The notes beneath the pieces are model-generated. The model saw only the letters and a list, made by a program, of their open reading frames with translations, was not told the origin of the DNA and ran no database searches. Of a DNA stretch of 64,000 bases, positions 1 to 64,000 are shown piece by piece. The DNA lies in NCBI RefSeq assembly GCF_029953285.1, contig NZ_JASAOI010000038.1:62001-126000 (forward strand), written 5' to 3'. Position 1 is the stretch's first letter, and each line of letters begins with the position of its first letter. The DNA is from Yinghuangia seranimata. GTDB taxonomy: Bacteria > Actinomycetota > Actinomycetes > Streptomycetales > Streptomycetaceae. The translations under genes and the position numbers were made by a program.

Positions 1-71
1 TTACGCTTCCCTAGTCGTTCTTCACGTCCCGTTTCACCACACCCGCAGTACGAGCATTCAGAAGGAGCACC

Positions 72-317
72 ATGGCAAGCCAGGAGGAGATCCTCGAGGG
101 TCTCGCGAACATCGTCAACGAGATCGCGGGCACCGACGTCGAGGACGTCCAGCTGGACAAGTCCTTCACCGAGGACCTGGACATCGACTCGCTCTCCATG
201 GTCGAGGTCGTCGTCGCTGCCGAAGAGCAGTTCGACGTCAAGATCCCGGACGACGACGTCAAGGGTCTCCGCACCGTCGGCGACGCTGTCGACTACATCC
301 TCAAGGCACAGGGCTGA
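72..317 (+). CDS. acpP: Acyl carrier protein of fatty acid synthase
   Basis: This 81-residue acidic protein is the usual size of a bacterial acyl carrier protein, the cytosolic carrier of growing acyl chains in type II fatty acid synthesis. The DSL motif puts the phosphopantetheine-bearing serine at Ser40, inside a typical D-I-D-S-L-S-M-V-E stretch. The start is supported by a strong AGAAGGAG ribosome site 5 nt before the ATG. A ketosynthase gene follows, so this is the primary fatty-acid set; fabD and fabH would be expected just left of the window. No polyketide tailoring genes are nearby, which argues against a polyketide carrier protein. Confidence 0.97.
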   Translation: MASQEEILEGLANIVNEIAGTDVEDVQLDKSFTEDLDIDSLSMVEVVVAAEEQFDVKIPDDDVKGLRTVGDAVDYILKAQG

Positions 318-323
318 CACGCC

Positions 324-355
324 CGGTCGGGCCCCGGCACCCCGGGGCCCGACCG
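324..355 (+). terminator. Strong hairpin between acpP and fabF
   Basis: A 14-bp perfect stem (324-337 with 342-355) with a 4-nt loop begins 6 nt after the acpP stop codon and is followed by a pyrimidine-rich stretch. It probably ends or attenuates the acpP transcript. This would give more acpP than fabF mRNA, as expected for an abundant carrier protein. Termination efficiency is inferred. Confidence 0.75.
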
Positions 356-464
356 CCTTTCGGCCCCGCTTTCCCCCCGGGGTCCGGCGACCGCCGCCAC
401 CGCGGCCCAGCCGCCGACAACGAGAACCACCATTCGTTCCAATCTTCGTGGGAGTGATCTTCCA

Positions 465-1763
465 GTGAGCCCGACCAAGCGCACCGAGACCCCGCGCACC
501 GTGGTCGTCACCGGTCTGGGCGCGACCACGCCGGTCGGCGGCGACGTCGCCTCGACCTGGTCCGCGCTGCTCGCCGGCAAGTCCGGCATCCGCACGCTGA
601 CCGAGGACTGGGCTCAGGAGATCCCCGTCCAGTTCGCCGGCCGGGTCGCCGTCGAACCGCTCGAGGTGATGCCGAAGGTCGAGGCCCGCAAGCTCGACCG
701 CTCCGGCCAGTTCGCGATGATCGCGGCCCGCGAGGCCTGGCGCGACGCCGGCTTCGCCGACAAGAACCTGCCCGCCGAGGACGGCACCGGCGTCACCGTC
801 GACCCGCTCCGGCTGGGCGTCGCGATCGCGTCCGGCATCGGCGGCGTCACCACGCTCCTCGACGCGTGGGACATCTTCAAGGAGAAGGGCCCGCGCCGCG
901 TCGGCCCGCTCACCGTGCCGATGCTCATGCCGAACAGCCCGTCCGCGAACGTGGGCATCGAGCTGGGCGCCCGCGCCGGCGTGCACACTCCCGTCAGCGC
1001 CTGCGCCTCCGGCGCGGAGGGCGTCGCGTACGGGCTCGAGATGATCCGCTCGGGCCGCGCCGACGTCGTGCTCTGCGGCGGCACCGAGGCCGCGATCCAC
1101 CCGCTGCCCATGGCGGCGTTCGCCAACATGATGGCGATGTCCAAGCGCAACGACGAGCCGCAGCGCGCCTCGCGCCCCTACGACAAGGCCCGCGACGGCT
1201 TCGTCATGGGCGAGGGCGCCGGCTGCCTGGTCCTGGAGAGCGCCGAGCACGCCGCGGCCCGCGGTGCGCGCGTGTACGCCGAGGTCGCCGGGGCCGGCAT
1301 GACCTCGGACGGCCACCACATCGCGCAGCCCGAGCCGACCGGCCGGGACATCGCGCGCGCGATGGCGCTGGCCATCGAGGACGCGGGCGCCACCCCCGAG
1401 CAGATCGTCCACGTCAACGCGCACGGCACCTCGACCCCCGCGGGCGACATCACCGAGCTGAAGGCCATCCGCGCCGTGCTCGGCGAGCCCGCCGCGGACA
1501 AGGTGTGCGTCACCTCCACCAAGTCGATGACCGGCCACCTGCTGGGCGGCACGGGCGCGGTGGAGTCGGTCGCGACGGTGCTCGCGGTCTACCACCGCAT
1601 GGCGCCGCCCACGATCAACGTGGACGACCCGGACGACGAGGTCTGCGTGGACATCGTCCGCAACGACGCGCGTCCGCTGCCCGAGGGCCAGATCGTCGCG
1701 CTGAACGACTCGTTCGGCTTCGGCGGCCACAACGTGGTCGTCGCCTTCCGCAGCGTGGGCTGA
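465..1763 (+). CDS. fabF: 3-oxoacyl-ACP synthase II (KASII)
   Basis: This 432-residue condensing enzyme elongates acyl-ACP with malonyl-ACP in the cytosolic type II fatty acid pathway. The catalytic set is intact: Cys180 in the VSACASGA nucleophile region, His320 in NAHGTSTP, Lys353 and His358 in STKSMTGH. A glycine-rich FGFGGHN motif lies near the end, as in the family. The start is a GTG at 465. It follows acpP and precedes a DUF3145 gene, the order I remember for Streptomyces coelicolor. The intact active site distinguishes it from polyketide chain-length factors, which lack the cysteine. Confidence 0.96.
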   Translation: MSPTKRTETPRTVVVTGLGATTPVGGDVASTWSALLAGKSGIRTLTEDWAQEIPVQFAGRVAVEPLEVMPKVEARKLDRSGQFAMIAAREAWRDAGFADKNLPAEDGTGVTVDPLRLGVAIASGIGGVTTLLDAWDIFKEKGPRRVGPLTVPMLMPNSPSANVGIELGARAGVHTPVSACASGAEGVAYGLEMIRSGRADVVLCGGTEAAIHPLPMAAFANMMAMSKRNDEPQRASRPYDKARDGFVMGEGAGCLVLESAEHAAARGARVYAEVAGAGMTSDGHHIAQPEPTGRDIARAMALAIEDAGATPEQIVHVNAHGTSTPAGDITELKAIRAVLGEPAADKVCVTSTKSMTGHLLGGTGAVESVATVLAVYHRMAPPTINVDDPDDEVCVDIVRNDARPLPEGQIVALNDSFGFGGHNVVVAFRSVG

Positions 1764-1831
1764 CGCAGCCCGCGGCAGCGGACAGTGCGCACGCGCCTTT
1801 GAGAGGCGCGAAGGCACACGGAGACACGGGA

Positions 1832-1859
1832 AAGGGCCGCCCCTTCGGGGGCGGCCCTT
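1832..1859. terminator. Hairpin with TTCG loop between fabF and DUF3145
   Basis: A 12-bp perfect stem (1832-1843 with 1848-1859) is closed by a TTCG tetraloop and followed by a short T-rich run. It lies between the convergent fabF and DUF3145 stop codons and can serve both strands. Confidence 0.8.
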
Positions 1860-1899
1860 CTCGTTTCAGCTATCTCGGCGTCTTCGCCCGCGAGGGCGG

Positions 1900-2394
1900 T
1901 CACACCACCTGGTGCAGCCACCGGACGGGCGCGCCCTCGCCGGCGTACCGGAAGGGCTCCAGCTCGTCGTCCCACGGCTTGCCGAGCAGCTTCTCGATCT
2001 CGTGCTGCAGGTCGACCTCGCCGCGCGCGGCGCGGCCGAGCACGGCGCGCAGCCGGTCCTCGGGGATGAGGATGTCGCCGTGCGCCCCCGTGACCGCGTG
2101 GAAGATGCCGAGGTCGGGGGTGTTGCTGTAGCGCTCGCCCTCGGCGCCCGGGGACGGCTCCTCGGTGACCTCGAAGCGCAGCAGGTGCCATCCGCGCAGC
2201 GCGGACGCCAGCTTCGCGGCGGTGCCCGGCTGGCCGTGCCAGGACATTTCGGCACGCAGCATCCCCGGAGCGGCCGGTTGGCGGACCCAGTCCAGGCTCA
2301 GGCGCGCGCCAAGAACGCCCTGTGCGGCCCACTCGACGTGGGGGCACAGCGCGCGCGGCGCGGAGTGCACGTACAAGACTCCACGTGTCGTCAC
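1900..2394 (-). CDS. DUF3145 family protein
   Basis: This 164-residue cytosolic protein resembles the actinobacterial DUF3145 family, conserved next to fabF in Streptomyces and without an assigned reaction. It has no signal peptide or membrane segment. The N-terminal half contains the aromatic-rich TRGVLYVHSAP opening, and the C-terminal half ends in a hydrophobic W-L-H-Q-V-V. The start is a GTG with GGAGG 7 nt upstream. It converges on fabF and diverges from the SGNH lipoprotein gene. The conserved link to fatty acid genes suggests a role near lipid synthesis, but that is guilt by association only. Confidence 0.85.
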   Translation of the reverse strand: MTTRGVLYVHSAPRALCPHVEWAAQGVLGARLSLDWVRQPAAPGMLRAEMSWHGQPGTAAKLASALRGWHLLRFEVTEEPSPGAEGERYSNTPDLGIFHAVTGAHGDILIPEDRLRAVLGRAARGEVDLQHEIEKLLGKPWDDELEPFRYAGEGAPVRWLHQVV

Positions 2395-2909
2395 TGGGAC
2401 CTCCAGGCTAAGGACGAGGTTCGCCTTCCCCAGCGGCCTCGGTTCCTGCCTTGGTCACCCAAGCGACGGCGGGTGCCGTCGTGCGTCGTCTTCTGCTGTC
2501 GCCCTGCTCCTCCGACTGGCCGCCGGACCGATCGTCCGTATGGCCGGGTGTGCTCCTACGAGCGGTTTGCGCCATTCATTGTGCCTCACGCTTCACGGAA
2601 GCACCACGCGAAACAATCACTCTCCGTATGCGCAGTAAGGGATGCACCGGATCTGGGCCTTCTAAACGTCACTCACAGTCTCGGAAGTGTGAGCCACTGC
2701 ACTCACCCTGCCCCGTGTCCGGCGGCCGCACCCCTACGCGCCCCCGCATTCACTCGAAGGGATGACATACCGTCATAAGCGGCTCCGTACCGCAACACCC
2801 CCCTGGACGAAGCCACTTCGAGAGTAGGGGGCGCGGCGCGACGGCGCAGGAGGTATAGGCAGGCATTGTGGCGGTCAATCCGCCCGGGGCGGAGACGAAA
2901 GGGGAGATC
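2395..2909. other. Divergent intergenic region without a convincing gene
   Basis: About 500 bp separate the DUF3145 gene from the lipoprotein gene, and it must hold two divergent promoters. Open frames here have poor codon bias and no recognisable protein. A CTCACA/TGTGAG inverted repeat (2672-2677 and 2688-2693) could be an operator, but the evidence is weak. An AGGAGG at 2848-2853 precedes an alternative GTG start at 2868 for the downstream gene. Confidence 0.5.
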
Positions 2910-3938
2910 GTGGGCAAGGGGCGGGACGGCGCCGGGCGTTCGCGGCGCGGGATGGGCGGGGCGGCGGCGTTAGCCGCGGCGCTGGTGGCGGTCGCGGGGT
3001 GCACGTCGGACTCGGGGACGGGGCCCCGGGCGGTGTCCCAGGCGGCCGCCCAGGAGCAGAACCAGGCGGCGGGGCCCGTGGGGCAGCCGTCCGCGGGCGC
3101 GGCCGCGAACGGCGCGGTGCCGGGCGCGCGTCCGACGTCCCGCGCCCCGGCGGGAACGTCGGCGCCGGCGCCGGCGGGCCAACCGTCGGCGAAGCCCACG
3201 GGGCCGTTCCCGAAGCCGCACTCGATGGCGGCGCTGGGCGACTCCATCACCCGCGGCTTCGACGCCTGCACGATGCCGCTCAAGGACTGCCCGGAGAAGT
3301 CCTGGGCGACCGGCGGCGACGTCGACAGCCAGGCCAAGCGCCTCGGGCTGCCCTCGTCGGCCGTGTTCAACGACGCGCGCACCGGGGCGCGGATGACCGA
3401 CCTCGCCGACCAGGCCCGCGCCGCGGTCGGGCAGCGCGTCGAGTACGTCACGGTCCTGCTCGGCGCGAACGACGCGTGCCGCGACGACGAGACGACGATG
3501 ACGTCCGTCTTCGACTACGAGCGGCAGCTGCGGGCCGGGCTGCAGATCCTGCGGGACGGCCTGCCGGGCGTGCACGTGATGGTCGTGAGCGTCCCGGACG
3601 TGGGGCGGCTGTGGGAGGTCGCGCACGGCGAGCAGATGGCCCGCCTGGTGTGGTCCGCGGGCGTGTGCCGGTCGATGCTGGCGGACCCCGAGTCCGGCAA
3701 GCCGGACGTGATCGCGCGGCGGCAGCGGGTCCGGGACCGGGTGACGGCGTACAACGACGTGCTGCGCCGGGTGTGCGGCGAGTGGACCGGCCAGTGCAAG
3801 TACGACGGCGGGGTCCTCAACGCGCACAAGTTCGGCAAGAACGACCTGAGCCGCTGGGACTGGTTCCACCCGAGCGGACAGGGCCAGAACGTGATAGCCG
3901 ATCTGACGACCCGGGCCGGCTTCCGTTGGCAGGAATAA
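2910..3938 (+). CDS. Secreted SGNH/GDSL hydrolase lipoprotein with a TTA codon
   Basis: From the GTG at 2910 the protein has 342 residues. It carries a basic N-region, a hydrophobic core and a lipobox V-A-G-C with the lipidated Cys31, so it should be exported and anchored to the membrane. A Pro/Ala/Gly-rich linker of about 70 residues precedes the hydrolase. SGNH family motifs are visible: GDSIT with the nucleophile Ser112, a GAND block, and a C-terminal DWFHP holding the catalytic Asp and His. The substrate (a lipid or an acylated polymer) cannot be told. The leucine at 2970-2972, in the signal peptide, is TTA, the codon read by bldA tRNA in Streptomyces. A GTG at 2868 with AGGAGG 14 nt upstream is an alternative start. 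Confidence 0.88.
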   Translation: MGKGRDGAGRSRRGMGGAAALAAALVAVAGCTSDSGTGPRAVSQAAAQEQNQAAGPVGQPSAGAAANGAVPGARPTSRAPAGTSAPAPAGQPSAKPTGPFPKPHSMAALGDSITRGFDACTMPLKDCPEKSWATGGDVDSQAKRLGLPSSAVFNDARTGARMTDLADQARAAVGQRVEYVTVLLGANDACRDDETTMTSVFDYERQLRAGLQILRDGLPGVHVMVVSVPDVGRLWEVAHGEQMARLVWSAGVCRSMLADPESGKPDVIARRQRVRDRVTAYNDVLRRVCGEWTGQCKYDGGVLNAHKFGKNDLSRWDWFHPSGQGQNVIADLTTRAGFRWQE

Positions 3939-4189
3939 CCGGTGAACAACCGGCACCGGTCCGGAGACGATCATCCCGGATCGAACGCCACCCCAACGCC
4001 ATAGGCCCGAACGAGTGAAACGCGGCCGATCGAAGCGGACAGGGTTGCTAAGCTCGCGGGCGAAGCGCGACAGTAGCCGGGCAAACACAATCCGTGATCA
4101 CAGTCGCGCAAAGCACCGCCGCTGGCTTCGGCCGGGCGAGCGGTGCTGGGGAAACGCGTGCCCGCGGGCACGCGACTCGGCTGTGCGAG

Positions 4190-4263
4190 TAGGGCGGGTG
4201 GGACTCGAACCCACGACCGAGGGATTATGAGTCCCTTGCTCTAACCGGCTGAGCTACCGCCCC
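4190..4263 (-). tRNA. tRNA with CAT anticodon (Met, or Ile2)
   Basis: The minus strand folds into a 74-nt cloverleaf. It has a 7-bp acceptor stem closed by a G-U pair, a D arm, the anticodon stem-loop AGGGA-CTCATAA-TCCCT with anticodon CAT, and a GTTCGAGT T-loop. The discriminator is A and no CCA is encoded. CAT is read as methionine, or as isoleucine AUA after lysidine modification; identity elements cannot settle this by eye. It is not an initiator type, because the three consecutive G-C pairs of the anticodon stem are missing. Confidence 0.9.
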
Positions 4264-4486
4264 GTGCCGACCGTCACCGGTATCGGCCCCGGCAGCATAG
4301 CCGTTGATCCCCCCGTGGTGCTCGGCGGGATTCCCGTAGCGGGCTTTCCGGCTGCTTTCACGGGTGTTCGCCTGTCCCCCGCAGGTGTGAACATGCCGTC
4401 GCCGGGCTCCACACGGGCCGGAAAGACAGGAAGCCCCGCGGCCTTGGGGCCACAGGGCTTGTCGTACTTCCGGTGCTTCAGGGGAG

Positions 4487-4559
4487 CTCCCCCGACTGGA
4501 CTCGAACCAGTAACCTGCCGGTTAACAGCCGGCTGCTCTGCCAATTGAGCTACAGGGGA
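4487..4559 (-). tRNA. tRNA-Asn (GTT)
   Basis: A 73-nt cloverleaf on the minus strand has acceptor TCCCCTG paired with CGGGGGA, anticodon loop CTGTTAA (anticodon GTT, asparagine), T-loop TTCGAGT and discriminator G. No CCA is encoded. It lies 223 bp upstream of the CAT tRNA on the same strand. The two are probably separate units or one long precursor. Confidence 0.94.
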
Positions 4560-4824
4560 TTGCGCTGACCGCTCCGGCTTCGCCTCGGCGCTCGCTGCGT
4601 GGAATACATTAGCGCACTCCGAGGGGTGCCTCGTACCGGGTTTGCCGGGCATGATCGCCGGGGCGGTCGGCGGGGCGTCCCGGTCCCCGGCCGCGGCCCT
4701 GGCAGACTCACCGACGACCCCGGATCCCCGCAGCCCCGCGCCGCGCCCGGCGGCGGTTGTCCCGCCACCCGGGCGGGTAGTCGTGGCCTACGACACGGGA
4801 CCGCACCTCACGGAGGGACTCCCC

Positions 4825-5136
4825 ATGGGCACCCGCATCACCTTCGTCGCCGGCCTCGCGGTCGGCTACGTGCTCGGCGCCAAGGCGGGCCGGGACCGGT
4901 ACGAGCAGCTCCGCAAGGCCGGCCGCAGCTTCGTCGAGAGCGCGCCGGTGCAGAGCGCCGGGCACGCCGCCGCGGGCTTCGGCCGCGACGCGGGCGGCAA
5001 GGCCGTCCAGAAGATCGGCGAGCACCTGCCCGAGCGGGTCGGCCGGCACCTGCCGGAGAAGTTCGGCGGCCAGCACAGCCACAACGGCCACAACGGCGCC
5101 AGCGCGGCGAACGGGCGGTACGACGAGGGGCTGTGA
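4825..5136 (+). CDS. YtxH-like small membrane-associated protein
   Basis: This protein has 103 residues. Its first 20 residues form one hydrophobic segment (RITFVAGLAVGYVLGAKAG) followed by GRDRYEQLRKA, typical of YtxH-domain proteins. The rest is a basic, Gly-rich amphipathic region ending in a His/Asn/Gly tail. It is probably membrane anchored, and its role is unknown in the family. The ATG at 4825 is preferred over upstream in-frame starts because ACGGAGG lies just before it and the upstream part is Pro-rich with no domain. It stands alone between tRNA-Asn and the FGGY kinase. Confidence 0.75.
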   Translation: MGTRITFVAGLAVGYVLGAKAGRDRYEQLRKAGRSFVESAPVQSAGHAAAGFGRDAGGKAVQKIGEHLPERVGRHLPEKFGGQHSHNGHNGASAANGRYDEGL

Positions 5137-5172
5137 CCCCCCGCCCGCGAGGCGGCGGCGCGGCCGCGCGGG

Positions 5173-6642
5173 TCAGCCGCGGCGGTGCCGCCCCGTGGTG
5201 CCGCCGCTGTCCGGCCGGGGCGCGGCCTCCGGGTGCAGGCGGTCGCGGACCTCGGCGTACTGCTCGCGGACCGCTGTGCCGACCGCCGCGTCCTCGTCGG
5301 CGGCCTCGACGAACGGCGCGGTCGGGCGCGGCCAGGCCGGCACGTCCGGCTTGCCGGACAGCGCCCACGCCGCCTGCCGGGCCACCCCGAGCGCGGCGGC
5401 GCGGGCCGCCTCCGCCGGGTCGGGCACCGCGACCGGCACCCCGAACAGCATCGGCGCGACCGCGCGCACGGCCGCCGAGCGTGCGCCGACGCCGACGAGG
5501 AAGACCCGCTCGACCGCGACGCCGCTGCCGCGCAGCACGTCCAGCGCGTCGGCGAGCCCGCACGCCATGCCCTCCACGGACGCGCGCGCGAACGCCTCGG
5601 GCGTCATGCTCTCCCGGTGCAGCCCCGTCAGCGTGCCCGCGGCGTGCGGCAGATGCGGCACCCGCTCGCCGTCGAGGTACGGCAGCATCACCAGCCCGCA
5701 CGCGCCCGGCGTCGAGCGCATCGCCAGTTCGTCGAACCCGGCGGTGTCGACGCCCAGCATCGCCGCGGTCCCGCGCAGCACCCGCACCGCGTTGAGGGTG
5801 CGGACCACCGGCATCGCGCGCCCCGTCGCGTCGGCCAGGCACGCCACGGCCGGGTCGGAAGTCATGCCGTCGTGCACGGCGAACGCCGCGCCGGACGCGC
5901 CCACCGCCACCACCACGTCGCCGTGGCCCACCCCGAGCCCGAACGCGAGGGCGGCCTCCGCCCCGGCTCCGGCCGCGATGAGGAGGTTCTCGGGGCTGCG
6001 CCCGGCGGCCTCGCCCGGCGCGACGAGGCGCGGCAGCCGTACCGCACGACCAAACGCCTGCTCGGCGAGGTCCTCGCGCCACGCGCCCGTCGTGGGCGAC
6101 CAGTAGCCGGTCGTCGACGCGTCCGAGCGGTCGGTGGTCAACTCGGCGGGGCAGCCCAGAAGTTGCCAGGTCAGCCAGTCGTGCGGCAGGGCCGCGGCGA
6201 CGACCCGCTCGGCCTCGTCGGGCTCGAACCGGGTGAGCCTGCGCAGGTGCGAGACCGCCGTCGCCGCGGTGGGCACCGAGCCGGTCGCCGCCAGCCACTC
6301 GTGCGGGCCGCCGAGTTCGTCGACGAGTTCGGCGGCCGCGCCCGACGCGCTGATGTCGTCGTGCGCCAGCGGCGGCGCGACCACGACGCCGTTCGCGTCG
6401 AGGGCTATCAGCCCGTGCCCCTGCGCCGTGACGCCGATCGCCTCGACGCCGTCGAGCGTCCCGCCGCCGGCCGCCTCTCCGAACGCCCGCAGCCACGACA
6501 CCGGATCGCCGTGCGCGCCGTCCGCGAAACGCACCACCGTCTGCCGCAACACGTCGCCGGTGTCACCGTCGCACACGACGATCCGGGCGGCCCGGTGCGA
6601 GCAGTGGACCCCGGCGACGAGACGACCGCGCATGCTGACCAT
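5173..6642 (-). CDS. FGGY family carbohydrate kinase, xylulokinase-like
   Basis: This 489-residue cytosolic kinase resembles the FGGY family (xylulokinase, glycerokinase, gluconokinase), which phosphorylates sugars or polyols with ATP. Visible family features are the N-terminal actin-like fold with a VTAQGHGLI stretch, HDWLTWQLLG and TDRSDASTTGYW in the substrate-binding region, and a C-terminal VFLVGVGARS nucleotide-binding segment. No sugar transporter is next to it, so the substrate is open. The ATG at 6642 has no ribosome site. A TACACT hexamer (complement of 6649-6654) 6 nt upstream suggests a leaderless transcript. An ATG at 6633 is an alternative start. Confidence 0.82.
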   Translation of the reverse strand: MVSMRGRLVAGVHCSHRAARIVVCDGDTGDVLRQTVVRFADGAHGDPVSWLRAFGEAAGGGTLDGVEAIGVTAQGHGLIALDANGVVVAPPLAHDDISASGAAAELVDELGGPHEWLAATGSVPTAATAVSHLRRLTRFEPDEAERVVAAALPHDWLTWQLLGCPAELTTDRSDASTTGYWSPTTGAWREDLAEQAFGRAVRLPRLVAPGEAAGRSPENLLIAAGAGAEAALAFGLGVGHGDVVVAVGASGAAFAVHDGMTSDPAVACLADATGRAMPVVRTLNAVRVLRGTAAMLGVDTAGFDELAMRSTPGACGLVMLPYLDGERVPHLPHAAGTLTGLHRESMTPEAFARASVEGMACGLADALDVLRGSGVAVERVFLVGVGARSAAVRAVAPMLFGVPVAVPDPAEAARAAALGVARQAAWALSGKPDVPAWPRPTAPFVEAADEDAAVGTAVREQYAEVRDRLHPEAAPRPDSGGTTGRHRRG

Positions 6643-6736
6643 GGCCGCAGTGTAGGAGCACGCGCCGGGCGCATGGCGGCCCGTGCCGCGCGAAGCGTCG
6701 CGACGGCGGAGCTCGGGCCGCCGCGACGCCTGGTGG

Positions 6737-7936
6737 TCACGTGTCGAGGTAGCCGCGGAGCTGGTCGGCGTAGGAACGGTCGCGCAGTTTGGACAGTGTG
6801 CGGGACTCGATCTGCCGTATGCGCTCGCGCGTGACGCCGAAGCGACGGCCGATCTCCTCCAGGGTGTGCGGCTGGCCGTCGGCCAGGCCGTAACGGAGTC
6901 GGACGACGGACTTCTCGCGGTCGCCGAGCGTGGAGAGCACCGCTTCGAGGTGCTCGCGGAGCATCAGGTAGGCGGCGGACTCGGCCGGGGACATGGCGTC
7001 GGCGTCCTCGACGATGTCGCCGAGCAGCACCTCGTCCTCGCCGACCGGGGTGTGCAGCGAGACCGGGTCCTGCGCGAGCCGCAGGATGTCGACGACGCGG
7101 GCGGGATCGAGGTCGAGGACGGCGGCCAGGTCCTCGGGGGTCGGCTCCTCGCCGCGCTCCTGGAGCAGTCGGCGCTGCACGCGGACGACGCGGTTGATGA
7201 GCTCGACGACGTGCACCGGGACGCGGATGGTGCGGGCCTGGTCGGCGAGCGCGCGGCTCATCGCCTGGCGGATCCACCACGTCGCGTACGTCGAGAACTT
7301 GTAGCCGCGGGTGTAGTCGAACTTCTCGACGGCGCGGATGAGTCCGAGGTTGCCCTCCTGGACGAGGTCGAGCAGGCTCAGGCCGCGGCCGATGTACCGC
7401 TTGGCGACCGACACCACCAGGCGCAGGTTGGACTCGATGAGGCGGCGCTTGGCGGCGCGGCCGTCCGCGACGAGGCGTTCGAGGTCGGCGCGCATCCCGG
7501 GGTCGAGGGAGTCGGGGGCGCGCGCGAGCTTCTCCTCGGCGAACAGCCCGGCCTCGACGCAGCGGGCGAGCTCGACCTCGTCGACGGCGGTGAGCAGCGG
7601 GATCCTGCCGATCTCACGCAGGTACTGGCGCAGGAGGTCGGCCGACGGGCTGTGGGAGTCGTCGAGCGGGTCGGGGGGATCCGGGGTGTCGGGGGCGTCG
7701 GGGGCGTCGGGGGTGTCGGCGTCCGAGGTGTCGTCGGTGTCCGCGCCGTCGGCCGGATCGGGTGCCGTATCCGTAGGGTCGGGCGCCGCGACGGTCCGCG
7801 GAGGGGGCGGCGGGTCGGGGACGTCCGACATCGTCTCGGGAGCCGTGGCCGGGTCGGGTGCGTCCGTCCCCGCATCCGGCGGAGGCGGCCGGCCGGGCGC
7901 CTCCGCACGCCGGGTGGTGTGCTGCTGCACGCTCAC
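6737..7936 (-). CDS. RNA polymerase sigma factor, group 2 (Hrd-like)
   Basis: From the GTG at 7936 this is a 399-residue sigma-70 factor. The first ~110 residues are low-complexity Pro/Asp/Thr-rich, with PDAP/PDTP repeats, in place of a true region 1.1. Regions 1.2 ([14 protein letters not shown]), 2 ([20 protein letters not shown] and the YATWWIRQA core), 3 and 4 ([20 protein letters not shown]) are all intact and close to the principal sigma. It lacks HrdB's long N-terminus, so it is probably a non-essential HrdA/HrdC/HrdD relative; proximity to dnaG favours HrdA, by recollection. An in-frame ATG at 7831 is an alternative start. The open frame runs upstream through the TetR gene in another phase and is not a fusion. 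Confidence 0.88.
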
Positions 7937-8058
7937 CAGTCTGGGGCACAGAGCACCGGTAAGCCGAGAGTACGAACCGTGCCGAGATGACGAAATTGTC
8001 CGTGTGGGACGGGAGATGGGACGGGAGACGGCCCGCGGGGGCCGGGTTCGGGCGCCGG

Positions 8059-8778
8059 TCAGCCGCCGACGCGGGCCGCGACGCCGTCGAGCACGCAGTC
8101 CAGACCGAACTCGAACCGCCACTCGTGGTCGTCCTTGCGCCGGGCCTTGGACACGTAGCGCTGGTAGGCCGGGTAGTTCCCGGTGCCCATCATCCAGTTC
8201 ATCGCCGGGCCGTACGCGTCGCGCAAGTCGTCGCCGCCGGACCAGTTCTGGCGCTTCATCAGCTCGCGCTGCGCGACCTCGGCGGCGACCGCGCCGCGCA
8301 CGTACGACGTGACGGCGTGGTGCACGGCCATCGCGGTGTCGACGTCGAGTCCGAGGCCCTCGAGCGTGGCCAGGTCGCGTTCGATCGCGGCGACGACGTT
8401 CGGGGTGATGACGACCACCTGGCGCGCGGCGAGTTCGCCGAGCCAGGGGTGGCGCAGCGCGATCTCGCGCGCCTGGCGGGCGTGGGCGCGCATGGCGTCG
8501 CGCCAGTCCGCGGGCGCGGTGGCGGGCGCTGAGCGTTCCGCGAACGCGGCGTCGATCATCAGCTCGAACAGCTCGTCCTTGCTGGTGACGTACCGGTAGA
8601 GCGCCATCGTCGTGACGCCGAGGTAGCCGGCGAGCTTGCGCATCGAGACGGCGTCCAGGCCCTCGCTGTCGGCCATCTCCAGGGCGGCCGCGGCGATCGC
8701 GGCGTGGGTGAGTGTCGTGCGCGGGGCCTTGGCCGGGCGGGCGAGCCGCTCCCACATGGACTCCTGGTCGTCTGCCAT
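8059..8778 (-). CDS. TetR family repressor (TetR-type C-terminal domain)
   Basis: This 239-residue cytosolic regulator has a DNA-binding helix-turn-helix at about residues 24-70 ([20 protein letters not shown], then [19 protein letters not shown]), followed by a helical ligand-binding domain. The start is the ATG at 8778, preceded by a strong GGAGGAG; the upstream extension lacks support. It is divergent from an FMN reductase and an MFS exporter. A 12-bp inverted repeat lies in the shared promoter region, so it most likely represses both itself and the exporter operon until a small-molecule ligand binds. The ligand is unknown. Confidence 0.92.
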
Positions 8779-8800
8779 GACCGCTCCTCCGCTCGGTGAT

Positions 8801-8855
8801 GCGTACACCGTATCAGTGGCTGTACAGCGTACACAGCTGTGTGTACGGTGTACGC
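8801..8855. promoter_or_regulatory. TetR operator region
   Basis: The arms GCGTACACCGTA (8801-8812) and TACGGTGTACGC (8844-8855) form a perfect 12-bp inverted repeat spaced by 31 bp. A second perfect palindrome, ACACAGCTGTGT, lies between them at 8831-8842. A further GGTGTACAC copy occurs just downstream, near 8866-8874. The position between divergent tetR and reductase genes fits a multi-site repressor operator. Confidence 0.8.
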
Positions 8856-8891
8856 GAACGATAACGGTGTACACAGAACCGGGAGACCGCC

Positions 8892-9551
8892 ATGCCTGCC
8901 ACCACCACCCCTGCCACAGCCGCGTCCGTCGCCGCCGACGCCGCTGCTTTCGACGCGTCCGACGCCGCCGAAGCCCCCGTCAAGCTCGCCGTCGTCGTCG
9001 GCAGCACCCGCGGCGGCCGGTTCGGCCCCACCGTCGCCGCCTGGTTCGCCGGACACGCCGCACGGCACGGCGGCTTCGACGTCGACGTGGTCGACCTCGT
9101 CGACACCCCGCTTCCCGCCGCGATGCCGGGCTTCGACGGGCCGTCGGCCGACGACGCCGCGCTGCTCGCCGAGGTGTCCCCGCGGCTGGCCGCCGCGGAC
9201 GCGTTCGTCGTCGTCACGCCCGAGTACAACCACAGCTTCCCTGCCGCCCTGAAGCACCTCATCGACCTGCACTTCACCGAATGGCAGGCCAAGCCGGTCG
9301 GGTTCGTCGCGTACGGCGGCATGGCCGCCGGGCTGCGCGCCGTCGAGCAGCTGCGGCAGGTCTTCGCCGAACTGCACGCCGTCACCGTGCGGGACACCGT
9401 GAGCTTCCACGGCGCGGCCGGCGCCTTCGACGGCCCGGACCCGCGCGACCCCGCGGGCTGCTCCGCCGCCGCGACGACGATGCTCGACCAACTGCAGTGG
9501 TGGGCCCGCGCGCTGCGCACCGCCAAGGCCGCGCAGCCGTACGGCTCGTGA
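8892..9551 (+). CDS. NAD(P)H-dependent FMN reductase-like flavoprotein
   Basis: This 219-residue protein has the flavodoxin-like fold of the NADPH-dependent FMN reductase family. The phosphate-binding loop VVVGSTRGGRFGPTVAAW is at about residues 34-51, and the flavin-contacting TPEYNHSFPAALKHLID is at about 107-123. The first ~30 residues are an Ala/Thr-rich extension not seen in most members. It probably reduces FMN, quinones or azo/nitro compounds in the cytosol. It lies immediately downstream of the TetR operator and 63 bp upstream of an MFS exporter, so the three genes look like a chemical-stress response unit. The substrate is unknown. Confidence 0.88.
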   Translation: MPATTTPATAASVAADAAAFDASDAAEAPVKLAVVVGSTRGGRFGPTVAAWFAGHAARHGGFDVDVVDLVDTPLPAAMPGFDGPSADDAALLAEVSPRLAAADAFVVVTPEYNHSFPAALKHLIDLHFTEWQAKPVGFVAYGGMAAGLRAVEQLRQVFAELHAVTVRDTVSFHGAAGAFDGPDPRDPAGCSAAATTMLDQLQWWARALRTAKAAQPYGS

Positions 9552-9564
9552 CGCGGCCCGGACA

Positions 9565-9600
9565 CGGACTCCGACACGGATTCGGACTCGGACTCGGACT
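9565..9600 (+). repeat. CGGAYT hexamer tandem repeat
   Basis: Four consecutive hexamers (9577-9600), three of them CGGACT and one CGGATT, plus another copy at 9565-9570, begin 14 nt after the reductase stop codon and end just before the exporter ribosome site. Confidence 0.8.
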
Positions 9601-9614
9601 CAGGGGGACTTCTG

Positions 9615-11267
9615 ATGCGCTTTCCGACGACGGCCCGCGCCGCCAGGCCGGGCGGACCGGGTGAAGCGGGTGGACCGGGTGGACCGGGTGATGGTGTGGT
9701 CGGCGCTCCGTCCGACATGGCGGTGGACACCGCCCGCGGCGCCGCACGGACCGACGCACCGGCCGACGCAGCGGACGGCGTCCTGCCGGGTGACGTCGGC
9801 GCGCAGGCCGCCGCCCGGGAGGTCACCGCGGCAGCAAGCCCACCAGGGCCCGCCGGCTCCCCGGGTTCCCCGGGTTCTCCCGACAACGCGCCGCTGAGCC
9901 GCGAACTCCTGCTCACCGCGCTGGTCGTGGTCCTCGGCTCGGCGATGGCGGGCCTCGACACCACCGCCGTCACCGTCTCCCTCGACCGGCTGTCCCAGGA
10001 CTTCGGGACACCGCTCACCACCGTGCAGTGGGTGGCCACGGGCTACACGCTCGCCCTCGCCGCGGTCATCCCGGTGACCGCGTGGGCGATCGCGCGGTTC
10101 GGCACGCGCCGCGTGTACGCGGCGTCCGTCGGCCTGTTCCTGGCCGGGTCGGTGCTCGCCGGCCTGGCCTGGTCGGTCGAGTCGCTCATCGTGTTCCGCG
10201 TCGTCCAGGGGCTCGGCGGCGGCATGATCATGCCGACCGGCATGACGATCCTCGGCCGCCGCGCGGGCGAGCGCACGCCGCGCGTCATGGCGATCGTCGG
10301 CATCCCGATGCAGCTCGCGCCGATGTCCGGGCCGCTGCTCGGCGGCTGGCTCGTCGACGCGGCGTCCTGGCGCTGGATCTTCTACCTCAACCTGCCGCTC
10401 GGCATAGCGGCCCTGGTGGTCGCCGCGCGCGTCCTCGGGCGGGACGAACCGGGGCCGTACCAACCACTGGACCGCGTCGGGCTGGTGCTCCTGTCCCCCG
10501 GCCTGGCCGCGCTCGTCTACGGGCTGACCACCGGCGCGCACCGCGGCGACTTCACGGCGCCCGGCGCGGCCGTGCCCGCCGCCACGGGACTGCTGCTCGT
10601 CGCGGCGTTCGTCGCACACGCGTTGAACCACGACGCGCCGCTCATCGACCTACGGCTGCTGCGCCGCCGCGCGGTCGGCGCGGCCGCCGCGGCACTGGCG
10701 TTGTTCATCAGCGCGTTCTTCGGGGTGATGCTGCTCGCGCCGCTGTACTTCCAGACCGTGCGCGGCGAGTCGGCGGCCGCGACCGGTGCGCTGCTGCTGC
10801 CGTCGGGGCTCGGCGCGATGGTGACGATGCCCGTCGGGGCGCGGCTGCTCGGCCGGTTCGGGCCGCGGAACATCGTTCTCACCGGGCTGGGACTGTCCGC
10901 TGCCGGACTGACGGGCTTCGCGGCGCAGATCGGCGCGCACCCGTCCTACCCGGGGCTCTGCGCGGCCCTCTTCGTGAGCGGGGCCGGCATGGGCATGACG
11001 ATGATGCCGACCATGTCGTCGGCCATGTCCGTGCTGGAACTGTCCGAAGTGCCGGTCGCGAGCACCCTGCTCAACATCGTGCAGCAGGTCGGCGCGGCGG
11101 CGGGAACGGCGTTCATGTCCCTGGTGCTCAGCTCCGCGCTGGCCGAGCGCGACCCTGCGGACGCGGCCGGCGCCTTCCAGCACAGCTACGTGTGGGGCGT
11201 CGCTTTGCTGGCGGCGGCCTTCCTGCCGGCGGCGCTGCTGTCGCGGGCGCCGCTCGGACGGCGCTGA
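9615..11267 (+). CDS. MFS drug exporter, DHA2 (EmrB/QacA) type
   Basis: This 550-residue integral membrane protein has about 14 predicted hydrophobic segments, typical of the DHA2 drug:proton antiporter family. Motif C-like and A-like elements are present: AGLDTTAVTVSLDRL in the first segment, FGTRRVYAAS after the second, and FRVVQGLGGGMIMPTGM further on. The first ~90 residues are a Gly/Ala/Pro-rich cytosolic extension, long for the family. The ATG at 9615 has a GGGGGA site. It is probably cotranscribed with the FMN reductase under the TetR repressor. It likely exports a toxic compound, with substrate unknown. Confidence 0.92.
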   Translation: MRFPTTARAARPGGPGEAGGPGGPGDGVVGAPSDMAVDTARGAARTDAPADAADGVLPGDVGAQAAAREVTAAASPPGPAGSPGSPGSPDNAPLSRELLLTALVVVLGSAMAGLDTTAVTVSLDRLSQDFGTPLTTVQWVATGYTLALAAVIPVTAWAIARFGTRRVYAASVGLFLAGSVLAGLAWSVESLIVFRVVQGLGGGMIMPTGMTILGRRAGERTPRVMAIVGIPMQLAPMSGPLLGGWLVDAASWRWIFYLNLPLGIAALVVAARVLGRDEPGPYQPLDRVGLVLLSPGLAALVYGLTTGAHRGDFTAPGAAVPAATGLLLVAAFVAHALNHDAPLIDLRLLRRRAVGAAAAALALFISAFFGVMLLAPLYFQTVRGESAAATGALLLPSGLGAMVTMPVGARLLGRFGPRNIVLTGLGLSAAGLTGFAAQIGAHPSYPGLCAALFVSGAGMGMTMMPTMSSAMSVLELSEVPVASTLLNIVQQVGAAAGTAFMSLVLSSALAERDPADAAGAFQHSYVWGVALLAAAFLPAALLSRAPLGRR

Positions 11268-11287
11268 ACGCCTCCGCGTCCGCGCCT

Positions 11288-11349
11288 GCGTCAGCGCGTC
11301 AGCGCGTCAGCGCGTCAGCGCGTCAGCGCGTCAGCGCGTCAGCGCGTCA
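11288..11349. repeat. GCGTCAGC octamer tandem repeat
   Basis: Seven perfect copies of the 8-mer GCGTCAGC run from 11288 to 11343, followed by a partial copy. They begin 20 nt after the exporter stop. The dnaG stop codon (11347-11349, minus strand) lies inside the last partial copy, so the array joins two convergent genes. Such arrays can change length by slippage. Confidence 0.95.
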
Positions 11350-13272
11350 CAACGCTCCGGCGCCGCCGTCGATCAGGGAACGCCGGTACTTCTCCAGGTC
11401 GAACAGCTCCTGGAAGGTCGCCGCGTACTCCTCGGCGGCGTGCGCCGGATCGAGGCGCTGCAACCGCGACTTCACGTCCGCGATGCGGCGGTCGGCGGAG
11501 AACGTGCGCAGGCGGACCAGGCACTCGCCGCCGTACAGCTCGTCCGGGTTGCCCGGTGTGCGTACCGACTCGACGGCCAGCTCCGTGACCAGGCCGCGCA
11601 CCCCGTCGTCGGCGGCGCTCTCCCGCACCGCGCGGATCCAGTCGCCGTGCACCGCGGGGCCGTTCACCCCGCCCGCGTCGGTGATCGCGGTGCGGACCGC
11701 GGCGTACGGCGGCACCGTGAACTCGTCCGGCCCGAAGCTGTCGAACACCCGCGCCACCAGCGCCGGGAACTGCAACGCCAGCTTCAGCACCTCGCGCTGC
11801 ACCATCTGGCGCGGGTCGCGCGGATCCGGCCGGAACGCGTCCCGTGTCGGCGCCGCCGGATTCCCGCCCGGCGCGCCGTGCGGGCGCTGCTGCTCCGGGC
11901 CGGAGGCACCGGCCGCCCCGCCGCGGGCCCCCCGCTCACGCTTCCAGCGCGCGAGCTGTCCCACCCGGCCGACGACGAACCGCTCGTCCAGGAAGCCCAG
12001 CCACGAGTCGAGCCGCACCGCGTACGTGTGGCGCAGCGCCTGGTCCTTGATGTCCGCCACGATCGGCGCCGCCGCGTCCAGCGCCGCGACCCGGCCCTCC
12101 GCGGTCGTCAGGTCATGGCCCTCGATCCGACTGCGGATCGCGAACTCGAACAACGGCACCCGGGAGTCCACCAGATCCCGCACCGCCTGGTCGCCGCGCG
12201 CCTGCCGCAGGTCGCACGGGTCCATGCCGTTGGGCTCGACCGCGACGAACGTCCGCGTGACGAACCGCTGGTCCTCCTCGAACGCCCGCAACGCGGCCTT
12301 CTGGCCCGCGGCGTCACCGTCGAACGTGTAGATGACCTCGCCGCGGAACTCGCCGCTGTCCATCAGCAGGCGGCGCAGGATCTTGATGTGGTCCTCGCCG
12401 AACGCCGTGCCGCACGTCGCGATCGCGCCGGTCACGCCCGCCAGATGGCACGCCATCACGTCGGTATAGCCCTCGACGACCACGGCCCGGCCGCTGCGGG
12501 CGATGTCCTTCTTCGCGAGGTCCAGGCCGTACAGCACCTGGGACTTGCGGTAGATCGGGGTCTCGGGCGTGTTCAGGTACTTGGGCCCGTTGTCGTCCTC
12601 GCGCAACCGCCGCGCGCCGAACCCGATCACCTCGCCGCCGATGTCGCGGATCGGCCACATCAACCGCCCCCGGAACCGGTCCATCGGACCCCGTCGGCCC
12701 TCACTCGCCAGGCCGCTGGTCAGCAGCTCCTCGGCGGTGAAGCCCCGACCGCGCAGGAACCGCACCAGGTGCTCCCACCCGGCCGGGGCGTACCCGATCC
12801 CGAAGTGCTCCGCGTCGGCCTGCGTGAACCCGCGGTCCGCCAGGAACTGGCGCGCGACCATCGCCTCGGCCGACCCGAGCTGCTCGGTGTAGAACGCGGC
12901 CGCGACCTTGTGCGCCTCGACGAGCCGGGTCCGCTGGCCCTGCTGGCGGCCGGGCGTGTAGCCGCCCTCCTCATACCGCAGCTCGATGTTGTACTGCGCG
13001 GCGAGCCGCTCGACCGTCTCGGAGAACGTGAGGTGCTCGACCTTCTGCACGAAGTCGAGAACGTCGCCGCCCTCCTGGCAGCCGAAGCAGTGGTAGAAAC
13101 CCTTCGCCGGGGAGACGTTGAACGACGGGGACTTCTCGTCGTGGAACGGGCACAGGCCCTTGAGGTTGCCCCCGCCGGCGTTGCGGAGCTGGAGGTGCTC
13201 CCCGACCACGTCCTCGATGCGGGCCGCCTCGCGGACCCGCTTCACATCGTCGTCCCGAATCCGGCCCGCCAT
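11347..13272 (-). CDS. dnaG: DNA primase
   Basis: This 641-residue enzyme makes RNA primers at the replication fork with DnaB helicase. The N-terminal zinc domain is complete (Cys41, His44, Cys62, Cys65). The TOPRIM core shows VVVEGYTDVMACH, the AIATCGTAFG strand-loop and FDGDAAG. A C-terminal DnaB-interaction domain follows a linker rich in Gly/Pro near residues 450-490. Length and motif order are normal. It is divergent from an unknown gene at 13385 and convergent with the MFS gene. The stop codon falls within an 8-bp tandem repeat, so slippage in that array would alter the extreme C-terminus. Confidence 0.98.
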   Translation of the reverse strand: MAGRIRDDDVKRVREAARIEDVVGEHLQLRNAGGGNLKGLCPFHDEKSPSFNVSPAKGFYHCFGCQEGGDVLDFVQKVEHLTFSETVERLAAQYNIELRYEEGGYTPGRQQGQRTRLVEAHKVAAAFYTEQLGSAEAMVARQFLADRGFTQADAEHFGIGYAPAGWEHLVRFLRGRGFTAEELLTSGLASEGRRGPMDRFRGRLMWPIRDIGGEVIGFGARRLREDDNGPKYLNTPETPIYRKSQVLYGLDLAKKDIARSGRAVVVEGYTDVMACHLAGVTGAIATCGTAFGEDHIKILRRLLMDSGEFRGEVIYTFDGDAAGQKAALRAFEEDQRFVTRTFVAVEPNGMDPCDLRQARGDQAVRDLVDSRVPLFEFAIRSRIEGHDLTTAEGRVAALDAAAPIVADIKDQALRHTYAVRLDSWLGFLDERFVVGRVGQLARWKRERGARGGAAGASGPEQQRPHGAPGGNPAAPTRDAFRPDPRDPRQMVQREVLKLALQFPALVARVFDSFGPDEFTVPPYAAVRTAITDAGGVNGPAVHGDWIRAVRESAADDGVRGLVTELAVESVRTPGNPDELYGGECLVRLRTFSADRRIADVKSRLQRLDPAHAAEEYAATFQELFDLEKYRRSLIDGGAGAL

Positions 13273-13384
13273 GCGGTCGAGTTTACGTGGCCGGACCGAC
13301 GCCGAAGGAGGACGGGCCCGGGGCCGGTGGTAGCGTCGCGATCTTCGCCCGGCGACGGTCAGGCGGAGTCATCGTGGAGCCGAT

Positions 13385-14158
13385 ATGGCCTACTCCCCCT
13401 CGCCCGAGCTGACGGCGGCCGTTGCCGAGGTCGAGCGCGTCTTCGCCGGTGCGCCTGTGGACGTCCGGCGCCCCGGCGGGTTCCCGTTCCGGTTCGACGA
13501 GGCCGATCTGGAGCTGCTGAGCACGCCCGACGCCGCGCTGCCGAGCAACCTCGCCGAGTCGGCGGCGGCCTCGTGGTGGTACTGGGACGACCGGTTGCCA
13601 GACGTCATCCGGCGCGTCCTGCCCGACGTCGCGCGGATGCTCCCGCACGACAAGCTCTTCTACCCGGCCCGGATGTTCCGCGGCGTCGCCCACGCCGTTT
13701 GGCAGCAGTGGCCCGAGGACGAGGCCGCGGCGGTGCTCCGACTCCTCGACGCGTGGTGGGCAGACACTTTGCGCAGGCCGTTCCGGGACGTCGAGGTGGC
13801 GGATGTGCTGGACGCCTGCGCGGTCGCCACCGGCTCGTTCGGCCGGTGGCTCGACGCCTGGGACCGGGAGCGGACCTGGGCGGCGGACCTGCACCTCGCG
13901 AGCGTCGCCCTGTGCTGGACTCACGAGTCGACGATCGACCTCGACGCCTGCTGGGCGGACGGCCGGGAGGAGCTCGACCGGTGGCTCGCGGGGGCGGCGC
14001 GGGAGCGGATGGCGGGCGTCGGGGCTCATCCGCAGTTGGTGTGGCGGCTCGGGCTGTACGCACTGCCGGAGGCCGAGCGGGGCAGCGACGCGGTGTCCGC
14101 GCTGTACTCGGAGCTGCCGTACCTCGACGAGTGGGGTGGGAGGTGGGGTCAGGCCTGA
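13385..14158 (+). CDS. Unknown cytosolic protein, Trp-rich
   Basis: I do not recognise this 257-residue protein. It is soluble, with no signal peptide or membrane segment, acidic, and unusually rich in tryptophan (for example SWWYWDDR, VWQQWPEDE, DAWWADTLRR). It looks all-helical, perhaps a HEAT- or TPR-like fold. GC3 bias supports coding. It is divergent from dnaG, and its stop overlaps the stop of the convergent GNAT gene by 10 bp. Nothing around it points to a function. Confidence 0.75.
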   Translation: MAYSPSPELTAAVAEVERVFAGAPVDVRRPGGFPFRFDEADLELLSTPDAALPSNLAESAAASWWYWDDRLPDVIRRVLPDVARMLPHDKLFYPARMFRGVAHAVWQQWPEDEAAAVLRLLDAWWADTLRRPFRDVEVADVLDACAVATGSFGRWLDAWDRERTWAADLHLASVALCWTHESTIDLDACWADGREELDRWLAGAARERMAGVGAHPQLVWRLGLYALPEAERGSDAVSALYSELPYLDEWGGRWGQA

Positions 14159-14634
14159 GTCTGGACGTCCACCGTGAACACGTAGTGCGGGATCTTCGTG
14201 TCGGCGGTCAGGAACTCGTCGCCGCGGGCCGTGAAGCCGAGGCGCTCGTAGAAGTTGCGGGCCGAGGTGCGGCCGTTGCACCAGGCCAGGGTGCCGCCCT
14301 CCTTGGCGCACTCGGCGAGGGCCGCCGTCAGGAGGTCCGCGCCGAGGCCCTTGCCACGGAGGGCTTCGACGGTGCCCATGCCGCGGAAGCGGTACGCGGG
14401 GCGGCCGTCGTAGTCCTCCGGGAAGAACGTCACGCAGCTGACGACCGTGTCGGTGTCGTCGTACATCGCCATGTGGAAGCAGCCCGGGACGGCGTCCGTC
14501 GGGTACTCGGCGGCCTCGCGCGGCCAGCCCGGGCGCAGGACGTCCCAACGCAGCTGGAAGATCTCGGACAGGTCGACACGTTCGATGCGCAAGGCGGTCT
14601 CCGGCGGAGGTACTGGACGGTGTGCCGTGATCAT
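14149..14634 (-). CDS. GNAT family N-acetyltransferase
   Basis: This 161-residue protein has the GNAT acetyl-CoA-binding signature FRGMGTVEALRGKGLGADLL at about residues 83-102 and the family C-terminal NGRTSARNFYERLGF element. The acetyl-CoA pyrophosphate loop R-G-K-G-L-G is intact. It probably acetylates a small molecule or protein N-terminus; the acceptor is unknown. The ATG at 14634 is chosen because the upstream frame runs into dgt in a different phase. It begins 27 nt after the dgt stop on the same strand, so the two are probably cotranscribed. Confidence 0.86.
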   Translation of the reverse strand: MITAHRPVPPPETALRIERVDLSEIFQLRWDVLRPGWPREAAEYPTDAVPGCFHMAMYDDTDTVVSCVTFFPEDYDGRPAYRFRGMGTVEALRGKGLGADLLTAALAECAKEGGTLAWCNGRTSARNFYERLGFTARGDEFLTADTKIPHYVFTVDVQTQA

Positions 14635-14660
14635 CTTTTCAGCACGGTGTCCCGGGCCGG

Positions 14661-15938
14661 TCACCGGTCGAGGGCGCGGTGCAGGATCACGGCGGCGTCG
14701 TCGGTGAGCGACGCGACCTGGTCCACGACGACGCGGAGGCGGGCGGCGTCGGTGTCGGCGGCGAGGTAGTCGGGGCGCAGCGCGGGGTCGAGGGCGTCGG
14801 GGGCGCCGGCGGCCAGCATGGCCACGAGGTCGGTGACGATCGCGCGCTGCCGGGTCCGGAGGTCCTCGAGGTCGGCGCGGCCCATGACGTAGTGCGCGGT
14901 GAGGGCCTTGAGGACGGCGCATTCGAGGCGTGCGGCGCGGGGCACCAGGAGGTCGGCGGCGTAGCGGACGCCCGGGGTCGGGCCGAAGAAGGCGGCGGTC
15001 TCCCGTTCGGCGGCCAGGCACAGGCGGCCGATGAGCCCGCTGGTGGTGTTCTTGAGGCGGGCCTGGGCGCGGCGTGACGCGTCGAAGCCCTTGGGCCAGA
15101 ACTCGGTGGCGAGGAGGCGGTCGAGGGCCTCGCCGAGTTCGCCCTCGGGGGCGAGGGCGTAGCGGTCGGCGGCGAGGGCCAGGACGGCGGCCCGTTCGCC
15201 GGGGGCGCCGAGCCGGTCGAGGTCGATACGGCCCGAGTACACGGCGTCCTCGAAGTCGTGGACGCTGTAGGCGACGTCGTCGGACCAGTCCATGACCTGG
15301 GCTTCGAGGCTGCGGCGGCCTTCGGGGGCGTCGCGGCGCACCCACGCGAAAACCTCCAGGTCCTCCTCGTACACGCCGTAGGTGCGCACGCCTTCGTGGC
15401 GCGGCCACGGGTACTTCAGCACCGCGTCGAGGCCTGCGCGGGTGAGGTTGAGGCCGACGCTGCGGCCGGCCAGGGGGCCGGTCTCGGCGAACGTCTTGGG
15501 CTCGAGGCGGGACAGCAGGCGCAGGCTCTGCGCGTTGCCCTCGAAGCCGCCGCACGGCTGCGCGGCCCGGTCGAGGGCGAGTTCGCCGTTGTGGCCGAAC
15601 GGCGGGTGGCCGAGGTCGTGCGCGAGGCAGGCGGCCTCGACCAGGTCGGGGTCGCAGCCGAGCGCCTGGCCGAGCTCGCGGCCGATCTGGCCGCACTCGA
15701 GCGAGTGGGTGAGCCGGGTGCGCGGCACCTGGCGGCCGTCGGGCGGGCTCTCGCCGGGCTCGACGACCTGGGTCTTCCCGGCGAGCCGGCGCAGCGCGGC
15801 GGAGTGCAGGACGCGCGCGCGGTCGCGTTCGAAGGCGGTGCGCCCGACCCGTTTCCCGGTCTCGGGCACCCAGCGCTCACGGTCGGCATCGTCGTACGCC
15901 GCCTGGGCGTGGGCGGGCATCCTTATCCGGTCGGCCAT
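14661..15938 (-). CDS. dgt: dGTPase-like HD phosphohydrolase
   Basis: This 425-residue protein matches the deoxyguanosinetriphosphate triphosphohydrolase-like family, which cleaves dNTPs to nucleosides and triphosphate and so tunes nucleotide pools. The HD metal site is complete: RLTHSLE near the N-terminus, then [16 protein letters not shown], and [16 protein letters not shown] downstream. Length fits the bacterial form. It is close to dnaG, a common arrangement in actinomycetes. A GNAT gene follows in the same direction. Confidence 0.95.
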
Positions 15939-15999
15939 GCCTCCACAGTAGGGAGCGGGGCGGACATCCCGGGGCAGACCACGCCGTAGGCGGGCGCGG

Positions 16000-16812
16000 T
16001 CAGACGACGCCGTAGCCGAAGCCGGAGCTGCGGCGGAAGATCCACCAGTGCAGGTACGCGGCGGTCTCGCGGGCGACGTACTTGGCCTGGGTGCTGCGGG
16101 AGGCCACCGCGGGGCCCTCGCGGACCGGGGAGGTCGAGGCGTTCAGGCCGGCGGCGCGGGCGATGGAGCGGGAACGCAGGGCGTGCCACGGGTCGGTGAC
16201 GATGACGGTGCTGTGCCAGTGGTTGCGACGCATGACGGCGGCGACGGCGCGGACGCTCTGCAGCGTGTCGCGGCCTTCCGGGACGGAGAGCACGTTGGCG
16301 TCGGCGACCTCGCGGCCGACCAGCCAGCGTTTGCCGGTGCCGGCCTCGGTGAACCGGTCGCCGGGCTGGTTGCCGCCGACGGTGATGATGCGCGGCGCGA
16401 CGCCGTCGAGGTAGAGGTCGAGGGCGTGTTCGAGGCGGGCGAGCAGTACGGGCGACGGGCGGCCGTCGTACTGGCTCGCGCCGAGGACGAGGATCGCGTC
16501 CACGGTGGGTCGCGCGTCGTGCCGGGCGACCCACCACACGCGGCCGGCCGTGGTGAGGACGACGCCGAGTGCGGCGCACAGCGTCCAGAACGCGATCCGG
16601 CGGGCGCGGCGCAGCAGCACGCGGCCGCGCGACCGGGGCTTCGGCGGGGCGGTGTTCGGGCGCTGCGCCGGGTCGCCGCCACGGGGCGAGCGGCGGGCGG
16701 CGACCGGGTCGGCGGGGGTGCCCGACCTGCCGCGCCGGTGCCAGCGGGTGGCGCGCCGTGCCCGCGCCGCGGCGTGCCGGGGGCCGGGGAGGCGGTGGTC
16801 GGTGCGCTGCAT
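16000..16812 (-). CDS. YdcF/DUF218 membrane protein
   Basis: This 270-residue protein has a long basic Pro/Arg-rich N-terminus (~70 residues), one transmembrane segment ([24 protein letters not shown]), then the DUF218 domain: [40 protein letters not shown] and [16 protein letters not shown]. The related proteins SanA and ElyC act in cell-envelope integrity in E. coli; the reaction is not established. The catalytic domain should face outside. A TAGGGT hexamer 8 nt before the ATG implies a leaderless mRNA. Confidence 0.85.
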
Positions 16813-16820
16813 CGTCGAAC

Positions 16821-16862
16821 ACCCTATGCCCTCAAAGTGACCGAATCACAACGCTGTGTGAT
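16821..16862 (-). promoter_or_regulatory. ydcF promoter with overlapping palindrome
   Basis: On the minus strand a -10 hexamer TAGGGT (complement of 16821-16826) lies 8 nt before the ydcF ATG, so the transcript should start at or within 2 nt of the ATG. An ATCACA-n6-TGTGAT inverted repeat (16845-16862) overlaps the expected -35 position 18 bp upstream, as a repressor site would. It resembles but does not equal a CRP-type site. Confidence 0.55.
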
Positions 16863-16912
16863 GATCTACCCGGCGATGTGACTCTGGGTAGGCACTCTCC
16901 CCGGCCGCGGAC

Positions 16913-17755
16913 TCACCGTATGTCGGCGAGTTTTCCGCGGAGTTGCAGCACGGCCTTGGTGTGGATCTGGCAGGTGCGGCTCTCGGTGACGCCGAGCACG
17001 TGCCCGATCTCGGAGAGCGTGAGGCCCTCGAAGTAGTACAGCGTGACGACCGTTTTCTCGCGCTCGGGGAGCGCGTTGACGGCGCGCGCGAGCAAGTGCC
17101 GCATCTCGCGGGCCTCGGCGACCTCGACGGGGTCGTCGGCGGTGGTGTCCTCCAGCGTGTCGACGAGGCTGAGCCGGTCGCCCGTCTCCGATCCGGCGTG
17201 CAGCAGTTCGTCGAGGGCCATGACGTTGACGAGGGACAACTGGCTGAAGATCGCGTGCAGATCGTCCAGCGCGATGCCCATCTCGGCGGCGACCTCGGTG
17301 TCGGTGGGGGTGCGGGTGAGCCGGCCCTCGAGCGTCGCGTACGCCTGTTCGACGTTGCGCGCCTTCTGCCGCACCGAGCGCGGGATCCAGTCCAGCGCCC
17401 GCAGTTCGTCGATGATCGCGCCGCGGATGCGGCTGATCGCGTACGTCTCGAACTTGATGGCCCGGTCGAGGTCGAACTTCTCGATCGCGTCGATGAGCCC
17501 GAAGATCCCGTACGACACGAAGTCGGCCTGGTCGACGTTCGCGGGCAGGCCGACGCCGACGCGGCCCGCGACGTACTTCACCAGCGGTGAGTAGTGCAGG
17601 ATGAGGCGCTCCCGCAGCCGAGGGTCCCCGGACAGCTTGAACTCGCGCCAGAGGGCGTCCAGCGCGCGGTTCGGGTCACCACCGCGCGCTCCGGCCGCTG
17701 CGGGCTCGGACACGGTCGTGGTGGTGCCGTCACGCCCTGGGATGTGCTTGGGCAT
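16913..17755 (-). CDS. whiG: Sporulation sigma factor WhiG (FliA family)
   Basis: This 280-residue sigma factor controls early sporulation of aerial hyphae in Streptomyces. It matches WhiG closely: the MPKH start, [40 protein letters not shown] and [22 protein letters not shown] are all present. Regions 2 and 4 are complete; region 3 follows the family. In region 4.2 the recognition segment reads [11 protein letters not shown] where WhiG and FliA normally have SRVSQIH. The ATG lies 26 bp inside the end of xerC, so translation is probably coupled. In S. coelicolor rpsB-tsf lie on the other side; here ydcF does. Confidence 0.95.
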
Positions 17756-18746
17756 ACGTGGCCTTGAGTCGTTCCACCGAAACGTGCGTATAGATCTGCG
17801 TGGTCGCGAGCGTAGCGTGACCGAGCAGTTCCTGAACGCTACGAAGGTCCGCGCCTCCTTCGATCAGGTGGGTCGCGGCGGTGTGCCGCAACCCGTGCGG
17901 GCCGAGATCGGGCGCGCCCGGGACCTCGGCGAGGCGCGCGTGGACGAGTGCGCGCACCGCCCGTTGGTCGAGCCTGCGCCCGCGCACGCCGAGCCACAGC
18001 GCGGCACCGCTGCGCTCCCCGCGCAGAGCCGGACGGCCCTTGTCCAGCCAGGCCTCGACGGCCCGCACCGCGGGCAGGCCGAGCGGGACCGTGCGCTCCT
18101 TTCCGCCTTTGCCGAGGACGCGTATCACGCGTCGTTCCAGGTCGAGGTCGTCGATGTCGAGGCCGACCAGTTCGCCGACCCGCACGCCCGTGGCGTACAG
18201 GACTTCGAGCAGCGCGCGATCGCGCAGCCCGACGGGCGTGTCGGAATCGGGGGCGGGCGTGGGTTCTTCGGCGGCGGTCCCGGCCGGTGCGTCACCCGTG
18301 GGGGTGGCCGGACGGTCGGGCGTGTCGCCGGACGGTCCTTCGACCAGGGCCCGCGCCTGGTCCTGGCGCAGCACCGCGGGCAGCGTGCGGTGTGCCTTCG
18401 GGGTGGCCAGCAGCGCACCCGCGTCGGCCTCGACGACGCCGTTCGCGACCAGCCAGCGGGTGAACGCCCGTGCGGCGGCGGCCCGCCGCGCCACCGTCGT
18501 CCGCGCGCTGCCGGTGCTGGTCAGCCGGGCGAGCCAACTGCGAAGGACGCCAAGGTCGATGCCGCGCGGCGAGGTCACGCCCATGCGGCGGGCATGCTCC
18601 AGCAGCGCCGCGACGTCCCCCGCGTACGCCCGCACGGAATGCGCGGACAACCCCCTTTCGGCACGAAGATGCCGGGTGAAGCGCTCAGCGGCGTCGGCCA
18701 GTTCGGCGGGCAGTGCGGCGGTGCCAGGACGGTCAGGGAGCGTCAT
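17730..18746 (-). CDS. xerC: Tyrosine recombinase XerC/XerD-like
   Basis: This 338-residue site-specific recombinase has a core-binding N-terminal domain ([23 protein letters not shown]) and a C-terminal catalytic domain. The active residues are present: Arg in [11 protein letters not shown], Lys in [11 protein letters not shown], His-x-x-Arg in [10 protein letters not shown], His in [10 protein letters not shown] and nucleophile Tyr in QIYTHV. A Pro/Thr/Asp-rich insert of about 35 residues separates the two domains. It probably resolves chromosome multimers or has a related role; a dimer resolution site is not visible. It lies between dprA and whiG on the same strand. Confidence 0.92.
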
Positions 18747-18792
18747 CCCCTAACGGTGATCAGTCGGCCGCGCCCGGTCAAGCACCGCCACG

Positions 18793-20016
18793 TCACGTGG
18801 GCGCGGCCCGTGCACGCACCTGCGCGGGGCCCGCACGCCCGAGCGCGCCGGAGGCCCGGACGGCCTCGCCGTCCTCCGGCGGGAGCGGCGGGGCGGACGC
18901 GCGGCGCCAGGACCGTGCGGCACCCGCATCGGACTCCGGTTCGACGAGGCCCAGTTCGCGGAGCGCCGCGAGATGCGCCGCCACCGGGCCCGGACCGACG
19001 CCTGCGGCCCGCGCGATGTGCGGCTCGCTGGCGGACCGCCCCGGCGGCACCGCCTCCAGCACCCGCATCGCCTCGGCGTCGAGCCGGTCCCACAACCGCG
19101 CCGGGCCGACGGGCGGCGGCGCGAGGTCGACACCGATGCGGCCCACGCACTCGACCACCTCCGCGGCGCCGGTGACCAGCACCGTCTCCTCGTCGCGCAG
19201 CAGTTGGTGCACGCCGGCCGACTGCGGCGCGGTCACCGGGCCCGGAACACCTATCACCACCCGGCCCAGGCGCTGGGCGCGCCGCGCGGTGACCAGGGCG
19301 CCGCTGCGGACGGCCGCCTCCACCACGACCGTGCCGCGGGTCAACGCGGCGATGACGCGGTTGCGTTCGACGAACCGCACCCGGCTCGGCGGACACCCCG
19401 GCGGTAGTTCGCTGACCACCGTGCCGACCTCCGCGATCCGGGCCAGCAACCGGTCATGGCCGCGCGGATAGGCGACGTCGATCCCGCAGGCGAGCACCGC
19501 GACGGTCGGACCGCCGCCGGCCAACGCCCCGCGGTGCGCGGCCCCGTCAATGCCGTACGCCCCGCCGGACACCACCGTCCAGCGCGCCTCCGCGAGCCCG
19601 ACCGCCAGCTCCCCGGTGACGTAGTCGCCGTAGTCGGTACTGGCGCGCGACCCGACGACCGCGACGGACTCCAACGCCGCCAACCGCGCGGGCCGCGGCC
19701 CGCGCTCCCACAGCCCGATCGGCCGCGCGTCCCCCAAATCGTCGAGCTGCGTGGGCCAGTGCCGGTCGCCGGGAACGACGAACCGCCCACCGAGCCGAGC
19801 AACGGTCGCCAGATCATCCGCCGCCGCGGGCCCACCCAACCGCACCCGGTACCCAGCGGGATCCCGCCGCCGGAACTCCGTCGGCAACGGCCCGTCTGAC
19901 TGCAACACCCGCAACACCTCCTGCGGCCCATGCACCCGCACGGCAGCCCCGAGCGCCGTGTCGCCGGGCTCCCCCAACCGCACGAGCGCAGCCCGCGCGA
20001 CGTGTTCGTCATCCAT
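18793..20016 (-). CDS. dprA: DNA-processing protein DprA
   Basis: This 407-residue protein has the Rossmann-like DprA core: VAVVGSRASTDYGDYVTGELA, then WTVVSGGAYGIDGAAHRGAL and LACGIDVAYPRGHDRLLARI. In naturally competent bacteria DprA loads RecA on incoming single-stranded DNA; its function in actinomycetes is less clear. The C-terminal region forms a winged-helix-like domain (LWDRLDAEAMRVLEAVPPGR and onward). The ATG at 20016 is chosen because GGAGGAG lies just before it; an upstream frame to 20103 has no support. It belongs to the comM-dprA-xerC-whiG minus-strand run. Confidence 0.93.
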   Translation of the reverse strand: MDDEHVARAALVRLGEPGDTALGAAVRVHGPQEVLRVLQSDGPLPTEFRRRDPAGYRVRLGGPAAADDLATVARLGGRFVVPGDRHWPTQLDDLGDARPIGLWERGPRPARLAALESVAVVGSRASTDYGDYVTGELAVGLAEARWTVVSGGAYGIDGAAHRGALAGGGPTVAVLACGIDVAYPRGHDRLLARIAEVGTVVSELPPGCPPSRVRFVERNRVIAALTRGTVVVEAAVRSGALVTARRAQRLGRVVIGVPGPVTAPQSAGVHQLLRDEETVLVTGAAEVVECVGRIGVDLAPPPVGPARLWDRLDAEAMRVLEAVPPGRSASEPHIARAAGVGPGPVAAHLAALRELGLVEPESDAGAARSWRRASAPPLPPEDGEAVRASGALGRAGPAQVRARAAPT

Positions 20017-20200
20017 GACGGCTCCTCCAACAAAGGTCGAGAACAATCCCGCCGAGCCCCCCAACGGTGAACTGGCGGGCGAGCGGGGCGGACCGACAGC
20101 CAAACGGCCCGACGAGCGGACGGGCCGACGGGCGAGCGGACGGACAGCCGGATAGAGGCACGAGCAAGCGGCCTAGCCCGCACATCGGTCCGGCGAACGA

Positions 20201-20329
20201 TCAGTCCTGCAAACGGACGACGCGTGCCGCGCGAGCCGATGCCGCGACCGCCGCACGGCGGCGCACCCGTTCCTCGTCGCACGCGGATGGGGGCGGGTGC
20301 ACGGCACGGGTCTCGCGGTGCGGCCTCAT
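20201..20329 (-). CDS. Possible small basic protein coupled to comM
   Basis: A 42-residue ORF (MRPHRETRAV at the start) begins at an ATG that overlaps the comM stop codon in the ATGA arrangement (20326-20329). That overlap is the main reason to list it. The product is very basic and Ala/Arg-rich, with no recognisable domain. It is followed by about 180 bp of non-coding DNA before dprA. It may be real through translational coupling, or may be a chance frame in GC-rich DNA. Confidence 0.35.
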   Translation of the reverse strand: MRPHRETRAVHPPPSACDEERVRRRAAVAASARAARVVRLQD

Positions 20330-22032
20330 GGCAGTTCCTCGTCGTCGTACTCGTAGCGGTCGCGGCGTTCTCGGTCGGTGTCGAGGGTGGCCAGTTGGGC
20401 CAGGGCGGTTTCGGTGGCGTCCGGGACGTGCTTGCGGGAGAGGCCGATGGTGGTGTCGGCGCCTCGGCGGACGCCGGTGCGGAATTCGAGGGCGGCGTCG
20501 ACGTCGGCGAGGGCTGGGCGGTCGTGGCCGCGGAGGTCGGCGATGGTCCAGGCGACGCGGAGGACGCGGTCGAGGCCTCGGGCGGTGAGGATGCCGCGTT
20601 CGAGGTCGCGGGCGGCCGAGGCGAGGGCGTCCGGGTCGGTGGACCAGCGGGTGCGGAGTTCGCGGCCGGGGACTTCGGCGTTCATCGTCCACGGGGTGTC
20701 GGCGTAGCGGGCGTGGGCGCGGGCGCGGGCCTCGTGGACGCGGGCGGCGACCACATCGGTGGACTCGCCGGTGCCGGCGGGTTCCAGGAGTTCGGCGCGG
20801 GAGACCGGGTCGACGGTGACGCGGACGTCGATCCGGTCCAGGAGCGGGCCGGAGAGCCGGGCCAGGTACTTCGCGCGCATGACGGGTGAGCACGTGCAGT
20901 CCATGCCCTTGCCGGCGAACCGCCCGCACGGGCACGGGTTGGCCGCCAGCACGAGGAGGAACCGCGCCGGGAAGCGCAGCGTGCCCGCGCTGCGGGCGAC
21001 GGTCACCGTGCCGCCCTCCAGCGGCTGCCGCAGCGCGTCCAGCGCGCGGGTGCTGAACTCCGGAGCCTCGTCCAGAAAGAGCACGCCGTGGTGGGCCAGG
21101 GAGACGGCTCCCGGGCGGGGCAGGCCGTTGCCGCCGCCGACGAGGCTCGGCATGGTCGCGGAGTGGTGGGGCGCGCAGAACGGGGGTGCGGTGACCAGCG
21201 GCTGGTCGGGCGGCAGGGTGCCGGCCACCGAGTGGACGGCGCTGACCTCCAGGGCGGCTGCGGGCTCCAGGGGTGGGAGGAGGCCCGGGAGGCGCTCGGC
21301 GAGCATGGTCTTGCCTGCGCCGGGTGGGCCGAGGAGGTACAAGTGGTGGCCGCCGGCCGCGCACACCTCGAGGGCGCGCCGGGCGCGGGCCTGGCCGGCG
21401 ATCTCGGCGAGGTCGGGCCCAGCTGCGCCGGGGACGCCGGGGCCGCTGACCAGCATCGGCCCGACGGTCTCGGGGTCGGGGCCGTAGGCCTCGTCGCCGC
21501 CCGGCTCGTCGGGCTCCGGGAGGCCGCGGAGCACGGCGAACAGGTGCCGCAGCGAGCGGACGCCCAGCACCGTGATGTCCGGCACCAGGCGGGCCTCGAC
21601 GGCGACCGACTCCGGCACCACGACCCGGCGGCAGCCCGCCGCGGCGGCGGCCATCACGGACGGCAGGATGCCCCGCACGGGGCGCACCCGGCCGTCGAGC
21701 CCGACCTCGCCGACCATGATCAGTTCGGCCAGGCGCTCGGGGTCGAGCGCGCCGTTGGCCGCGACGACCGCGCACGCGACGGCGAGGTCGAAGCCGCTGC
21801 CGCTCTTGGGCACGGTGGCCGGCGACAGCCCGACGGTGATGCGCCGGGGCGGCCACTCCTCGCCGCTGTTGACCAGGGCGGCGCGGACCCGGTCGCGCGA
21901 CTCGCTGACCGACCTGTCCGGCAGGCCGACCAGGTTGAACACCGCCAGGCCGGGCTCGATGTCGGCCTGGACCTCGATCACCACGCCGTCGACGCCGAGC
22001 AGGGTGACCGAGCGGGTGCGGGCGAACGCCAT
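20326..22032 (-). CDS. comM: ComM/YifB family AAA+ ATPase (Mg-chelatase-like)
   Basis: This 568-residue protein has an N-terminal ChlI-like domain (residues ~20-130, with AFARTRSVTLLGVDG and GVVIEVQADIEPGL), then the AAA+ core. The P-loop GPPGAGKT is at ~235-242. A Walker B segment LFLDEAPEF and an arginine-rich C-terminal domain follow. In Vibrio, ComM is a hexameric helicase that extends heteroduplexes in natural transformation; the actinomycete role is not known. A CDGRFAGKGMDC-like cysteine cluster, CPCGRFAGKGMDCTC, sits within the ATPase domain. It lies 1 bp after yraN and couples to the downstream 42-residue ORF. Confidence 0.94.
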   Translation of the reverse strand: MAFARTRSVTLLGVDGVVIEVQADIEPGLAVFNLVGLPDRSVSESRDRVRAALVNSGEEWPPRRITVGLSPATVPKSGSGFDLAVACAVVAANGALDPERLAELIMVGEVGLDGRVRPVRGILPSVMAAAAAGCRRVVVPESVAVEARLVPDITVLGVRSLRHLFAVLRGLPEPDEPGGDEAYGPDPETVGPMLVSGPGVPGAAGPDLAEIAGQARARRALEVCAAGGHHLYLLGPPGAGKTMLAERLPGLLPPLEPAAALEVSAVHSVAGTLPPDQPLVTAPPFCAPHHSATMPSLVGGGNGLPRPGAVSLAHHGVLFLDEAPEFSTRALDALRQPLEGGTVTVARSAGTLRFPARFLLVLAANPCPCGRFAGKGMDCTCSPVMRAKYLARLSGPLLDRIDVRVTVDPVSRAELLEPAGTGESTDVVAARVHEARARAHARYADTPWTMNAEVPGRELRTRWSTDPDALASAARDLERGILTARGLDRVLRVAWTIADLRGHDRPALADVDAALEFRTGVRRGADTTIGLSRKHVPDATETALAQLATLDTDRERRDRYEYDDEELP

Positions 22033-22033
22033 G

Positions 22034-22459
22034 TCAGCACGCCCCCTTCACGTGCTCGACCCGGGCAGCCCCGCGCGGGGCCCGCACCACCGCGATCAGG
22101 TCGACGCGCACCTCGCAGCCCGGCCGCACGAGGGCCGGGTGGGCGGCGATCCAGCGCTGGGCGAGGGCACGCAGCCGGGCGGCCTTCTCCACCCCGATCG
22201 CGGCGCACGGGTGCTCGAAGCCCGGCGCCGAGCGGGTCTTGACCTCGCATACGGCCAGCACCGTGCCGTCGAGCGCCACGAGGTCGAGCTCACCGGCGGC
22301 GCACCGCCAGTTGCGGTCGAGGACCACCATCCCGGCCTCGACCAGCCTGCGCTCGGCGACCCGCTCGCCGTAGCGCCCCAGGGCGGCGTTCCGCGCCGCG
22401 GAGCCGCGTGTGGGGGTTCCGGCCCCATTCCGTCCGTCGCCGTCCCCGTTCCCGGACAT
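22034..22459 (-). CDS. YraN family (UPF0102) nuclease-like protein
   Basis: This 141-residue protein has the YraN fold related to archaeal Holliday-junction resolvases. Restriction-endonuclease-like elements are visible: GRYGERVAERRLVEAG, then the E-x(n)-D-x-V core in AGELDLVALDGTVLAVCEVKTR, where E, D, E and K form the expected active-site set. The biological role is not established. The first ~20 residues are Gly-rich and probably disordered. It heads a comM-dprA-xerC-whiG run and its stop is 1 bp from the comM start. The ATG at 22459 is the only start compatible with the core. Confidence 0.9.
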   Translation of the reverse strand: MSGNGDGDGRNGAGTPTRGSAARNAALGRYGERVAERRLVEAGMVVLDRNWRCAAGELDLVALDGTVLAVCEVKTRSAPGFEHPCAAIGVEKAARLRALAQRWIAAHPALVRPGCEVRVDLIAVVRAPRGAARVEHVKGAC

Positions 22460-22520
22460 TCGACCACCTCCGCCCCCGACAATGCGGGGCGGAGGCGCCG
22501 GGGCGCAGATTCAAGATCAA

Positions 22521-22552
22521 CAACCTGTGGACGGCCACAACCTGTGGACGGC
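22521..22552. repeat. 17-bp direct repeat with DnaA-box-like cores
   Basis: Two copies of AACCTGTGGACGGC (22522-22535 and 22539-22552) are spaced at a period of 17 bp. Each holds TGTGGACGG, which agrees at 7 of 9 positions with the reverse of the DnaA box TTGTCCACA. They lie in the gap upstream of yraN. This may be chance or a weak binding site. Confidence 0.5.
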
Positions 22553-22611
22553 GGTTCACCCGCTCGGCGCAGCCGCCACCGCCCCCGCCGCGGCGCACAC
22601 GCCGGAAACGG

Positions 22612-22649
22612 CCGACCGCGGCGTCCGCATCAGCGGGCGCCGCGGTCGG
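22612..22649 (-). terminator. Hairpin downstream of the DUF2469 gene
   Basis: A 17-bp stem with one G-T wobble (22612-22628 with 22633-22649) and a 4-nt loop lies 35 nt after the DUF2469 stop. It separates that gene from yraN. No T-run follows, as is usual in high-GC actinomycetes. Confidence 0.65.
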
Positions 22650-22684
22650 ATACAGCCGTTCGCGCTGGTTCGCGCTCGTTCTCG

Positions 22685-23011
22685 CTACGTCCCGAAGCCG
22701 TCGTTACCGGACGGCATCTCCAGGTCGCTCTTGGTCAGCTCCTCCACGTTGACGTCCTTGAACGTCAATACGCGGACATTCTTGACAAACCGGGCGGGAC
22801 GATACATGTCCCAGACCCACGCGTCCGCCATGGCGAGCTCGAAGAACACCTCGCCGTCGGCCGAGCGCACATGCAGCTCGTACTGGTTCGTGAGATAGAA
22901 GCGCCGCTCCGTCTCGATGACGTACTTGAAGAGGCCGACGACATCGCGGTACTCGCGGTAGAGCTGAAGCTCCATCTCGGTCTCGTACTTTTCGAGATCC
23001 TCCGCACTCAT
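22685..23011 (-). CDS. DUF2469 family protein
   Basis: This 108-residue acidic protein begins MSAEDLEKYETEMELQLYRE and ends in LEMPSGNDGFGT. The whole length is almost invariant among actinobacteria as I remember the DUF2469 family, which has no known role. It has no signal peptide or membrane segment; the central part is aromatic-rich (FKYVIETERRFYLTNQYELHV). The ATG at 23011 follows an in-frame upstream extension that is not conserved. In many actinobacteria it lies next to rnhB, which is not here. Confidence 0.9.
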   Translation of the reverse strand: MSAEDLEKYETEMELQLYREYRDVVGLFKYVIETERRFYLTNQYELHVRSADGEVFFELAMADAWVWDMYRPARFVKNVRVLTFKDVNVEELTKSDLEMPSGNDGFGT

Positions 23012-23100
23012 GCGCGCCCCTCGCTCCTGCGCTTCGCTGTCGTTTCCCATTGTGTACCGGCGTGCTCCCCCGCACGGCACCACCGGCCGAGCCCGACGAC

Positions 23101-23706
23101 TCAGTTCCACCACTCGAACGGCTCGTCCACCAGTTCGCCCGCCAGAAACACGGGCAGCAGCTCCGGCAGCCGGCCCGGATAGAAGTTCATCGAGCTCGCG
23201 ACGATCTCCTCCAGGGTCCACCACCGAGCCCCGTCGTACTCGTCGACCTCCTCCTGCGTCCACCCGCTCGTGTTGAGGGCGGGCGCCTCGGCGTCGATCC
23301 GCGCCGCGACCACGTACTCGTGCTGCACCCGCCGGTACTCCCCGCGGGTCCACGTCGAGCTGCGCCGCCACAAGGGCGGCCCGACGTCGGCCGGGTCCAG
23401 GGTCAGCCCGGTCTCCTCGGCGATCTCGCGGACCGCCGCGTCGACATACGTCTCGCCCGGGTCGAGCCCGCCGCCCGGCAGGTCCCACCACTCCGACGGT
23501 GTGCTCGAGGACACGTTGTTGTGGAACAGCAGGATCCGGTCCGACGCGTCCCGCAGGACCACCCGTACGGCCTTCCTGACCAGGTCCACGCGCAGGTCGG
23601 CCGGATAGTCCGGCACCGGGTGCGGCAGCGGCTCCGGCCACGGGCTCGCGGGCGCCCCGGGGACGGCGGATCCCGCGGACGGCGGGACGGCGGCGTTCGA
23701 TGTCAT
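23101..23706 (-). CDS. NUDIX hydrolase
   Basis: This 201-residue protein has a complete NUDIX box at about residues 88-110, where GGGLDPGETYVDAAVREIAE is followed by ETGLTL, giving the metal-binding REIAEE core. NUDIX enzymes hydrolyse nucleoside diphosphates linked to another group; the substrate cannot be told. The first ~40 residues are Pro/Ala-rich. The ATG at 23706 is chosen over an upstream in-frame start at 23781, which would overlap the inverted repeat. It is followed by DUF2469 after an 89-bp gap and is preceded by a signal peptidase run. Confidence 0.9.
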   Translation of the reverse strand: MTSNAAVPPSAGSAVPGAPASPWPEPLPHPVPDYPADLRVDLVRKAVRVVLRDASDRILLFHNNVSSSTPSEWWDLPGGGLDPGETYVDAAVREIAEETGLTLDPADVGPPLWRRSSTWTRGEYRRVQHEYVVAARIDAEAPALNTSGWTQEEVDEYDGARWWTLEEIVASSMNFYPGRLPELLPVFLAGELVDEPFEWWN

Positions 23707-23735
23707 CTGCCGATTGTGCCCGCCGCGCGCGACGA

Positions 23736-23771
23736 AGGCCGGAATTCGCACACCCGTGCGAATTCCGGCCT
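23736..23771. terminator. 16-bp perfect hairpin after the signal peptidase run
   Basis: A perfect 16-bp stem (23736-23751 with 23756-23771) with an ACCC loop lies between the last signal peptidase stop and the NUDIX start. It contains a GAATTC core. On the minus strand it should end the signal peptidase transcript. Confidence 0.75.
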
Positions 23772-23800
23772 CCGCGGTCACCTCACCCGACGCCCCCGTG

Positions 23801-24880
23801 TCACACGGGAGGCGCCCCCGTCGTCGCGTCCCCGCGCCGCGGGTCCAACAGCCGCCTGCGCCACAGCACCAGCGGCACGGCGCCCGCCATACCGAGTGCC
23901 ATCGGCGCCATCGACAAACCCTTCTGGTCGAACGTGTCCGGCACGCCCAGCCAGTGGATCCGGTCCAGCGGCCAGATCACCGTGAACGCGCGCCCGATCA
24001 CCTGGTCCTGGTCGACGGTGCCGTCGAACGGCTCGCCGAGCTTCTGGTGCGCACGCGAGTCACGCGAGTTGCTGCGGTTGTCACCCATCACCCACAGGCG
24101 CCCCGGCGGCACCTTCACCATGAACGGCTCGTCCGACGGCGCGACGCCGGGCTTGAGGTAGGGCTCGTCCAGCGGCACGTTGTTGACCGTGATCCGACCC
24201 TGCTGGTCGCAGCACACCACCGTGTCGCCGCCGACCCCGATCACCCGCTTGATCAGGTCCTTCTCGTCCGCCGACGGCATCAGCCCGACGAACGACAGCG
24301 CCTTCTGCATGCCGCGCACGAAGCCGTTGCTCGACTCCTCCGGCGCGCCCTCCAGCCAGCCGCCCGGGTCGTGGAAGACGACGACCTCGCCGCGCTCGGG
24401 CTCGGAGCCGAACCACGGCGTCAGCTTGTCGACGAGCACGCGGTCGCCGACCTTGATGGTGTCCTCCATCGACTCCGACGGAATCGAGAACGCCTGGACG
24501 AGGAACGTCTTGATGATCAGCGCAAGCACCAGCGCGATGCCGAGGAGGAGCGGCAGCTCCTTCCAGAACGACCCCTTCTTGGCGGGCCGCTGCGTGCGGT
24601 CGCCGCCGGAGCCGTCGGCCTCGTCAGCGTCGTCGCCCGCACCGCCCGCGGCGGGGCCTGCGCCCGGAGCCGTGCCGGAGTCCGCGTCAGGAGCGTTCCC
24701 GGGGTGCGGTACGGACGGCCCGCCGGCCCCCTCCTGGGGCCCGGCACTTCCGGCGGCCGACGCGCCACCGCCCGACGCGGCCGCGGGGCCCGGCTCGGGC
24801 AGCTCCTGCGGCTGCTCGGGCCGACGGCCCTGCTCGTCGTCTCCACCTGCGGACCGTGCTCCGACCACGACTTCCCCCAC
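23801..24880 (-). CDS. Type I signal peptidase (third of three)
   Basis: From the GTG at 24880, preceded by GAGGAGG, this is a 359-residue membrane protease that removes signal peptides from exported proteins. An N-terminal Gly/Ala/Pro-rich cytosolic region of ~110 residues leads to a transmembrane segment (LPLLLGIALVLALIIKTFLV). The catalytic Ser/Lys dyad lies in PSESM and KRVIGVGGD, and MGDNRSNSRDS is the conserved box. PSESM replaces the usual PSGSM. A second hydrophobic segment near the end suggests an extra C-terminal anchor. It follows two paralogues on the same strand. Confidence 0.9.
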   Translation of the reverse strand: MGEVVVGARSAGGDDEQGRRPEQPQELPEPGPAAASGGGASAAGSAGPQEGAGGPSVPHPGNAPDADSGTAPGAGPAAGGAGDDADEADGSGGDRTQRPAKKGSFWKELPLLLGIALVLALIIKTFLVQAFSIPSESMEDTIKVGDRVLVDKLTPWFGSEPERGEVVVFHDPGGWLEGAPEESSNGFVRGMQKALSFVGLMPSADEKDLIKRVIGVGGDTVVCCDQQGRITVNNVPLDEPYLKPGVAPSDEPFMVKVPPGRLWVMGDNRSNSRDSRAHQKLGEPFDGTVDQDQVIGRAFTVIWPLDRIHWLGVPDTFDQKGLSMAPMALGMAGAVPLVLWRRRLLDPRRGDATTGAPPV

Positions 24881-24990
24881 GGCGCCTCCTCGTACCTGTG
24901 ACCACGGCATCCGGCACTCCGGCGCGCTGTCATCCGTCCATCGTCATGCGTTGACTGTCGGCACGCACGGTGACTCGCCGCGCGATCGCG

Positions 24991-26130
24991 TCACGTGCCG
25001 GGGCGGCGCGCCTGGAACTCCCGGTCCCGCGGGCGCGAGCGTACACGCCGCCGGACGAGGATCACCGGAACGGCACCCGCCAACCCCATAACGACCGGAT
25101 CGGGCGGGAGAACCGCAATCGCAGTGCCAGGATTGGTAAATTTCCCGGCACCCTCGAACGTGCTGGGCACCGGCAGGCCCCGCCAGCGGCTGATCGGCCA
25201 CGCCACGGTGAACGCCCGCCCGACGACGTCGTCCTCCGAGATCGTGCCCTGCCCCGGCCGGTCCTGGTGCGCCCGCGAGTCGGACGAGTCGCCGCGGTGG
25301 TCGCCCATCACCCACAGTCGCCCCGGCGGCACCTTGACCGAGAACTGCTGGTTCGACGGCGCGTCACCCGGATAGATGTACGGCTCGTCGAGCGGCACCC
25401 CGTTGACGGTGATCCGGCCGGACGCGTCGCAGCACGCCACCGTGTCGCCGCCGACCCCGATGACCCGCTTGATGAGGTCCTGCTCGTCGTCGGACGGCAG
25501 CAGCCCCACGAACACCATCGCCTGCTTGAGCTGCTTGACCCCCGGCGGCGGGTCGGTCTTCTGCTTGTGCCCGAGCCACCCGCCCGGGTCGCGGAACACG
25601 ACGACCTCGCCGCGCTCCGGCTTGGACCCGAACCAGGGCGTGAACTTGTCGACCAGCACGCGGTCGCCGATCCCGATGGTCTCCTGCATCGAACCCGAGG
25701 GGATGAAGAACGCCTGGACGAAGAACGTCTTGATGACGAGCGCGAGCACGACCGCCACCACGACCAGCATCGGGATCTCGCGCAGCAGCGACACCGGCTT
25801 GTCCTTGCGCCGCCAGCCGCGCTTGGTGCCGGTCCGCCCGCGCGCCGCCGCACGCCCGCCCGACTCCGGGGCCGACGCGTCCGACCCGTCCGCGGCGTCG
25901 CCGACGGGCTTGGCGTCCGGGTCGACGGCGCGAAGCTGCGCGGTGGCGTCCATGTCGACGGGATCGGCCGAGCCTGGCCGCGCGGCCGGGTCGACCGGGC
26001 CCATGGGTCCGACCGCACCGCCGTCGGCGTCGTTCCCGACGGACGCGGGTGTGTCCGGGGCCACGGGCGTCGTCGGCCGCGCGCGTCCCCCGGGGATCCT
26101 CGACTCGCGCGGCTTGCCGCGCTTACCCAC
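24991..26130 (-). CDS. Type I signal peptidase (second of three)
   Basis: This 379-residue protein has a ~115-residue low-complexity cytosolic head and a transmembrane segment (IPMLVVVAVVLALVIKTFFV). The dyad is in PSGSM and KRVIGVGGD, and the conserved box is MGDHRGDSSDS. A further hydrophobic segment (PVVMGLAGAVPVILV) near the C-terminus is followed by Arg-rich residues, indicating two anchors. Its start overlaps the end of the upstream paralogue by 8 bp, so translation is probably coupled. It differs from its neighbours in the head region, so a different substrate set or regulation is possible. Confidence 0.92.
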   Translation of the reverse strand: MGKRGKPRESRIPGGRARPTTPVAPDTPASVGNDADGGAVGPMGPVDPAARPGSADPVDMDATAQLRAVDPDAKPVGDAADGSDASAPESGGRAAARGRTGTKRGWRRKDKPVSLLREIPMLVVVAVVLALVIKTFFVQAFFIPSGSMQETIGIGDRVLVDKFTPWFGSKPERGEVVVFRDPGGWLGHKQKTDPPPGVKQLKQAMVFVGLLPSDDEQDLIKRVIGVGGDTVACCDASGRITVNGVPLDEPYIYPGDAPSNQQFSVKVPPGRLWVMGDHRGDSSDSRAHQDRPGQGTISEDDVVGRAFTVAWPISRWRGLPVPSTFEGAGKFTNPGTAIAVLPPDPVVMGLAGAVPVILVRRRVRSRPRDREFQARRPGT

Positions 26131-27412
26131 GGCGTTGGCCCGCCGGCTGTCCGCCGTCCTGCCGGTCGATGCCCGGCTGCGAGAACGTGGAGGGCCGGTC
26201 GACGCCGCCCATGCGGCTCACCGGCCAGATGATCCAGTCGACCCGTCCGATGACGTGGTCCTCGGGCACGAAACCGCCGCCCGGCTGTCCCATGTGCTCG
26301 CGCGAGTCCGCGGAGTTGCCGCGGTGGTCCCCCATCACCCACAGCTCGCCGCGCGGCACGACGACGTCGAACTTGATCTTCGAGGGCGCGTCCCCCGGAT
26401 ACAGGTAGTCCGACTCCTCGAGCGCCACCCCGTTGACGGTGATGCGCCCCTGTGTGTCGCAGCACACCACGTGGTCCCCCCCGATGCCGATCACCCGCTT
26501 GACGAAATCGGTCTCGTCCGAGTTCCCGAACCCGAACATCGAACCGATCCCCTCGAGCGCGCGGCCGACGGGATTGGACGCGTGGCCGCCGTCTCCGCCG
26601 AAGGTGAAGACGTCGGTGCCGTCGAACACCACGACGTCCCCGCGCTGCGGATGGTCGCCGAAGCCGTACGCCAGTTTGTTCACCAGCACGCGGTCGCCGA
26701 TCTCGAGGGTGTTCTCCATGGAACCACTCGGGATGACGAACGGCTGGGCCACGTACATGTGCAGGACCACGACGACGAGCAGCCCGAACGCCAGCATCAG
26801 CGGCAGTTCGAGCCAGGCGGGCATCCGCCTGCGGCGCCCGGACGGCGCGGCGTCCTCGTCGGCGTCGTCGTCCTCGTCGGCGTCGACCTCGGCTTCGGCC
26901 GCAGGCGCGGCGTCCTCGTCGGCGTCGGTCTTGGCGCGAGTCCCGGGGCCGGCGTCCGCGGGGGCGTCCTTGAGGGCAACGCCGGTCGCGGCACCCGGCC
27001 GCTCAGCGACCTTGACCAGCGACACCTTCTCGTCCGCCGACTCCGCCTCCGAAACAGCCTCCGCAACGACGACCGCCGAAGCGGGCGCCGGGGCAGACGT
27101 CTTGGCGGGTGCCGGGGCAGACACCCGGGCCGGCGCCGCGGTGACCACCGGGGCAGGCGCCGGCGTGACCACCGGGGCGGACGCCTTGCCCGCGGCGGTC
27201 GGCCGTCGCGCGACCTCCGCCCGGGGCTTGACCAGGCTCACCACCGGGGCGTCCCCGTTGCGGGCATGCGTCGGCCGCGGCTCCGTGCCCTCGTTCTTCG
27301 AGGTGCCGGCGGAGTCCTCCGTGGAGGTCTCCGCCGTGGAGCCGCGGCCGGTGTCCGGTTCGGCGGGTGCCGGGGTCTCCCCCGTCTCGACCGTGCTCGC
27401 TGCGTCGTCCAT
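26123..27412 (-). CDS. Type I signal peptidase (first of three, acidic head)
   Basis: This is the longest paralogue, with 429 residues. About 195 residues of Ala/Pro/Asp/Glu-rich disordered sequence precede the single transmembrane segment (LPLMLAFGLLVVVVLHMYVA). The catalytic dyad is in PSGSM and KRVIGIGGD, with MGDHRGNSADS downstream. There is no second hydrophobic segment at the C-terminus. A GGDG insert near residue 290 is specific to this copy. It follows rplS in the same direction, 41 bp apart. Streptomyces typically have a cluster of four such genes (sipW-X-Y-Z) next to rplS; here three are present. Confidence 0.92.
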   Translation of the reverse strand: MDDAASTVETGETPAPAEPDTGRGSTAETSTEDSAGTSKNEGTEPRPTHARNGDAPVVSLVKPRAEVARRPTAAGKASAPVVTPAPAPVVTAAPARVSAPAPAKTSAPAPASAVVVAEAVSEAESADEKVSLVKVAERPGAATGVALKDAPADAGPGTRAKTDADEDAAPAAEAEVDADEDDDADEDAAPSGRRRRMPAWLELPLMLAFGLLVVVVLHMYVAQPFVIPSGSMENTLEIGDRVLVNKLAYGFGDHPQRGDVVVFDGTDVFTFGGDGGHASNPVGRALEGIGSMFGFGNSDETDFVKRVIGIGGDHVVCCDTQGRITVNGVALEESDYLYPGDAPSKIKFDVVVPRGELWVMGDHRGNSADSREHMGQPGGGFVPEDHVIGRVDWIIWPVSRMGGVDRPSTFSQPGIDRQDGGQPAGQRRG

Positions 27413-27453
27413 CGCGGACGAGCCTAGTGGGCCGGTCTACCCGCTTACGCGGT

Positions 27454-27822
27454 TCAGACCGTGGTGCGGCCGGAAGCGTCGCGCTTCTCCTTGATCTTCG
27501 CGGCCTTGCCGCGCAGGTCGCGCATGTAGTACAGCTTCGCGCGGCGGACGTCGCCGCGGGTGACGATCTCGATCTTCTCGATCACCGGGGTGTGCACCGG
27601 GAACGTGCGCTCGACACCGACGTTGTAGCTGACCTTGCGGACCGTGAAGGTCTCGCGGACGCCCGAGCCCTGACGGCGCAGGACGAAGCCCTGGAAGACC
27701 TGGACGCGGGACTTGTTGCCCTCGATGACGCGGACGTGCACCTTGAGGGTGTCACCGGCGCGGAAGGCCGGGATGTCGTCGCGCAGGGAGGCGGCGTCGA
27801 GGCCGTCGATGATGTTGGCCAT
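27454..27822 (-). CDS. rplS: 50S ribosomal protein L19
   Basis: This 122-residue protein is a large-subunit ribosomal protein near the interface with the small subunit. It is easily recognised: [40 protein letters not shown] and [20 protein letters not shown] are present, with the usual length. The ATG at 27822 has only a weak ribosome site; in-frame upstream sequence is not part of the family. It precedes the signal peptidase run and follows trmD after a 165-bp leader, so it likely has its own promoter or leader. Confidence 0.97.
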
Positions 27823-27987
27823 GGCTGGCGTCGCTTTCTCGCAGGTGCCACAGGTCACCCACGGCATGTCGTGGTGTCTACGTGAAAAGGGCCGCAGACC
27901 TTCGCGGTGGCACTCCCCCTGTGGCAGGGGCACCTCCGGCACGCGGTGAACGCGTAGGGCCGGATCAGGTCGTACGACAACAGCTAC
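27823..27987 (-). promoter_or_regulatory. rplS 5' leader region
   Basis: About 165 bp separate the trmD stop from the rplS start, a long leader for this compact cluster. A short CCCCTG/CAGGGG stem lies within it (near 27913-27928). It could be the end of the trmD transcript or an L19 autoregulatory leader; the sequence does not decide. Confidence 0.3.
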
Positions 27988-28797
27988 TCAGTCTGCCACA
28001 GGGGTGCCGTCGGGTGAAAACCGGCCGTCCCGCTCGCTCCAGCCGAGCTCGGCGAGGGTCTTCCGGTCGTGCTTGTCGACGTCCCCGGCGGCGAGGCGTT
28101 CCAGCAGGTCGGGGCGGTGCGCGGCGGTCCTGCGGAGGGCCTCGTCGCGGCGCCAGCGGGCGATCGCGCCGTGGTTGCCCGACAGCAGGACGGGCGGCAC
28201 CGCGCGCCCGCGCCACTCGGCGGGCTTGGTGTACACGGGGCCTTCGAGCAGGTTGGCCATGGCGCCGGGCGCGAACGAGTCGTCGCGCACGGACTCGGCG
28301 TTGCCGAGCACGCCGGGCAGCAGCCGCGCGACGGCCTCGACCATCACGAGCACGGCGACCTCGCCGCCGGCGAGCACGTAGTCGCCGATGGAGACCTCGT
28401 CGACGCGCATGCGGGTCGCGGCGTCGTCGATGACCCGCCGGTCGATGCCCTCGTAGCGCGCGGGGGCGAAGACCAGCCAGGGCTCGTCCGCCAGTTCGAC
28501 GGCCAGCTCCTGCGTGAACGGCCGACCGGACGGCGTCGGGACGATCAGCCGCGGCACCGCGTCGCCGCCGACCGGCGCGACCTCCTCCAGCGCGGCCGCC
28601 CACGGCTCGGGCTTCATGACCATGCCGGGGCCGCCGCCGTACGGCGTGTCGTCGACCGTGCGGTGCACGTCGTGGGCCTGGTCGCGCAGCTGGTGCAGCC
28701 GCACGTCCAGCAGCCCCTTGGCACGCGCCTTGCCGACCAGCGAGACGTCCAGCGGGGCGAGGTACTCGGGGAAGATCGTGACGACGTCGATCCTCAC
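27988..28797 (-). CDS. trmD: tRNA (guanine-N1-)-methyltransferase
   Basis: This 269-residue enzyme methylates G37 of tRNAs that read CNN codons and prevents +1 frameshifting. The SPOUT knot motifs are present: [20 protein letters not shown] at the start, then [18 protein letters not shown], and [20 protein letters not shown]. The start is a GTG that overlaps the rimM stop as GTGA, so translation is coupled. The order rimM-trmD-rplS follows the widely conserved arrangement. Confidence 0.97.
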
Positions 28798-29399
28798 GAC
28801 GCCGACTCCCCCGCGCCGCCCTCGGAGCCCTCGTCGCCCTCGGCCTCATCGCCGCCCTCGGCGTCGCGGGACGACGCGACCTCCGCCTCGTCCGGCTCGA
28901 TCAGCCCGGGCGGCGGCGTGATGACCACGCGCTGCTCGTCGAGGTCGATCTCGGGCACGATCTCCTCGACGAACGGCACCATCACCTCGCGCCCGTCCGG
29001 GCGCTTCACGATGAGCAGGTCCTGCGACGGCAGGTGGGCGATCTCGTGGACCTCGCCGATCGCAGTGCCGTCCTCCAGGAAGACGTCCAGGCCGATCAGC
29101 TGATGGTCGTAGAACTCCTCGGGGTCGTCCGGGAGTTCGGTCGGGTCGACCTCGGCGATCAGCAGCACGTTCCGCAGCGCCTCGGCGCCGTTGCGGTCGG
29201 CGACGCCCTCGAAGCTCAGCAGCAGCCGCCCGCTGTGCACCTTGCCCGCGGAGATCGTCAGCGGACCCGCGGACGGCGGGTCGGTGGCCAGCACCGCGCC
29301 GGGCGCGAGCCGCAGCTCGGGCTCGTCGGTGCGGACCTCGACGCTGACCTGCCCGCGGATGCCGTGCGCCCGACCGATCCGGGCGACCACCAACTGCAC
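28794..29399 (-). CDS. rimM: 16S rRNA processing protein RimM
   Basis: This 201-residue factor assists maturation of the 30S head. The N-terminal RimM barrel ([21 protein letters not shown]) and the C-terminal PRC-like barrel ([20 protein letters not shown]) are recognisable. A Glu/Gly/Ser-rich acidic tail of about 30 residues is an addition. The start is a GTG at 29399 with AGGAG 8 nt upstream; the longer frame to 29456 would run into the terminator hairpin. It overlaps trmD by 4 bp. Confidence 0.95.
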
Positions 29400-29435
29400 T
29401 GCTCTACTCCTCAGCCGGACCCCGGAGGGTCGAAC

Positions 29436-29486
29436 AAAAAAGGGGCGGCCTTCCACATCGGATGGACAGATGTGGAAGGCCGCCCC
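29436..29486 (-). terminator. Intrinsic terminator between the KH gene and rimM
   Basis: On the minus strand an 18-bp perfect stem (29442-29459 with 29469-29486) with a 9-nt loop is followed at once by six T residues (29436-29441). This is a textbook Rho-independent terminator, rare in such GC-rich DNA. It lies 22 nt after the KH gene stop and 37 nt before the rimM GTG. Confidence 0.92.
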
Positions 29487-29507
29487 AAAGCGCTTGCGCG
29501 CGAGGAC

Positions 29508-29747
29508 TCAGCGCACCTGGTCGACGTCGACGAGGTCGACGCGGACGCCGCGCCCGCCCAGGGCGGTCACGACGGTGCGGAGCGCACGCGCGGTGCGGCC
29601 GCCACGGCCGATGACCTTGCCCAGGTCGTCCGGGTGGACGCGCACCTCGAGGATGCGGCCGCGGCGCAGGTTGCGCGCCCGGACCTTGACGTCGTCCGGG
29701 TTCTCGACGATTCCCTTGACCAGGTGTTCAAGGGCCTCTTCGAGCAT
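29508..29747 (-). CDS. khpA: KH-domain RNA-binding protein (KhpA)
   Basis: This 79-residue protein is one KH domain. The nucleic-acid-binding GxxG loop is visible as VIGRGGRTARALRTV, and the flanking LEHLVKGIVENPDDVKV helix-strand fits KhpA. In Gram-positive bacteria it pairs with KhpB to bind many RNAs and influence cell division. It lies 2 bp downstream of rpsP, the usual neighbour, and the two should be cotranscribed and end at the following terminator. Confidence 0.95.
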   Translation of the reverse strand: MLEEALEHLVKGIVENPDDVKVRARNLRRGRILEVRVHPDDLGKVIGRGGRTARALRTVVTALGGRGVRVDLVDVDQVR

Positions 29748-29749
29748 GG

Positions 29750-30220
29750 TCAGCCCTCGCTCGGCGCAGACTCGGCGGCCTCGGCCTCAGCAGCGGGAGC
29801 CTCGGTCTCGGCGGCGGCCTCGACCTTCTTCTCCTTCTTCTGCTTCGGCGTGGTGGCGCCGTCCTTCGGCTCGTCCGCGGCTTCCTTGGCGGCGGCCTCG
29901 AACACGGCCTTCTTGTCGGCCTTGGCCGCGGCGACCTTGAGGGTGCCCTCGGCCGGGGCCGGCAGACCCTTGTGCTTCTGCCAGTCGCCGGTGAGCTTGA
30001 GGAGGACCTCGACCTGCTCGGTCGGCTGCGCGCCGACACCGAGCCAGTACTGCGCCCGCTCGGAGTTGACCTCGATGCGCGAGGGGTTCTCCATCGGGTG
30101 GTAGATACCGATCTCCTCGATCGCGCGACCGTCACGCTTGGTGCGGGCGTCGGCGACGACGATGCGGTAGTGCGGGCTGCGGATCTTGCCCAGGCGCTTC
30201 AGGCGAATCTTGACTGCCAC
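29750..30220 (-). CDS. rpsP: 30S ribosomal protein S16 with C-terminal extension
   Basis: Residues 1-80 are a standard S16 ([20 protein letters not shown] and [19 protein letters not shown]). The protein is 156 residues, against about 85 in many bacteria. The extra ~70 residues are Ala/Lys/Glu-rich and probably disordered, a feature of actinobacterial S16. The start is a GTG at 30220 with GGAGA upstream; the in-frame extension to 30280 is not conserved. It leads the rpsP-khpA unit. Confidence 0.96.
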
Positions 30221-30447
30221 GGGAGTGGTGTCTCCTGCATCTTGACGTGGGTGAGCGACCGCGTCGTCACGTGGGGACATGCGATCGGTCGGTCAGTGGA
30301 CACGAAGTCATGCGGAGAGAGGGTCCGACGATGCTCCGGGTACTCAGCAGGCCATTCTGCCAGACGCGGGCCGCGGATCCCAATCGCCCGGGATCCAGGG
30401 CCCGCGTCCGCACGCTGACCTGCGTAAAACGCGCTGAACGCGGAAAC

Positions 30448-30471
30448 GCAGAAAAGCAGAAAAGCAGAAAA
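30448..30471. repeat. GCAGAAAA octamer tandem repeat
   Basis: Three perfect copies of GCAGAAAA occupy 30448-30471, beginning 23 nt beyond the proS stop (minus strand). This A-rich run stands out in the high-GC surroundings. Confidence 0.9.
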
Positions 30472-30494
30472 CACAGAACCGCGAAACCCGTGCC

Positions 30495-31907
30495 TCAGTA
30501 GGCGCGGGCCACGATCGCGATGTTGCCCGGCTGGTCGTCCGCCTCCGGGACGCCGCCGTCGGCGGTGACCAGGCAGCGCACCGACACGCCCTGCTCGGCG
30601 AGCTTGGCCTCGCCCTCGGGCCCGAGGTCCGCCCACGGGATCCGGCCCCACCCGGTGGCGGCGGCCTCGACGGCCTCGCCGATCGAGGTGACGTCGACGG
30701 TACGCGCGGCGCGGCGCTCCGCCGTCTGCGCGAGCAGCAGCGCCTGGTCCTCCTCGAGGACCGCGGTGACGGTCTCGACGACGGTGTCCAGCTGCACGGG
30801 GCTCTTGCCGCCCGCGATGCGGCGGGCCAGCATCGCGGTGCCGCCCTCGAGGTCGCGCGGCCCGATCTCGAGCCGGACCGGCACGCCCTTGAGCTCCCAG
30901 TCGACCGCGCGGCGGCCGAACGGGGTGTCGGTCTTGTCGTCGACGACGACGCGGACGCCGGCCGCCTTGAGCCGGTCGCCGAGCGCGCGCACGGCCTCGA
31001 CCACGGCGTCGTCGCCCTTGATCGCCATGACGACGGCCTGCACCGGCGCGAGGCGCGGCGGAACGCGCAGGCCGTTGTCGTCGCCGTGGCTCATGATCAG
31101 GCCGCCGACCATGCGCGTGCTGACGCCCCACGAGGTCTGCCACACGTACTCGCGCTCGCCGCTGTCGGCGAGGTAGAGCGTGTTGAAGGCCTTGGCGAAG
31201 TTCTGGCCGAGCTCGTGCGAGGTGCCCATCTGGAGCGCCTTGCCGTCGCCCATCATGCCCTCGAGGGTGAGGGTGTTGATCGCTCCGGCGAACCGCTCGC
31301 GGGCGGTCTTGCGGCCGAGCACGACGTCGATGCCGAGCACGTTGCGCATGAAGTCGCCGTAGACCTCGCGGTGGATGCGCGACGCGTAGTCGCGGGCGTC
31401 CTCGTACGAGATGTGCGCGGTGTGGCCTTCCTGCCACAGGAACTCGGTGGTGCGCAGGAAGACGCGCGGGCGCATCTCCCAGCGGACGACGTTCGCCCAC
31501 TGGTTGATGAGCAGCGGCAGGTCGCGGTACGACTGCACCCACTTCGAGAAGTACTCGTTGATGATCGTCTCGGAGGTGGGGCGGACCACGACGGGCTCTT
31601 CGAGCTGCTTGCCGCCGCCGTGCGTGACGACCGCGAGCTCGGGGCTGAAGCCCTCGACGTGCTCGGCCTCGCGGGTCAGGTAGTTCTCGGGGATGAACAT
31701 CGGGAAGTACGCGTTCTGCGCTCCCGCGTCCTTGATCCGGGCGTCGACCTCGGACTGCATCCGCTCCCACAGCGAGTAGCCGTACGGTCGGATGACCATG
31801 GTGCCGCGCACCGGCCCGTTGTCCGCCAGCTCGGCCTTGCCGATGAGGTCCTGGTACCAGCGCGGGAAGTCGTCCGCCTGCGGGGTGAGGATGGGAGCCT
31901 TTGCCAT
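30495..31907 (-). CDS. proS: Prolyl-tRNA synthetase, short archaeal/eukaryal type
   Basis: This 470-residue class II synthetase charges tRNA-Pro. The class II motifs are visible: motif 2 as VVRWEMRPRVFLRTTEFLWQ, the RPTSETIINEYFSKW substrate region and MGTSHELGQNFAKAFNTLYL. The length and lack of the ~180-residue editing insertion point to the archaeal/eukaryal-like form rather than the usual bacterial one. The ATG at 31907 has no clear ribosome site. It lies between rpsP and an alkylsulfatase-like gene. A second, bacterial-type proS elsewhere is possible. Confidence 0.92.
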   Translation of the reverse strand: MAKAPILTPQADDFPRWYQDLIGKAELADNGPVRGTMVIRPYGYSLWERMQSEVDARIKDAGAQNAYFPMFIPENYLTREAEHVEGFSPELAVVTHGGGKQLEEPVVVRPTSETIINEYFSKWVQSYRDLPLLINQWANVVRWEMRPRVFLRTTEFLWQEGHTAHISYEDARDYASRIHREVYGDFMRNVLGIDVVLGRKTARERFAGAINTLTLEGMMGDGKALQMGTSHELGQNFAKAFNTLYLADSGEREYVWQTSWGVSTRMVGGLIMSHGDDNGLRVPPRLAPVQAVVMAIKGDDAVVEAVRALGDRLKAAGVRVVVDDKTDTPFGRRAVDWELKGVPVRLEIGPRDLEGGTAMLARRIAGGKSPVQLDTVVETVTAVLEEDQALLLAQTAERRAARTVDVTSIGEAVEAAATGWGRIPWADLGPEGEAKLAEQGVSVRCLVTADGGVPEADDQPGNIAIVARAY

Positions 31908-31951
31908 GACGCCACATGGTACGGGCTCCCGACCCTCCTCCCGAACGGGCT

Positions 31952-33712
31952 TCACCTCAAGGTGAGCTCCGTCGGCTTCTCGGGCTTGATCGGATCGAAC
32001 AGGTCGAGCAGTGCGGCCGCGGCCGCCTCGTCCCCGCGCACCGCGGCGGCGCCTCCGCGGGCGAACGCGGTACGCAGGTCGGCCGTGCCGAGGTGCAGTT
32101 CCTCGAGTGCGAAGCGGGTGATCTCGACGACGAGGTCGGCCTCGGCGGGGATCTCCGTGAGGAACCGGGCGACGCCGCGCCTGACGTGCAGCGCGACCTC
32201 CTCGGTGCCGTAGTGCTCGCCGCCGGTGACGCGCAGGCCGAGGATCCGGTCGACGTCGCCGCTGTCCTCGGCGCGCAGCCGGGTGGTGAACAGCTCGACG
32301 AGCCACGCGGCGCGGATGCGGGCGACGAGGTCGCGCGGCGCGAAGATCTGCGCGAAGTTGATGAACGGCAGGATCGGCTGGATCTTCTCCTCCAGCTCGT
32401 TCGCCGAACTCAGGTACCAGTTACGCCAGTTGATATTCATGTGCGCGTAGCCGAGGCGGCGGAAGCAGGCCGCCTTGAGCTGCCGGGCGTCCGTGTCGTC
32501 GCGGTCGGTGCGGGTGAGGTGGGTGGCGAGCTCGGCGGCCCACTGGAACTCGCCGGCGTCGTACGCCTCCCGGGCCGCGCCGAGCACCCGCTCGCGCCCG
32601 CCCATGAGCGCGACGGTGCGCCGCGCCGCCTCCGCGCGCGGCAACGGGTCCAGGTCGACGGGGTCGCCGCCGAACCAGCCGAGGTAGCCGAAGAAGATCT
32701 GCCGCACGGTGTGCTTGACGGTGCCGTAGTACTCGCGCGCGTAGGGCTTGAACTCCGCCAGGTGCGCGGGCAGTTCGACGGCCTCGGCGAGCTCGTCCGG
32801 GGTCAGGCCCTGGTTCATCAGGCGCACGGTCTGGTCGTGGATGTACTGGATGCAGTCGCGTTCGACGCCCAGCACCTCCTCGACGGCGTCGGCGCCGGAC
32901 ACCGGCTGCCCGTGGCTGGGCACGAGGTGGTCGGCGCGGCAGGCGCGCAGCGCGTCGATGCTGCGCACCCACTGCATGGGGTCGCGGTAGCGGCAGCCGC
33001 GCAGCGTGTGGATGTTGGGCAGCGTCGGGCCCTGGATGGTGTCGCCGCACAGGACGACGCCGCTGTCGGGCAGGTGCACGCTGATCGCGTCGTCGGTCTC
33101 GCCGGGGTTGTGGAACATCCGGAGCCGCACGCCCGCGACGGTGACCTCGAGTTCGTCGTCGACGAGGTGGGTCGGCATGACGAACGACGGCTGGCCGACG
33201 CCGGCGTGCGGCCCGACCGCGTCGTTGCCGCCGCGGGTGTCCTCGGGGCCGAGCAGGTTGCCGAGCGAGTACACCGAGCGCAGGCCCATGATGTGCAGCG
33301 CGGGTCCCGACTGGTCGGTGAGGCTGTCGAGGAAGGTGCGGTGCGCGTACACCGCGACGCGGCCGGCGGCGGCGTCCTCGGCGGACACCCAGTGGCCGAC
33401 GCCGTTGACGTGGTCGGGGTGGTGGTGGGTGACGACGACCGCGCGCACGGGCGCGGCGGGGTCCTTGAGGTGCGGGCGCAGCTCGGCCTCGATCGTGGCG
33501 GCCAGGTCGACGCCGCTGCCGGTGTCGACGACGACCAGGCCCTCGGGGCCCTCCACGACGATCGCGTTCGCGGACGACCAGCCGACCGCGACGTGCACGT
33601 GGTCCGCGACGGTGTAGACCCGCTTGTCGAAGTGCGCGGTGTGCGCCGCGAGCTCGGGGTGGATGCAGGGCTCCACCAGGTACGGGCCCACCGGGCTGTG
33701 CGACTCGCTCAC
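31952..33712 (-). CDS. Alkylsulfatase-like metallo-beta-lactamase-fold hydrolase
   Basis: This 586-residue protein resembles linear alkylsulfatases (SdsA1/BDS1 type), which release sulfate from alkyl sulfates. The metal site is complete: THHHPDH at residues 95-101, with H96, H98, D100 and H101, followed by further His/Asp ligands (FHNPGETDD and GDTIQG). The C-terminal third holds dimerisation and SCP2-like sterol-carrier regions as in that family. There is no signal peptide, so it is cytosolic. The start is the GTG at 33712, with GGGGA upstream. No sulfonate genes are near it, so another phosphoester or sulfate ester is possible. Confidence 0.88.
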   Translation of the reverse strand: MSESHSPVGPYLVEPCIHPELAAHTAHFDKRVYTVADHVHVAVGWSSANAIVVEGPEGLVVVDTGSGVDLAATIEAELRPHLKDPAAPVRAVVVTHHHPDHVNGVGHWVSAEDAAAGRVAVYAHRTFLDSLTDQSGPALHIMGLRSVYSLGNLLGPEDTRGGNDAVGPHAGVGQPSFVMPTHLVDDELEVTVAGVRLRMFHNPGETDDAISVHLPDSGVVLCGDTIQGPTLPNIHTLRGCRYRDPMQWVRSIDALRACRADHLVPSHGQPVSGADAVEEVLGVERDCIQYIHDQTVRLMNQGLTPDELAEAVELPAHLAEFKPYAREYYGTVKHTVRQIFFGYLGWFGGDPVDLDPLPRAEAARRTVALMGGRERVLGAAREAYDAGEFQWAAELATHLTRTDRDDTDARQLKAACFRRLGYAHMNINWRNWYLSSANELEEKIQPILPFINFAQIFAPRDLVARIRAAWLVELFTTRLRAEDSGDVDRILGLRVTGGEHYGTEEVALHVRRGVARFLTEIPAEADLVVEITRFALEELHLGTADLRTAFARGGAAAVRGDEAAAAALLDLFDPIKPEKPTELTLR

Positions 33713-33801
33713 GACGTGCTCCCCTTCCGGTCCTCCGAAACCCCGGAAGCTTGTCACGGGCAAGCAATCCGGGGAAGGGGCGCGGTCGGGGGCGCCGGGT
33801 C

Positions 33802-34347
33802 TCAGCCGAGGCCCGGCCACTCCTCCGCGGTCATCGCGAACCGCTCGTGGTCGCGCCACGCGCCGTTGATGTGCAGGAAGCGCGGCGAGAAGCCTTCGTG
33901 CCGGAAGCCGAGCCGCTTGGCCAGCGCGATCGACCGCTCGTTGCCCGGCTGGATGTTGACCTCCAGGCGGTGCAGTTCGAGGCCGCCGCGCGACGCCGGG
34001 GCGAACGCGCGGTCGACGACCAGGTGCAGGGCCTCGGTCATCCGGCCGGTGCCCGCGTACGGCAGGTAGGCGTCGTAACCGAGCGAGGCGTTGCGCCACC
34101 GGCCGCGCACGATGTTGGCCACCGTGACCTTGCCGGCCAGCGCGTCGTCCTCCAGGTCGACGACGAGGAACGTCCGCATGCCGGGGCCCTGAGCGGCCAG
34201 CATCTCCTGGAACCCCTCCGGGTCGGCCGGGTTCCACACGGTGATGTGGTCGAGGGAGCGCAGGACGGCCTCGCGGTACGCCGCGGCGTCGTCGTCGCGC
34301 ACGGGCCGGACCCCGACCCGGTATCCCGGCCGGGTGAACGCGCTCAT
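33802..34347 (-). CDS. GNAT acetyltransferase, RimJ/RimL-like
   Basis: This 181-residue protein shows GNAT features: a VRPVRDDDAAAYREAVLRSL N-terminal helix region, the central SLGYDAYLPYAGTGRMTEAL acetyl-CoA site, and the HRLEVNIQPGNERSIALAKR C-terminal segment with LGFRHEG. The RimJ/RimL branch acetylates N-termini of ribosomal or other proteins; the acceptor here is unknown. The ATG at 34347 is preferred; an upstream extension to 34434 lacks a domain. It lies between ffh and the alkylsulfatase gene, all on the minus strand. Confidence 0.87.
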   Translation of the reverse strand: MSAFTRPGYRVGVRPVRDDDAAAYREAVLRSLDHITVWNPADPEGFQEMLAAQGPGMRTFLVVDLEDDALAGKVTVANIVRGRWRNASLGYDAYLPYAGTGRMTEALHLVVDRAFAPASRGGLELHRLEVNIQPGNERSIALAKRLGFRHEGFSPRFLHINGAWRDHERFAMTAEEWPGLG

Positions 34348-34460
34348 CCCCGCGTCCGCAGGGCCGACGGAGACTTCGAGCTGCCAGACGACATGAAGAA
34401 CGGAGTATCCCCGCACGCACGGTCGCGGGGCCAAAGGTGAAGTGCCATCGCTCGCCGAGG

Positions 34461-35999
34461 CTACTTGAGGTAGTCCTCGAATCCCTTCGGAAGCTCGAAC
34501 TTCGACGGGTCTGTGTCGTCGCCCGGCAGCTGGAACGCCCCGGCCGCGCGCTCCTCGCGCCGCTGCGCCGCCGCCAGCTCGTCCTGCTTGCGCTTCATCG
34601 GGTTGCCCGACTGGCGCTTGCCCTTGGCCTGCTTGGGCGCCTTCTTCTGCTTGCCGCCGCCCATGCCCGGCATCCCCGGCATGCCCGGGAAGCCGCCGCG
34701 GGCCATCGAGGTCATCATCTTGCGGGCCTCGAAGAACCGCTCGATCAGGTTGTTGACCTCGGTGACGGTGCAGCCGGAGCCCTTCGCGATGCGCGCACGC
34801 CGCGAACCGTTGATGATCTTCGGGTCGTCGCGCTCGCCCGGGGTCATCGACTTGATGATCGCCGCGACGCGGTCCAGGTCACGGTCGTCGATGTTGTCGA
34901 TCTGCTCCTTCATCTGCCCCATGCCGGGCAGCATGCCGAGAAGCTTGGAGATCGACCCCATCTTCTTGACCTGCTCCATCTGCTGGAGGAAGTCCTCCAG
35001 AGTGAAGTCCTTGCCGCCCTTCTGGATCTTCTCGGCGGCCTTGAGCGCGACCTCGGCGTCGTACTTCTGCTCGGCCATCTCGATGAGGCTGAGCATGTCG
35101 CCCATGCCGAGGATGCGCGACGCCATGCGGTCCGGGTGGAACGCGTCGAAGTCGTCGAGCTTCTCGCCGTTGGAGGCGAACATGATCTGGCGGCCGGTGA
35201 CCTGCGCGACCGAGAGCGCGGCACCGCCGCGCGCGTCGCCGTCAAGCTTGGAGAGCACGACGCCGTCGAAGCCGACGCCGTCGAGGAAGGCCTGCGCGGT
35301 CGTGACCGCGTCCTGGCCGATCATCGCGTCGACGACGAAGAGGATCTCGTCGGGCGACACCGCGTCGCGGATGTCCGCGGCCTGCTGCATCATCTCGGCG
35401 TCGATGCCGAGGCGGCCGGCGGTGTCGACGATGACCACGTCGTACTGCTTGGTGCGGGCGAACTCGATCGAGTCGCGGGCGACCTTGACCGGGTCGCCGA
35501 CGCCGTTGCCGGGCTCGGGCGCGTAGACCGCGACGCCCGCGCGCTCGGCGACCACGCTGAGCTGGTTGACCGCGTTGGGGCGCTGCAGGTCGCAGGCCAC
35601 CAGGAGCGGCGAGTGCTTCTGCGACTTGAGCCACTTCGCGAGCTTGCCCGCGAGGGTGGTCTTACCGGCGCCCTGGAGGCCCGCGAGCATGATCACGGTC
35701 GGCGGGTTCTTGGCGAACCGCAGCCGCCGGGTCTCGCCGCCGAGGATCTTGACGAGCTCCTCGTTGACGATCTTGACGATCTGCTGCGCCGGGTTCAGCG
35801 CCTGCGACACCTCGGCGCCGCGCGCCCGCTCCTTGATCTGCGCGACGAACTCGCGGACCACCGGCAGCGCGACGTCGGCCTCGAGCAGGGCGACCCGGAT
35901 CTCGCGCGCGGTCGCGTCGATGTCGGCCTCGGAGAGCCGGCCCTTGCCACGGAGGTTCTTGAAGGTCGCTGCGAGGCGGTCGGAAAGAGTGTCGAACAC
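34461..35999 (-). CDS. ffh: Signal recognition particle GTPase Ffh
   Basis: This 512-residue protein binds 4.5S RNA and signal peptides and docks with FtsY at the membrane. The N domain spans roughly residues 1-90; the G domain has the P-loop GLQGAGKT at 107-114 and DTAGR. The M domain contains the methionine-rich signal-binding region and a GMPGMPGMGGG stretch. A Lys/Gln-rich tail follows. The start is a GTG at 35999. Its partner ftsY is at 57191-58384. glnD lies 75 bp upstream and may be a separate transcript. Confidence 0.98.
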   Translation of the reverse strand: MFDTLSDRLAATFKNLRGKGRLSEADIDATAREIRVALLEADVALPVVREFVAQIKERARGAEVSQALNPAQQIVKIVNEELVKILGGETRRLRFAKNPPTVIMLAGLQGAGKTTLAGKLAKWLKSQKHSPLLVACDLQRPNAVNQLSVVAERAGVAVYAPEPGNGVGDPVKVARDSIEFARTKQYDVVIVDTAGRLGIDAEMMQQAADIRDAVSPDEILFVVDAMIGQDAVTTAQAFLDGVGFDGVVLSKLDGDARGGAALSVAQVTGRQIMFASNGEKLDDFDAFHPDRMASRILGMGDMLSLIEMAEQKYDAEVALKAAEKIQKGGKDFTLEDFLQQMEQVKKMGSISKLLGMLPGMGQMKEQIDNIDDRDLDRVAAIIKSMTPGERDDPKIINGSRRARIAKGSGCTVTEVNNLIERFFEARKMMTSMARGGFPGMPGMPGMGGGKQKKAPKQAKGKRQSGNPMKRKQDELAAAQRREERAAGAFQLPGDDTDPSKFELPKGFEDYLK

Positions 36000-36074
36000 G
36001 TCGGCAGTGGTCCTTCGTCACGAGTGATGGGGGTGCGAACCGTCCCAGCCTACCCGGGGTCGGTACGTGGCGGT

Positions 36075-38474
36075 TCAGCCCAGCGCCTTCTCCAACGACT
36101 TGGCGAGCCGCCGCGCGGTCTCCGGTTCCAGCGGCAGGCCGGACCCGTCCACCACGTAGAAGGCGTCCACGGCGTCGGCGCCGTGCGTGCTCACCCGGGC
36201 CTGGCGCACGCTGACCTGCGCCTCGGCGAGCGCCGTGCCGATGCGGTGCAGCAGCCCCGGGCCGTCGTGCGCGCGGACCTCCAGGACGGTGGCGGTCTCC
36301 GACGCGCCGCTCACCACCTCCACGCGCGGGGGCGCGGGGGTGGTACCGCGACGCGGCGCGTACGCCGCCTCACGCCGGGCGAGCTTGCCCGCGACGTCGA
36401 GGCCGCCGTTGAGCGCGCGGCGCACGTCCTCGCGCAGCGCGGCGGGGTCGGGCAGCGAGCCGAACTCGGTCTCGACCGTCCACACCGTGATGCCCGTGCC
36501 GTCGACGGTGTCCGCGACGGCCGAGCGCACGGTCAGCCGGTGCAGCGCGAGGACGCCGGCGGCCAGCGCCATCAGGCCGACCCGGTCGGGGGCCGCGACG
36601 GTGACCTCGGCGCCGTACGACAGCGGCTCCATGGTCACCGCGAAACCGCCCTCGGCGTGCCCGTCCAGGCGCAGCAGTGCGGTGTCGATCGGCGGTGCCG
36701 CCGTGGCTGGGCGCCCGGCGAGGACGAGCGACGCGCGCGCGACCAGGTCGCGGCACAGCGCGTCGCGGAACGCGCTCCATGCGGCGGGCCCCGTCGCTGC
36801 GGCGTCCGCCTCGGTGAGGGCGTGCAGGAGGTGCAGGGTCTCGACCGAGCCGACGGCCTCGGCGAAGGACGAGACGGTCACGGGGTCGTCGAGGTCGCGG
36901 CGGGTCGCGGTGTCGACGAGCAGCAGGTGGTGCCGGACGAGCGTGCCGATGACGTCGACGTCGTCCTTCGGGAAGCCCATGCGCGCGGCGGCCTCGCGCG
37001 CGATGACCTCGCCGCTGAGGCTGTGGTCGCCGGGCCAGCCCTTGCCGACGTCGTGCAGCAGGGCCGCGACGAGCAGCAGGTCGGGCCGGGACACGCGGCG
37101 GGTGAGCGCGGCGGCCTGCACGGCCGTCTCGACCAGGTGGCGGTCGACGGTGAACCGGTGGACGGCGTTGCGCTGCGGGCGGCAGCGGACCCGCTCCCAG
37201 TCGGGCAGCAGCCGGGTGATCAGCCGCCGGGACTCGAGGGCCTCCCACACCGGCAGGGCGCTGCGGCCGGCGCCGAGCAGCGCGACGAACGACTCGCGGA
37301 CGGCGGGCGGCCACGGCTCGGGCAGCGCCGGGCAGTCGGCCGCGAGCCGGTCGACGGCGTGCCGGGACAGCGGCAGCCCGGCCTGCGCGGCCGCGGCGGC
37401 TGCGCGCAGCAGCAGTCCCGGGTCGCGGGCGGGCTGGGCGCTGTGCGCGAGGACGGCCTCGCCGCCCTGTTCGACGACGCCCTCGGCGAGCGGACGGCGC
37501 TCGGGCCCGGCCCCGCGCCCCCCGTTGCGCCCGCGCAGGATCCGGCGCACGGTTCCGCCGCGCGCCTCCAGGACCCGGTTGACCTCGCGCCACGTGACGT
37601 CGGACGCGTACGCGAGCGAGCGCGCCGCCTCGGAGACGCGGCGCAGCAGCGTGTCGGCGTCGAGCAGCCCGAGGGCGCGCGCGACCGGGTCCTGCTCCTG
37701 GAGCAGCAGCCGGTCGGCGGACCGGCCGGTGGTCAGGTGCAGCGCGTCGCGGACGTCGAGGAGGGTCGCGCGGGCGGCGTCCACCTCCTCGTGCGGGGCG
37801 TCGGCGACCCAGGACGCCGCGACGGCGCGCAGCGCGGCGGCGTCGCGCAGTCCGCCGCGCGCCTCCTTGAGGTCGGGTTCGAGCAGGAACGCGAGTTCGC
37901 CGTGCTGCTCGTGCCGCTCCCGCCCGGAGGCGCACAGCTCGGGCAGCCGTTTGGCGGCGCCGGTGCGCCACGCGGTGAGCGCGGCGGTGCGGACCTGGGC
38001 GGTGAGCGCGTCGTCGCCGGCGATGTGCCGGGCGTCGAGCAGGCCGAGGTGGACGCGCAGGTCGTCGGCGGCGGCGCGGCGGGCCTCGTCGGGGGTGCGG
38101 ACGGCGTGGTCGAGCGGGGTGCCGGCGTCCCACACGGGGTACCAGACGGCGTCGGCGAGGGCCGCGATGTCGCGGTGGCCGTCGTGCAGCAGGAGGACGT
38201 CGAGGTCGCTGCCCGGGGACAGCTCGCGGCGGCCGTAGCCGCCGACCGCGACGAGCGCCACGCCCGCCTGTCGCCCCTCACCGCCCGTGTTCGAGAGCGC
38301 GTCGCGCACACCGCCCTTTGTGTCGCCCCCCGCCTCGGACAGCAGGTCGGTGAGCCAGCGGTCCGCGAGCGCCGCGAGCGCGCGTCTCCGCTCGTGGCCG
38401 CCCTGGCCGGTGTCGCCGAGGAGTTCCTCGCGGCCTCGGGTGTAGCGGTCGGTGGCGGGGCTCGGACTCGCCAC
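36075..38474 (-). CDS. glnD: [Protein-PII] nucleotidylyltransferase GlnD
   Basis: This 799-residue enzyme modifies and demodifies the PII protein in response to glutamine. In streptomycetes the modification is adenylylation rather than uridylylation, so nucleotide specificity is open. Visible domains: a nucleotidyltransferase (VGGYGRRELSPGSDLDVLLLH), an HD phosphohydrolase (LLHDVGKGW followed by GDHSLSGEV), and two C-terminal ACT domains. The start is a GTG preceded by AGGAGG. It lies 119 bp downstream of glnK in the amtB-glnK-glnD order typical of actinomycetes. Confidence 0.97.
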   Translation of the reverse strand: MASPSPATDRYTRGREELLGDTGQGGHERRRALAALADRWLTDLLSEAGGDTKGGVRDALSNTGGEGRQAGVALVAVGGYGRRELSPGSDLDVLLLHDGHRDIAALADAVWYPVWDAGTPLDHAVRTPDEARRAAADDLRVHLGLLDARHIAGDDALTAQVRTAALTAWRTGAAKRLPELCASGRERHEQHGELAFLLEPDLKEARGGLRDAAALRAVAASWVADAPHEEVDAARATLLDVRDALHLTTGRSADRLLLQEQDPVARALGLLDADTLLRRVSEAARSLAYASDVTWREVNRVLEARGGTVRRILRGRNGGRGAGPERRPLAEGVVEQGGEAVLAHSAQPARDPGLLLRAAAAAAQAGLPLSRHAVDRLAADCPALPEPWPPAVRESFVALLGAGRSALPVWEALESRRLITRLLPDWERVRCRPQRNAVHRFTVDRHLVETAVQAAALTRRVSRPDLLLVAALLHDVGKGWPGDHSLSGEVIAREAAARMGFPKDDVDVIGTLVRHHLLLVDTATRRDLDDPVTVSSFAEAVGSVETLHLLHALTEADAAATGPAAWSAFRDALCRDLVARASLVLAGRPATAAPPIDTALLRLDGHAEGGFAVTMEPLSYGAEVTVAAPDRVGLMALAAGVLALHRLTVRSAVADTVDGTGITVWTVETEFGSLPDPAALREDVRRALNGGLDVAGKLARREAAYAPRRGTTPAPPRVEVVSGASETATVLEVRAHDGPGLLHRIGTALAEAQVSVRQARVSTHGADAVDAFYVVDGSGLPLEPETARRLAKSLEKALG

Positions 38475-38593
38475 GGCGGCCTCCTGGGGGTGCGGAGCGG
38501 GTTCCTGGCTCAGGGCGGGTGCGCCGCAAGCCCGCCCGCCTGGTGGCGGTGCGGGCTCGCGGCTGGTGTCCTGCGGTGGTGCGGGCCGAGGCG

Positions 38594-40278
<1,685 letters not shown>

Positions 40279-40347
40279 ACTCTGCCTCTCTTCTCCGGGG
40301 CCCCGGCCGACCTCCGGGGCTCATGGGAAGAACCTTCGAGGCGTGAA

Positions 40348-40385
40348 GTTTCACGGCGTGTCGCGCCGTGTTTCACACAGGTGAC
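40348..40385 (-). promoter_or_regulatory. GlnR-type binding site for amtB
   Basis: On the minus strand the site reads GTCAC-n6-GAAAC-n6-CGACA-n6-GAAAC. This matches the streptomycete GlnR consensus gTnAC-n6-GAAAC-n6-GtnAC-n6-GAAAC, apart from a degenerate third element. It ends 70 bp before the amtB start. Induction of amtB-glnK-glnD under nitrogen limitation follows by analogy. Confidence 0.8.
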
Positions 40386-40659
40386 GGTTGCCGCACGAGT
40401 GTTTCGGCGGCGTGAACGGCCGCGCACGCCCGCGCCGGGAGGCCCGCCGCGGGGCGGCGCGGCGGTTTCCGGCCAGGGGGCGTACGCCGCCGGCGGCCCA
40501 CCCGGCAGTACTCCACCGTATGGTCCGCGCCCGCCCCGAAGCGGACCCGCGAACACCGGATCGGCACAGGTCAGACGCGGATACGAACGGCCCGAGAAAC
40601 GCAGACCGGACAGTTGGCAAAGCCTGGGGGGCACGGTGAGACGGATCACTCGAATGCAT

Positions 40660-40690
40660 TGACATTGATCGCGCTCACTGCCGTAATTAA
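40660..40690 (+). promoter_or_regulatory. Candidate promoter of the peptide transporter operon
   Basis: A perfect TTGACA (40660-40665) is followed by an AT-rich stretch with CGTAAT at 17 bp and TAATTA at 19 bp. It points toward the permease genes, about 165 bp upstream of the first. No clean TANNNT hexamer exists at 17-18 bp, so the -10 is uncertain. Confidence 0.45.
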
Positions 40691-40852
40691 TCACCGCGCT
40701 TAACTGACGGCCCGTCATGGCACGTGTCACCAGCCGGAATACGTCCGCCACGCGCACCCGCTCCATCCTGTTCGAATCTGTCCCGTTTACGACAGGCGAC
40801 GGGTCAGCAGACCAGTCAGCCGACCAGACCTGCGAGAGGGGGTGACGCCGTC

Positions 40853-41821
40853 GTGTGGCGCCTGCTCGGTCGCAAGGTCCTCCATCTGATACCGGTGTTG
40901 TTCCTGGTCACGCTCGCCACCACCGCGATGCCGGACATGCTGAAACTCGGCGATTCGTCCGCGACTCCGGTGGCGCCGAAGATCACCATGGATATGAAGC
41001 CCGAGGACATCAAGAAGCTCGAACACGAGTACGGCTACGACAAGCCGCTCCTCGAGCGCTACGGGACCTGGGTCAAGGACGCGGTCACCGGTGACTTCGG
41101 CACCTCGATGGCCACGGACCAGCCGGTGATCGACGGCATCAAGGAGCGTTACCCCGTCACCCTCGAACTCGCCCTCGCCGCACTGATCATCGCGCTCGGT
41201 GTCGCGGTGCCGCTGGGCGTGTGGGCGGCGGCGAAAGCCGGCCGAATACCCGACAAGGTGCTCGGCGGCGTGTCGTCCGGACTCCTCGCGGTACCGCCGT
41301 TCGTCAGCGCGATCCTCCTGGTCTACCTCTTCTCGGTGCCCGGCGTGATCTCACCGGTGTTCCCGAACCTGAGCACCGACCTCGGCACCGCGAACTTCAT
41401 CGACGGGCTCGAGTACCTGTGGCTGCCGGCCATCGTGCTCGCCCTCGCGGAAATCCCGCAGTTCCAGCGGCTGCTGCGGAGCGACATGCTCGGCACACTG
41501 CAGGAGGACTACATCCTCACGGCGCGTTCGAAGGGTCTTTCCGCGCCGTACGTGCTCTTCCGCCACGCGCTGCGGCCCTCGTCGTTCTCGCTGATCACGA
41601 TTTCCGGCCTTACGCTCGGCCGGCTGATCGGCGGCACGGTGATCGTCGAGTTCTACTTCGGCATCCCGGGCCTGGGCCAGAGCATCGTCAACGCGATCAA
41701 CGCGAAGGACATCCCGACCGTGCAGGGCACGGTCGTGGTCATCGCCGTCGGCTATGTGGTGCTCAACGCCCTGGTCGACATCGGATACATGCTGATCGAC
41801 CCGAGAGTGAGGGCGCGATGA
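40853..41821 (+). CDS. Peptide ABC transporter permease 1 (DppB/OppB-type)
   Basis: This 322-residue protein has six transmembrane segments and the OppB-type layout: one segment near the N-terminus, a long external loop (residues ~25-90), then five more. The EAA-like coupling motif for the ATPase is in the region DYILTARSKGLSAPYVLFRHALRP. The start is a GTG at 40853; an upstream in-frame start to 40724 adds only a Pro/Arg-rich stretch. It overlaps permease 2 as ATGA. It pairs with DppC-type and two ATPase genes, so it is part of one importer of the peptide/nickel family. Confidence 0.93.
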   Translation: MWRLLGRKVLHLIPVLFLVTLATTAMPDMLKLGDSSATPVAPKITMDMKPEDIKKLEHEYGYDKPLLERYGTWVKDAVTGDFGTSMATDQPVIDGIKERYPVTLELALAALIIALGVAVPLGVWAAAKAGRIPDKVLGGVSSGLLAVPPFVSAILLVYLFSVPGVISPVFPNLSTDLGTANFIDGLEYLWLPAIVLALAEIPQFQRLLRSDMLGTLQEDYILTARSKGLSAPYVLFRHALRPSSFSLITISGLTLGRLIGGTVIVEFYFGIPGLGQSIVNAINAKDIPTVQGTVVVIAVGYVVLNALVDIGYMLIDPRVRAR

Positions 41822-42732
41822 GCCTCACCCAGACCGAGAACAGCCTGGGGCTCACGGAATCCGGCGTCGAGACGCCGGGCGAGGCCGCCGCCGAGATCAA
41901 GGGCAAGCGCAAGAAGGCCGGACTGCTGTGGTGGTTCGCCTGCGCGTGGCTCGGGATCATCGTGCTGATGGTGGTGTTCGCCGACCTGCTGCCGAACCCG
42001 TACGACCAACCGGTCCCGGACGCGAGCGCGCACGAGTCGCCGTTCTCGTCGTGGCCGGAGTTCCTCGGCACCGACTACCTCGGCCGCAGCACGCTGTCCC
42101 GCATCGCGGCCGGCGCGCGCACCTCCGTGACCGTGGCGACCATCCCGGTCGCGTCGGGCATCCTCATCGGCGGCCTGCTCGGCCTGGTGTCCGCGTACTT
42201 CCGCGGCACCACCGAGGCGGTCATCGACATCTTCGCGGACGCGCTGCTCGCGTTCCCGCCGCTGCTGCTCCTGCTGATGATGTCGTCGGTGCTGTACCCG
42301 CCGAGCGTCTGGACGATCACCCTCGGGCTCGCGATCCTGACGGTCCCCGGCTTCTACCGCCTCACCAAGGCCAACGCCATCGCGCAGTCGAAACGCGAGT
42401 ACGTGGTGGTCGCCAAGGCGATGGGCGCGCGGCCCGGCCGGATCATGTTCAAGGAGCTCATGCCGAACACGGTGGCCACGATCCTGTCGTACGCCGTGAT
42501 CGTGATGGCCGTGATGATCGTCGCCGAGGGCTCGCTGTCCTTCCTCGGCGTCGGCGTCCCGGACCCCGAGCCCAGCTGGGGCGGCATGGTCTACAAGGAG
42601 AAGGACAACCTGGAGGACTACCCCGGCCAGGTGTTCGTGCCCTGTGCCGTGCTGTTCCTGACGGTCTTCTCGCTGAACGTGATCGGCGACCGGCTGCGCT
42701 CGAAGTTCGACGTCCGCGACTCGAACCTCTAA
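41818..42732 (+). CDS. Peptide ABC transporter permease 2 (DppC/OppC-type)
   Basis: This 304-residue membrane protein has six hydrophobic segments and the OppC N-terminal domain: LLWWFACAWLGIIVLMVVFA is the first segment and FLGTDYLGRSTLSRIAAGART the typical post-loop motif. The ATPase-contact loop is in EYVVVAKAMGARPGRIMFKELMP. The ATG at 41818 overlaps the stop of permease 1 (ATGA). It ends with a hydrophilic tail and is followed 39 bp later by the first ATPase. Confidence 0.93.
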   Translation: MSLTQTENSLGLTESGVETPGEAAAEIKGKRKKAGLLWWFACAWLGIIVLMVVFADLLPNPYDQPVPDASAHESPFSSWPEFLGTDYLGRSTLSRIAAGARTSVTVATIPVASGILIGGLLGLVSAYFRGTTEAVIDIFADALLAFPPLLLLLMMSSVLYPPSVWTITLGLAILTVPGFYRLTKANAIAQSKREYVVVAKAMGARPGRIMFKELMPNTVATILSYAVIVMAVMIVAEGSLSFLGVGVPDPEPSWGGMVYKEKDNLEDYPGQVFVPCAVLFLTVFSLNVIGDRLRSKFDVRDSNL

Positions 42733-42771
42733 GTCCGACAACCTCAAGTCTCGACAGACGGGACCGCACTG

Positions 42772-44093
42772 ATGGACCGGAACAAAGACGCCTCGGCGTC
42801 GGACGTCCCGCTCCTTGAGGTCGAGGACCTCAAGGTTCACCTGAACACACCGCGCGGCACGCTCAAGGCGGTCGACGGCGTCTCCTTCCGTATCGGGAAC
42901 GGCCAGACGCTCGGCCTCGTGGGCGAGTCCGGCTCCGGCAAGTCGATGCTCGTCCGCTCGCTCATGGGCATCAGCCCTTCGATCGCGAAGATCAGCGGCA
43001 GCGTCAAGCTGAGCGGCGCCGAACTGGTCGGCATCCCGCGCAAGCAGGCGCGCGCCGTCTGGGGCAACCGCGTCGCGATGGTCTTCCAGGACCCGATGAC
43101 GTCGCTGAACCCGGTGGTCCGCATCGACCGGCAGCTGACCGAGTCGATGCGCGAGCACCTGGACATGTCGCGCGCCGACGCCCGGACCCGCGCCGTCGAC
43201 CTGCTCAAGCTGGTCGGCATCCCGGAGCCGGAGAAGCGCGCGAAGCAGTACCCGCACCAGCTGTCCGGCGGCATGCGCCAGCGCGTCACCATCGCCATGG
43301 CGCTGGCCTGCGACCCGGACCTGCTGATCGCGGACGAGGCGACCACCGCGCTCGACGTGACGGTGCAGCGCCAGATCCTCGACCTGCTCCAGGAGATCCA
43401 GGCCGACCGCGGCATGGGCATGATCCTGGTGAGCCACGACCTGGGCGTGGTGGCCGGCCGCACCGACGAGATCGCGGTCATGTATGCCGGCCGCATGGTC
43501 GAACACTCCCCCACGCAGGACCTGTTCGCGCACCGCAGGCACCGGTACACCGAGGCGCTGCTCGCCGCGGTGCCGCGCCTGGACGTGCCGAAGGACCAGC
43601 GGCCCCGGCCGATCCCGGGCAGCCCGCCGGACCTGGTCACCTTCAAGGGCGGCTGCGCGTTCGCGGCCCGCTGTACGGCCGCGGACGACGTGTGCCGCAC
43701 CGAACGCCCGGTGATGACCGCCAACGGCAACCCGCGGCACCTGTCCGCGTGCCACCACCCGGTGGCCGTCGGCGGGGAGACCGAGGCCGCCGAAGTCGAG
43801 GGGGCCGTCAAGACCGCCGAGGTCGAGGAGGCCGTCAAGGCCGCCGAGGCCGAGGACACCGAGGCGACCGACGTGTCCGAGGCGCCTGAGACGTCCGAGG
43901 CCGCCGACTCGACCGCCGAGGTCGAGGAGGCCGAGGAGGCCGCCGAAGTCGAGGAGGCCGACGCGCCGGAACCGGTCGAGACGTCCGAGACGTCCGAGGC
44001 CGCCGAAGCGGGCGACGCCGCGGACGAGGCCGACGACGAGGCCGAGGCCGAGGCCGAGGACGCGAAGCCCAGCCTGAGCAAGGAGGTTCCGGC

Positions 44094-44097
<4 letters not shown>
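42772..44097 (+). CDS. Peptide ABC transporter ATPase 1 (DppD-type) with acidic tail
   Basis: This 441-residue ATPase powers peptide import from the cytosolic face. Walker A GESGSGKS, signature LSGGMRQR, Walker B-like DPDLLIADEA, and the H-loop SHDLGVV are visible. The oligopeptide-family C-terminal segment with cysteines (CAFAARCTAADDVC) is present near residues 300-325. About 108 further residues from ~333 are a Glu/Ala/Asp/Val-rich acidic, repetitive tail, which is absent from DppD proteins I know. It overlaps the next ATPase as ATGA. Confidence 0.93.
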
Positions 44098-45161
<1,064 letters not shown>

Positions 45162-45217
45162 CGGGGCGTCATCGCCCATACCGGACAGGGCCCTTGGGGC
45201 CCGCACAGGGTTCGATC

Positions 45218-45252
45218 GCCGGGCCGCGGAGCAGTGTGCTCCGCGGTCCGGC
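45218..45252 (+). terminator. Hairpin between the ATPase gene and SBP1
   Basis: A 16-bp stem with one wobble (45218-45233 with 45237-45252) closes a 3-nt loop, 56 nt after the ATPase 2 stop. It probably ends the transporter operon transcript before the first binding-protein gene. Confidence 0.7.
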
Positions 45253-45333
45253 GTCGCACGTTCCACGCCAGAACCCGACTTCTCCAACGATTCGGGACGC
45301 AATGCCGCACTACCGCTCTGTAACACCGTTATA

Positions 45334-46965
45334 GTGAGGAACCCTCAAGCAGTGGCACTCGCACGGCCTACGCTCCGACCCGCGTCATCCCGCCGCACGT
45401 TGTCCGCCCGGCTCCGAAAACCGCTCGTCGTCGTCGCCGCGGCCACCGCGCTGCTGGCCGCCGGCTGCGCGTCCGACGACTCCGGCAAGCCGTTCGCCGC
45501 GGACACCCCCAAGCCCGGCGGGAGCATGACGATCCTGCTGCCCGGCGAGGCACGCGGCCTCGACCCGTTCTCCGCGAGCTACATCAACGTCACCGACGGA
45601 AACCGCATGGCGGCGCTGTACGACATGCTCGTGTGGACCGACCCCACGACCGGCTCGGTCCAGCCGCAGATCGCCTCGAACCTCGCCCCCGTCGACAACA
45701 CCTCCAAGGTGTGGATGCTGACGCTGCGCGACGGCGTCAACTTCTCGGACGGCGAGCCGTACGACGCCGCCGCGGTCAAGACGAACTGGGACCGGCACGC
45801 CGACCCCGCTGCGCAATCGGTTCAGCGGGCCTCCGCGGCCGGCCTGTCGACACGTGTCGTGGACAAGCTGCGCCTGGAGATCACCCTCCCCCAGCCCAAC
45901 GCGAACTTCGACCGCATGGTGGCGCGCAGCCTCTCGTTCATCGCGTCGCCGAAGTCGATCGCGAGCGGCAAGATGTCCGAGGCGCCGATCGGCGCGGGGC
46001 CGTTCGTGCTCAAGCCCGGCAACTGGGTCAAGAACAGCACGCTCACCCTCGACCGCAACCCCGACTACTGGAAGAAGGGCGCACCCTACCTGGACCGGCT
46101 GGTCTTCAAGGTCGACCCCGACCCGGTGCACTCGGTCGGCGCCGTCGACCGCGGCGAGGCGGACGCCACCACGGTCGTCGACCCGCTCGCCGCCGACGCG
46201 GCCAAGCGCGCGGGCCTGGGCACCGAGCCGCTCTCCCTCTCGGGCGGCCAGATGCTCTCGTTCAACACCGCCAAGGGCCCGTTCGCGACCGTCGAGGCGC
46301 GGCACGCGGTGGCGTACGCGCTGAGCGGCGAGGCGATCAACCAGCAGGTCTTCCAGGGCACCGGCACCGTCGCGCGCGGCATCTTCTCCTCCAACAGCCC
46401 GCTGGCGAACATCCAGTTGACCGCGCCGGACAACAACCCGGCCGAGGCCGCCCGGCTGTTCGACAAGCTGACCGCGAACGGCAGCAAGCCGCTCAACGCC
46501 ACGCTGATGATCCCGAACGTCCCCGCCTCGGTGAAGATCGCGCAGTACGTGCAGGCGACGCTCAACACCTACCGCGGCGTCAAGGTCAACGTCGAGATCC
46601 TCGACCTGCCGACCTTCATCTTCCGCTCCAACATCGACCGCCGGTTCGACGTCAAGATCGACCAGGTGTGGCTCGACGACCCGGAGCCCGGCCTGTTCGG
46701 CTTCCTCCAGGGCGACAACCCGGCCAACTGCTGCTTCTACAACAACCCGCAGGTCAACGACGCACTCATGAAGGCCCGTACGACGACGGACACTTCGCAG
46801 CGCCGCGAGGCCTACACGCAGGTCCAGGTCGCGCTCAACACCGACATGCCCGTATGGGTCTACCAGGAGGCCGTGGCGCTGGGTGTCTACGCGCCGAGAA
46901 TCACGGGCGTGCAGCTGTTCAACGACGGGGTGTTCCTCGTCGACCGCATCGGTATGCGCAAGTGA
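45334..46965 (+). CDS. Peptide-binding lipoprotein 1 (SBP family 5)
   Basis: This 543-residue exported lipoprotein has signal peptide features and lipobox LAAGC with Cys45. The rest is the SBP_bac_5 fold, with the characteristic LPGEARGLDPFSASYINVTD and DRNPDYWKKGAPYLDRLVF regions. It delivers peptides (or another oligomer) to the permeases. The GTG at 45334 has no ribosome site; a GTG at 45352 with GAGGAA upstream is the better-supported start. A TGTAACA (45319-45325) lies just upstream. It is the first of five tandem paralogues. Confidence 0.92.
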   Translation: MRNPQAVALARPTLRPASSRRTLSARLRKPLVVVAAATALLAAGCASDDSGKPFAADTPKPGGSMTILLPGEARGLDPFSASYINVTDGNRMAALYDMLVWTDPTTGSVQPQIASNLAPVDNTSKVWMLTLRDGVNFSDGEPYDAAAVKTNWDRHADPAAQSVQRASAAGLSTRVVDKLRLEITLPQPNANFDRMVARSLSFIASPKSIASGKMSEAPIGAGPFVLKPGNWVKNSTLTLDRNPDYWKKGAPYLDRLVFKVDPDPVHSVGAVDRGEADATTVVDPLAADAAKRAGLGTEPLSLSGGQMLSFNTAKGPFATVEARHAVAYALSGEAINQQVFQGTGTVARGIFSSNSPLANIQLTAPDNNPAEAARLFDKLTANGSKPLNATLMIPNVPASVKIAQYVQATLNTYRGVKVNVEILDLPTFIFRSNIDRRFDVKIDQVWLDDPEPGLFGFLQGDNPANCCFYNNPQVNDALMKARTTTDTSQRREAYTQVQVALNTDMPVWVYQEAVALGVYAPRITGVQLFNDGVFLVDRIGMRK

Positions 46966-47055
46966 ACCCGGGACGGCTGCGGGACCTGTCCCCCTCCCCG
47001 CGATGGACCCGCTCCGCGTAAGGCAGTAGAAAGGGGCAGCCTGCGGTCCACGAGA

Positions 47056-47096
47056 AGGCCGGGCGAACCGCGTTTCCCGCGCGGTTCGCCCGGCCT
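47056..47096 (+). terminator. Terminator after SBP1
   Basis: A perfect 17-bp stem (47056-47072 with 47080-47096) with a 7-nt loop lies 91 nt after the SBP1 stop. Confidence 0.75.
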
Positions 47097-47309
47097 GCCC
47101 GTTCCCGCGAGCGCGGCGCCGGCACTCCCGGCACCGCGGTACGGCCTTCCTCCGGCCGTACCGACACGAAGTACGCATGGCACAGAACCACGCACCACCC
47201 GGCACCGGGCGGCCGGTCCTCCCCCGAAGGAACACCGCCCGCGTGCCGGCCCCGCGCACCACCGCCGCCCGCTGCAACGGACGGCCCGTCAGGTGAAGGT
47301 TGGCCCGCA
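47097..47309 (+). promoter_or_regulatory. SBP2 upstream region with a second hairpin
   Basis: The 213 bp between the SBP1 terminator and SBP2 hold a second perfect stem of 10 bp (47137-47146 with 47154-47163, 7-nt loop). It is likely an attenuator or operator for SBP2. No gene is seen. Confidence 0.45.
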
Positions 47310-48938
47310 GTGAGTCGTATTTCCCGCGCTACCCGAATACCCCGGTCGCCGCGGCGGAACACCGCGTTCCGGCGCGGCCGGCTGGTCGCATCCGCTGTCG
47401 CACTGGGCATCCTGATCTCCGGGTGCGGCAGCTCGGACAGTGCTCCGCCCAGTCCCGCGGGCACCCCCCGCAAGGGCGGATCGCTCACCCTGACCCTGCC
47501 CGGCGAGGCCGCGAGCTTCGACCCGGCGCAGACGTCGTTCGTCAACGTCGCGGACGGCAGCCGCATGTCGGCCGTCTACGACTCCCTGGTGTGGACCGAC
47601 CCGACCACCGGCGCGGTCCAGCCGAAGATCGCCGAGAGCCTGGCCCCCGAGGACCCGCAGGCGTCCAAGTGGCTGCTGCGGATCCGGCCCAACGTGAAGT
47701 TCAGCGACGACACGCCGTACGACGCGGCGGCCGTGAAGGCGAACTGGGACCGGCACGCCGACATGGCGGTCGCCTCCTTCCAGGCCCCCGCCGCTTTCGG
47801 TATCGCGAAAACCGAGGTGGACGCGGCCAATCCGCTGGTCCTGCACATCACGCTGAAGGCGCCCAACGCGAACTTCGACCGCAGTGTCGCGCGCAATCTG
47901 TCCTTCAACGTGTCACCGACCGCAATGAAGGCGGATCCTGGAGCCATCCGCCTCAAGCCCGTCGGTGCGGGTCCCTTCATCCTCAAGGAGTGGATCCCGA
48001 ACGAGCGCCAGGTCTTCGTTCGTAACCCGAACTACTGGCAGAAGGACAAGGGGCTGCCCTACCTCGACCAGCTCATCATCCGGGTCGACATCGACGTCAA
48101 ACGCGGCGTCGAATCGCTCGGCAAGGAATCCGACATCAGCATGACCGTCGACCCGAAGAACATCGCGCTCGCCCGCAGCAAGGGGCTGGGCGTCGAGGAA
48201 CTGAAGCTCAACGGCGGCGCGATGATCCTGTTCAACACCCAGAGCGGGCCGTTCTCGGACGTCAAGGCGCGCCGCGCGGTGGCACTCGCTCTCAACAGCG
48301 CCGAGATCAACGACAAGTTCTACGACGGCACGGGGACCCCGGCCAAGGGCATCTTCAGCTCGTCGTCGCCGCTCGCCAACATCCAGCTCACGGCGCCGGA
48401 GAACGATCCGGCCGAGGCGGCGAAACTGTTCGACGAGGTGACCAAGAACGGCACCAAGCCGCTCGAGTTCACCTATATCGCTCCGTCGGCGCCCACCACC
48501 GTGGACGTCGCTCGGTTCATACAGCAGAAGCTCAGCGCCTACCGAGGCGTGACCATGAAGATCCAGCAGGTCGACATCCCGACCTACATCCGCACCGTAC
48601 GCGCGCGTTCCAGCGCGTGGAGCGCAGCCGTCGGCCAGCAGTGGATCGACGATCCGGAGCCCGGCATCTACGACATGCTGCACTCCACCAGCTTCGCCAA
48701 CTCGTCGGCTCTGGCGGACCCGGAGATCGACGCGGCGCTCGAGGACGCCCGCAGGTCGACCGACACCGAACGGCGACGCGACGCGTACACGCGGCTTCAG
48801 GTCCAGCTGAACAAGCAACTGCCGTTCTGGGTGTACCAGGAGGCCACCGCGGCCGCCGTGTACACCGGCAAGGTGACCGGTCTCCAACTGTTCAACGACG
48901 GACTGATCCTGTGGGACCGGATCGGACTGCACCGCTAG
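47310..48938 (+). CDS. Peptide-binding lipoprotein 2 (SBP family 5)
   Basis: This 542-residue lipoprotein has a basic N-region, the lipobox L-I-S-G-C with Cys39, and the SBP_bac_5 fold (KGGSLTLTLPGEAASFDPAQ, DPTTGAVQPKIAESLAPEDP and RNPNYWQKDKGLPYLDQL). The lipid-modified end tethers it outside the membrane. The GTG start is at 47310 with only a weak site upstream. It resembles SBP1 and SBP3 more than SBP4/SBP5: these three share the DPTTG and LFNDG segments. Its ligand is unknown. Confidence 0.92.
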   Translation: MSRISRATRIPRSPRRNTAFRRGRLVASAVALGILISGCGSSDSAPPSPAGTPRKGGSLTLTLPGEAASFDPAQTSFVNVADGSRMSAVYDSLVWTDPTTGAVQPKIAESLAPEDPQASKWLLRIRPNVKFSDDTPYDAAAVKANWDRHADMAVASFQAPAAFGIAKTEVDAANPLVLHITLKAPNANFDRSVARNLSFNVSPTAMKADPGAIRLKPVGAGPFILKEWIPNERQVFVRNPNYWQKDKGLPYLDQLIIRVDIDVKRGVESLGKESDISMTVDPKNIALARSKGLGVEELKLNGGAMILFNTQSGPFSDVKARRAVALALNSAEINDKFYDGTGTPAKGIFSSSSPLANIQLTAPENDPAEAAKLFDEVTKNGTKPLEFTYIAPSAPTTVDVARFIQQKLSAYRGVTMKIQQVDIPTYIRTVRARSSAWSAAVGQQWIDDPEPGIYDMLHSTSFANSSALADPEIDAALEDARRSTDTERRRDAYTRLQVQLNKQLPFWVYQEATAAAVYTGKVTGLQLFNDGLILWDRIGLHR

Positions 48939-48947
48939 CGCACCCAT

Positions 48948-48983
48948 GCGCCGCCCCGGGCCGAACCCGGCCGCGGGCGGCGC
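48948..48983 (+). terminator. Terminator after SBP2
   Basis: A 16-bp stem with a 2-bp internal mismatch (48948-48963 with 48968-48983) and a 4-nt loop begins 9 nt after the SBP2 stop. Confidence 0.65.
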
Positions 48984-49177
48984 CCGAGTCCGACACCTGA
49001 CCGACGGCAGTGCCGCGGGGCTCCCGGCCCGTTCCCGGGCCCCGCACACGCACCACCGCACTTCGAGCACTTCCTGCACAGCACGACCGCGCCCCGCGCA
49101 CCCGGCTCACCGCCGGGAGCGCGGGGCGCGGCCCGCCTATCCGCAGAGAGTCCACGACAGGTGGAGGTAGACCGTCC

Positions 49178-50794
49178 GTGATTCGGCACGACCGTAGATG
49201 GGGGACCCGCAGGCGCGTCCTGCGGAGAGCACGGATCGGCTGCGTCGCGGCCGTACTCGTCCTGCTCGCCGGCTGTTCCCAGGGCGGCGACAAGACCGCA
49301 CCGGATCCGAAGGGCACGCCCCGCAAGGGGGGCTCCCTGACGATGGTGCTGCCCGGCGACTCACGCGGGCTGGACCCGTACACCGCGAGCGCCAACAACG
49401 TCGCCGACGGCAGCAGGCTGTCGGCGCTGTACGACGTCCTGCTGTGGACCGACCCGACGACCGGCGGCGTGCAGCCGCAGCTGGCCGAGTCACTCAGCCC
49501 CGAGGGCGTGGACACCTCCTCGTGGGTGCTGACGCTCCGTCCGGGGGTCCGCTTCACCGACGGCGCGGAGCTCAACGCGGAGGCCGTCAAACGGGCCTGG
49601 GAGGCCCATCTCAAGCCGCAGCTGCGCTCGATCAGCGCGGTGCTCGTCACGACGCTCAAGCTGACCGTCGTGGACAACCTGCGGCTGCGCATCAAGCTGC
49701 CGGCGCCCAACGCGAACTTCGACCGCGCGGTCACCCGCAACCTGAACTTCATCCCGTCGCCGCGCACGCTCGAGACGGACCAGTCGATCGCCGCGTCGGC
49801 GAAGGCGCCGGTCGGCGCCGGACCGTTCAAGCTGCGCGAGTGGGTGCCCGGCCAGCGGATGACGTTCGACCGCAACCCGGACTACTGGCAGAAGGACCGC
49901 CCCTACCTGGACTCGGTGACGTTCGTCGTCAACCCGGACACGGCGCAGGCCGCGAAGACCATCGACGCCGGCAAGGCCGACATCACCGTCAGCACCGACA
50001 TGCTGCTGATCAACGAGGCGCGGCAGCGCGGCCTCGCGGTCGGCGACATCCCGCTCAACGGCGGCCTGATGATCGCGTTCAACATGCGCAAGAACCGCGC
50101 GTTCGCCAATCCGGACCTGCGCCGCGCGGTCGTGCTGTCACTGAGCACCGACGCCATCGACAAGCGGTTCTACGCGGGCGCGGGCGCGCCGGCGAAAGGC
50201 ATCTTCGGCTCGTCGTCGCCGCTCGCCAACATCCAGCTCTCCGCGCCGCAGAACGAGCCGGAGACCGCCGCGACGCTGTTCGCCTCGCTCACCGACAACG
50301 GCCGCAAGCCGATCGACATCACCTACGTCATCCCGCGCAGCCCCAAGGCCGAGGCGATCGCGCAGTACATCAAGGAGACCGTGGAGAAGGCCTCGAACGG
50401 CGGGGTGCGGTGGAAGATCGAGAGCGAGGACATCCCGAACTTCATCAAGCGCACGTCGGGCGAGGCGAACTTCGACGCGTCGGTGTACCAGATCTGGGCC
50501 GAGGACCCGGAGCCGACGATCTACCAGTTCCTGCACTCCAAGGGCGGCTACAGCAACATCACCGGCTACAACAACGCGGACGTCGACGCGGCGCTGGACT
50601 CGGCGCGGCAGGCCACCAGCCAGTCGGCCCGCAGCGAGGCGTACACACGCCTGCAGGTCGAGGTCAACCGGGACCTGCCGTACTTCGTGTACCAGGAGGC
50701 GGTCGCGGCATACCTCTGCGCACCGCGTCTGACGGGCGTTCAGCTGTTCAACGACGGGGTGCTGCTGTTCGACCGGATCGGTCTACGCGCGTGA
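49178..50794 (+). CDS. Peptide-binding lipoprotein 3 (SBP family 5)
   Basis: From the GTG at 49178, with GGAGG 10 nt upstream, this is a 538-residue lipoprotein. The lipobox LLAGC gives Cys33 after a strongly basic N-region. The SBP_bac_5 landmarks are present (LPGDSRGLDPYTASANNVAD, FDRNPDYWQKDRPYLDSVTF). It groups with SBP1 and SBP2. An upstream in-frame extension to 49010 is Pro/Arg-rich and unlikely. The protein is Lys-rich in its central part. Confidence 0.92.
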   Translation: MIRHDRRWGTRRRVLRRARIGCVAAVLVLLAGCSQGGDKTAPDPKGTPRKGGSLTMVLPGDSRGLDPYTASANNVADGSRLSALYDVLLWTDPTTGGVQPQLAESLSPEGVDTSSWVLTLRPGVRFTDGAELNAEAVKRAWEAHLKPQLRSISAVLVTTLKLTVVDNLRLRIKLPAPNANFDRAVTRNLNFIPSPRTLETDQSIAASAKAPVGAGPFKLREWVPGQRMTFDRNPDYWQKDRPYLDSVTFVVNPDTAQAAKTIDAGKADITVSTDMLLINEARQRGLAVGDIPLNGGLMIAFNMRKNRAFANPDLRRAVVLSLSTDAIDKRFYAGAGAPAKGIFGSSSPLANIQLSAPQNEPETAATLFASLTDNGRKPIDITYVIPRSPKAEAIAQYIKETVEKASNGGVRWKIESEDIPNFIKRTSGEANFDASVYQIWAEDPEPTIYQFLHSKGGYSNITGYNNADVDAALDSARQATSQSARSEAYTRLQVEVNRDLPYFVYQEAVAAYLCAPRLTGVQLFNDGVLLFDRIGLRA

Positions 50795-50816
50795 GCCGAC
50801 CGGGGTGAATCAGGCC

Positions 50817-50850
50817 GGGCCCGCCGACCGGCGGAGGAGTCGGCGGGCCC
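50817..50850 (+). terminator. Terminator after SBP3
   Basis: A 12-bp perfect stem (50817-50828 with 50839-50850) with a 10-nt loop lies 22 nt after the SBP3 stop. Confidence 0.7.
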
Positions 50851-50897
50851 AGCTACACACCGTTGCCGTCGCTCGATGGGACATCCAAATCTGACGA

Positions 50898-50948
50898 TGT
50901 AACAGATCTGCGTCGCGACGTGCCTTCCACGCGGTCGCCGCCTACGGT
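50898..50948 (+). promoter_or_regulatory. SBP4 promoter region with shared motif
   Basis: TGTAACAGATC (50898-50908) is followed by GTGCCT (50920-50925), a 17-bp spacer and TACGGT (50943-50948), a plausible -35/-10 pair. The same arrangement occurs upstream of SBP5. The TGTAACA core also lies upstream of SBP1. Confidence 0.5.
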
Positions 50949-51059
50949 TGCCCCCACAGCTCCACCGGTTCACCGGCACAACCTGTTCGCCAGTACAGCT
51001 CCACCGTCCCACCAGCAAGCGCACGCACTTTGCACAGTCGCCTGGAGGAGGCAAGAACG

Positions 51060-52670
51060 GTGTCAGCACAACGTACAAAGGTTCGACCCGGGATCGGCGC
51101 GCTCGCCGGTCGCCGTGGCGCGGCGGTCGCGGGCCTCCTGGCCCTCGGCCTGGCCGTGACCGCCTGCGGGGGCGGGTCCAAGAACGACAAGAAGGGCGGC
51201 GGCGCGCCGACCGGGCCGGCCAAGTCCGGCGGCACCATCACGATGCTCGCGGTGCAGGACTCCGCATCGCTGGACCCGTTCCGCACGTCGTACGTGGCGG
51301 TGGCGGACGAGCCCCGGATGGCCGCGCTGTACGACCCGATGTTCTACATCGACCCCAAGACCCACAAGGTCACCCCGCACCTCGGCGAGTCGCTCACCAC
51401 TGCCGACAACGGCACGACCTGGACGCTCAAGCTCAAGCAGGGCGTCCAGTTCAGCGACGGCACGCCGTTCGACGCGGCCGCGGTCAAGGCCAACTACGAC
51501 GCCCACCTGAACCCGGCGACCAAGTCCGTGCACCTGGGCACCGTGGCGACCTTCAAGACCGAGGTCACCGATCCGCTGACACTGACGCTCACTCCGCAGG
51601 GCGCGCCCAACCCCAACCTGGACCGGGCGATCGCGACCGAGCTGACCTACATCGAGGCCCCCTCGGCACTCGCCAAGGGCCCCGACGAGTACGGCTCGCA
51701 CCCGGTCGGCGCGGGCCCGTTCATGCTGAAGAACTGGGTGCGCGGCAACGCGCAGGAGTTCGTGAAGAACCCCAACTACTGGCAGAAGGACAAGGGTCTG
51801 CCGAAGCTGGACGGCTTCACGATCAAGAACGTGCCGGACATCAAGCAGCAGTACAACAGCGTCAAGTCCGGCACCGCCGACCTGTTCGTCAGCTCGGACC
51901 AGAACCTGCTCAACCAGGCGGCCAAGGAACTGCACGTCAACGAGTTCAAGACCGACGGCGGCCAGATGGTGCAGTTCAACCTGGCCAAGCCGCCGTTCAA
52001 CGACCCGCGGGCGCGCCGCGCGATAGCCCTCGCGCTGGACCCGGCGGACATCCCGAAGACCCTGAACAACGGCTACATACCGGCCAAGGGCTTCTTCAAC
52101 CAGTCGGGCCCGTTCGCCGACCCGGCGGTGACCCAGCCGGCGCAGAACAAGGCCGAGGCGCAGTCGCTGTTCGACCAGCTCGCCGCCGAGGGCAAGAAGG
52201 TCGACTTCAAGTACCTGGTGCCGCAGAACCCGTCGTCCGTCGCGGTCGCCGAGTGGATGCAGAGCCAGCTCAAGTCCTTCAACAACGTGTCGATGTCGAT
52301 CGACTCGGTGGAGATCGGCCAGTACATCGTGAAGTACGCGATCCAGCGCGACTTCCAGGCGATGCTGTTCCAGCAGTGGGTCGTCGACCCCGAGCCCGTG
52401 GTCTTCGGGGCGCTCTTCTCCAAGAGCTTCCTGAACTTCATCGGCTGGAACAACCCGCAGGCCGACGCGGCGCTCGCGGCCGGGCGGGCGAGCACCGACC
52501 CGGCGGTGCGCAAGCAGGCGTACTCGGACCTGCAGAAGGCGCTGGTCTCCGACCTGCCGATCTGGGTGTACGCCGAGTCGTCGAACGGCCCGATCTACAA
52601 CGACAAGGTGACCGGCGTCGAGCAGTACAACGCCGGGGTGTTCTTCATGGACCGGATCGGCAAGAAGTAG
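51060..52670 (+). CDS. Peptide-binding lipoprotein 4 (SBP family 5)
   Basis: This 536-residue lipoprotein starts at a GTG with a strong GGAGGAGG. Lipobox VTAC gives Cys36, followed by a Gly/Lys-rich linker. The SBP_bac_5 fold is clear: GGTITMLAVQDSASLDPFRT, then ADEPRMAALYDPMFYIDP and VKNPNYWQKDKGLPKLDGF. It is much closer to SBP5 than to SBP1-3, and the two share almost identical DNA near 51288-51353. A GTG upstream at 51030 is an alternative in-frame start that adds no signal sequence. Confidence 0.93.
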   Translation: MSAQRTKVRPGIGALAGRRGAAVAGLLALGLAVTACGGGSKNDKKGGGAPTGPAKSGGTITMLAVQDSASLDPFRTSYVAVADEPRMAALYDPMFYIDPKTHKVTPHLGESLTTADNGTTWTLKLKQGVQFSDGTPFDAAAVKANYDAHLNPATKSVHLGTVATFKTEVTDPLTLTLTPQGAPNPNLDRAIATELTYIEAPSALAKGPDEYGSHPVGAGPFMLKNWVRGNAQEFVKNPNYWQKDKGLPKLDGFTIKNVPDIKQQYNSVKSGTADLFVSSDQNLLNQAAKELHVNEFKTDGGQMVQFNLAKPPFNDPRARRAIALALDPADIPKTLNNGYIPAKGFFNQSGPFADPAVTQPAQNKAEAQSLFDQLAAEGKKVDFKYLVPQNPSSVAVAEWMQSQLKSFNNVSMSIDSVEIGQYIVKYAIQRDFQAMLFQQWVVDPEPVVFGALFSKSFLNFIGWNNPQADAALAAGRASTDPAVRKQAYSDLQKALVSDLPIWVYAESSNGPIYNDKVTGVEQYNAGVFFMDRIGKK

Positions 52671-52721
52671 CGCTTCCCGGACGGCAGCTGAGCTGACTGC
52701 TCGTCACATCTGGTGAACCCG

Positions 52722-52753
52722 CGGCGCCCCTCCGTTCAAACGGAGGGGCGCCG
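52722..52753 (+). terminator. Terminator after SBP4
   Basis: A 15-bp palindromic stem (52722-52736 with 52739-52753) begins 52 nt after the SBP4 stop. Confidence 0.75.
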
Positions 52754-52788
52754 TCGTATGTCCGGAAAGCGACCAGGAAACTTGACTC

Positions 52789-52840
52789 TGTAACAGATCG
52801 GCTTCGGAAGCGTGCATGTTCCGCCAACTGCTCCTACGGT
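52789..52840 (+). promoter_or_regulatory. SBP5 promoter region with shared motif
   Basis: TGTAACAGATC (52789-52799) is followed by GTGCAT (52812-52817), a 17-bp spacer and TACGGT (52835-52840). Apart from one base in the first hexamer and 1 bp of spacing, this is the SBP4 layout. Confidence 0.5.
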
Positions 52841-52883
52841 GTGCCCCAGTGCCAAGATCAGTGATCGGCGGAGGTGGCAAGGC

Positions 52884-54560
52884 GTGTCAGCACGACGCAA
52901 GGCGCACGACAGCACGACGCACGACAGCACGACAGGTACGACCGAACTTCGTACGGAGGGCGCGATATCCCGCGGGAGCGGGCTCGCCCGGCTCCGCTCG
53001 CGCGGCGTGGTCGTCGCCGGCATAGCGGCCCTCGCCCTGACCGCCACCGCGTGCGGCGGCGACAAGGACAAGAAGAAGGACGCGAGCGCCTCGGGCGCCC
53101 CGGCCGCGGGCAAGTCCGGCGGCAAGGTGACCATGCTCGCGGTCCAGGACTCCAAGAGCCTGGACCCGTTCCGGACCTCGTACGTGGCGGTGGCGGACGA
53201 GCCCCGGATGGCGGCGCTGTACGACCCGATGTTCTACATCGACGCGAAGAGCGGCAAGGTCGTGCCCTTCCTGGCCGACTCGCTCACCTCCGCCGACAAC
53301 GGCGCGACCTGGACGCTCAAGCTCAAGCAGGGCGTGCAGTTCAGCGACGGCACGCCGTTCGACGCCGCGGCCGTCAAGCTCAACTGGGAGACGCACGCCA
53401 AGCCGGAGACGCAGTCGCTGCACCGCGCGTACGCCGCGGAGCTCGGCATCGAGGTCGTCGACCCGCTGACCCTCAAGGTCACGCCGCCGCGCATGCCGAA
53501 CCCGAACTTCGACAAGACGGTCGCGCAGCACCTCTCGTACATCGAGGCACCCTCGGCCATCAACAAGGGCCTCGACGCCGCGGGCACCGCCCCGGTCGGC
53601 GCCGGCCCGTTCATGCTGAAGAGCTGGACGCGCGGCAGCGCCCAGGAGTTCGTGAAGAACCCGAACTACTGGCAGAAGGACAAGGGCCTGCCCAAGCTGG
53701 ACGGCCTGACCATCAAGAACGTCCCGGACCTGACGCAGCAGCTCAACTCGGTCAAGTCCGGCTCCGCCGACATCTTCATGAGCTCGGACCCGAAGGCGCT
53801 GTCCGAGGGCAAGAAGGCCGTCCAGGCCCAGGTGCAGGAGGACCTCGGCGGCCAGCTGCTCGGCTTCAACATGGCCAAGGCGCCGTTCGACGACCAGCGC
53901 GCCCGCCGTGCGATCGCGCTCGCGCTCGACCCGAACGACATCCCGAAGACCCTCGACAACGGGTACGTCCCGGCGAAGAGCTTCTTCAACACCTCGTCGG
54001 CGTTCTTCGACCCGCAGTACGTGCAGCCGGCGCCGAACAAGGACGAGGCGCAGTCGCTGTTCAACGCGCTCGCCGCGGAGGGCAAGAAGGTCGACTTCAC
54101 GCTGCTGGTGCCGAAGAACCCGGCCGCCGACAAGGTCGCCGAGCTCTTCAAGAGCCGCCTGGAGGCGTTCCAGAACGTCTCGGTGAAGATCGACTCGATC
54201 GAGATCGGCCAGTACATCGTCAAGTACGCGATCCAGAAGGACTTCCAGGGCATCCTGTTCCAGCAGTGGCTGCTCGACCCCGAGCCGGAGATGTTCAACA
54301 CCTTCATCTCGCCGAGCCCGCTGAACTACTTCGCCTGGAAGAACCCGAAGGCCGACGCCGCGCTGCTGGCCGGCCGCACCAGCACCGACCCCGAGGCGCG
54401 CAAGAAGGCGTACTCGGACCTGCAGAAGGAGATGGCCGAGGACCTGCCGGTGTGGGCGTACGCCCAGTCGCAGGTCGGCCCGATCTACAGCAAGAAGGTG
54501 ACCGGCGTCGAGATGTACGGCACCGGCAACATCTTCCTGGACCGGCTCGCGCTGTCGTAG
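52884..54560 (+). CDS. Peptide-binding lipoprotein 5 (SBP family 5)
   Basis: This 558-residue lipoprotein starts at a GTG with GGAGG upstream. An unusually long basic N-terminus (~40 residues, with a DSTTHDSTT repeat) precedes the hydrophobic core and the lipobox TATAC with Cys57. SBP_bac_5 landmarks match SBP4: GKVTMLAVQDSKSLDPFRT, DEPRMAALYDPMFYID and NPNYWQKDKGLPKLDG. The central linker is Lys/Asp-rich. It is the last of the array; nsdA follows on the other strand. Confidence 0.93.
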   Translation: MSARRKAHDSTTHDSTTGTTELRTEGAISRGSGLARLRSRGVVVAGIAALALTATACGGDKDKKKDASASGAPAAGKSGGKVTMLAVQDSKSLDPFRTSYVAVADEPRMAALYDPMFYIDAKSGKVVPFLADSLTSADNGATWTLKLKQGVQFSDGTPFDAAAVKLNWETHAKPETQSLHRAYAAELGIEVVDPLTLKVTPPRMPNPNFDKTVAQHLSYIEAPSAINKGLDAAGTAPVGAGPFMLKSWTRGSAQEFVKNPNYWQKDKGLPKLDGLTIKNVPDLTQQLNSVKSGSADIFMSSDPKALSEGKKAVQAQVQEDLGGQLLGFNMAKAPFDDQRARRAIALALDPNDIPKTLDNGYVPAKSFFNTSSAFFDPQYVQPAPNKDEAQSLFNALAAEGKKVDFTLLVPKNPAADKVAELFKSRLEAFQNVSVKIDSIEIGQYIVKYAIQKDFQGILFQQWLLDPEPEMFNTFISPSPLNYFAWKNPKADAALLAGRTSTDPEARKKAYSDLQKEMAEDLPVWAYAQSQVGPIYSKKVTGVEMYGTGNIFLDRLALS

Positions 54561-54578
54561 CCGCCGCCCGCTGAACCG

Positions 54579-54608
54579 ACGGCCCCCCTCCGCGCGGAGG
54601 GGGGCCGT
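54579..54608. terminator. Perfect palindrome between SBP5 and nsdA
   Basis: A 30-bp perfect palindrome (54579-54593 with 54594-54608) contains two C/G runs and lies between the convergent SBP5 and nsdA stops. It can end transcripts from both sides. Confidence 0.8.
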
Positions 54609-54635
54609 CGCGCGTTCCGGCGCCTCCCGGCCCGC

Positions 54636-56195
54636 TCAGGGCAGCGGGAAGGCGGCCTCCGGCAGTTCCCCGAGCAGCCGTTCCGCCAGTCGGCGCACGG
54701 CCGGCAGCTCGCCGAACAGGTCGACCGCGCTCTTGACGGTGCGCCGCAGCCGGGTCGTCAGCCGGTCCGAGCGCACCCGCGACGCGAGGTCCAGCGCCCC
54801 GTGCACGGCCTCGCACGCCGCCTCGGGCTCGCGCTCCAGCACATGGACCGACGCGAGCCCGATGCGGCTGAGCGCGAGCGAACGCTGGTACTCGGTCGCG
54901 TGCTCGAACAGCGCGACCGCCTTGGCCAGCGGTCCGCGCGCCCGGTCGGGCGCGCCCGCGCCACGGTACGCCAGGTCGCGGTACGCGTGTCCGGCCTCGG
55001 CGTTGAACTCGGCGGTGCCGAAGTAGCGGATCCAGTCCGGCTCCTCGCTGTCCGCCGCGTCCGCGGTGAGCTGCTCGGCGAGGGACATCGAGCGGCGGCA
55101 CTTGTCGGCCTGGCCGAGTCCGGCGTGCGCGCGGCCCTCGACGGCGTACAGCATCGCCTGGGTGCGCGGGCCGGCGCTGTCGCGGGAGCCGTACTGCGCG
55201 AGGTGGATCAGCTCCAGCGCGTCGGACGGCCGGTCCAGGTGGATCATCTGACGGCTCATCACCCCCAGCACGTTGGCGCCCAGCGGCCGGTCGCCGGCCT
55301 CCTTGGCGGCGTGCAGCGCGAGCACGAAGTACTTCTGCGCGCCGGGCTGCATGCCGACGTCGTACGACATCCACCCGGCCAGCAGCGCCAGTTCCGCGGT
55401 GAGCCGGAACAGCCGCTCGCGCACCAGCGTCGGATAGGTGTCGTGCAGCAGGTCGGTGACCTCCTGGAGCTGCCCCACCACCGCCTTGCGGCGCAGGCCT
55501 CCCCCGCACTGCATGTCCCAGCCCCGGAACATCCGGACGGTCGCGTCGAGTTGGTCGAGCTCACCGGCGCCGATCCGGCCTTTGGCGGGCGCCGCGCGCG
55601 GCGGGGACACGGGCGTCGGCGTGGGGGCCAGCCAGCGCTGCATGGGCTCGACGAGCGCGGGCCCGGCGGACAGCGCCAGCGACGCGCCCAGGAAGCCGCG
55701 CCGGCCCAGCATGAGGTCGCTGCGGGAGAACTCGCCGAGCAGGTCGACCACCGACTCGGGGGCCCACGGCAGGTCGACACCGGACCCGGTGAACAGCGCG
55801 CCCGGCTCCCGGAAGCCGAGGTCCTCGACGGCGACGACGCAGCCGAACTGCTCGCTGAACAGCTCGGAGATGATGCGCGGTATCGGGTCGCGCGGCTGCT
55901 CCCCGTCCAGCCACCGGCGCACCCGCGAGGTGTCGGTGCTGACGTGCAGCGCGCCCAGCCGGCGCGCGCGGCGGTTCACCTGGCGGGCGAACTCGCCCTT
56001 GGACCACCCGGTGCGCTCGAACCACGAGGCGAGCCGCTCGTTGGGCTGCTTTCCGCCGGGGAGCCGGGGCAGCGTGGTGAAGGCGGGCAGGGCGGCGTCG
56101 TAGCGCACGCCAGGCTGCCGGGTGGTGTCGGCCGCGGGGTGGATGACGGACGGGCGTTCGGCCTGTTCTTCGGCTTCGGTTTGTGCGACTGTCAC
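54636..56195 (-). CDS. nsdA: Differentiation regulator NsdA-like
   Basis: This 519-residue protein resembles NsdA of Streptomyces coelicolor, a negative regulator of sporulation and antibiotic production. The N-terminal part holds a helix-turn-helix-like region (ERLASWFERTGWSKGEFARQ, then VNRRARRLGALHVSTDTSRV). The C-terminal half is rich in helical repeats of TPR type (for example AHAGLGQADKCRRSMSLAEQ). The start is the GTG at 56195 with GGGGGAG 7 nt upstream; an in-frame extension to 56504 is not part of the family. In S. coelicolor nsdA adjoins amtB; here they are 14 kb apart. Confidence 0.88.
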   Translation of the reverse strand: MTVAQTEAEEQAERPSVIHPAADTTRQPGVRYDAALPAFTTLPRLPGGKQPNERLASWFERTGWSKGEFARQVNRRARRLGALHVSTDTSRVRRWLDGEQPRDPIPRIISELFSEQFGCVVAVEDLGFREPGALFTGSGVDLPWAPESVVDLLGEFSRSDLMLGRRGFLGASLALSAGPALVEPMQRWLAPTPTPVSPPRAAPAKGRIGAGELDQLDATVRMFRGWDMQCGGGLRRKAVVGQLQEVTDLLHDTYPTLVRERLFRLTAELALLAGWMSYDVGMQPGAQKYFVLALHAAKEAGDRPLGANVLGVMSRQMIHLDRPSDALELIHLAQYGSRDSAGPRTQAMLYAVEGRAHAGLGQADKCRRSMSLAEQLTADAADSEEPDWIRYFGTAEFNAEAGHAYRDLAYRGAGAPDRARGPLAKAVALFEHATEYQRSLALSRIGLASVHVLEREPEAACEAVHGALDLASRVRSDRLTTRLRRTVKSAVDLFGELPAVRRLAERLLGELPEAAFPLP

Positions 56196-56412
56196 CGCAT
56201 TCTCCCCCTGTGCCCTCCACAGCGTCCGATGCGGACGGTGCGCAATGTCCCGTATGCCGAAAGTAGGCCGCACGCCGCCGCCTCGGGGTGGGAACGGCAA
56301 AACGCCAGTGTTCGCCACCCCTCGCGCCAGGGTCTCGCCCCCGGTCTTTCGCGGTTGACTTGAGCGATCCGCCGGAACCGTAACCAAACGTGACGGGAGC
56401 CGTTGGGAGGTC

Positions 56413-57081
56413 ATGGACATCATGCTCGGATCGCGCCGACGCACCCGGACTGCCCTCTGGCAGGCGGTGTCGGAGTACGTCGAGCAGCGGCGGTGGCCCG
56501 TCACCCAGGGGACCTACCTGGTGCGGGACGGCCGCGGCACCCGCTGCTCCTGTGGCCGGAGCGGGTGCGCCGCCCCCGGTATGCACCCGTCGGACCCGCA
56601 GTGGTCCGCGCACGCGACCAGCACCCCCGCCGCCGCGCGCTACCTCTGGTCGCAGTGGCCCGACAGCGCGGTCGTCCTGCCCACCGGGCACGCTTTCGAC
56701 GCGATCAGCGTGCCGCTCGCGGCCGGACAGCGCGCTCTGGTCCGGCTCGAACGCATGGGCACCCCGCTCGGCCCGGTGCTCGCCACCCCCAACGGCCGGC
56801 TGTTCTTCCTCGTCGCACCCGGCGCGGCCGGCGAACTCCCGCACCTGCTCTACCAGATGGGGTGGGACGACGCGGAGCTCGACCTGCGCTGCCACGGCGA
56901 GGGCGACTACATCTTCGCGCCGCCCTCCCCGCTGGGCGTGCTCGGCGCCGCGGAGTGGATCCGCCCGCCGGAGGGCGACGAGCCGGTGCTGCCCGAGGCG
57001 CGGCTGCTGCTGGGCACGCTGGCGTACGCGTGCCACCGCAACAGCGCCCGTTCGGGCAGCGGGATGTGGCTGGCGTCCTGA
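56413..57081 (+). CDS. Degenerate bifunctional primase/polymerase-like protein
   Basis: This 222-residue protein has the start of the bifunctional DNA primase/polymerase (prim-pol) domain. It has CSCGRSGCAAPGMHPSDPQW, a cysteine-rich segment common in actinobacterial members, followed by an AARYLWSQWPDSAVVLPTG stretch. The catalytic Asp-x-Asp that follows in active enzymes is not seen; the position reads HAFDAISVP. It is therefore probably inactive as a polymerase. Either ATG at 56413 or 56422 could start it; GGGAGG is 2 nt before the first and 11 nt before the second. It is divergent from nsdA and convergent with ftsY. Confidence 0.8.
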   Translation: MDIMLGSRRRTRTALWQAVSEYVEQRRWPVTQGTYLVRDGRGTRCSCGRSGCAAPGMHPSDPQWSAHATSTPAAARYLWSQWPDSAVVLPTGHAFDAISVPLAAGQRALVRLERMGTPLGPVLATPNGRLFFLVAPGAAGELPHLLYQMGWDDAELDLRCHGEGDYIFAPPSPLGVLGAAEWIRPPEGDEPVLPEARLLLGTLAYACHRNSARSGSGMWLAS

Positions 57082-57133
57082 CGCCCCGCCCGGCCTGAGG
57101 TCGGGCGATTCATCCGACGCACGCGGCAACGAC

Positions 57134-57174
57134 GAAGGCCGGGCGGGAACCGTGTGGTTCCGCACCCGGCCTTC
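57134..57174. terminator. Hairpin between the primase-like gene and ftsY
   Basis: A long imperfect stem (57134-57151 with 57156-57174) has a 10-bp outer helix, an internal loop and a 6-bp inner helix. It lies between the convergent stops. Confidence 0.65.
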
Positions 57175-57190
57175 GGTGGTTCGGAGGCGG

Positions 57191-58384
57191 TCAGTCGCCG
57201 ATCAGCGCGTCCACGAACGCGCTCGGCTCGAACGGCGCGAGGTCGTCCGGGCCCTCGCCGAGCCCGATGAGCTTGACCGGCACGCCGAGCTCGCGCTGCA
57301 CCGCCACGACGATGCCGCCCTTGGCGGTGCCGTCCAGCTTGGTGAGCACGATGCCGGTGATGTTCACGACCTCGGCGAACACGCGGGCCTGCACCAGGCC
57401 GTTCTGGCCGGTGGTGGCGTCCAGGACGAGCAGCACCTCGTCGACCGGGCCGTGCTTCTCGACGACCCGCTTGACCTTGCCGAGCTCGTCCATGAGGCCG
57501 GTCTTGGTGTGCAGCCGGCCGGCGGTGTCGATCAGCACGGTGTCGACGCCCTCGGCGATGCCCTCCTTGACGGCGTCGAACGCGACGCTCGCCGGGTCGC
57601 CGCCCTCGGGGCCGCGCACGGTGCGCGCGCCGACGCGCTCGCCCCACGTCTGCAGCTGGTCGGCGGCGGCGGCGCGGAAGGTGTCCGCGGCGCCGAGCAC
57701 GACGCTGTGGCCGTCGGCGACCAGGACACGCGCGAGCTTGCCGGTGGTGGTGGTCTTGCCGGTGCCGTTGACGCCGACCACCATCAGCACGCCGGGGCTG
57801 CCGTCGGCGGCCTTGGTGGTGGTGAGCGACCGGTCGTACTCGGTGCCGACCAGGGCGAGCAGCTCCTCGTGGAGCAGCGCGCGCAGGTCGGCGGGGGTCC
57901 GGGTGCCGAGCACCTTGACGCGGGTGCGCAGCCGCTCGACGAGCTCCTGGGTGGGCTGCACGCCGACGTCGGCGGTCAGCAGCGTGTCCTCGATCTCCTC
58001 CCAGGTGTCCTCGTCGAGGTGCTCGCGCGCGAGCAGCGCGAGCAGGCCCTTGCCGAGCGTGGTCTGGGAGCGGGCGAGGCGCGCGCGCAGCCGGACGAGG
58101 CGGCCGGCGGTCGGCTCGGGCACCTCGAGGGGCGGCAGCGTCTCGGGGACGGTCTCGGGGACCGCCGGCGCTTCGGGCGCCTCGACGGTCTCCGGCAGGT
58201 CGAGTGTGTCGACGGTGCGGCTGGGCGCTTCGGGGAGCGGCTGCGCGTCCTCGCCGACACTCGGCTCGACGGGCGTGCGGGTCGGGGGCGGCGTTACGGA
58301 GCGGCGGCGCGAGCCGACCACAAAGTAGCCGGCCAGGCCGATCGCCACGACCGCGATGACGACGACAAGGATCAGAGTCTCCAT
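57191..58384 (-). CDS. ftsY: Signal recognition particle receptor FtsY
   Basis: This 397-residue GTPase docks ribosome-bound SRP at the membrane. Unlike E. coli FtsY it begins with a transmembrane segment (METLILVVVIAVVAIGLAGY), as in actinomycetes. A Pro/Glu-rich linker of ~60 residues follows. The NG domain has the P-loop GVNGTGKTTTTGKLA, DTAGRLHTK, and TKLDGTAKGG. The ATG at 58384 has GGAG upstream; the longer frame to 58453 lacks support. Its partner ffh is 22 kb away. Confidence 0.97.
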   Translation of the reverse strand: METLILVVVIAVVAIGLAGYFVVGSRRRSVTPPPTRTPVEPSVGEDAQPLPEAPSRTVDTLDLPETVEAPEAPAVPETVPETLPPLEVPEPTAGRLVRLRARLARSQTTLGKGLLALLAREHLDEDTWEEIEDTLLTADVGVQPTQELVERLRTRVKVLGTRTPADLRALLHEELLALVGTEYDRSLTTTKAADGSPGVLMVVGVNGTGKTTTTGKLARVLVADGHSVVLGAADTFRAAAADQLQTWGERVGARTVRGPEGGDPASVAFDAVKEGIAEGVDTVLIDTAGRLHTKTGLMDELGKVKRVVEKHGPVDEVLLVLDATTGQNGLVQARVFAEVVNITGIVLTKLDGTAKGGIVVAVQRELGVPVKLIGLGEGPDDLAPFEPSAFVDALIGD

Positions 58385-58466
58385 AGGAGCTCCAGTGTCC
58401 CAGACGTGCGGGACGCGAACCGAACGGCACACGTCCGTCGACCCCGGAATCACGTTCTGTCAAGCG

Positions 58467-58495
58467 TTGATTCCTGACGGCACGTCAGATAGCTT
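58467..58495 (+). promoter_or_regulatory. LLM promoter with palindrome in the spacer
   Basis: TTGATT (58467-58472) and TAGCTT (58490-58495) are spaced by exactly 17 bp. The perfect palindrome CTGACG-GCA-CGTCAG (58474-58488) fills the spacer, the usual position for a repressor. The -10 ends 83 bp before the LLM start. Confidence 0.7.
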
Positions 58496-58578
58496 GCCGT
58501 GGCCAAGCATGCGCCCATGTCGCCGGTGGCGGGCCCGCCCCCTGGTTCGACGGGTCGATCGGAAGGTGTGCAGCCCCC

Positions 58579-59571
58579 ATGGCAGTGACGAACCTGCGGT
58601 TCAACCAGGTGACGCCCGGACTCGACCGGGCCGACGTCGCGTCGCGCTACCAGGCCACCATCGAGATGGCCAGGTTCGCGGACAAGAACGGCTTCGACAT
58701 GGTCACCCTGGAGGAGCACCACGGTGCGGAGAACGGGTGGAGCCCGTCGCCGCTGAGCACCGCGGGCGCGATCTTCGGCGCGACCGAGCGCATCGGCGTC
58801 ATCATCTCGGCGCTGCTGGCTCCGCTGTACGACCCGATCCGGCTCGCGGAGGACATCGCCGTCCTCGACAACATCAGCGGCGGCCGGCTCTCGATCGTCG
58901 CGGGCCTGGGCTACCGGCCCGAGGAGTACGCGGGGATCGGCAAGGACTGGAAGCGCCGCGGCAAGATCCAGGACGAGGTCCTGGACACGCTGCTCAAGGC
59001 GTGGACCGGCGAGCCGTTCGAGTACAACGGCGAGACCGTCCGCGTCACGCCGCGCCCGTTCACCGACCCGCACCCGATGGTCATGGTCGGCGGCACCGCC
59101 AAGGCGTCGGTGCGCCGCGCGGTCCGCTTCAGGCTGCCGTTCTTCGCGGCCGCGCCGCTGCCGGAGCTCGAGCAGTACTACTACGAGCTGGCGGCCGAGG
59201 AAGGCTTCGAGGGCGGCTTCGCCATGCTGCCGCCGGCCACCACGAAGATGATCTACTGCACCGAGGACCCCGACAAGGCGTGGGCGGAGTACGGCAAGTA
59301 CTTCCTCCACGAGGCGGAGACCTACGCCGGGTGGCAGACCCCGGACATCGAGTCGGTCATGGAGTCCTCCGCGCACAGCGTCGACGCGCTGCGCGAAGAG
59401 GGCATATACGCGTGCCTCACGCCCGACGAGTGCGTCACGCTCGCCAAGAGCGCCGGCCTGACCGACGCGCTGATCCTGCACCCGCTGTGCGGCGGCCTGC
59501 CGATCGACGCCGGCTGGGCGAGCCTCCAGCTGTTCAGCGACAAGGTCATGCCGCACAACAAGCCCGAGTGA
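58579..59571 (+). CDS. Luciferase-like flavin monooxygenase (LLM class)
   Basis: This 330-residue cytosolic protein has the TIM-barrel of F420- or FMN-dependent luciferase-like monooxygenases. Visible elements are the N-terminal ADKNGFDMVTLEEHHG, the RLAEDIAVLDNISGGRL strand-loop, and the downstream GLGYRPEEYAGIG. The cofactor type is open, because actinomycetes have both forms. It sits alone between ftsY and smc. The ATG at 58579 is supported by the preceding palindromic promoter. The likely regulator is not encoded nearby, so it may be at another locus. Confidence 0.9.
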   Translation: MAVTNLRFNQVTPGLDRADVASRYQATIEMARFADKNGFDMVTLEEHHGAENGWSPSPLSTAGAIFGATERIGVIISALLAPLYDPIRLAEDIAVLDNISGGRLSIVAGLGYRPEEYAGIGKDWKRRGKIQDEVLDTLLKAWTGEPFEYNGETVRVTPRPFTDPHPMVMVGGTAKASVRRAVRFRLPFFAAAPLPELEQYYYELAAEEGFEGGFAMLPPATTKMIYCTEDPDKAWAEYGKYFLHEAETYAGWQTPDIESVMESSAHSVDALREEGIYACLTPDECVTLAKSAGLTDALILHPLCGGLPIDAGWASLQLFSDKVMPHNKPE

Positions 59572-59591
59572 CGGCGACCGTATAGGTAGAG

Positions 59592-59615
59592 ACACAGAGG
59601 CACAGAGACACAGAG
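59592..59615. repeat. RCACAGAG octamer tandem repeat
   Basis: Three copies of RCACAGAG (59592-59615) begin 20 nt after the LLM stop and abut the terminator hairpin. This is the third 8-bp array in the window at nearly the same distance from a stop codon. Confidence 0.9.
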
Positions 59616-59651
59616 AAGAGGGCGGCCCCGGAGTCCGGAGCCGCCCTCTTC
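59615..59651. terminator. Convergent terminator between LLM and smc
   Basis: A 12-bp outer helix plus a 4-bp inner helix (59615-59651) with one mismatch lies between the convergent stops of the LLM gene and smc. Confidence 0.75.
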
Positions 59652-59675
59652 GTGTGTCTACGCCCGACCGGCCGC

Positions 59676-62600
59676 TCAGACCCGCTCGGGCTCCTGGACC
59701 TCGGCCGGTGCGGCGTCGCCCTCGACGCGGCCCGCCGCGATGTCGGCCTGGAGCGCCGCGGCGGCCCGGGCCGCGCGGGCCTCGTCCGCGGCGGCCTCCT
59801 CGGCCCGCGCCGCCTCGCGCGCCTGCTTGGCCTCCTCGGCGTCCTTCGGCAGCCGCTGGCTGATCACCGTGGTCACACCGTCGCCGCGCATCGAGACGCC
59901 GTACAGCGCGTCGGCGACCTCCATCGTGCGCTTCTGGTGGGTGATCACAATCAGCTGCGAGCTCTCCCGCAGCTCGGCGAAGATCCGGATCAGCCGTTGC
60001 AGGTTCGTGTCGTCGAGCGCGGCCTCGACCTCGTCCATGACGTAGAACGGACTGGGCCGCGCCTTGAAGATCGCCACCAGAAGCGCCACCGCGGTCAGCG
60101 ACCGCTCGCCGCCGGACAGCAGCGACAGCCGCTTGACCTTCTTGCCCGGCGGCCGCGCCTCGACCTCGACGCCCGTGCTCAGCATGTCGTCGGGGTCGGT
60201 CAGGATCAGCCGCCCCTCACCGCCCGGGAACAGCCGCGAGAACACGCCCTCGAACTCGCGCGCGGTGTCGTGGTACGCCGAGGTGAAGACCTGCTCGACC
60301 CGCTCGTCGACCTCCTTGACCACGGTCAGCAGGTCGCGCCGGGTGTTCTTGAGGTCCTCCAGCTGCTCGGTCAGGAAGTTGTGCCGCTCCTCCAGCGCCG
60401 CGAACTCCTCGAGCGCCAGCGGGTTGATCTTGCCGAGCTGCACGTACGCCTTCTCGGCCGCGGCCAGCCGCTTCTCCTGCTCGGCACGCACATAGGGACG
60501 CGGCTGCGCCTCCTTCGACTCCGGGTCGCGCACCTCCCCCTCGGCCGGCGGCGACGGCGGGACGAGCTGGTCGGGCCCGTACTCCTCGACGAGGCCGGCC
60601 GCGTCCATGCCGTGCTCCTCGAGCGACTTGGCCTCCAACTGCTCGACCCGCAGCCGCTTCTCGGTACGCAGCATCTCGTCGCGGTGCACCGAGTCGGTCA
60701 GCTTCTCCAACTCCGACGCGAGCTCCCGCACCCGGGTGCGCTCCCGCGCGAGCTCCGCCTCGCGCGCGGCACGCGCCCGCTCGGCGGCCGTCCGCTCGGC
60801 CTCGGCCCGCGCCAGTGACGCCTCGACGTAGCGCAGCAGCGTCTGCGTACCGGCCAGCACGGCGCCGGCCACCCGCGCCTCGACCGCCATCCGCTCACGC
60901 CGCTCGGCCGCCCGCGCCCGCGTCTCGCGCTCCATCCGCGCCCCGCGGTCGAGCGAATCCGCGCGCCCGGACAGCGCCTTGACCTGCTCCTCGTGGGTGC
61001 GCAGCGACAGCCGCGCCTCCATCTCCGCCTGCCGCGCCACGGTCGACTCGTGCGCGAGCCGGTCGCGCGTCGCCGAGTCCGGCTCCTCCTCGTCGGGCGC
61101 CTCCTCGGCGACCTCCAGGCGGGCCGACAACTCCTCGTACGCGAGCTGGTCCTGCTCCTTGGCGGCCTCCGCCTTCGCGACCGCCCCGGCCAGGCGCTCC
61201 GCCTCGCCGACCGCGGCGCGCGCCTGCCCGCCCAGTCGCCCGAGCTCCTTCGCGGCCGCCGACCGGGCCTTCTCCACCTCGCGCCGCTCGGCCGTCAACT
61301 GCTCGACGGCGGCGGCCGCGTCCTTGCGCCCGGCGGTCGCGTCGGCGAGCGCGGTCTTGGTCTCGGTGCAGCGCACGGTCAGCGTGTCGAGCCGTGCGAC
61401 CGCCTCGTCGACCGCGGCCTGCACCTCCAGCAGGCTCGCCCCCGACGCCGAGCCGCCGTGCGCGAAGTCCGCGCCCACCAGGTCGCCGTCGCGCGTGACG
61501 GCACGCACCTCGGGGAGCGACGCGACGAGTTCGCCCGCGGCCGCCAGGTCGTCGACGACGGCGACCCGGGCCAGCAGCCGGTGCACGGCGTCGCGCACCG
61601 GTTCGGGGGCCGACACCAGCCGTACCGCGTACACCGCCGTCGCCGGCAGCGACGGCCAGTGCGCCGGATCCGCGTCGTCCCGGCCGGAGTCGGCCGCACC
61701 GCCGCCGACGAGCAGGCCCGCGCGGCCCGCGTCGTCCTTGCGCAGCAGCCGCAGCGCGTCCACGGCCGTGTTCACGCCGGACACCGCCACGGCGTCCGAG
61801 GCCGCGCCCAGCGCCGCCGCGACCGCCTTCTCCGCGCCGTGCTCGACGGTCACCAGCGCCGCGACGGTCCCGAGCACGCCCGACAGCCGGTCGCCCGCCG
61901 CGAGCAGCGCGCCCGCGCCGTCCTTGCGGCTCAGGCCGATCTCCAGGGCCTCCTTGCGGGCGGTGACGGCGGCGCGCTCGCGCTCCGCCTCCTTCTCCGC
62001 GTCCCGCGCCTCGGCGAGCGCCTCCTCGGCCTCCGCGAGCCGCTCGCGCGCGGCCTCCAGGCGCTGTTCGACGTCGCCGCCGCCGTCCGCGTCGTCCTCG
62101 CCGCCGCCGACCTCGGCCTGCAACGCGTCGAACTCCGCCTGCGCGGCGGCCGCCCGGGCCTGTGCGCCGGTCAGCGACTCGGTGAGCCGGCCGATCTCGG
62201 CGTCCGCGCCGGCCACCCGGCTGCGCGCCGCGTTGACCTGTCCGGCGAGCCTGGCCAGCCCTTCGCGGCGGTCCGCGATCGCCCGCGCGGCGGCCTTGAG
62301 GCGCTTCTCCTCCTCGGCGAGTTCGCGCTCCAGCTCGGACCGGCGCTCGGCGGTCTCGGCGAGCTGGACCATCGCCTCTTCGAGCGCCTCCTTGAGCTCG
62401 GCCTCCTGCTCGCGGATGCGGGCCGCCTCGCGCTCCATCTCCTCCGGGTCGCGGCCGCGCCGCTCCTCGGGCTGCTGCCCGGTCGCGTGCCGGACCCGCT
62501 GCTGCGCCAACCCCGCCGTACCACGGACGCGTTCGGCCAGGGAGGACAGTTCGTACCAGGTCTCCTGGGCGCGGGCCAGGCGCGGCGTCAGCGCCCGGAC

Positions 62601-63425
62601 CTCGGCCTCCAGCGTCGCCTCACGGGCCTGCACCTCGCCCAGTTCGCGCTCGGCGGCGGTGCGGCGCTCGCGCAGCGCGGCCTCGTCGGCGATCTCCTCT
62701 TCGAGGTTCCTGCGCAGCGTCACCAGGTCGTCCGCGAGCAGCCGCAGCCGCGCGTCGCGCAGGTCCGCCTGGATCGCCGCGGCCCGCCGCGCCACCTGTG
62801 CCTGGCGGCCGAGCGGCTTGAGCTGGCGGCGCAGTTCGTTGGTCAGGTCGGCGACGCGGGTCAGGTTGGCCTGCATCGCGTCCAGCTTGCGCAGCGCCTT
62901 CTCTTTGCGCTTGCGGTGCTTGAGGACGCCGGCCGCCTCCTCGATGAACGCGCGGCGTCCCATCGGGTCGGCCTGGAGCACCGAGTCGAGCTGCCCCTGC
63001 CCGACGATGACGTGCATCTCGCGGCCGATGCCGGAGTCGGACAGCAGCTCCTGGATGTCGAGCAGACGACAGGTATTGCCGTTGATCGCATATTCGGAGC
63101 CGCCGTTGCGGAACATCGTCCGCGTGATGGTGACTTCGGTGTAGTCGATCGGCAGTGCGCCGTCGGTGTTGTCGATCGTCAGGCTGACCTCGGCGCGGCC
63201 CAGCGGGGGGCGCCCCGAGGTGCCGGCGAAGATGACGTCCTCCATCTTGCCGCCGCGCAGCGACTTGGCGCCCTGCTCGCCCATGACCCAGGACAACGCG
63301 TCGACGACGTTCGACTTGCCCGAGCCGTTGGGCCCCACGACACACGTGATGCCCGGCTCGAACTTCAGCGTCGTCGCGGAGGCGAAGGACTTGAACCCGC
63401 GGAGAGTGAGGCTCTTGAGGTGCAC
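59676..63425 (-). CDS. smc: Chromosome segregation SMC protein
   Basis: This 1249-residue condensin ATPase organises and segregates the chromosome. The N-terminal P-loop GPNGSGKS is at 31-38, followed by two long coiled-coil regions and a hinge around residues 520-650. The C-terminal signature LLSGGERSLTAVALLV and DDTNLQRLIRIFAEL follow. Length is a little above 1180, mostly from extended coils. A short Ala/Glu-rich tail of ~50 residues follows the ATPase. The start is a GTG at 63425. In S. coelicolor it also lies near ftsY. Confidence 0.98.
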   Translation of the reverse strand: MHLKSLTLRGFKSFASATTLKFEPGITCVVGPNGSGKSNVVDALSWVMGEQGAKSLRGGKMEDVIFAGTSGRPPLGRAEVSLTIDNTDGALPIDYTEVTITRTMFRNGGSEYAINGNTCRLLDIQELLSDSGIGREMHVIVGQGQLDSVLQADPMGRRAFIEEAAGVLKHRKRKEKALRKLDAMQANLTRVADLTNELRRQLKPLGRQAQVARRAAAIQADLRDARLRLLADDLVTLRRNLEEEIADEAALRERRTAAERELGEVQAREATLEAEVRALTPRLARAQETWYELSSLAERVRGTAGLAQQRVRHATGQQPEERRGRDPEEMEREAARIREQEAELKEALEEAMVQLAETAERRSELERELAEEEKRLKAAARAIADRREGLARLAGQVNAARSRVAGADAEIGRLTESLTGAQARAAAAQAEFDALQAEVGGGEDDADGGGDVEQRLEAARERLAEAEEALAEARDAEKEAERERAAVTARKEALEIGLSRKDGAGALLAAGDRLSGVLGTVAALVTVEHGAEKAVAAALGAASDAVAVSGVNTAVDALRLLRKDDAGRAGLLVGGGAADSGRDDADPAHWPSLPATAVYAVRLVSAPEPVRDAVHRLLARVAVVDDLAAAGELVASLPEVRAVTRDGDLVGADFAHGGSASGASLLEVQAAVDEAVARLDTLTVRCTETKTALADATAGRKDAAAAVEQLTAERREVEKARSAAAKELGRLGGQARAAVGEAERLAGAVAKAEAAKEQDQLAYEELSARLEVAEEAPDEEEPDSATRDRLAHESTVARQAEMEARLSLRTHEEQVKALSGRADSLDRGARMERETRARAAERRERMAVEARVAGAVLAGTQTLLRYVEASLARAEAERTAAERARAAREAELARERTRVRELASELEKLTDSVHRDEMLRTEKRLRVEQLEAKSLEEHGMDAAGLVEEYGPDQLVPPSPPAEGEVRDPESKEAQPRPYVRAEQEKRLAAAEKAYVQLGKINPLALEEFAALEERHNFLTEQLEDLKNTRRDLLTVVKEVDERVEQVFTSAYHDTAREFEGVFSRLFPGGEGRLILTDPDDMLSTGVEVEARPPGKKVKRLSLLSGGERSLTAVALLVAIFKARPSPFYVMDEVEAALDDTNLQRLIRIFAELRESSQLIVITHQKRTMEVADALYGVSMRGDGVTTVISQRLPKDAEEAKQAREAARAEEAAADEARAARAAAALQADIAAGRVEGDAAPAEVQEPERV

Positions 63426-63632
63426 CCGCCGCAGCGTACCCGCCCATCTCTACGCGCAAGTCGCAGATCCGCGACCGAACGGCGTGTCGGTCGGGGTGTG
63501 ACATGGGATATGACGGGGTATCACGTCAGCACGACGGTCGGCCGCGAGCCGACCTGCAGTCATAACCGGTTGGGGGCGCGGACGCGGGGGACGGAACAGC
63601 GAAACGAGGGGGAACGAGGGGGGAACGACAAA

Positions 63633-63651
63633 GGGACGCCGAAGGCGTCCC
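63633..63651 (-). terminator. Hairpin downstream of the 64-residue gene
   Basis: An 8-bp perfect stem (63633-63640 with 63644-63651, 3-nt loop), reading minus, is followed by T-rich sequence. It lies about 20 nt after the stop of the 64-residue gene, upstream of smc. Confidence 0.7.
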
Positions 63652-63671
63652 TGGTAGTTATCGGATCGAAC

Positions 63672-63866
63672 TCATGCCCGAGAGAGCACGGGCTCGACCT
63701 GAGCTACGTCGAAGCGGTCGTCCGCGGCGGCGTAAAGCGCGTCGTTCTCCGCCTGGACTCGGATGAGCTCCGTCTCCAGGTCACGGACGCGCTGCTGAAG
63801 CCGTCGCATCTCGGAGACCAGCCGGGGGTCGGGGCCGCCGACGTAACCGAGAAGCGCCTTCGCCAT
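63672..63866 (-). CDS. Conserved small coiled-coil protein
   Basis: This 64-residue protein begins MAKALLGYVGGPDPRLVSEM and then is almost entirely coiled-coil (RRLQQRVRDLETELIRVQAE). It matches a small protein I recall as strongly conserved in Streptomyces, of unknown role. It has no signal peptide. The ATG at 63866 has GGAGG 9 nt upstream, which supports it over an upstream GTG. The window ends 134 bp upstream, so its promoter is probably inside the window. It is next to smc but ends in its own terminator. Confidence 0.85.
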   Translation of the reverse strand: MAKALLGYVGGPDPRLVSEMRRLQQRVRDLETELIRVQAENDALYAAADDRFDVAQVEPVLSRA

Positions 63867-64000
63867 TAGAGGGTCCTCCACGCTGAGTGACCGACCGGCA
63901 TCTGCGGGTCGAAATTACGCACCCGGCCACGTGGCTCCTGATAGGGTGCGCGGGCTTCCAGCGTCGCACCAAAAGCGCAGCAGGTCAATATGATCACGGC

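Follow-up and report, generated by a model that had tools for sequence, protein, structure and literature searches.

A TTA codon in the signal peptide of a putative SGNH hydrolase lipoprotein gene of Yinghuangia, compared with the TTA codon of adpA

The closest described counterparts of the gene analysed here are the bldA-dependent TTA genes of Streptomyces, with adpA as the classic bldA target, and the GDSL/SGNH lipoprotein hydrolases of the Streptomycetaceae (PF00657/PF13472). The published counts of TTA genes stand at 147 for S. coelicolor in the accessible part of PMC2000904, and at 51-505 per Streptomyces genome, with an average of 177, in the accessible part of a survey of 213 species (PMC10327506), which also describes most TTA codons as poorly conserved. 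The portions of PMC4255298 available to us state that earlier analyses likewise found poor TTA conservation and list 29 genes or clusters in which TTA is frequent, so that conservation of the codon does occur in other genes. The same portions report a bias of TTA toward the 5' end of genes in streptomycetes, place the adpA TTA between the domains of the protein in the streptomycetes analysed, and give the adpA of Catenulispora acidiphila as TTA-free. Two roles have been proposed for the adpA codon, namely that of a translational switch and that of a codon that paces translation at the interdomain linker, and the evidence outlined in the consulted section of PMC7875965 is mixed: AdpA is absent when the UUA tRNA is missing, whereas alleles with TTA and with TTG are reported to be alike in timing. 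Some TTA genes are also expressed in bldA-deficient strains, according to an excerpt of PMC4932002.

The window, by which we mean the whole stretch of 64,000 nucleotides that was analysed, comes from Yinghuangia, a member of the Streptomycetaceae, and the bldA framework is therefore relevant to it. Over 3,990 bases the orthologous locus of the congener G001 is identical to Yinghuangia soli, and that of G020, which belongs to another genus of the family, agrees at 100% with Embleya scabrispora over 3,984 bases. An open reading frame at 2868-3938 (+ strand) contains an in-frame TTA (Leu) codon at 2970-2972, which is codon 35, 21 or 7 depending on whether translation begins at GTG2868, GTG2910 or ATG2952. 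The Shine-Dalgarno pairing is strongest for GTG2910 (-12.0 kcal/mol), followed by GTG2868 (-11.2 kcal/mol, with a spacing unusually far upstream) and ATG2952 (-3.2 kcal/mol). GTG2910 is a possible start of the gene (2910-3938, + strand, 342 aa), and GTG2868 is likewise possible, comparison with the congeners being compatible with both. The N-terminal region, VGKGRDGAGRSRRGMGGAAALAAALVAVAGC, displays the positively charged n-region, the hydrophobic region and the lipobox with its Cys that are characteristic of bacterial lipoproteins; by sequence and motif rule the signal peptide spans 2910-3002 (+ strand) and ends in a V-A-G-C lipobox with the Cys codon at 3000-3002. Both the sequence and the alignment place the TTA in the hydrophobic part of this signal peptide, 10 codons ahead of the lipobox Cys, so that it lies within the signal peptide for all three candidate starts, as the earlier note on this DNA had claimed. 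Being 3' of any plausible start, it belongs to genuine coding sequence, as is required of a bldA-dependent gene. The description of the hydrolase as secreted in that note needs to be changed: the lipoprotein-type signal peptide makes the product a predicted membrane-anchored lipoprotein, and in view of the VAGC lipobox we rejected a freely secreted enzyme. Judged by its sequence, this product is a putative SGNH/GDSL hydrolase, with matches to PF00657 (4.6e-15) and PF13472 (1.5e-13) whose scores exceed the cut-off, and with the GDS, GxND and DxxH blocks of that family. In the nine-sequence alignment A1 of orthologues S112, in catalytic block I (D-S-I; 3240-3248, + strand), N187 (GAND) and D317/H320 (DWFHP) are invariant, and from the customary roles in the SGNH family we take S112, N187, D317 and H320 to be the catalytic residues. 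A search of NCBIfam assigned the hydrolase to no family, and by sequence it matched none of the solved structures at E <= 0.001.

Orthologues of the hydrolase were collected from 15 of 41 genomes, the remaining 26 giving no match at E <= 0.001, and from a scan of named genomes, which recovered no relative with the single hydrolase protein and from which 80 loci were kept with alignment A1, these being the best 80 of at least 447 named relatives. The resulting 95 loci, the window's own included, amount to 92 distinct ones, with identical genes in the pairs L003/L157, L075/L158 and L076/L216. A divergent (antisense) DUF3145 gene, which in the window occupies 1900-2394 (- strand; PF11343, 1.8e-75), lies upstream of the hydrolase in all 95 loci, the best 80 of at least 447 relatives included, so that the loci are syntenic. 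Across the same set (again with the best 80 of at least 447) a simple motif rule recognised a lipobox in 93 of the 95; the exceptions, L081 and L195, provide no aligned site for the TTA comparison. In its catalytic motifs, lipobox and DUF3145 neighbour the gene is like the other GDSL/SGNH lipoprotein hydrolases of the Streptomycetaceae, and it differs from them in being the only one of the 95 loci, best 80 of at least 447 relatives included, with TTA at this site. The earlier note, which read the codon as marking a developmentally controlled gene, had named absence from orthologues as the outcome contrary to its proposal, and this is what we find: TTA occurs at the site in none of the 94 other loci (91 distinct; best 80 of at least 447 included). 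The genus comparison rests on three Yinghuangia genomes by genus label, i.e. two congeners, in which the site is occupied by GCG (L002) and GCC (L003), both coding for Ala, and in which neither open reading frame contains a TTA. With the codon missing both from these congeners and from the rest of the 94 loci examined (best 80 of at least 447 included), we rejected the idea of a conserved developmental marker; TTA at the same site in orthologues, as in the conserved switch of adpA, is not a feature of the hydrolase. The residue at the site varies among Leu, Ala, Val, Ser and Thr, which indicates that the position is unconstrained. Furthermore, 92 of the 94 other loci, with the best 80 of at least 447 included, are free of TTA throughout the interval scanned, which opens 45 codons ahead of the lipobox Cys and extends to the 3' end of the gene. 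The TTA of L180 lies 21 codons 5' of its best start and is probably untranslated. L081 (genome G025, family f2) is a distant orthologue with a TTA at codon 12, in a signal peptide in which no lipobox was recognised.

Within the window there is one TTA among 52 called genes (18,592 codons, spanning 55,880 of the 64,000 bases), which bears out the earlier statement that the window holds no other in-frame TTA. At the rate observed outside the window 1.54 would be expected, with a probability of 0.79 for at least one, and we accordingly dismissed the notion that the codon is unusual as the sole TTA in 64 kb. Additional TTAs at 40700, 40787 and 34078 fall in open frames 5' of neighbouring genes as called, and would add to the total only if translation of these genes began further upstream. 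Gene calling relied on a codon-score program of our own making rather than on a published caller, and TTA carried zero weight in its scoring. For the wider count that the earlier note had suggested we used 81 stretches with a total of 1,631,671 bases, window included, which corresponds to some 17% of a genome of 9.8 Mb (113 contigs, ~98% complete); these stretches were picked by contig, partly around tRNA genes, and form a non-random sample. They contain 38 TTA codons in 463,862 codons, distributed over 35 of 1433 genes (2.4%), a share of the same order as the published Streptomyces counts in the accessible parts of PMC2000904 and PMC10327506. Scaling 38 per 1.63 Mb to the 9.8 Mb genome gives roughly 230, and given this number the hydrolase TTA, as a single-gene codon, carries little weight. 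Of 36 TTA codons 16 fall within the first 50 codons, a region that accounts for 14.5% of Leu codons (p = 1.5e-5); the corresponding shares for the other rare Leu codons are 19.6% for TTG, 25.4% for CTT and 15.1% for CTA, and the 5' bias of TTA exceeds that of these three pooled (p = 0.0014). In this own-genome sample TTA is also ~3.5x more frequent than predicted from TTG x CTA / CTG (38 versus 10.7), an excess that fits either active retention or heterogeneous gene origins. The base 3' of TTA is C in 24 of the 38 cases, and G in the hydrolase gene. We considered whether TTA is found preferentially in lipoprotein genes and rejected this, as lipoprotein-like genes number 34 of 1420 overall and 2 of 33 among the TTA genes with a closed start, with no significant enrichment (Fisher p = 0.19). 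A second lipoprotein-like gene of this genome (L056, 14641-16227, - strand) also has a TTA in its signal peptide, at codon 3.

The components of a bldA system were sought in the same genome. ARAGORN identified a tRNA-Leu with anticodon TAA (UAA) on contig C11 of genome G000 (L044), and a DNA search gave one match in this ~98% complete genome, so that the host of the TTA gene has a single tRNA-Leu(UAA) gene, as is expected where genes are bldA-dependent. The tRNA sequence is 100% identical in all three Yinghuangia genomes, and as a query it matched 26 of the 26 genomes searched, the anticodon having been read in the own genome. In the window itself ARAGORN reported, at 54886-54976, a tRNA of undefined type whose anticodon has two bases; it lies inside a called protein gene on the - strand and is probably spurious. 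An adpA orthologue with DJ-1/PfpI and AraC-type domains and one TTA is located on contig C111 of genome G000 (1352-2341, - strand); its product has a match (8.7e-60) to the AdpA DNA-binding domain of known structure. The gene adjoins one of the exonuclease family, presumably resembling the oligoribonuclease gene that neighbours adpA in Streptomyces. Of the claim that the TTA is a bldA marker, one part thus holds, as the genome has both a tRNA-Leu(UAA) and a TTA-bearing adpA; the part concerning conserved developmental control does not, because TTA is absent at the site in the 94 other loci (best 80 of at least 447 included) and its frequency is at the base rate. Like the bldA TTA genes of Streptomyces, the hydrolase gene has a single TTA near its 5' end and a host in which one UAA-reading tRNA gene was found; it differs from them in that its bldA-dependence is here a prediction and that the TTA is not common to the two congeners. 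The adpA gene, a conserved bldA target with the same type of codon in the same genome, retains its TTA across the clade (7/7), unlike the hydrolase.

Taken together, we consider it likely that the TTA arose recently and in a lineage-specific manner, as a tolerated change confined to the species, with translation of the gene probably dependent on bldA to some degree and no conserved developmental switch; the word "recently" relates to a small sample, since there are only two congeners. As a finding, the hydrolase TTA is an unremarkable example of a type already described. That UUA limits expression of the hydrolase is probable by extension of the general bldA rule, to which exceptions are published (PMC4932002, in the excerpt consulted). 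On this reading the SGNH-hydrolase lipoprotein gene, ancestral and syntenic in the Streptomycetaceae, would have gained one signal-peptide TTA on this Yinghuangia lineage, and the resulting UUA would be decoded solely by tRNA-Leu(UAA). While the charged tRNA is scarce, ribosomes might stall in approximately the opening 21-35 codons, with the signal peptide yet to emerge, and would yield little hydrolase protein; upon accumulation of the tRNA the lipoprotein would presumably be synthesised and anchored normally.

Three other explanations can be weighed against a tolerated change of this kind. One is that the TTA was selected as a species-specific gate, such that the hydrolase is made only upon accumulation of the bldA tRNA in the transition or stationary phase or during aerial growth. 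The genus does keep both the tRNA and a TTA-bearing adpA, the early position of the codon agrees with the general 5' bias, and L081 of family f2 has an independent signal-peptide TTA at codon 12; nevertheless, neither congener nor any other orthologue of the set (best 80 of at least 447 included) has the codon at the site, the rest of the genome has an equal base rate of TTA genes, and two signal-peptide TTAs among 92 distinct sequences (best 80 of at least 447 included) come close to the base rate of 2.4%. We therefore view such selection, and with it an adaptive role of the hydrolase TTA, as rather unlikely. Even less credence is due to the idea that a slow codon in the signal peptide delays elongation and so aids targeting independently of development, a role of the type that PMC7875965, in the section consulted, proposes for the adpA TTA: the 34 lipoprotein-like genes of the sample do include two with signal-peptide TTAs, but their share among TTA genes is not a significant enrichment (2/33, Fisher p = 0.19), and the orthologues are TTA-free at the site, with export presumably functional in them. 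Least probable by our estimate, and very much so, is an artefact of annotation or assembly, in which the real start lies 3' of the TTA or bases were called incorrectly. There is a precedent in S. coelicolor SCO6717, in which the TTA precedes the probable start (available part of PMC2000904), but a start after the TTA would here leave hardly any signal peptide before the Cys of a lipobox that is recognised in 93 of 95 loci (best 80 of at least 447 included), and the ribosome-binding pairing at the upstream starts is strong.

Comparison of the adpA loci (L105, L263 (own genome), L264-L301, L304 and L305) revealed a difference in the position of their TTA. In all seven Yinghuangia and Embleya genomes the codon is at core position 36, within the N-terminal DJ-1/PfpI domain (residues 2-169), and the interdomain-linker position 202 is CTG. 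The 20 other Streptomycetaceae genomes examined all have TTA at position 202; among these, G013 (L301) is partly aligned with position 36 unreadable, and L274 has a second TTA close to the 3' end. Family f3, which belongs to the same order, has TTA at position 36 in 5 of 13 genomes and at position 202 in none of the 13, and the adpA of the single f2 genome has TTA at neither position; G035 (f3), which yielded a distant paralogue only, was dropped, and G040 gave no adpA match. Of 37 Leu columns common to the seven adpA genes 12 are codon-identical, with TTA as one of the 12, so that identity alone is not unusual and is noteworthy here because TTA is so rare. A FastTree phylogeny of the adpA core unites Yinghuangia and Embleya in one clade (support 1.0), beside the f2/f3 outgroups (0.88), which leaves room for an old TTA at position 36 later replaced by a linker TTA, or for separate gains. 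As the adpA TTA is kept in these genera while lying outside the linker, its position fits a switch better than a folding role specific to the linker, and the Yinghuangia/Embleya adpA genes provide a natural test between the switch and linker-pacing ideas. It is conceivable, though we think it rather doubtful, that the bldA switch has been rewired in Yinghuangia and Embleya, with relocation of the adpA TTA and separate acquisition of TTA by peripheral targets such as the hydrolase, resulting in species-specific gating by the tRNA. Our literature search found nothing on the adpA TTA of Embleya or on bldA in Yinghuangia, and among the papers listed by a broader query none combined Embleya with adpA; AdpA evolution is reportedly the subject of Rabyk et al. 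2018, cited in PMC10327506, and the relocation may already have been described.

Upstream of the hydrolase gene a conserved 12-bp intergenic element, TGACATACCGTC, is present at 2763-2774 (+ strand). The pattern TGAC(A/G/C)TACCGTC occurs between the DUF3145 and hydrolase genes in 75 of 95 loci, or 73 of 92 distinct ones (best 80 of at least 447 included), and was not found in this interval in the remaining 20; by chance 0.02 occurrences are expected in the window. In seven genomes we counted 88 exact copies of TGACRTACCGTC, from 3 to 23 in each, with one match for a reversed control pattern. Inspection of 30 of the 88 sites placed 19 in intergenic regions and 11 within called genes. Three of the 19 intergenic sites (L325, L331 and L332) adjoin genes that by eye resemble those of acyl-CoA ligases or enoyl-CoA hydratases, L331 and L332 being apparently one locus in two Yinghuangia, which hints at a putative regulator of lipid metabolism acting through the 12-bp element. 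Also 5' of the hydrolase, at 2672-2706 of the window, CTCACAGTCTCGGAAGTGTGAG is followed by CCACTGCACTCAC in a region that is largely conserved in the aligned Yinghuangia and Embleya loci; it contains inverted half-sites and is a candidate operator.
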